Below the pieces are notes generated by a model that ran no database searches, was not told the origin of the DNA, and worked only from the letters and a program-made list of their open reading frames with translations. From IMG/VR virus record IMGVR_UViG_3300042884_000695, positions 1 to 23,406 of that record: a DNA stretch of 23,406 bases; one strand, written 5' to 3'. Positions within the stretch are counted from its first letter, which is position 1. The number at the start of each line of letters is the position of its first letter. A program made the position numbers and the translations under genes. The stretch comes from a virus. Of this stretch, positions 1 through 23,406 are shown one piece after another.

Positions 1-3000
1 GCTTCCCCTGCCGGCCCTGGCAACCCGGTTGGCATCGGACAGTTCAGGGCAGAGCAGAAACGCCAGCAAGGTCAAAAGGGCTTCTTCCAGGGCGATGCAC
101 GCAGCGCAATCGGTGACGCGCTGATCGGTGGCGCCTTCCCGGCGCTGTTCGGCCAAGGCTTTGGGGCGTCGGCAGGCGGCGCCCTGGGCGGGGGCCTAGG
201 CGGCGCCCTGGGCGGTTCGTTCGGCTTCGGTCTGAGCCTTGTCGGCACAGCGGTAGGCCAGGCCATTGATACAACCGCAAAAAATCTTACCGAACTTGCC
301 GGTGCGCTCAAAACTCCAGGCGACACAATGGAGGCGCTTGCTAAAAGCGGATTCCATGTTAGCAATAGTCTGAAGTTTCAAGTTCAGCAACTCGAATCAG
401 TTGGGCGTGCTTATGACGCGCAGACGCTGGTACTGCAGGAGGTCGAAAAGCGTCTTGGCCCTGGATCGGTGCGCCAGCTTAACGCACTTGAGTCAGAGCA
501 GCGGCGACTGCAGGAGCAATGGTCTTCGATTGCCGGCACACTGCAGTCTGAGTTATTGCCTGCGCTTGTTGGCCTTACTGGCGTAATTGCCGACACCATT
601 AACGTAGCGCGTGGGATTGGGAGCTTGCCAGGCGCCAAACAGATTGGATCTGCTCTTAGGGGCCAGGGGATTGGCGGCGCCATATTAACGGCGGCCAACC
701 CACTTGGCGGCGTGTTCGACAAGCTGCAGCGGCGCGGCAAAGCGGTTGCGGCGGGACCGGCGGGAAACAGGCAGGCTGCAAAACCTCAGGACGAATTTGC
801 CGCCGGAACAGCGCGAGTCCAAGAATCGCGTAAACTTGCAGATCAAATACAGTCGGCTTACCGTGAAGCGTTCAGCCTGCAACGGCAAGCGCATGACTTG
901 CAGCGTGATGGCGCGAAACTAAATAAAGACATTGCTGATTACAGTTACAAAAAAGAACGTGAGATATTCGACTTGCGCCAACAAGCGGCAGAAAAGCAGA
1001 TTGAGAATAATCGCGCCAGGGCACAAAACCGCATCGAAGGTAGCGATCTAAATGCTCGCCAAACATTTGCGGCGGCTGTTGGCTTTGAACAGCAACTGCT
1101 AACAAATGTGCGCGAAGTAGTGCGCTCCAGGAAGGAAGGTGAAGCTGATATTGAGCAGTCAAGAAACAGGCTTGAGCTTGCGATGGCGAAGCTCAATCGT
1201 GATGTTGAGGATTACAAGCGCACAAATGCACGCGAAATAGAAGACATTGAGCAACGCAAGCTCTCCTATGTGCGCTCAGTAGAAGATTACAAAATGAAGG
1301 TCGCGGATCATGTCCGTGATCGCGCAAGAGAAGCCGCCGATCTAATGCGCCAGGCAATGACGCTGCCTGATATGGGTGCTGCTACTACACCTGGCGGAGC
1401 TGCCCGTGCTGGCGCTGTTATGGGGCCATCGAGTGGAACGATTGCGTTTACTGGCGCTACCGGTGTCGGCACCGGACCGCATCTTGACGTGAGATGGGCA
1501 GATGGCAGGCCGATAACTTCCGCCGACGCAGATCGTTTTATTCGTGTTGCCGGCAAAGTCCCTTCATCGTTTGGCGTTACCAGCGGCTACGGTCCCCGAC
1601 GCGCTCCAACTGCTGGCGCTTCCAGCTTTCACAAAGGCGTCGATTTTGGCACGCCTACCGGTACGCCTGTTTCTTTGGTGGGTGGAGCGCGACTTGTCGG
1701 GTCAATGACAGAAGCGCAAAGCGGCGGCGGCGGAATAGTTGGGATCATTGACACCCCGATGGGCCAGATGAAGTTATTGCACCTTGAGAAAGTGCTAAAA
1801 GGCAATACTCAAGGCCAGACTGCAACACAAATTAGCAACATTCCCGGCCCTAAGTTCAGTCCGGTCCCCATTGGCCCTACCCCTTCTATTGCGCCGGTCA
1901 ATGCCGCTAACTTGGCGGCACGGCTACAACTTGCCGGCGGAGAAAAAGAAGCGCAACAAATCCTGGAAGAGCAAAATAAGCTCAAACAAAAGGGTATCGA
2001 ACTTGGCCAGATTGAGCAAATACTACAAGCCAGCCAACTGCCGCAACTCAAGCAACAGGGGGACACCTTAAAACAGCAGATTGAAGCAAGGCAAAGGATT
2101 CTTGACCTTAGCGACAATGCTGCTTCAGTTGCTGATATTGAGGCGGAGAGCAAGTCTCGACTTAAGCAGATTGAGCTAGACCGTGTTAGCGCTCTTGCTA
2201 ACGCCAAAAAGAAGTATGGCGACGATCCTGCAATCGCTAAGCAAATTAACTTTCAAGCTAGCAAAGCGACGGAGATCGCCAAGAATGAAGAGAAACAGCG
2301 CCGCATAAACCTTGATCTCAATAATAAGCTGCAAAATCAAGAACGGGCTCGCTCTGCCATCCTGCAACTACAGGAAACATTAGCAACCGGCAAGGCGGAA
2401 GCCGCTGCTTTGGAGCGTGGCGAACTTAAGGCGAGCAATGTCGAATTGCTTAAGGCTTCTGAGCTTTATCAGCGTGCAAGTGAAGCTGAAAAGACTAAGC
2501 TAGCCTTGCTCACAGCGCAAACCGAAGAGCTTGGCAAGCAAAATGAGTTCCGCAAGCGTATTAACGAAATCAGAAACGAAGCCCGTTTCACTGGCGCCGG
2601 CCTGCGTGCAGGGATGATCGGAGCGCCAGCACGGGCTTTTGAGGAGGAGATGAAACGCTCTGGCAATATCGACCGGGCCACTGACCTGGCCAACGAAACC
2701 AAGCTGCTTGAAAATCAGCAACTTGTTTGGGGCAACCTCGAAAAGAATATCGTTGCTACGTCTGACGCCATCTCCGGCGCACTGACAAATGGCTTGGTAA
2801 GCATTGCCGATGGCTCCAGGGAGATCGAAGACGTAGGGCGCGATATGCTAAGGGCTATCTCTAGCAGCTTTGCCGATTCAGCGCAACAACAGCTAACCAC
2901 GCTGCTACAGCGTCAAATGGGCGGACTATTCCAGGCCATAGCGTCTCAGGGGCTGCTCTCCGGCCTTGGCGGCGCTGGGGCTGGCGGGCTGGGCGGCGGC

Positions 3001-3387
3001 CTTGGCGCGGCGCTCTCCGGCTCCCTCGGCAACATCGGATCGGCATTTTCGGCCCCCACCTTTGGGGGCTTCATGGCCAAGGGCGGGACTACCAAGCCTG
3101 GCGAGGTTTATGTTACGGGCGAGAAAGAGCCAGAGTTCTTCTTTCCTGGCGTCACTGGCCGGGTTGTCCCACGTTCTGACATGCAAAAAGCAGAAGCATT
3201 GCGCAATAGTGGAAACGAATCGGATTCTCTTGACATCAGCTATACTGTCAGGGAAGAAAGGGGAGAGCGTTACGTTACAGAAGATCAGCTACGCAAGAGT
3301 AATGCTATGGTTGAAAGGCGAGCGTTTGCCAAGACCATTAACGGCATGAAGAACAATGGCGCCCTTCGTGATTCAATCAACATCTGA
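1..3387 (+). CDS. Tail tape measure protein with M23-like domain (5' truncated by window)
   Basis: The frame is open from the first base, so the gene starts upstream; the ATG at 328 is internal. Tape measure proteins set tail length and are threaded through the tail tube. A Gly/Ala-rich hydrophobic stretch lies at codons 37-95. Long charged coiled-coil segments cover about nt 780-1340 and 1930-2560. Between them, nt 1560-1810, is an LytM/M23-like domain with a SGYGPR motif, HKGVDFG (the H-x3-D zinc ligands) and a later LLHLE. The C-terminus has a Gly-rich hydrophobic patch followed by GG...GEKEPEFFFPG...VVP, the usual end of lambda-type tape measure proteins. The peptidase domain may open peptidoglycan during DNA entry (inference). 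The histidine that normally follows in the I-x-H-G strand is not seen, so catalysis is uncertain. The stop overlaps the next start as TGATG. Confidence 0.88.
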   Translation, partial: ASPAGPGNPVGIGQFRAEQKRQQGQKGFFQGDARSAIGDALIGGAFPALFGQGFGASAGGALGGGLGGALGGSFGFGLSLVGTAVGQAIDTTAKNLTELAGALKTPGDTMEALAKSGFHVSNSLKFQVQQLESVGRAYDAQTLVLQEVEKRLGPGSVRQLNALESEQRRLQEQWSSIAGTLQSELLPALVGLTGVIADTINVARGIGSLPGAKQIGSALRGQGIGGAILTAANPLGGVFDKLQRRGKAVAAGPAGNRQAAKPQDEFAAGTARVQESRKLADQIQSAYREAFSLQRQAHDLQRDGAKLNKDIADYSYKKEREIFDLRQQAAEKQIENNRARAQNRIEGSDLNARQTFAAAVGFEQQLLTNVREVVRSRKEGEADIEQSRNRLELAMAKLNRDVEDYKRTNAREIEDIEQRKLSYVRSVEDYKMKVADHVRDRAREAADLMRQAMTLPDMGAATTPGGAARAGAVMGPSSGTIAFTGATGVGTGPHLDVRWADGRPITSADADRFIRVAGKVPSSFGVTSGYGPRRAPTAGASSFHKGVDFGTPTGTPVSLVGGARLVGSMTEAQSGGGGIVGIIDTPMGQMKLLHLEKVLKGNTQGQTATQISNIPGPKFSPVPIGPTPSIAPVNAANLAARLQLAGGEKEAQQILEEQNKLKQKGIELGQIEQILQASQLPQLKQQGDTLKQQIEARQRILDLSDNAASVADIEAESKSRLKQIELDRVSALANAKKKYGDDPAIAKQINFQASKATEIAKNEEKQRRINLDLNNKLQNQERARSAILQLQETLATGKAEAAALERGELKASNVELLKASELYQRASEAEKTKLALLTAQTEELGKQNEFRKRINEIRNEARFTGAGLRAGMIGAPARAFEEEMKRSGNIDRATDLANETKLLENQQLVWGNLEKNIVATSDAISGALTNGLVSIADGSREIEDVGRDMLRAISSSFADSAQQQLTTLLQRQMGGLFQAIASQGLLSGLGGAGAGGLGGGLGAALSGSLGNIGSAFSAPTFGGFMAKGGTTKPGEVYVTGEKEPEFFFPGVTGRVVPRSDMQKAEALRNSGNESDSLDISYTVREERGERYVTEDQLRKSNAMVERRAFAKTINGMKNNGALRDSINI

Positions 3388-3911
3388 TGATTGACGTAAC
3401 CCATTACATTGAGTTCCTTGACGCTACTGGCGCTCCGTTGCCGCTGCCGTTACGCTATCAACCTTTCTTCATTGGAGAGAATAGAACGTTTAACGGACTG
3501 GAGTACAAGTTTAGCCCTTACAGTATTGCCGGCGACCTGTCAACCGATGGCAACGAAAGCGGAGACTATGAGTTAATTGCGCCAGCAAACATTATTTCAA
3601 CCGCAAAACTATGGCAAGCGTCTGAGGATTTATTGCTTGCCAAGGTTTCGACCGTGCTACTTGTTGGCACGCCACCATCTAGCGTAAGCGGATACCCGAC
3701 ATGGAACGAGTTGAACTTTCTAAGCTCAACCATTTGCGCTTGCGATACCTTTAGCTATGTCGATGCCGTGCCAGGAGAAGAAGAAGCATTCTCTGTTGTT
3801 ACCTTAAAACTTAGCAATCCGCTTAATTTTGTCACAGGGACCGCGCCAACCCGTAGACTCACGGCGGCCCAAGTCGGGCCACTGCCATCTAGCGGAGGGA
3901 TTTCGTTTTGA
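3387..3911 (+). CDS. Minor tail / tail tip protein, gpL- or DUF1833-like
   Basis: This 174-residue protein starts at an ATG sharing one base with the tape measure stop, which suggests translational coupling. It is rich in beta-type sequence. Its end, with SNPLNF followed by a Thr-Arg-Arg-Leu segment, resembles the tail of lambda gpL and DUF1833-type proteins, where a 'pldl...P.R' motif closes the N-domain. Its position right after the tape measure gene and before an NlpC-like gene and a J-like gene matches the lambda order H-(M)-L-K-(I)-J. It would then sit at the tail tip and join the tape measure to the hub. The family assignment rests mostly on position and a weak motif; it could be another baseplate component. 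Confidence 0.5.
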   Translation: MIDVTHYIEFLDATGAPLPLPLRYQPFFIGENRTFNGLEYKFSPYSIAGDLSTDGNESGDYELIAPANIISTAKLWQASEDLLLAKVSTVLLVGTPPSSVSGYPTWNELNFLSSTICACDTFSYVDAVPGEEEAFSVVTLKLSNPLNFVTGTAPTRRLTAAQVGPLPSSGGISF

Positions 3912-4291
3912 CATTTTGGCGCAAATGGTCTGGCTTGCCCTGGAAACTTGGCGCAGACCCACGGGACGGTCGAGCAGCCTGCTGCTTCAGGACTGCCCAG
4001 GCGGTACGTCAGGAGCTGGGAATGTCCTGGCCGGCAGATCGTATGCGGAGCTGGTACACGGCGGCTGAGCGGGGGCACTGGAGGGAGCTGGACGAAGACT
4101 GGACCGAGCTGACCGAACCTATCGAGAAGCCTGAGGCCGGCGCCTTGATCCGCTTCGACCGGGGAGATGGTTCCTTTGGCGTTGGAGTGCTTCCTAATGC
4201 AGACACATTTATTACCGTCAGGCATTATGGCTGCTTAGTTGCCGGTCCCGTCAACGCTTGCGGCTCACTTAAACTTTTTCGCTTGCTGTGA
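3908..4291 (+). CDS. NlpC/P60-like tail protein (gpK position), possibly inactive
   Basis: This 127-residue protein uses a TTG start overlapping the previous stop by four bases (TTGA). The N-terminal part, with GADPRDGRAACC (Cys25/Cys26) ahead of a helix ending in ELG, fits the nucleophile region of NlpC/P60 cysteine peptidases. The later GALIRF strand followed by GVGV, a turn and DTFITV fits the beta hairpin that normally carries the HVGI histidine. Here Phe90 occupies that place, so the Cys-His pair looks broken unless His106 substitutes. NlpC proteins at this position, such as lambda gpK, act at the tail tip and may cut host peptidoglycan. It overlaps the J-like gene by GTGA. The fold call is by motif only. 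Confidence 0.5.
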   Translation: MTFWRKWSGLPWKLGADPRDGRAACCFRTAQAVRQELGMSWPADRMRSWYTAAERGHWRELDEDWTELTEPIEKPEAGALIRFDRGDGSFGVGVLPNADTFITVRHYGCLVAGPVNACGSLKLFRLL

Positions 4292-7200
4292 TTAAGTTAC
4301 TCCCTTACGAAAAACGCCTTGCTCAAATTCTGGGCGTATCTGAAGATGCGTACCGGGAATGGAAGGCAATTACGCTAAGGGAGTCAGTAGAGCGGCCTGC
4401 TGCTGCCGAAGGGCCAGTATGCGGGCCATTGGTTCCTGTACTTGTTAATTTAGCGATCTCAGTTGGCGTATCGCTACTGTCTTCGCTGCTGTTTCCAGCA
4501 CGGCAACAGTCGAGAATCACTACTACCAGAAAAAGCGGTACTCCAACAACTAACAACCAACGATCTTCGCCGCGCTTCGGGTTTGACTCGATGCAGGAAC
4601 CCGCCAGGATCGGGCAGTTCGTTCCTGTAGTAATCGCCAAGCGCGAGAACAACCTTGGCGGCGTTCGTGTCGCAATGCCGCTGCTCTGGTCGCAGATGCT
4701 GGCAAATAACGGCTCAGTAATGTTTCGTGGCATTTTTCTTGGCGGCACCGCTGGAATGCCGGCAGATGCTTGGGATCAAAGGGGTTGGGCGTTTGGGAAT
4801 AACACGCTTGGCGCTTATGCTTACACCGGCACAGCGTTAAGTCAGGGAGCGCGATATTCCATATACTTTGCGCCTAACGGTGGGCGGATTAACTCAACCC
4901 AACTCATTGCCGGCAGGAGCGCAAACAGAGATCCCGGCAACTCGCAAAACAGTGGCGGCCAAGATGTATTTGCGCTTGAAACCACAAGCGGTCAATACAA
5001 GACAGCATTTTGCATGAGCGAAACGCCATCAACCAGTACAGCGTTTGGCCTGTACGGTTGGTGCCCTAACGCGATGATGCACAGGCAACCAGTAACAATA
5101 CAGCCAACCATCGTAGCAAGGATTGACGATGACGACAAGGTACGCACTGATGACGATGCAGCGGCCTTGGTAGAGGCATGGAAAGGTAAATTCTATTGGT
5201 CAATGCGAAGCGGGTTGCGCAAGCGCAAAGCCAGTGGTTCTTCGACGTGGACGACTCCTGCGACCGGCGACTATCAAATCGTTACACAAAGCGTTGCTGT
5301 TGGCGATTCGCTGCTCTACGCGATCAACGGCACTACTGATGCTAAGACAAAGATCCGATTTAATACCACCAATTCACGGGTCATAGATAACGATGCGGAG
5401 TCCGAGGCGGAAATGGGCGGCGTTGCGGCTGCTGTTGCCGGCGTGCAAAACTCGGCAGATTCTGCCTTGATCCCCAATGAACTTTACAGAATAGGCAGTT
5501 GCTGGGCAATACTCGAAGAGAGAATATCGGAAAGCCCTAGCGAGTCGATCTTCATTAGCGACTCAGAGCAAGAGCCTGTTGGCGATGGCAACAGCATGGA
5601 ATATGTCTTTACGGTAGTACAAGCCGGAAGCGTGCAATTCATTGGTCCTAAGTTTCTGTTTCCAGACGAATCCGGCACTACGATTCTGCCGCCAGAGTAC
5701 AACCCAAGCAATGATCTTGCCAACTTGCAAAGCGGTACGCAAGGCCGTTACAGGCTGTGCTCTCAAGCTGCGCAAATCTTTCGCATGGCAATAGCATCAT
5801 TTAGCGCAGTGAGAGAGTTTAGGGTTTGCGAAATTATCATTAAGTCAAGAGTTGGTATAACCGTAAATGGTATAACAGGTTTCAGGTCATGCCCAAAAGT
5901 GCAGACCATCAACAGTCGCGCAGGCCAAAACCAAGTCGGCAAAACGGCGAATGGCGTTATATCGGTTTCTCGCTACGATAGCGGCGGAGATTCTATCACT
6001 ACAAAGACACGTCGCTATAGCTGTTTCAACTTGCAATACAGCCTGGACCGTGGCGCAACATGGACGCAGTTCCCTGACGTTTTTGCAGTCGCCGGCATCA
6101 GCGGTGAAGAGATCCACAACTACTTAAGGATCGTTCTTCCATCTAACAAGCGATGGACGATTAGAACTGTGCCGGTTTCTAGTTGGGAAGTTCGCCAAAG
6201 TGCTATTACTCGAATCCTGGTGCTCGATACCAACAGCGGTGAAGAAGTGGAGTCTACTGCTGCTGGCGTCACCGTAATATCAACTGGCTACATCATAAAC
6301 CCAACAAATAGCAAGAACCGCAAAATCTCACAGCTTGAGCCTAAGTTTGACATTGGCCTTGGCTGGGCCGATCCTGAGTACGAATCCATGATTGGCGGTT
6401 ACGCCAGGTTCGATGAAGCATTCCCGTACGAAAATATCCAATCAAGCGTAAGCAATAGCCCAGAGCATCAAATCACGCAAGTAAATTACTATGGCGATCT
6501 TGATATGACGCCATCTTACGAGTCCCTGGCGCCTGTAGGCGTGAACATCTCAGCATCGCCTGAGTTCAACAGTCTTTCGGGTTTTAGCGGCTTCTGCAAT
6601 AACGGCCATCAAATGCCTAGGCTATTAAATAACGACACAGAAGGATCAAGCCATTTATGGCCAGACTGGTTGCGCGAAGTAATGACGAACCCCGAACTAG
6701 GCGCCTTCCCTCGCACGCAACTGGCGCAAATTGACAGGCCGAGCTTTCAGGAGGCAGCGCAATGGTGCCAAGACCGGGGATATTTTTACGATAAGGTCGA
6801 AGATGAACCGCTAAACATTCTGAGCTGGGCTTCAGAGATTGCATTAGCGCATCTGCTTAAGTTGGTTCGACTTGGCGGCGTTTACTATCTTAAGAAAGCG
6901 ATTGAGTTTGATGCGCCACTTAAAGTAGAAGCGCAATTTAATAACGGCAACATTGAAGAGGGATCTTTTAGGCTAAACACTATTGACTATGCAACAAGGC
7001 AGCCTTTTATAGTACAAGTCAAATGGAGAGAAGAATCAACAGGAGCAGAGTCGCCGCTGTTTGCCCGTGAGCGCGTGGCAATGGTGAGAGAGGCAAGTAC
7101 CAGCGTAAACGCTCCAGTCAAAGAGCTTGACTTATCGGAGTGGTGTACTAACTACAGGCAAGCTATTGATGCTGCCTGCTACTACATTCGATTCGTAACC

Positions 7201-7659
7201 ATACACGATCATCAAATTAGCTTTACAACATCGCCAGACGTACTAGCAGCGCAACTGCGCTCTAGCGGCTTTTTCATAATGGACTTTGACGCTGTTAGCT
7301 ATAGCACTTCCTTCCAAGGCTTTATACAGAGAGACGGAACTATCGTCACCATTCGCCCATGGCTTCTGCCGGCAGCAGACGGCTATTATGATGCGATCAC
7401 TTGGGACATGAGCAACGACCCACAAGAAGAGCAAATCGTTGTACTCGACGGCCTTGCTTCGCCAACAGAGCGATTCTTTGCGATAAGAAACGCTATCACA
7501 AAACCCCGCGTCTACGAAATAAAGAAAGTGAATATCGACGGCGAAGGAGTTATCACCATTGAAGCGTTCCACCATCCCACCGACGCAAACGGTTATAGTC
7601 TGCTTGGGGTAAACTGGACTACATACGAGACTGACGCGAATTGGGTGATTGAGCTATGA
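4288..7659 (+). CDS. Tail tip attachment / host specificity protein (gpJ-like)
   Basis: This 1123-residue protein uses a GTG start overlapping the previous stop (GTGA). Residues 47-70 are a strongly hydrophobic helix, followed by a Ser/Thr/Asn-rich linker and an ARIGQFVPVVIAKRE segment. This arrangement (hydrophobic helix, then 'n-G-xx-vPvvyG') is typical of lambda gpI/gpJ-type tip proteins. The rest is long and beta-rich, with a C-terminal segment around EIKKVNIDGEGVITIEA like the end of the phage tail hub domain. Members form the central tail tip, contact the host receptor and close the tail tube. Length, position after an NlpC-like gene, and the N-terminal signature make this fairly secure. 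The C-terminus lacks an obvious fibre repeat; receptor binding may be shared with the downstream adhesin genes. Confidence 0.72.
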   Translation: MIKLLPYEKRLAQILGVSEDAYREWKAITLRESVERPAAAEGPVCGPLVPVLVNLAISVGVSLLSSLLFPARQQSRITTTRKSGTPTTNNQRSSPRFGFDSMQEPARIGQFVPVVIAKRENNLGGVRVAMPLLWSQMLANNGSVMFRGIFLGGTAGMPADAWDQRGWAFGNNTLGAYAYTGTALSQGARYSIYFAPNGGRINSTQLIAGRSANRDPGNSQNSGGQDVFALETTSGQYKTAFCMSETPSTSTAFGLYGWCPNAMMHRQPVTIQPTIVARIDDDDKVRTDDDAAALVEAWKGKFYWSMRSGLRKRKASGSSTWTTPATGDYQIVTQSVAVGDSLLYAINGTTDAKTKIRFNTTNSRVIDNDAESEAEMGGVAAAVAGVQNSADSALIPNELYRIGSCWAILEERISESPSESIFISDSEQEPVGDGNSMEYVFTVVQAGSVQFIGPKFLFPDESGTTILPPEYNPSNDLANLQSGTQGRYRLCSQAAQIFRMAIASFSAVREFRVCEIIIKSRVGITVNGITGFRSCPKVQTINSRAGQNQVGKTANGVISVSRYDSGGDSITTKTRRYSCFNLQYSLDRGATWTQFPDVFAVAGISGEEIHNYLRIVLPSNKRWTIRTVPVSSWEVRQSAITRILVLDTNSGEEVESTAAGVTVISTGYIINPTNSKNRKISQLEPKFDIGLGWADPEYESMIGGYARFDEAFPYENIQSSVSNSPEHQITQVNYYGDLDMTPSYESLAPVGVNISASPEFNSLSGFSGFCNNGHQMPRLLNNDTEGSSHLWPDWLREVMTNPELGAFPRTQLAQIDRPSFQEAAQWCQDRGYFYDKVEDEPLNILSWASEIALAHLLKLVRLGGVYYLKKAIEFDAPLKVEAQFNNGNIEEGSFRLNTIDYATRQPFIVQVKWREESTGAESPLFARERVAMVREASTSVNAPVKELDLSEWCTNYRQAIDAACYYIRFVTIHDHQISFTTSPDVLAAQLRSSGFFIMDFDAVSYSTSFQGFIQRDGTIVTIRPWLLPAADGYYDAITWDMSNDPQEEQIVVLDGLASPTERFFAIRNAITKPRVYEIKKVNIDGEGVITIEAFHHPTDANGYSLLGVNWTTYETDANWVIEL

Positions 7660-8084
7660 ACATCATCAACGCATTGCCAGGCATCGTGCCTACAGCGCGT
7701 TCCTTTACGATGGGCCAATGGCCGCAAAAGCGTGCCAAGATGCGCAATGGCCGAACAGTGCGATGGGCGCTTTGCAATCAGCCGTCTGGCGACACAATGG
7801 ATCTTACATGGGAAAACATCACCTACGCGCAAGCAGAGCAAATCTGCATAGTGTGGGACAACAGCTACGGAATCTACGGCTCTCTGTCTTTGATACCTTC
7901 AATCAACCTGACGCCAGAGATTCTGGCCGGCACAAGTGGAGGGCTAAATAGCCTTTTGACGCTACCCTTTCCTGGCGCAACGTGGCACTTTGCGGGCTCG
8001 CCGCAGGTTGTCGCCGCTAAGGCGGGACGCTGCACGGTGAAGCTACCAATCAAAGCGCGAGTGGCAGCCACCTACTCGCCATGA
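7656..8084 (+). CDS. Small virion protein, paralogue of next gene
   Basis: This 142-residue protein starts at an ATG that overlaps the J-like stop (ATGA). I do not recognise a named family. It shares a pattern with residues 24-127 of the following protein: a 'lp-G-x-pv' strand, a segment where DLTWENITYAQAEQI matches KLTFENVNDAQALAL, an LPxE-like turn before AG, a 'gtxW' strand, and a closing 'GR-x-xV-x-L/I' strand. The two were therefore probably produced by tandem duplication. Its place directly after the tail tip protein suggests a tip or side-fibre attachment component. No signal peptide or membrane segment is present. Confidence 0.7.
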   Translation: MNIINALPGIVPTARSFTMGQWPQKRAKMRNGRTVRWALCNQPSGDTMDLTWENITYAQAEQICIVWDNSYGIYGSLSLIPSINLTPEILAGTSGGLNSLLTLPFPGATWHFAGSPQVVAAKAGRCTVKLPIKARVAATYSP

Positions 8085-8866
8085 CTGTACGCCTACCTTT
8101 AACACTGCCGGCAATAACTCCAACGAATTGGGAGCTAACGCTACCTGGCTATCCGGTTATCGTCGCCAGTTTCCGGTCGGCTTCATTCCCTGAGATCCTT
8201 GGCTCACTGCCTAGCGACTCAAGATGGAAACTAACATTTGAAAACGTAAATGACGCGCAAGCATTGGCACTGTTGCTGCCATGGTATGCCAGCGGTTGCG
8301 GATTGTGGTCGCTAACACAACTGCCCGAAGAATTGGCGGGAGGCGTTAATAACGCAGACTTTAGAAAAAGGCTTACGGGAACAACGTGGACAATCGAGAG
8401 AGAGCCAACTAAGCAGTCGGTAAAGAAAGGCAGGTTTAATGTCACCATTGACCTTGTCTATGAATTAACGTTCGAGTCTGTCTATGGCCCGCGCAACTCG
8501 CCGCTAAATCTGGGCGCTAATCCGTTACTGCTGAACCTATCTAACGTAATGTCAGTCGTAGCCGTGCCGGTTACGCTCGATCCGTTCTTGCCTGTGCTGC
8601 GAAGTGCTGGCCCGGTTGTCAACCTGGACTATGCAACTATCGACGGACTAACAGCAATCGCGTTCCCAGTGTTCCTGGATAAAACGATCCGGCGCGATGC
8701 GGCAGTGGTGTTGATGCTCGATTTGCCGACGACAGATGCTACCGCTGTTGCGCTCCCGGTCGGGCTGGTGCCGCTGCTGCCTGCTGCTCGAAACGCCGGT
8801 CCGGTGCTAAGTCTTGGCTTCGAGTCGGGCCTGACCGTGGCAGCTACGGGACTGACCCGGCCCTGA
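8081..8866 (+). CDS. Virion protein with paralogous N-domain and C-terminal ~30-residue repeats
   Basis: This 261-residue protein has an ATGA overlap with the preceding gene. Residues 1-140 are a paralogue of the preceding protein: KLTFENVNDAQ, then an LPEELAGG turn, a TTWTIE strand and a GRFNVTIDLV strand. Residues 155-261 form an extra region made of about three imperfect 30-residue units: VVAVPVTLDPFLPVLRSAG (about 159-189), LTAIAFPVFLDKTIRRDA (190-218) and TAVALPVGLVPLLPAARNAG (219-250), with a fourth cut short. Each unit pairs an 'a-v-a-lPV-l' strand with a charged turn and a second 'aGPVv-L' strand. This looks like a short beta-solenoid or stacked-strand extension. A tail tip or fibre stem role is an inference from context. 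Confidence 0.7.
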   Translation: MTVRLPLTLPAITPTNWELTLPGYPVIVASFRSASFPEILGSLPSDSRWKLTFENVNDAQALALLLPWYASGCGLWSLTQLPEELAGGVNNADFRKRLTGTTWTIEREPTKQSVKKGRFNVTIDLVYELTFESVYGPRNSPLNLGANPLLLNLSNVMSVVAVPVTLDPFLPVLRSAGPVVNLDYATIDGLTAIAFPVFLDKTIRRDAAVVLMLDLPTTDATAVALPVGLVPLLPAARNAGPVLSLGFESGLTVAATGLTRP

Positions 8867-8903
8867 TGCCGGCTATACTGCCAACAGACTCTTTCAGCTT
8901 GAT

Positions 8904-9953
8904 ATGGCCGTTACTAAGCAGGAATATCCTATGACCGCAGGCTTTACAAGCGCCAGCGTAGCAAATGCCTTGCGGTCTGCGCTTATCGACGCGGGGCTAA
9001 TGGCGGAATGGTTCGACAGCTTTGCGATTAGTGGAGACAGAATATGCCGAGTGCTGCAGATAGTTCACGATCCCACGAAAACCTATGGCACATGCTTTTA
9101 TTATTTCATTGTTGAAAACGGAGGCATAGCGGTTGCGTTGGCCACAAACGGTTGGGATGCTACAGCTCCTGCACCTATTAACGTTCCAACTGGAACGCAA
9201 TACCTGGACTGGCATACTTTGCCGGCAAGCTGTAGCATTGGCCCGAGCCAGCTTAGTTGCACTACTCTGTTTAATTACTCTACAACTTCCAATCTCGTGC
9301 TGGACAGGTTTACGTCGGGCAGTGACACCAAGCAAAGCTGGTTCGTATTTAGGCAAACGTCTACCGTAACAAGATCGCGCCCATTTACTTTTCTGCACAA
9401 AGATATGGCGCTGCACAGCTGGATTGACTTAAGCAAGGGTTGCATTAGCGGCCTGACTCGCTTAACTGCTGCCACGTCAGACAGGGCCGGTTTGGTTAAT
9501 TTTCAGATTGACGAAAATTTACGCAGATGCCTTAGCGTCGGTCCGGCGCTACAGGGGTCTACTAGCGGGTCTAGCTACCACGGACAGCAGTACAACGTTT
9601 ACTCCTACTTTGGCGCAGGCTCTTCAGCGAGCGGCGCTAACGTGAACTTCCCGAACTGGGGCGGAAGCAACAAGATAGCCGCGACACCACTTCCTGTTGG
9701 CAGAAATGCTGCCAACCCGGCATACACCAGTGACCATGTGCCGGTCTGCTCAAACATACCATGGAACCTTTGGACGCCAACAAGATTGGCTGATGATTTT
9801 GGGGTCTACATGCGTTATGATTCCAATGATATTGCACTTGGCGACCGCTTTGTAGTTCAAGCAGCAACAAATGAGTGGCAAGTATTGGACTTTGCCAATA
9901 ACGCAGTCCTAAATGATGGAGCATCGGCTTCTTTCTTGGCAAGGATTATTTAG
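8904..9953 (+). CDS. Probable virion protein, unrecognised family
   Basis: This 349-residue protein is not assigned to a family. It is rich in Ser, Thr, Asn and aromatic residues, has about ten cysteines, and has no membrane segment; the composition is that of an extracellular beta-rich virion protein. The C-terminal stretch, with GDRFVVQAATNEWQVLDFANN, looks like the closing beta domain of a virion protein. Two starts are possible. The ATG at 8904 gives MAVTKQEYP as the natural-looking N-terminus. The ATG at 8931 has a Shine-Dalgarno-like AGGA at 8920-8923. I prefer 8904 for the coherent N-terminus, without certainty. A 37-base gap precedes it, the largest so far in this otherwise overlapping operon, and it contains a TATACT box. 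Confidence 0.72.
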   Translation: MAVTKQEYPMTAGFTSASVANALRSALIDAGLMAEWFDSFAISGDRICRVLQIVHDPTKTYGTCFYYFIVENGGIAVALATNGWDATAPAPINVPTGTQYLDWHTLPASCSIGPSQLSCTTLFNYSTTSNLVLDRFTSGSDTKQSWFVFRQTSTVTRSRPFTFLHKDMALHSWIDLSKGCISGLTRLTAATSDRAGLVNFQIDENLRRCLSVGPALQGSTSGSSYHGQQYNVYSYFGAGSSASGANVNFPNWGGSNKIAATPLPVGRNAANPAYTSDHVPVCSNIPWNLWTPTRLADDFGVYMRYDSNDIALGDRFVVQAATNEWQVLDFANNAVLNDGASASFLARII

Positions 9954-9955
9954 TT

Positions 9956-10435
9956 ATGGGCGTTATTGTCGGCTCTGATGGAGGTGTTCAAATTAACCTT
10001 GGCGGCGGACTAAAGTACGTTGCTAATATATTCTCTTGGAATGTGAATATGGGACGCGATATGCTGCGGACCACAACGCAAGCAGATGAGGCCGAGAGGC
10101 GTACTGGCGGCCTTGCTGATTGGAGTGGTGACATTAGTATGCGCCTGCAATTCTCTGACGATGTAAGCGTTGCGCAAAGCTCCTGGCAGATGCTAAATTT
10201 TGCGCTAACCGGCGTAGACGATGGCTTAAAAGCTGATCTTAAACTTATCATGCAATCGTATCAAGTCTTGCCTGAAAACTGCGATATTTTCAGAACAACT
10301 ATTACTGGCATCATAAGCCTTGTCGGTACGGTCGTGATTGGAGACGCAAAGCTCGATTGCACTGACCCTGGAGAGCCAATTATTTTGGTGCTGAGCTGGA
10401 GCGGTGACGGAGCACTCACGCCACAACGCAGTTAG
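9956..10435 (+). CDS. Tail-tube-like protein (tentative)
   Basis: This 159-residue protein starts two bases after the previous stop. The sequence runs as a series of strands: a 'FSWNVNMGRDMLRTTT' start, a GGLADWSGDISMRLQFSD middle, and a late GTVVIGDAKLDCTDPGEP segment before LVLSWSGDGAL. This order (W-containing strand, acidic Thr-rich loop, 'sGs' strand, and a final 'gdpv-x-f-s-f-x-G-G-l') is what siphophage tail tube or gpV-like proteins show. A true tube subunit is normally encoded before the tape measure gene. This copy lies downstream of the tip genes, so it may be a tube-fold tip, a decoration protein, or an unrelated beta sandwich. The call is by pattern only. Confidence 0.4.
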   Translation: MGVIVGSDGGVQINLGGGLKYVANIFSWNVNMGRDMLRTTTQADEAERRTGGLADWSGDISMRLQFSDDVSVAQSSWQMLNFALTGVDDGLKADLKLIMQSYQVLPENCDIFRTTITGIISLVGTVVIGDAKLDCTDPGEPIILVLSWSGDGALTPQRS

Positions 10436-10490
10436 TTTGACGACAGCTACCGCCAGGCGCTAGGCTGATCCGGCATGGCCACGCTTCCCA

Positions 10491-10910
10491 GTGTTTGGAG
10501 TGGATAGACGAATCTCGGTCCTAGAGCAAGGCATGGTTCGCCTAGAGACACTGGTTGCGCAACTTGTTGGCCGCATGGACAACGATCACAAGGCAGCGCT
10601 AGAAACACGCAAGGAAGACAGGGCATCACTAAGGGAGCTGGCAGAAAAGATGGAAAAGTCAGGAGAAAAAATGGAAAAATCGGTTTCGGCTTTAGCTGAT
10701 GAAATAAAAAGTCTAGCAAAAAACACAGCCACTAATGACAACAAAGCGGCCGGCGCTCTTGATGCCGGCAAATGGATTGTTGCAACATTGCTAGGCGTTG
10801 GCACATTGGCGGTCGGAGCGCTTGGCTTACATGCTGCCTATCAAGCCGGTCAGCGAGGTGTTCACTATGAGCCAGAACTGCCGACGCCGCGCTACAGCGA
10901 ACGAAAATGA
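10491..10910 (+). CDS. Coiled-coil protein with one C-terminal membrane helix (XhlA-like layout)
   Basis: This 139-residue protein has a GTG start, because an in-frame stop at 10461-10463 blocks anything earlier; GTG 10500 or ATG 10533 are alternatives. Residues 5-80 are heptad-like and charged (RRISVLEQGMVRLETL, then repeated EKMEKS). Residues 94-116 are a hydrophobic helix, followed by a short polar tail. The order of cytoplasmic coiled coil then membrane helix resembles XhlA-type lysis accessory proteins and some spanin or holin partners. No endolysin is encoded next to it, so a lysis role is only an inference; a membrane-anchored tail accessory is an alternative. Confidence 0.6.
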   Translation: MFGVDRRISVLEQGMVRLETLVAQLVGRMDNDHKAALETRKEDRASLRELAEKMEKSGEKMEKSVSALADEIKSLAKNTATNDNKAAGALDAGKWIVATLLGVGTLAVGALGLHAAYQAGQRGVHYEPELPTPRYSERK

Positions 10911-11152
10911 CACTTGAAACTACCACGATCTCAGGACTGCCAAACGCAGCGACGCCACTAACAGGCGCTGAGCGAATTGTGATGGATCAGGCCGGCGCCA
11001 CCGTGGACGCGACGACCCAAGACATCGCCAACCTAGCGTCGGCAGCGGCGTTGCCGCCTGGAGGGAACCCTGGCGACATTTTGACCAAGAATGGCTATAC
11101 TAACGGCACGGCCAACTGGGCTGGCACACTCGACGGAGGAACCTTCTTCTAA
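10907..11152 (+). CDS. Short tail-fibre module protein ending in DGGTFF
   Basis: This 81-residue protein has an ATGA overlap with the preceding gene. It starts with TTISGLPNAATPLTGAERI and continues with an Ala-rich middle and a GDILTKNGYTNGTANW segment. That last segment is like the 'G-x-vL-x-k-x-s-x-t-d-x-x-W' element found in many phage tail fibres. It ends with TLDGGTFF directly at the stop; the next protein ends with TVDGGTF. It is probably a short trimeric fibre or adaptor piece, but no named domain can be assigned. Confidence 0.65.
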   Translation: MTLETTTISGLPNAATPLTGAERIVMDQAGATVDATTQDIANLASAAALPPGGNPGDILTKNGYTNGTANWAGTLDGGTFF

Positions 11153-11607
11153 TGGCACGACTTCAGCTCAAGCGAGGCATTAAGGCCAACTTGCCCACTA
11201 CGGGCATGTTGGCAGGCGAGCCTCTTGTTACAACTGATCGCGGCACTTTGCATGTGGCCACCAGCGCTACCGCAAAGTTGCCGGTGGTGCCTGCGATTGA
11301 TGATTTGGCCGCGCTTGGCGCTGTCAGTGGTGCCGAAGACCTGCTTATCATCCATGACGCCAGCGAAAACGCAGCGCAAAAAGAAAAGAAGATTACTTTT
11401 GAAGCGTTCAAGACTGCGCTAAATATCCCAGCCGGGGCCAGCGACGAAAAGGTTGCTGTAGTAAGCGGCGGCACTGCTGGTTACGTCTGGGGAACTGACG
11501 GCACTAATGGCGTAATTCGCCTGAACAGCTCCTTAAGTTGGACGAAAGACGCAGGCAACGGCTTTGTGACTATTGCCGTTGAAACAGTGGATGGAGGTAC
11601 GTTCTAG
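11152..11607 (+). CDS. Short fibre/adhesin protein with Mtd-N-like head
   Basis: This 151-residue protein's ATG overlaps the previous stop by one base (TAATG). The N-terminus, with LQLKRGIKANLPTTGMLAGE followed by TDRGTLHVAT, matches the short repeat at the N-terminus of Mtd-type and related phage fibre proteins ('lqlRRGtaanlP-x-l-x-aGEl-x-tTDtg-x-lyvg'). A linker and a helical stretch with EKKITFEAFKTAL follow, then GGTAGYVWGTDGTNG, and the protein ends in TVDGGTF. The family assembles trimers at the virion surface that carry receptor-binding tips. This one is short and lacks a C-type lectin domain, so it may be an adaptor for the next proteins. Confidence 0.65.
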   Translation: MARLQLKRGIKANLPTTGMLAGEPLVTTDRGTLHVATSATAKLPVVPAIDDLAALGAVSGAEDLLIIHDASENAAQKEKKITFEAFKTALNIPAGASDEKVAVVSGGTAGYVWGTDGTNGVIRLNSSLSWTKDAGNGFVTIAVETVDGGTF

Positions 11608-12119
11608 TGCCACGGGAGCAGTTAATTACAATTCGCAAGGGGAGCGCAGCTCCGACCGCTGCCGACTTTCAGGAAGCCGAGCCGGCGTGGGATTCAGCGG
11701 GCAAGCGGTTTTACGTTAAGGCTGCCGATGGAACAATGTCCCAGGTAGGGGCGGTCGAAGGCATCTGCCTTGTCTGTTCCGAAACCGGCGAAACAGTTAC
11801 TGCCCGCCTAAACCATAAAGAGAAGGCTGTAGACCGTGCCTGCACAGTGGTTAGGGTTACGTGGGAGTTAGCCCCTACGTCTGTTTCCAGCAGTGGCAGT
11901 AGCCAGGCGATGCTCTATGCCCGGCGTAGCGGCACCAAAACCCCTCTGCTCACGGGCAATGCCTCTCTACCTGTAACCACTGGCATCTTCACTGATGTCA
12001 GTGGCACCCTCACGGGCAACCTGACGCTTGCGGCAGGAGACACCTTGGGCGTCGATCTTAACCAGGTCGGCACTGGAGCGTCTGGCCTTATCCTCACTGC
12101 TTACGTTCGCTACTCCTGA
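11607..12119 (+). CDS. Fibre/adhesin protein with Mtd-N-like head and beta tip
   Basis: This 170-residue protein uses a GTG start that overlaps the previous TAG by one base. Residues 5-50, with LITIRKGSAAPTAADF then EPAWDSAGKRFYVKAADGT, match the same short fibre head as the preceding gene. The remaining 115 residues are beta-rich: a VVRVTWELAP strand, a serine-rich loop, then VSGTLTGNLTLAAGDTLGVDL and a LTAYVRYS end. Such ends are common in jelly-roll tip domains of short fibres. It probably forms one receptor-binding tip. No collagen repeat or autoprotease motif is seen. Confidence 0.62.
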   Translation: MPREQLITIRKGSAAPTAADFQEAEPAWDSAGKRFYVKAADGTMSQVGAVEGICLVCSETGETVTARLNHKEKAVDRACTVVRVTWELAPTSVSSSGSSQAMLYARRSGTKTPLLTGNASLPVTTGIFTDVSGTLTGNLTLAAGDTLGVDLNQVGTGASGLILTAYVRYS

Positions 12120-12124
12120 TCACC

Positions 12125-12805
12125 ATGGCAACCACCATCCATCCCGCAACCGGCGTCGAGTATTACACCGATGGCCCTTTTGAAGGCCAAAGTGTTGCGC
12201 TATTTGTCAATGTCAACGCTAGCAATGGCCAGATCAACAACCCTGCCGGCGACTGGTGGCCAAGGCCCAATGGCGAGCCTCACGATTTTAGCGAGGAATT
12301 TTACAGGATAGTGCCATTTGAAGCGGCGCCTTTTGACCCCGAATTGCGCGTTATTGACGAAGCGGCCAGCGGTCGAGCACTGAAACCTGCCGTGCCAAAG
12401 CCCCCTGCTGGGCATCCTCAGGGCACCTACGAGGAAACTCAAGTCACCAAGCGCCGCAGCATGGCTGGTCTAAAGGGGCTGGCTAAAGGGTACTGTGAAA
12501 GGTTTAACCGGGAAATATGGGAACGACTACCGCAAGATGTTTGGTCTATCGAAAAACTGGCTTTTGCAAAAAATGAGATTGCAAAAGGCAATAGCCTGGA
12601 CCATTTTGTAGAAGCAGTACAAGAGGACGAGTCTCTTAGGGTAAAACTTAGGGCTGCGTCCTTCCACAACGATGCCCGCCTTGCTAAGCTTTACGCAAAA
12701 ATCGAAGAGGCCGGGGAAGATGGCAACATTGACGACTGGCCATTTAGCAAGATGCAAGACGGCAGCGAAGGCTACACCGGCTGGGTAAATGGAATTGAGG
12801 AATGA
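12125..12805 (+). CDS. Unknown protein, possible fibre-assembly chaperone
   Basis: This 226-residue protein starts five bases after the previous stop. The N-terminal 80 residues are rich in Trp, Pro and aromatic residues (GDWWPRPNG, then EEFYRIVPFE and FDPELRVID). The C-terminal 130 residues are helical and charged, ending in a DGSEGYTGWVNG segment. The size and the place between fibre genes and a tip adhesin fit a tail-fibre assembly protein, but I find no sequence signature that proves it. It lacks membrane or signal segments. Its end overlaps the next gene's ATG by 17 bases, consistent with coupled translation. Confidence 0.6.
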   Translation: MATTIHPATGVEYYTDGPFEGQSVALFVNVNASNGQINNPAGDWWPRPNGEPHDFSEEFYRIVPFEAAPFDPELRVIDEAASGRALKPAVPKPPAGHPQGTYEETQVTKRRSMAGLKGLAKGYCERFNREIWERLPQDVWSIEKLAFAKNEIAKGNSLDHFVEAVQEDESLRVKLRAASFHNDARLAKLYAKIEEAGEDGNIDDWPFSKMQDGSEGYTGWVNGIEE

Positions 12806-13697
12806 TGGATTTCGCCTGCCCCCACCATGGATTGCGCCTGCTGCCGGGAAAACAGATCGAGAGGTGCGGCCAGTGATTTACGTGAGCCGGAGAAGGCCCC
12901 CCAGCGGCGGCGGTAAAATCATCGCCACTGGGGGGTCGCTTGTATTTGAGATAGCTGGGTACCGGGTACACGTTTTTAACGTGCCAGGTTCCTACGCCTT
13001 TGACGTAACGGTTGGCGGCGCCGACCTTGAATACTTAATTCGTGGCGCCGGTGCCGGTGGCTCCCGATCATTCTGGGGCGGTGGTGGTGGCGGAGGCGGC
13101 GGTCATCGAAGTTCCGTACCCGGTGAACCCTCTGGCGGCGGATCGTCCGCCGAGCCGCGACTGATCGTAACCCCGCAACAGTACATCGTAGTTGTAGGAG
13201 CCAAGGGCATCGGTGCCCCGGCGTCAGGCTCGTTTTTTGGCACGCCAGGCGGAAATAGCTCGTTTGCCGGGAAAGTGGCGCTGGGAGGCGGCCCCGGCGG
13301 TGTCGCGGGCACATTCGGGTCTGGCGGCGGGACGAATTATGCGTCTAATCCTGGCCAGGGCGCCGGCCCGCCTGGCACCGGCACGGCAGGCCAGGGCCGC
13401 AACGGCGGCGCAAGTTACGACCGAGGCGCCGTTTATGGCGGCGGCGGTGGTGGCGGCGCGGCTCAACCCGGCAACGGCCAAGTGTCGGGCCTAGATGGTC
13501 GAGGCGGCGACGGCCTAACATCATCGATTACTGGCGCATCCGTACCCGGCTGCGGCGGTGGTGGCAGCGGCGGATTTGGTGGTGGTGGCGTAGGGGGCCT
13601 GGGCAGCAACGGCCCCGGCGGCGGCGGCAAAGGCAGCGTCGCAGGCGCCGCACAGAATGGGCAGGATGGCGAAGTAATCATTCGCTATCCGATCTAA
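12789..13697 (+). CDS. Glycine-rich tail tip adhesin
   Basis: This 302-residue protein opens with a basic linker and a VFNVPGSYAFDV strand, followed by DLEYLIRGAGAGG. That is the entry into a glycine-rich domain with long runs of Gly, many short GGGG and GxGG blocks and few bulky residues, ending with GQDGEVIIRYPI. The 'veylv-x-AGGGGG ... G-x-x-G-x-v-i-ir-y' frame is that of glycine-rich phage receptor-binding tips, which are thought to fold as packed polyglycine II helices. It is the best candidate for a receptor-contacting tip here. The start is uncertain: ATG 12789 overlaps the previous gene, while TTG 12795 and GTG 12873 (after AGAGG) are alternatives. The GC-rich repeats invite slippage and recombination. 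Confidence 0.78.
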   Translation: MELRNDGFRLPPPWIAPAAGKTDREVRPVIYVSRRRPPSGGGKIIATGGSLVFEIAGYRVHVFNVPGSYAFDVTVGGADLEYLIRGAGAGGSRSFWGGGGGGGGGHRSSVPGEPSGGGSSAEPRLIVTPQQYIVVVGAKGIGAPASGSFFGTPGGNSSFAGKVALGGGPGGVAGTFGSGGGTNYASNPGQGAGPPGTGTAGQGRNGGASYDRGAVYGGGGGGGAAQPGNGQVSGLDGRGGDGLTSSITGASVPGCGGGGSGGFGGGGVGGLGSNGPGGGGKGSVAGAAQNGQDGEVIIRYPI

Positions 13698-13715
13698 TGT
13701 CCCTGGTAACAGTTA

Positions 13716-14042
13716 TTGAAACAACAACCGCAACCCAAGGTAATCACAGTTGGATTAATTGGCTCAATTGGCGCCATAGCGGTGTTGCTGGCGTTGCTAT
13801 TTTTAGGGCACAAATATAAAGATGATTGTCTTGCTGCTGGCAAAGATTTTGAGCAATGCTGGGAAAAGGGACTGACAATAGCTGGAATGAATACTGGAGG
13901 GCCGCTTAGTGCAGCAGTAATTTTTGGCTACATCGTCGGCCAGTTTGGCAAAGAAAAAGAAAAAGCTGAAAAATATCAAGAGGGTTATTGGAAGTACAAC
14001 CCAGAGCTTCGCCGTGATAACGAGTCACCGGAGGCACCCTAA
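13716..14042 (+). CDS. Two-helix membrane protein, candidate holin
   Basis: This 108-residue protein has two hydrophobic helices, about residues 9-31 and 53-76, separated by a short loop with Cys38 and Cys48. It ends in a charged tail (GKEKEKAEKYQEGYWKY). Size, helix number and position at the end of the tail operon fit a class II holin, but no endolysin lies beside it. The start is unusual: an in-frame TAA at 13707 forces TTG 13716. A different-frame ATG at 13697 overlaps the adhesin stop and opens a separate 40-residue reading frame. The real start may therefore differ. It converges on the minus-strand operon 20 bases away. Confidence 0.5.
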   Translation: MKQQPQPKVITVGLIGSIGAIAVLLALLFLGHKYKDDCLAAGKDFEQCWEKGLTIAGMNTGGPLSAAVIFGYIVGQFGKEKEKAEKYQEGYWKYNPELRRDNESPEAP

Positions 14043-14056
14043 GCGCCCCCGGTGAC
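14024..14056. terminator. Hairpin between convergent operons
   Basis: GTCACCGG (14024-14031) pairs perfectly with CCGGTGAC (14049-14056), giving an 8-bp stem with a 17-base loop that can pair further through GGC/GCC. It begins in the last codons of the membrane protein gene and lies just before the minus-strand gene's stop, so it could end transcription from both sides. No T-tract follows in either direction, so it is a weak or partner-dependent terminator. Confidence 0.45.
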
Positions 14057-14062
14057 ACCGCA

Positions 14063-14743
14063 TCAGGCTTCAGCGGCCTGATCGAGCAGGGGTGTACCCG
14101 CTTGCTCAGGGGCGGCCCGCTTGCCGCGTGGAATGACGGCCTCAACCACTCCCGTAGTGGTCAATAGGATCTGACCGTCAGCGGGATACTCGACCGCAAA
14201 CACCTCGCCAGCGACTGCGCCCACTCGATTAACGGCGAGCTGGCTGACCAGCAGCACGCCTTGACCAGTGACCCGAGCGCGAGTCTCGCCGGCATGGGAT
14301 CGACCGTTACCGGAGGTAGATTCGCTCTCTTCGATGACGCCCGTAACCTTGAGCCATTCCTCATTGAAGGCAGACTTCTGGAATCGTTGCTGGCCGGTCC
14401 TGGTAATGGAAACATAGCCGGCATGAAAACCGATCGCGTTATGCTTCCAACCTTCGGCCTTCTTGGCGTTGTAGAAGTCCAGCAGCTCTTGGCCGACAAG
14501 GCGAGCGGGAAGCTCAGGGGCTTCTTCGAGAGTAGCCTCAGCGGGCTCGGAAGACAAAGCACGGTAGGGCTGGTCTTCATGGTGGGGGCCTTCGTCGCCG
14601 TCTTCATCCTCGTCGGGATCTTCGCCACCATCGACAAGGGGCTCTTGGTCGTAATCAGTGTCGATAAGGTTTTCTTCAGCAACGTCGGTAGGACCGACTT
14701 CAGTAATCTCAGCCTCAGGGACTTTCTTGGTGCGGGTTGCCAT
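14063..14743 (-). CDS. cyAbrB-like regulator with acidic N-terminal extension
   Basis: This is a 226-residue protein and the last gene of the minus-strand operon. Residues about 80-136 match the cyAbrB N-terminal domain pattern: L-x-G-QELL, a helix, A-x-GFHAGYVS-x-T-x-G-x-x-R, then a helix ending in G. Residues 155-196, with ARVTGQGVLLVSQ, a 'v-G-avaGEVFAVEY' strand pair and a closing 'ILLTT', resemble the AbrB-like 'v-q-gnGnlligk ... pGdefei' half. Cyanobacterial cyAbrB proteins regulate carbon, nitrogen and stress genes and are usually about 130 residues. This one adds about 75 acidic residues at the N-terminus (DEDEDGDEG core) that could mimic DNA or bind a partner. No Shine-Dalgarno is seen; a good promoter sits upstream. 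The assignment is by motif, not alignment. Confidence 0.6.
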   Translation of the reverse strand: MATRTKKVPEAEITEVGPTDVAEENLIDTDYDQEPLVDGGEDPDEDEDGDEGPHHEDQPYRALSSEPAEATLEEAPELPARLVGQELLDFYNAKKAEGWKHNAIGFHAGYVSITRTGQQRFQKSAFNEEWLKVTGVIEESESTSGNGRSHAGETRARVTGQGVLLVSQLAVNRVGAVAGEVFAVEYPADGQILLTTTGVVEAVIPRGKRAAPEQAGTPLLDQAAEA

Positions 14744-14774
14744 TGGAAGGAAGGGCGAATGCGTGACAAGTGAA

Positions 14775-14803
14775 ACTGTAGCACGCTATCGAACGCGCAT
14801 CAA
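14775..14803 (-). promoter_or_regulatory. Promoter for the cyAbrB-like gene
   Basis: On the minus strand, TTGATG (14803-14798) is followed after 17 bases by TACAGT (14780-14775), preceded by TGC to form the extended -10 box TGCTACAGT. The start codon lies 31 bases beyond the -10 box. This is the most complete sigma-70 type match in the minus-strand operon. It would let the regulator be made apart from the recombination genes. Confidence 0.55.
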
Positions 14804-15682
14804 TGGGCTCAGCGCGTTAAGAGCAGCACCAAAGACCGGATGGCCGCCAGATGCCGCCTTTCTTTGGTGGTGAAGCGCAAGGCCACCGGCAAACTGAAGC
14901 CATCCCTGGTCAAGGTCGGGCCGGTTCCAGGTTTTTTCGCTGACGCCATCGACGCTCAAGCCGAAATTGATCCCGCGCTCAACGCGCAGGCCGACTACGG
15001 CTTCGACACCAAAAGCGTAAGAACCTTGTTGCATTTGCCAGCCACCTCGCACCTTGAAAGTGGACTCCTTAACCTTGCCGGCTTCGGCGTCAACTTTTGT
15101 AAGAAGTTCGCAGATGCTGGCAAGGATCTCATCGTCTGGAGCGTATTCACACAAACGCTTATAGCGCTCGGCAAAACGGTCCGGCTGATTAGTCTTCCAA
15201 TCGCACACGCTCAGGATCCCATCAACTTCGGCAATGAGATCAGGAGTGAAGCCGTAGCAGCCGCCAGGGTGAATCATCGGCTCTTCGATGACATACACCT
15301 TGCCAATACGCGGCCTAACGTAGTCATACCAAAGAGAATGGATGATGGCAGCTTCCGTGTCTCTGTGAAAATCAGTGCTAATTTTCTCCTGCTCGAAAGA
15401 GCCAAGTGACAAGCCAACCATGCCATGCAGCCTTGTGCCAATGTCTGCGCGGATGTCTCGAACTCGATCCATGAAATACTCGGCGCCCATATCGGTAAGC
15501 CCCTTGCGCATCAAGGATTGCTTCCAATGCTCTTTTGGAAAGTCCTTGCCGCCAGCAAGCTCGATGATATGCGAAGATGATGGTACTTCGATCTGCTCTT
15601 GTGGAGTGCGATAGAAATACTTGTGGTCTTTATCTCTAAAAAAAACTCCCGACTGAGCCGGGAGTGGTTGCAGTTCAGGCAT
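14786..15682 (-). CDS. PD-(D/E)XK recombination nuclease (RecB/Cas4-like)
   Basis: This 298-residue protein carries the nuclease core motifs: TRLHG (His86), GFTPDL (Asp148), CDWKTN (Asp161, Lys163) and QQGSY (Gln218-Tyr222), the QxxxY motif of RecB and Cas4-type nucleases. The N-terminal HKYF...VPSSSHII resembles the 'H-x-Y-x ... vPSvt-x-il' start of phage nucleases of this class. It should chew DNA ends to give single strands for the ERF and ssDNA-binding proteins encoded just upstream. The frame stays open to 15919, but that stretch lies wholly over the upstream gene and is low-quality sequence, so I place the start at ATG 15682, five bases after the upstream stop. A terminator-like hairpin lies inside the first 15 codons. 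Confidence 0.75.
   Translation of the reverse strand: MPELQPLPAQSGVFFRDKDHKYFYRTPQEQIEVPSSSHIIELAGGKDFPKEHWKQSLMRKGLTDMGAEYFMDRVRDIRADIGTRLHGMVGLSLGSFEQEKISTDFHRDTEAAIIHSLWYDYVRPRIGKVYVIEEPMIHPGGCYGFTPDLIAEVDGILSVCDWKTNQPDRFAERYKRLCEYAPDDEILASICELLTKVDAEAGKVKESTFKVRGGWQMQQGSYAFGVEAVVGLRVERGINFGLSVDGVSEKTWNRPDLDQGWLQFAGGLALHHQRKAASGGHPVFGAALNALSPLMRVR
15638..15665 (-). terminator. Intrinsic terminator inside the nuclease gene start
   Basis: On the minus strand ACTCCCG (15665-15659), a 7-base loop and CGGGAGT (15651-15645) form a perfect stem followed by a run of T down to 15638. It lies about 17 bases into the nuclease coding region. It may reduce nuclease expression relative to the ssDNA-binding and ERF genes upstream, or be masked by translating ribosomes. 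Confidence 0.5.
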
Positions 15683-15687
15683 CAGGA

Positions 15688-16335
15688 TCAGAAGCCGGGG
15701 GGAAGGTGCTGGGAAGGCATGAGGCCCGCAGCGGCCTGGCCATGGATCGCGCCAGGCATGGGCTGGACGGGCGCTGGAGGGGCAACAGGCGTAGGCGCTT
15801 GGCCTTGTGCCGGGGGCTGGGCGTAACCCTGTGGGGCCTGCTGCTGATAGGCCGGTTGCGGTTGCTGAGGCTGTGCCTGATCGACAAAGCCAGCAGGCAT
15901 CGGCACGTGGGCTGGCCAACCCTGTGGAGCCGCCTGAGGCTGTGTTGGCTGTGGCGCTTGCGCGTAACCCTGGGGAGCCGCCTGTGGCTGTGCGTACTGA
16001 GGTTGCTGAGGCGCTTGTTGTTGGGGCGCTTGGGCATATCCCTGCGCAGCCTGTTGGCGTGCAAGGGCGCTATTTTGTGTCTCGGTCAAGGTCGAAACAC
16101 TGCCGGACAAGCACGGCTTCTTGTCGCCGGGATTAACTGGTTGCAGGTAAAGCCCAACGTCGAGCTTAATGCACGGCTGACCGTTGTAGTCCAACTCGTA
16201 TTGGCCTGCGTTAAACGCAGCATTTGCTTCTTGTAGCAATTCCCAAGAAAGCTCAAACTTGCCTTTGTAGTCAGGCTGGTTTGCAGCGCTCTTGCGATCA
16301 TTGACCCAAAAAGCGAGTCTGTTGCGGGAAGCCAT
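15688..16335 (-). CDS. Probable ssDNA-binding protein with Gln/Pro/Ala-rich tail
   Basis: This 215-residue protein lies between an annealing protein gene and a nuclease gene. Residues 1-85 form a small folded region: FWVNDRKSAANQPDYKGKFEL, a helix, then a CIKLDVGLYLQPVN strand. The 'W-x-N-x-k-x-x-x-x-x-PdY-x-G' start occurs in small phage proteins of recombination modules. An OB-type ssDNA-binding role is inferred from this and from context. Residues 90-215 are disordered and low in charge, with repeated QGYAQ and PQAAPQG units, much like the flexible tail of an SSB, but the end (HLPPGF) is not acidic. The tail carries a PQGWP...MPxG motif shared with the ERF protein. The start codon overlaps the ERF stop by one base (TGATG). 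Confidence 0.5.
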   Translation of the reverse strand: MASRNRLAFWVNDRKSAANQPDYKGKFELSWELLQEANAAFNAGQYELDYNGQPCIKLDVGLYLQPVNPGDKKPCLSGSVSTLTETQNSALARQQAAQGYAQAPQQQAPQQPQYAQPQAAPQGYAQAPQPTQPQAAPQGWPAHVPMPAGFVDQAQPQQPQPAYQQQAPQGYAQPPAQGQAPTPVAPPAPVQPMPGAIHGQAAAGLMPSQHLPPGF

Positions 16336-17063
16336 CAGGAAGGTTGCGAAAGGACGGGAAGAGGTTGGACGGGATTAACCATGCCAGGCGGCATGGTTGA
16401 AATGACTGGCCAACCCTGGGGTGTAGTGGCGTAGTTGGTCGCCATCGGCGGCTGTGGTTGGTAGCCGGTCGTCAACGGCTGCGAAAAGACTGCCTGAGGG
16501 TGTTGCACTTGCTGACCCGGCGCCGGCCAAGAGGCGGGAGCAGGCAGGCCAGGTAGTTGCGCTGCGGCGGGAGGATTGTTGCCATAGACAACCCCGTTGC
16601 CATCGTCTTCGTCTTTTTCAGAACAAAGAGCTAACAACGCATAAAGATTGAAGCGAACACCGTACCTGACATGCCCAGCTACCTTGTGCATGGTAGTCAG
16701 ATCGGTAACGGGAAAGTCTGAAAACAGCTCTTCGCTACCATCCTTGAAGCCGACAGTTGTACGTAAACGCCAAAACGGCTCTTCGTACACGAATTGCGAG
16801 TAAATCACAATTCCCTGGTCAAGCAGGGCCGGCTCAACTGCGCGAAGCAGTTTTGGTAGGCCGGTGTACTCTGATTTTAGATAAGTGTTTTTTTGATCCC
16901 AGCTAAGATCGCCAAAGTCTGCCTTGGCAGCGGCGATTGCTTCAAGCAGGGAGGGTCTAGGAGGCGCAATGAGCGGGATTGGTGCAATGGGTTGCGCCAT
17001 TGGTGGCGGCGCTTGCGTTGGCGGTGCTACCGCTTGCGGTGGAGCTGTTGAGGTTCGTGTCAT
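16335..17063 (-). CDS. erf: ERF-family single-strand annealing protein
   Basis: This 242-residue protein has a Pro/Ala-rich N-terminal leader (1-35), then an ERF-type core at residues 38-150: LLEAIAAAKADFG, a YLKSEYTGLPKLLRAVEPALLDQGI segment, the VYEEPFWRLRTTVGFKDGSEE strands and a VRYGVRFNLYALLAL end. ERF proteins bind single strands and pair homologous DNA in phage recombination. The acidic DEDDGNG follows, and residues 160-242 are a flexible Pro/Gln-rich tail that includes a PQGWP motif also found in the next protein. It is the first gene after a 41-bp repeat that carries a promoter. The annealing family call is confident; ERF is favoured over RecT by the core pattern. Confidence 0.72.
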   Translation of the reverse strand: MTRTSTAPPQAVAPPTQAPPPMAQPIAPIPLIAPPRPSLLEAIAAAKADFGDLSWDQKNTYLKSEYTGLPKLLRAVEPALLDQGIVIYSQFVYEEPFWRLRTTVGFKDGSEELFSDFPVTDLTTMHKVAGHVRYGVRFNLYALLALCSEKDEDDGNGVVYGNNPPAAAQLPGLPAPASWPAPGQQVQHPQAVFSQPLTTGYQPQPPMATNYATTPQGWPVISTMPPGMVNPVQPLPVLSQPS

Positions 17064-17077
17064 GAGGAAGCGTGTGA

Positions 17078-17118
17078 ACTAAAAGAGTGTAGCATGAAGC
17101 AGGGCAAGTTAGCCAAGC
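17078..17118 (-). repeat. 41-bp repeat, copy 1, with promoter upstream of erf
   Basis: The copy matches 17512-17552 at 37 of 41 positions. On the minus strand it reads from the final Gly-stop codons of the upstream gene (GGCTAA) to the extended -10 box TGCTACACT (17094-17086) and on to CTTTTAGT. It probably gives the recombination genes their own promoter. A -35-like TTGGCT lies 19 bases upstream. Confidence 0.7.
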
Positions 17119-17486
17119 TGCTCAAGGCCAGCCACATATAAGGCCAAAGAAATTTCAGATCCGGCTTGCGGTAGGTCAGGCGCTAACGGCTTCAAAGCGT
17201 AATTGCAAAGAAAGTCAACATCGCTAGGCCAATGATCGCCATTTTCGTCGCAGCGATCTTCGTCCAGCTCGCCTTCGGGATGCTTAACGTCAACCTGCGC
17301 AGCTTTGTGACTAACAGTAAACGCAAAAACGTCGCCTACGTCTTCCGACCATTCGCCTTCTTGCAAATGCTCTTGGATTACGTCCTTGGCTTCCAAGTCG
17401 CGCTCTTCAGTGGTTGCGTAAAACGTTAAGCCGTTGTAAGGGCAGGAAAGCCCAAAAATGTGATCCTTGTCTGGAGAGGTTTTCAT
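17109..17486 (-). CDS. Acidic protein of unknown function
   Basis: This 125-residue protein lies between two copies of the 41-bp repeat. I do not recognise it. It is strongly acidic (27 Asp/Glu against 8 Lys/Arg by my count), with clusters such as EGELDEDRCDENGD, and no membrane segment. A short N-terminal CPYNGLTFYA strand and a helical DVIQEHLQEGEW segment are visible. High negative charge and small size are also features of DNA-mimic anti-restriction proteins, but that is only a possibility. The leader contains a GAAAAA/TTTTTC hairpin next to the start codon. It has its own promoter and is probably expressed with the replication genes. Confidence 0.62.
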   Translation of the reverse strand: MKTSPDKDHIFGLSCPYNGLTFYATTEERDLEAKDVIQEHLQEGEWSEDVGDVFAFTVSHKAAQVDVKHPEGELDEDRCDENGDHWPSDVDFLCNYALKPLAPDLPQAGSEISLALYVAGLEQLG

Positions 17487-17511
17487 GGAAAGAAAAAGTT
17501 TTTTCTGTTGG

Positions 17512-17552
17512 ACTAAAAGAGTGTAGCATGAAGCGGAGCAAATTAGCCAGGC
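17512..17552 (-). repeat. 41-bp repeat, copy 2, with promoter
   Basis: This is the partner of the 17078-17118 copy. It carries the same gene end (GGCTAA), the same extended -10 box TGCTACACT (17528-17520) and the same CTTTTAGT start region. It drives the acidic-protein gene that starts at 17486. Four mismatches are spread over the upstream half, while the -10 box and its surroundings are identical in both copies. Confidence 0.7.
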
Positions 17553-18037
17553 GGTAAAGGTTCAAGAGCAGCAGGCAACCTCTCCGCAACTTTGCGAAGA
17601 ATAGCCAGAGGCGTAATTCGCATCAAAAGCCGAGTCTCCCAATTTTCTTCGAGTACAGCTATAATGCCTTGAACTGCGCCAATCATGCCATCTTTCGTTC
17701 CTTGAATGTATGCTGCCTCAGGGTCTGGCTTTTTGTTATTAACAAAGCCCATAAGCGCGTATCTGAGCTTGTCGGCTTCGTGCTGCTCCCCCCAGCTAGG
17801 CGGCGCCTTTTCAGTTCCCGCAGTGTACTTAAGTGCGGCAAGCTCAGCGATAAGGCGTCGCGGTCCACCTTCTTTCACAGTTGGCGCAATGTAGCCACCA
17901 GCACCACCGACGCCAGTGCCTACAGGCATGTTGTCAATGATCTTACGGAAGCGAAGCATGTAATCCATGCCTGGGTTTTCCAGGTGAACAAGCATCAAGC
18001 GATAAATAAAATCCAGGTGTTCTTTGTCAGTGGTCAT
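17543..18037 (-). CDS. Protein of unknown function
   Basis: This 164-residue protein starts at ATG 18037. A GTG at 18058 would add seven residues, but the ATG gives a cleaner N-terminus (MTTDKEHLDFIYRLML). I recognise no family. The sequence is mainly helical, with a glycine-rich loop (GTGVGGAGGY) near residue 43, a central GGPRRLIAELAALKY helix and a C-terminal Leu-rich helix. It lies directly downstream of the primase-helicase gene and ends inside the 41-bp repeat. It may be a replication accessory protein, from context only. Its leader shares TCCAACAGAAAA with the next gene's leader, so the two could be regulated alike. Confidence 0.62.
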   Translation of the reverse strand: MTTDKEHLDFIYRLMLVHLENPGMDYMLRFRKIIDNMPVGTGVGGAGGYIAPTVKEGGPRRLIAELAALKYTAGTEKAPPSWGEQHEADKLRYALMGFVNNKKPDPEAAYIQGTKDGMIGAVQGIIAVLEENWETRLLMRITPLAILRKVAERLPAALEPLPPG

Positions 18038-18095
18038 GGCACGTTTTCTGTTGGACACCTAAGCATTGCACGTTGACCCTTTCTTGTCAAGCCCC

Positions 18096-20543
18096 TTAAT
18101 CCGGGAACCTCCCAAGCGCTACAAAAGTTTGCGTTTTGCCTTTGACACGCCACTCGCCAAGCTCCATCGAAACCAGTTGATCCATTGCAGCCTTGACCTC
18201 AGACACCTTCATGTCTTTACGATGCTTAATCGGAACACAGCTCGAAAAGAAGCGCGATGCAGTAACGCCATCGTTCGCTTTTGCAAAGTTATGTATCCTT
18301 CTGTTAATATCGAAAGCGCCATGGCGTTGCATCTGCGATTCTTGCTGCTCCACAATCGCGTAACTTTGTAACAAGTCAACCAAGATCACTGACCTAGCTA
18401 AAGTGTTTTTGGAAAGAAACAGCTCATCTACACCCTCTTCGCCGGCAGCAACGCGGCATAGGTGCATGGCAAGCGCAACTTGCAGAACATAGCCGAGCCT
18501 TTTGCCTAGCACAGCTCTTTGAGATTCGAGCGCTACCATTTTTGACTTGTCGTAAGTGTCGCGTGATAACAGAACAAACAAATCAACCGCTTCCTTTTCA
18601 AGTCTTAAAACAAGCGGCGCTACCTCCATGCAGCGCAAATAAAAGTTCTCTAGGCATTGCTCAGCCATGTGTACTGCCATCAACTCTTCCGGCGAGCGAA
18701 AAAAGTTAGGCTCTACATAATCGTCAATCAATGGGACCATCAAACACCGAGCAAACAAGCCAGCATCATCGCCTTCTTCGACCATCTTGCGAAATACGCC
18801 AGGCTGAACGCCGCCAAGCAACGCATTCTGGACCTTGCCTTCGACCGGCTTTGCTCTGCGACCAACACGAAGCGATGGATCAACGATGCCATCAAATAAG
18901 CAAAGGAATGTTTCCTTGCCCTTGCCTTTGCCATGGGCTTTGTATTCATCAAAGTTGCCAAGAATGGACTTAATCTCTTCAGAATAAATGAAAGTCCCAA
19001 GACCAACGCTATGGTTGTCGCCTAAAATCCTGCCAAACTCTTCGGTCGAAAAGTTTGTAAGACATGTCATAAATGGCCTGGGTTCTTCTGGGCGAACGTT
19101 TTTAGCCATGCCACCATACCTAGCGTCGTAAGCGGCTTGAGCATTGTCGCTCAAGAATTTGTAATGATTGTGTATAGGTTTCAGGCGAGAATAGCAAAGG
19201 TGCTGCATTATTGGACTCTTGCCACTGCCGGAAGGGCCAGACAAAAGCAGCCAGATTACTGGTTGCTTAACAAACAAGCCATCACCTGCATCAACTCGAT
19301 GGCCCGCCTTGAGCACGCCGGCAGCGGCGGTGAGCACAACAGATACAGCCGTCAGCGGATCGCAGGCGAGGTTGGCTGTTATCGTTTCAACAGCATTGCA
19401 AATCGACTCCGGCAAGTAGTCAGCTAGCTTAACTGCCTTGCGCTTGTCTGCTATGCCTTGCCTTGCAGCAATGGCGGCACTAGCGCCCAGGGCTTCACTT
19501 TCTACCTGCCGGTCGTCTTCGAGCGAATCCCAAATCCTGCGCACGTCAAACGCCGAAGCATTATGAGCGCTAGCAATATCCGCTACACCGGTCTGAATGT
19601 CAGCGCTAGAACCTGGACCGGTTTCGTAAAACTCCTGTAGGGCTTTCTTGATTGCGCCATAACTAACGCGATTAAGGTCAGGCAGCTTTGCTCCTGATGC
19701 CCCCTTTATCGCAACTGCTATTAAAGAGCTGAGTTGTTCTGGTGGCATATCATCAACGCTTCCGCCGTCTGGCACTTCATAGATTGACTCAGCAGGAATA
19801 ACCCGTAAGTCAATCTCAGCCAGCTTGGCAGCGGCCAGGTTCCTGGCGCCCATCTTTCTGCCGGCAACATCATTGTCAATGATCGAATAGACGGTCTTAA
19901 TCCCAACCGCAGCAAGCCCAGCATACCTGGCTCTACAACTTGTTTCGTCTCGCTGGTGGCCAGGGTGTGTAATTGCAGCGATCCCGTTAGCGCGTAAAAT
20001 CTCAACGCATTTTTCCCCTTCTACCTCTAGCGCTGACGTACTGCTGCCTGGGTCCAGTGATCCATAAAAAGGCCAGGTTTCAGGTCCAGCGCCTGTATTC
20101 CAGCGCCCATTAAACAAGAATTGTGGCTCAAATCTCTTCTTCTTACCGCCTTCATAATCATAGCGAATTGTACGCAAGTCTTCCCTGTATTGATACGTTG
20201 TCGTCAGGCAATGTCCTTCCTTGTCTACTGCCGGCACGGGGACTGTGGCTGGCTGTGGCTGGCAGGCTGGCAGCACATGGCCACTGGCGTTCTCCTGCTC
20301 GACGTGGATCACGAATATGGCCGCATCACGGCTGTCATCCCTGGACTCTCCAGTGTAGGCCCATTGGCGGTTGGCGGCGTCGGTCAGTACCTGGCCCTTC
20401 CTTAGCCGCTGTGGGGGCCCCAGGCTCTTGCCGTGATGGCAAACAACCATCCCACCATCTTGCCTGACGCGACAATCGCCGTCCTTTGTTCGACCGCAGA
20501 TCGGGCAGGGGTTACGCTCGCTGGACTGGTTCCAACGCTCCAT
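18096..20543 (-). CDS. Primase-helicase: zinc finger, TOPRIM and DUF3987-type ATPase
   Basis: This 815-residue protein is the first gene of the minus-strand operon. Residues 13-36 hold a zinc-binding set (CPIC, Cys24, CHH). Residues 171-265 form a TOPRIM-like domain: VEGEK (Glu175) and IIDNDVAG (Asp223, Asp225), as in phage primases. Residues 375-610 form a P-loop ATPase of DUF3987 type with Walker A GPSGSGKS (436-443), a TFIYSEEI Walker B-like strand and a GLFARCLMVP arm. The C-terminal 50 residues look like a winged helix. Zinc finger plus TOPRIM suggests primer synthesis or initiation, and the ATPase suggests DNA unwinding; the pairing is common in phage replisomes. A good AGGA lies nine bases before the ATG. 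No DNA polymerase gene is seen in the window. Confidence 0.78.
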   Translation of the reverse strand: MERWNQSSERNPCPICGRTKDGDCRVRQDGGMVVCHHGKSLGPPQRLRKGQVLTDAANRQWAYTGESRDDSRDAAIFVIHVEQENASGHVLPACQPQPATVPVPAVDKEGHCLTTTYQYREDLRTIRYDYEGGKKKRFEPQFLFNGRWNTGAGPETWPFYGSLDPGSSTSALEVEGEKCVEILRANGIAAITHPGHQRDETSCRARYAGLAAVGIKTVYSIIDNDVAGRKMGARNLAAAKLAEIDLRVIPAESIYEVPDGGSVDDMPPEQLSSLIAVAIKGASGAKLPDLNRVSYGAIKKALQEFYETGPGSSADIQTGVADIASAHNASAFDVRRIWDSLEDDRQVESEALGASAAIAARQGIADKRKAVKLADYLPESICNAVETITANLACDPLTAVSVVLTAAAGVLKAGHRVDAGDGLFVKQPVIWLLLSGPSGSGKSPIMQHLCYSRLKPIHNHYKFLSDNAQAAYDARYGGMAKNVRPEEPRPFMTCLTNFSTEEFGRILGDNHSVGLGTFIYSEEIKSILGNFDEYKAHGKGKGKETFLCLFDGIVDPSLRVGRRAKPVEGKVQNALLGGVQPGVFRKMVEEGDDAGLFARCLMVPLIDDYVEPNFFRSPEELMAVHMAEQCLENFYLRCMEVAPLVLRLEKEAVDLFVLLSRDTYDKSKMVALESQRAVLGKRLGYVLQVALAMHLCRVAAGEEGVDELFLSKNTLARSVILVDLLQSYAIVEQQESQMQRHGAFDINRRIHNFAKANDGVTASRFFSSCVPIKHRKDMKVSEVKAAMDQLVSMELGEWRVKGKTQTFVALGRFPD

Positions 20544-20551
20544 GCTAAAAT
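20543..20551 (+). promoter_or_regulatory. Extended -10 box TGCTAAAAT (plus strand, antisense to primase start)
   Basis: TAAAAT is preceded by TGC, and a -35-like TGGACT lies 18 bases upstream (20522-20527). A transcript would start near 20558 and reach the terminator at 20607-20613. The box begins at the primase-helicase start codon on the opposite strand. Confidence 0.4.
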
Positions 20552-20557
20552 TTCCTG

Positions 20558-20613
20558 GTTAGTGAGTTCTAAAGGGGTCGGAATTGCTTGGCGGCGTTCC
20601 GACCCCTTTTTTT
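20558..20613 (+). ncRNA. Candidate short RNA ending at the divergent-region terminator
   Basis: A plus-strand transcript from the box above would be about 56 bases, most of it the strong hairpin described for 20571-20613. It is close to the primase-helicase ribosome-binding site, and its first bases overlap that leader in antisense. No protein is encoded. Its existence is an inference from one promoter-like box and one terminator. Confidence 0.25.
20571..20613 (+). terminator. Strong intrinsic terminator in the divergent control region
   Basis: AAAGGGGTCGGAA (20571-20583) pairs perfectly with TTCCGACCCCTTT (20597-20609) around a 13-base loop, and the T run continues to 20613. On the plus strand it is a textbook terminator. 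On the minus strand it lacks a T-tract and would be a stable hairpin in the primase-helicase leader. It shields the downstream plus operon from antisense read-through or ends a short RNA. Confidence 0.7.
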
Positions 20614-20640
20614 GCGCCGCCTTGGTACGGCATGGTTCAG

Positions 20641-20649
20641 ATTATGGCA
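20641..20649 (-). promoter_or_regulatory. Possible promoter for the primase-helicase operon
   Basis: On the minus strand the extended -10 box TGCCATAAT (20649-20641) lies about 100 bases upstream of the primase-helicase ATG. No clear -35 box is seen. The leader would contain the 20571-20609 hairpin and the AGGA ribosome-binding site. Confidence 0.35.
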
Positions 20650-20773
20650 CACTCCCGCGCCAAGCCGTAGAATGGACAAGCATCGTAACAGGAACACCAT
20701 GATTGGCCTTAACAGGCTTGCCATTTACGCCAGAGCATGGTAGGGTTCGGTGGTAAACACGCTCAAGCGCACC

Positions 20774-21070
20774 ATGAAACGGTTTAATTTGAACGACAAC
20801 GTTAAGGTGAAGCTCACGGAAAGGGGGAAAGCAATTTTGGACATGAAGCTCGCAGAAAGAGTGCGACGCTGGAACTGTGAAAATCGGTGCCCTTACCAGT
20901 CAAGGCCAACAGATGCTAGCGGATACATTGAGTTTCGAATGTGGGAGTTAATGCACGTGTTTGGTGTAAATGTTTATAATGGTTGCCAGCCGCCGTTTGA
21001 TATGGTAATCCTCATTGACGACAAGCATCTTAAAGATGACGGATCTTGGAAAGCAAAAATTGCTCCCTGA
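20774..21070 (+). CDS. Phage protein of unknown function
   Basis: This 98-residue protein starts at ATG 20774; an in-frame GTG at 20750 (AGGG four bases before it) would add eight residues. The opening FNLNDNVKVKLTERGKAIL is a pattern I recognise from many small phage proteins of unknown role, starting with 'lnDyV-x-VkLTe-x-G-x-x-il'. Four Cys residues and a REFRMWELMHVFG helix follow, then a short VILIDDK strand. It is the first gene of the plus-strand operon that diverges from the replication genes, so it is probably expressed early. A possible -10 box TGGTAGGGT with TTGCCA 16 bases upstream lies at 20719-20746. Confidence 0.62.
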   Translation: MKRFNLNDNVKVKLTERGKAILDMKLAERVRRWNCENRCPYQSRPTDASGYIEFRMWELMHVFGVNVYNGCQPPFDMVILIDDKHLKDDGSWKAKIAP

Positions 21071-21227
21071 CCCCATGATTGGTCGCCTTGCTGACTGGGA
21101 CGCCCTTGAAAAAAGCGGCAGAATAATCCCGCCGCCTGGCAGGGATGAGGCAGTAGCAGCTACAGTAGCGAGAACGGCAGCCAAAAAGGCAGCCGAATCC
21201 GCAGCCAAACTACCAAAAGGCAAATGA
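21036..21227 (+). CDS. Small basic protein of unknown function
   Basis: The protein has 63 residues if started at ATG 21036; ATG 21015 and ATG 21075 are alternatives. It overlaps the end of the preceding gene and its stop overlaps the next ATG (ATGA). MTDLGKQKLLPDPMIGRLADW forms the likely folded start, followed by a Pro-rich turn and an alanine/lysine helix (AAKKAAESAAKLPKGK). It could bind nucleic acid through the basic tail, which is a guess. Its reading frame is real by position: the two overlaps keep the operon continuous. Confidence 0.45.
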   Translation: MTDLGKQKLLPDPMIGRLADWDALEKSGRIIPPPGRDEAVAATVARTAAKKAAESAAKLPKGK

Positions 21228-21682
21228 GCGATTCTGAGGTCATTGATCAAGAGGTCTGGATCATTCCAGGCGATCCAAGCAACATGGCACCATTGCCGGC
21301 GATTTTCAGGCTTGGCCAAATTGCTCTTTACGACCGCAAGCAGCAAGTCTTTGGCAAGTTTTCTGGATACTCCGCTGGGGTAGCGCGTTATGCCACCTTT
21401 GAAGAGTGCCGCACCGCTATGCTTACAGAACGTTCAGGGCTTCTTGAAGAGCTGAACGCAACATGCCGCGAACTAGCGGCATCCATCGAGCACACACGCA
21501 CCATCCCAACCGCCACTTTCCCAAATGTCCAGCGAGAAGTACGAGAAGAGCAACAAGGGCAAGAAAAAGCCCAAGCCGAAGAAAAAGTCCCCGATGCCGG
21601 CGAAAAAGTAAAACCCGCGCTTACTCAGCCGCCGTCGCGCAAGACTGGCGGCAAAGTCGATCCCAAAACCCCCATCGTTTAA
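21224..21682 (+). CDS. Unknown protein with disordered charged tail
   Basis: This 152-residue protein has an ATGA overlap with the preceding gene, and AAGG four bases before it. The first 90 residues are probably folded (EVWIIPGDPSN, IFRLGQIALYD, then a Leu-rich LLEELNATCRELAASIEH helix). The last 60 are charged and disordered (EEQQGQEKAQAEEKV, then a basic end). No family is recognised. The order of early small genes, with folded heads and charged tails, is common near phage replication loci. Confidence 0.58.
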   Translation: MSDSEVIDQEVWIIPGDPSNMAPLPAIFRLGQIALYDRKQQVFGKFSGYSAGVARYATFEECRTAMLTERSGLLEELNATCRELAASIEHTRTIPTATFPNVQREVREEQQGQEKAQAEEKVPDAGEKVKPALTQPPSRKTGGKVDPKTPIV

Positions 21683-21688
21683 TCAATC

Positions 21689-21955
21689 ATGCCCAAAGCA
21701 CAGATTCGAGACGCGCACTTACCGTCTCCAGAAGTTTGCGACTGGTTGCTTTCCCTTGAGTGGGCGGAACAAAATGGCATCCACCTGGAGACGCCTGACT
21801 TTAAAGGCATCAGAGAGGACTCCTGTTATGCACGCACCGCGATTGGCGCCGATGAATGTATCGAGCTTCTGCTACCGGTAGAAGCTCTGGAGTGTCTTGA
21901 AAAAGATGCGCAGGCCAGAATAGCGCACGCTCATTTTGAGCTACCATACGGTTAA
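21689..21955 (+). CDS. Small unknown protein
   Basis: This 88-residue acidic protein starts six bases after the previous stop. It opens with MPKAQIRDAHLPSPEVCDWLLS and contains an EDSCYARTAIGADECIEL segment and a final Glu-rich helix, with no membrane segment. It shows no clear DNA-binding motif and belongs to no family I know. It is the last gene before a strong terminator, so it closes the first plus-strand transcript of the control region. Confidence 0.55.
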   Translation: MPKAQIRDAHLPSPEVCDWLLSLEWAEQNGIHLETPDFKGIREDSCYARTAIGADECIELLLPVEALECLEKDAQARIAHAHFELPYG

Positions 21956-21980
21956 GGCCAGGCGCTAAGCACCCATTTTA

Positions 21981-22009
21981 GGGCGAGCGTCACAAGCTCG
22001 CCCTTTTTT
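21981..22009 (+). terminator. Intrinsic terminator after the early plus-strand genes
   Basis: GGGCGAGC (21981-21988) and GCTCGCCC (21996-22003) form a perfect 8-bp stem with a 7-base loop, followed by six T (22004-22009). It lies 26 bases after the preceding stop. This is the clearest terminator in the window, and a promoter box follows it at once. Confidence 0.85.
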
Positions 22010-22010
22010 G

Positions 22011-22019
22011 TGCTAAGAT
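22011..22019 (+). promoter_or_regulatory. Extended -10 promoter box TGCTAAGAT
   Basis: TAAGAT preceded by TGC lies two bases after the terminator T-run and 24 bases before the next ATG. No -35 box is possible in the hairpin arm, which is normal for extended -10 promoters. It would start transcription anew for the 22044 gene. Confidence 0.5.
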
Positions 22020-22043
22020 ACCAAGGCCCACACAACAAGCGCA

Positions 22044-22376
22044 ATGGAACTGCTCGACCGCTACCAAAGCCTGACAGATGAAATTCACGCCTACTTTGGC
22101 TACGTTGAAGACTGGTGCGTGATCCCACTAGAGGACTCACGCAACTGTTTCTGGAGGCTTGACGGCGAAGGGCCAGGAACCGTGAGGTTTGCCGATACAG
22201 AAGAAAAGCTAGAAGACGAAGAAGCAGAAAAATACTGCGAAGAAGAAATATACACTCAGCGGTACTTGCCAAAATGGGTTTACAGAGGCGCCGAGTTTAC
22301 AATGGTGGTAGTCGATACCCGTGTAGACGGCAACAAGTTTCTGCGAATTTTCACAAACGCTAATGAGCGCAAGTAG
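22044..22376 (+). CDS. Small acidic protein of unknown function
   Basis: This 110-residue protein lies 24 bases after an extended -10 box, so the mRNA leader is only about 18 bases and no Shine-Dalgarno is visible. It begins MELLDRYQSLTDEIHAYFGYVEDWCVIP and contains a very acidic middle (EEKLEDEEAEKYCEEEIY), then strands ending VVVDTRVDGNKFLRIF. I recognise no family. It has its own terminator-promoter punctuation, so it may be expressed at a different time from the genes on either side. Confidence 0.58.
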   Translation: MELLDRYQSLTDEIHAYFGYVEDWCVIPLEDSRNCFWRLDGEGPGTVRFADTEEKLEDEEAEKYCEEEIYTQRYLPKWVYRGAEFTMVVVDTRVDGNKFLRIFTNANERK

Positions 22377-22381
22377 CACCA

Positions 22382-22390
22382 TGCTATCAT
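22382..22390 (+). promoter_or_regulatory. Extended -10 promoter box TGCTATCAT before the RuvC-like gene
   Basis: TATCAT is preceded by TGC. The predicted RNA start, near 22397, lies after the ATG codons at 22389 and 22395 or in the latter, which supports ATG 22416 as the resolvase start. No -35 box is seen. Confidence 0.4.
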
Positions 22391-22415
22391 GGCGATGACC
22401 CTTGCCTCATCGCCA

Positions 22416-22913
22416 ATGAAGTCCATCCTTTCACTTGACCTTGGCACCACAACTGGATGGGCATTGCGGAGCAGAAACGGCTCGATTGTTTCAGGCAGTC
22501 AATCGTTTAAGCCGCAACGTTTTGAGGGCGGCGGGATGCGTTACCTTCGCTTTACCCGTTGGCTGTCAGAGGTTGCAGTTACGGGAAATTCAAATTTATT
22601 CAAGGATGAAGTTGAGCGCGTAAACGATACATTGCTTGACCAAATTGTATTTGAAGAAGTGCGCCGCCATGCTGGCGTAGATGCTGCACATGCCTATGGT
22701 GGCTTTATGAGTCACCTTACATCTTTTGCGGAGAGACACGCGATACCTTATGAAGGCGTACCTGTTGGCACAATCAAGAAACATGCTACCGGCAAAGGCA
22801 ACGCTAACAAGCTGATGATGATTACTGCCATGCAAGCGCTTGGCCATAATCCGGCCGATGATAACGAAGCAGATGCCTTGGCGCTGCTTCGTTGGGCAAT
22901 CGAGAGGTATTAA
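22416..22913 (+). CDS. ruvC: RuvC-like Holliday junction resolvase
   Basis: This 165-residue protein has an RNase H-like fold pattern. The first strand SILSLDLGTTTGWAL gives the catalytic Asp8, VFEEVRR gives Glu80 or Glu81, and the end ADDNEADALALLRWA gives Asp149 and Asp153. A VPVGTIKKHATGKG segment, basic and ahead of the last helix, matches the RuvC DNA-binding and catalytic region. It should cut branched recombination intermediates and thus finish the work of the nuclease, annealing and ssDNA-binding proteins encoded by the divergent operon. The frame is open to ATG 22389, but ATG 22416 fits the family start and the promoter position. Confidence 0.75.
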   Translation: MKSILSLDLGTTTGWALRSRNGSIVSGSQSFKPQRFEGGGMRYLRFTRWLSEVAVTGNSNLFKDEVERVNDTLLDQIVFEEVRRHAGVDAAHAYGGFMSHLTSFAERHAIPYEGVPVGTIKKHATGKGNANKLMMITAMQALGHNPADDNEADALALLRWAIERY

Positions 22914-22988
22914 ATGTTGACTTCATTCCTTGTCGGCGCATCGGTGTATTTACTGTTCCAATGCCTATTCCCATCATACAAGCCCTGA
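22914..22988 (+). CDS. 24-residue hydrophobic microprotein
   Basis: ATG follows the resolvase TAA directly, with GAGAGG six bases before it as a good ribosome-binding site. The 24 residues (MLTSFLVGASVYLLFQ, then CLFPSYKP) form one membrane helix with a polar Lys-Pro end. Its size makes it easy to miss. It may be a membrane peptide of the phage, for instance a holin-related or host-membrane factor, but nothing more can be said. The spacing is that of a coupled gene, not a chance frame. Confidence 0.4.
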   Translation: MLTSFLVGASVYLLFQCLFPSYKP

Positions 22989-22997
22989 CCCATTCTT

Positions 22998-23003
22998 TAT
23001 ACT
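22998..23003 (+). promoter_or_regulatory. Possible -10 box TATACT before the next gene
   Basis: TATACT lies 31 bases before ATG 23035. No convincing -35 box is seen and the box lacks the TG extension, so it is weaker than the other promoter candidates. Confidence 0.25.
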
Positions 23004-23034
23004 TTCTCTTTTCCGCTCAATTCTGGCCGCAGCC

Positions 23035-23379
23035 ATGACCAATTCACGCCTGACGTTTGGCGAAATGACAATCCTGGGGGAATTGGCGATCTGGCCGCCA
23101 GGCTGCGACCCTGCCGACCATCTGACCCTGAAGATGGCGCTCGCGCTTGGCCAGCCACCGCATGGGACCGACCAGCTACCGCCACCATTCGCCACCCTGC
23201 CGGTGTTGTTCGACGGGCAGGAAATCGGCCAAATGTTAAGAATCCAATACGTTCCTGCCTACGGCCTGCAAGAACTGACATACGAGTTTCGCTCGACAAG
23301 CGGTAGAACGCGAATTGTTTGCAATGATCGAGACGGAGTGTTGGAACGGCTTGAACAGGTGCTACAATTAACGAGTTGA
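23035..23379 (+). CDS. Unknown protein
   Basis: This 114-residue protein starts at ATG 23035. The frame opens at 22930, but the first 35 residues overlap the microprotein gene and look spurious. MTNSRLTFGEMTILGEL is the likely N-terminus, followed by GCDPADHLTLKMALALG, a Pro-rich turn and beta-rich sequence (IQYVPAYGLQELTYEFRS). No family is recognised. Its end carries a promoter for the next gene (23360-23368 lies inside the last codons), so the following transcript overlaps it. Confidence 0.52.
   Translation: MTNSRLTFGEMTILGELAIWPPGCDPADHLTLKMALALGQPPHGTDQLPPPFATLPVLFDGQEIGQMLRIQYVPAYGLQELTYEFRSTSGRTRIVCNDRDGVLERLEQVLQLTS
23341..23368 (+). promoter_or_regulatory. Promoter with TTGGAA and extended -10 TGCTACAAT
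   Basis: TTGGAA (23341-23346) and TACAAT (23363-23368) are 16 bases apart, and TGC precedes the latter. A transcript would start near 23375, about 23 bases before the ATG at 23398. It is the best -10 match in the plus-strand set. Confidence 0.55.
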
Positions 23380-23397
23380 CCTTCAACCCAACACGCC

Positions 23398-23406
23398 ATG
23401 CAAGCT
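23398..23406 (+). CDS. Possible start of the next gene (cut by the window end)
   Basis: ATG at 23398 lies about 23 bases after the predicted start of the 23341-23368 promoter. Only three codons are visible, so nothing can be said of the product. Confidence 0.3.

Follow-up and report, generated by a model that had tools for sequence, protein, structure and literature searches.

A strongly diverged cyAbrB homologue with an acidic N-terminal arm at the end of a cyanophage recombination operon

Introduction

The cyAbrB proteins serve cyanobacteria as global nucleoid regulators, and their handling by phages seems to be undescribed in the papers that we searched. The question is raised by a viral DNA of 23,406 nucleotides (IMG/VR record IMGVR_UViG_3300042884_000695, positions 1 to 23,406; here called the window), in which one gene had been described from the letters alone as coding for a cyAbrB-like regulator with an added acidic extension. 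Is its product a genuine cyAbrB, and what might it do for a phage? We report that this cyanophage protein is a genuine but distant and strongly diverged homologue of cyAbrB.

The gene (14063-14743, minus strand) begins with an ATG at 14743 and codes for 226 amino acids plus stop. Six homologues were found in viral contigs; no close relative turned up among GTDB genomes, GenBank phages or plasmids. The protein consists of an acidic arm predicted to be disordered (residues 1-80; 14504-14743, minus strand), a cyAbrB N-terminal domain (residues 81-137; 14333-14503, minus), a linker followed by an AbrB-like (putatively swapped-hairpin) C-terminal domain (residues 147-206; 14126-14305, minus) and a tail of about neutral charge (residues 207-226; 14066-14125, minus).

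The evidence points to cyanobacteria as hosts. The tail protein of the window (4288-7659) matches only the Synechococcus siphophages S-LBS1, S-CBS1 and S-CBS3, and the top matches of the portal protein of a sister contig are nine cyanophage records, S-2L first. The terminase search gave nothing informative on the host.

Homology to cyAbrB

Searches of Pfam, NCBIfam and PHROGs with the product of 14063-14743 gave no significant match, nor did a sequence search of the PDB. The curated profile PF14250 ('AbrB-like'), to which the cyAbrBs belong, gave no match up to E 10, and a direct PF14250 search of the record was also negative. As these curated profiles are silent, the case for homology is built on custom profiles, on tblastn and on the fold.

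A custom HMM was built from 101 cellular cyAbrB sequences, with no viral ones. It matches the window protein in a single colinear alignment covering both domains (residues 82-187), with a score of 35.9 bits and a single-sequence E value of 3.9e-13, and the best of 2000 shuffled sequences reached 10.8 bits. Most of the score comes from the N-terminal domain (21.4 bits alone); the C-terminal domain alone scores 8.0 bits, inside the shuffle range. In a tblastn search of 292 cyanobacterial genomes with residues 78-226, cyAbrB ORFs align over the two domains (identity about 30-33%, best E 3.6e-7 per genome). Comparison of the window family with the cyAbrB family by hhalign gave an E value of 7.5e-6 and a probability of 84%. 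The two-domain pattern that the sequence-only reading had placed at residues 80-136 and 155-196 is thus recovered, and its expectation of a match to a cyAbrB profile is borne out by the custom HMM but not by PF14250.

A chance resemblance between unrelated proteins is hardly credible. It could draw on the empty Pfam and NCBIfam results, on the lack of a significant match in PHROGs, on the negative PF14250 search of the record, on the C-terminal score and on a Foldseek list for the PDB that has no match below 0.001; against it, the HMM, tblastn, hhalign and the Foldseek search of viral models agree, the two domains are colinear, and the shuffled sequences stay far below the full-length score.

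Like the cellular proteins (cyAbrB1 Sll0359 and cyAbrB2 Sll0822), the window protein has an N-terminal domain, a Gly/Ser linker and an AbrB-like C-terminal domain in this order, and the alignment contains the invariant residues G84, L87, G109, Y110, R120, F126 and G135. It differs from them in its low identity (about 20-33%), in the loss of the conserved cysteine, in having fewer basic residues and in its acidic arm of 80 residues, which is absent from the cellular cyAbrBs examined. Because it is too diverged for the PF14250 model, we class it as a diverged homologue, not as a plain member of the family.

Predicted fold

For residues 76-206, AlphaFold2 predicts a confident N-terminal domain, with the order H-H-E-E-H and a pLDDT of about 80-93. 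In the C-terminal domain the order of helices and strands fits AbrB, but the confidence is low (pLDDT 45-61). The full-length model, too poor in the C-terminal domain, was used for the disorder of the arm only. In the Foldseek search of the PDB, Bacillus subtilis SpoVT is on top, with AbrB and MazE domains lower; all these matches are weak (best E 0.38). The AbrB-type swapped-hairpin fold remains putative for the C-terminal part: the secondary-structure order and the rank of SpoVT fit it, but the model confidence is low and the E values are weak.

Searches of the BFVD viral models gave as the best match an annotated 'AbrB family transcriptional regulator' of the uncultured marine phage MedDCM-OCT-S39-C11 (A0A6S4PMF7; E 8.9e-7, 119 alignment columns, 24% identity). 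With 118 amino acids in total, this protein has no room for an arm. The second match (TM 0.80 over its 52 residues) is gp074 of Prochlorococcus phage P-TIM68 (L021:2998-3153), annotated as hypothetical, which consists of the cyAbrB N-terminal domain alone and has no acidic arm. Synechococcus phage B23 gp246 (L022:2977-3402), also annotated as hypothetical, combines the cyAbrB N-terminal domain with an unrecognised C-terminal part, likewise with no acidic arm; a close relative of it aligns without gaps to the N-terminal domain of the window protein.

Position in the recombination operon

The gene lies at the end of a leftward operon (all genes on the minus strand). The operon begins with a primase/helicase-like protein (DUF3987; 18096-20543; Pfam and PHROGs matches), followed by an Erf-like single-strand annealing protein (16335-17063; PHROG 2324 and 155, with PF04404 just under the cut-off), by a gene for 215 amino acids with a Gln/Pro-rich tail (15688-16335) and by an exonuclease (14786-15682; PHROG 298). 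The exonuclease ORF is open to 15919, and several homologues start at the equivalent of 15682. The 15688-16335 gene is conserved in the operon and has no convincing family match; that it codes for the phage SSB is a guess.

The cyAbrB-like gene follows the exonuclease in all six IMG/VR relatives, and the complete order from primase through Erf, the 15688-type gene and exonuclease to the cyAbrB-like gene is found in the four contigs that extend far enough. The convergent gene on the other side (13716-14042) is also present in all of these contigs. Both the phage setting and the place as last gene of the recombination operon, as first proposed, are thus shared by viral sister contigs. Two other segments of the window (17543-18058 and 12125-13697) have low identity to the sister contigs or are absent from them, while adjacent genes are more than 90 per cent identical.

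A promoter of its own, which the sequence-only reading had assigned to the gene, finds no support. The 42-bp gap between the exonuclease stop and the start codon (14744-14785, minus strand) is conserved in relatives. A scan gave no sigma70-like match in it that reached the threshold, and the strongest -10 candidate, TACAGT, reads TACGCT or TACACT in the relatives and so is not conserved. It is simpler to assume transcription by read-through from the operon.

This position could suit an accessory factor of the phage Erf, exonuclease and primase machinery that has no relation to the host cyAbrB and might, for instance, act as a chaperone of DNA or of these enzymes. The gene stands directly after Erf and exonuclease here and in the sister contigs, and acidic tails are typical of single-stranded-DNA-binding proteins. 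We consider such a role improbable, since the homology is to a transcription and nucleoid regulator and the other phage cyAbrBs examined sit elsewhere, for example between terminase and portal.

Charge and the conserved cysteine

The acidic arm, earlier placed at residues 11-75, is confirmed: residues 1-81 contain 33% Asp/Glu, with a net charge of -22, and are predicted to be disordered (pLDDT about 40 in the full-length model). There are about three sequence alleles of the arm, all of them acidic, and its net charge lies between -19 and -24 in all seven sequences (window and six homologues). Every allele stays acidic, so charge rather than sequence seems to matter.

The whole protein has a net charge of -24. 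Linker and C-terminal domain together have a charge of 0, compared with a median of +2 in the cellular proteins and +3 in those of other viruses. The protein lacks basic residues that cyAbrB1-type proteins conserve at positions 92, 104, 106, 125, 172, 189 and 190, whereas R148, R155, R157 and R173 of the linker and first strand are retained. Absence of the motif GRKHIHL was considered as proof of lost DNA binding and rejected, as the picocyanobacterial cyAbrB paralogues lack it too. Given these paralogues and the retained arginines, loss of DNA binding does not follow.

The protein might be a DNA-binding regulator or nucleoid protein of the phage itself, its AbrB-like domain binding phage (or host) DNA and its arm tuning or autoinhibiting this activity. 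Membership of the AbrB-fold family, the arginines just mentioned and the strong purifying selection on the C-terminal domain (see below) speak for this, as do the canonical phage cyAbrBs, common in IMG/VR and net positive in their C-terminal part, which suggest that phages probably carry DNA-binding versions. The about neutral linker and C-terminal domain, the strongly negative charge of the whole protein and the many missing basic positions speak against it, and we regard it as a serious but somewhat doubtful possibility, ranking only slightly below the interference discussed later.

The single cysteine of the cyAbrB N-terminal domain is replaced by Ala108. This cysteine is common without being strictly defining: it occurs in 99 of the 101 cellular cyAbrBs and in 36 of the 44 viral ones. 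Glutathionylation of the single cysteine of AbrB2 alters its oligomerization and DNA binding (PMC4264147); with alanine at this position, the window protein would not be subject to such a redox switch.

Allele exchange and selection

Compared with contigs L005 and L010, the exonuclease of the window is 97.6% identical; beside it, the difference reaches 60% in the arm and amounts to 30-47% in the N-terminal domain segment and to 0-20% in the C-terminal domain. The exchanged block corresponds to residues ~99-146 (14306-14449, minus strand), is swapped between two alleles and differs along most of its extent by the 30-47% of nucleotides just given. The alleles of the arm and of the N-terminal domain are combined differently from phage to phage, which indicates recombination. 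The pN/pS ratio is 0.077 for the C-terminal domain, 0.32 for the exchanged segment and 0.89 for the arm: the C-terminal domain is under strong purifying selection, and arm and N-terminal domain are swapped as allelic blocks. Such exchange next to a near-identical exonuclease is consistent with surfaces turned towards a partner that varies.

Possible interference with host cyAbrB

In cyanobacteria, cyAbrB2 is spread over long low-GC tracts, is present on 80 of 125 insertion sequences and has a mainly repressive effect; cyAbrB1 is one of its interaction partners (PMC11368403). On these grounds it resembles H-NS as a target. Several antagonists of H-NS are known: T7 gp5.5 binds the oligomerization site, T4 Arn acts by DNA mimicry, and truncated H-NS is a further example (PMC8501957). 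By analogy, the window protein may interfere with the host cyAbrB through mixed oligomers or through its acidic arm, a reading that we favour tentatively and rate somewhat short of probable. The protein would be produced alongside the proteins for replication and recombination and would enter host cyAbrB oligomers through its two conserved domains; the arm would then make the contacts of this mixed complex with DNA weaker, or displace them. Silencing would be lifted and DNA freed for phage transcription and replication, as with the H-NS antagonists of other phages. The likeness to these antagonists (PMC8501957) lies only in the proposed action on a nucleoid silencer, by oligomers or an acidic surface; there is no homology, and hosts and folds differ.

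The lost cyAbrB1-type basic positions, the constantly acidic arm and the replaced cysteine can be counted for interference, as sequence features that suggest it; so can the two-domain matches by HMM, tblastn and hhalign, the fold matches, the exchange of arm and N-terminal domain as blocks and the low pN/pS of the C-terminal domain. Against it stand the low confidence of the C-terminal model, the retained basic residues, the two cellular cyAbrBs that likewise lack the cysteine, and the fact that phages often show allelic mosaicism, with variation in other genes here as well. It is the analogy that places interference with the host cyAbrB before an independent DNA-binding regulator; the computation does not decide between them. 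A fuller scenario, which we hold to be rather unlikely as a whole, is that a captured cyAbrB became a counter-silencer that poisons host cyAbrB nucleoprotein complexes by means of the added arm, with N-terminal domain and arm exchanged among phages to suit different hosts. If true, it would be a cyanobacterial counterpart of the H-NS antagonists.

cyAbrBs in other viruses

Scanning IMG/VR with a picocyanobacterial-type cyAbrB query (L123 type) gave 97 matches, of which 80 were kept (L147-L226). About 97 other viral stretches thus encode a canonical cyAbrB. These proteins are phage-borne and have the same two domains as the window protein, but they are 48-76% identical to the host-type cyAbrB, lie in another part of the tree and have no acidic N-terminal arm. 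Scans of IMG/VR with a filamentous cyAbrB1 alignment or with the second picocyanobacterial type gave no matches. No PHROGs profile recognises the viral canonical cyAbrBs tested, and we found no papers describing them.

In the tree, the window family forms a separate clade with support of 100/100 and a very long stem. Its grouping with picocyanobacterial paralogues (99/80) was rejected as proof of origin, the stem being 4.5 changes per site long and flagged for long-branch joining. A phage cyAbrB as such is thus not unique; the remodelled form with an acidic N-terminal arm is, as far as we searched. Together, a remodelled cyAbrB in a replication operon and plainer cyAbrBs widespread in cyanophages make it testable whether cyAbrBs silence incoming DNA and whether phages counter this.

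Several of the viral cyAbrB genes inspected have clear phage surroundings. In one lineage (e.g. L226 and L186), the viral cyAbrB gene lies between the terminase large subunit and the portal, and in L152 it lies near psbA (gene names are our own reading of these sequences). Long acidic C-terminal tails occur in two of the 44 viral cyAbrBs examined (L147:4001-4483, net charge -16, and L152:4001-4492, net charge -19), a possible parallel to the acidic N-terminal arm of the window protein. The psbA-like (D1) gene close to the L152 cyAbrB (L152:1962-3733) is apparently split, with an HNH-like ORF alongside.
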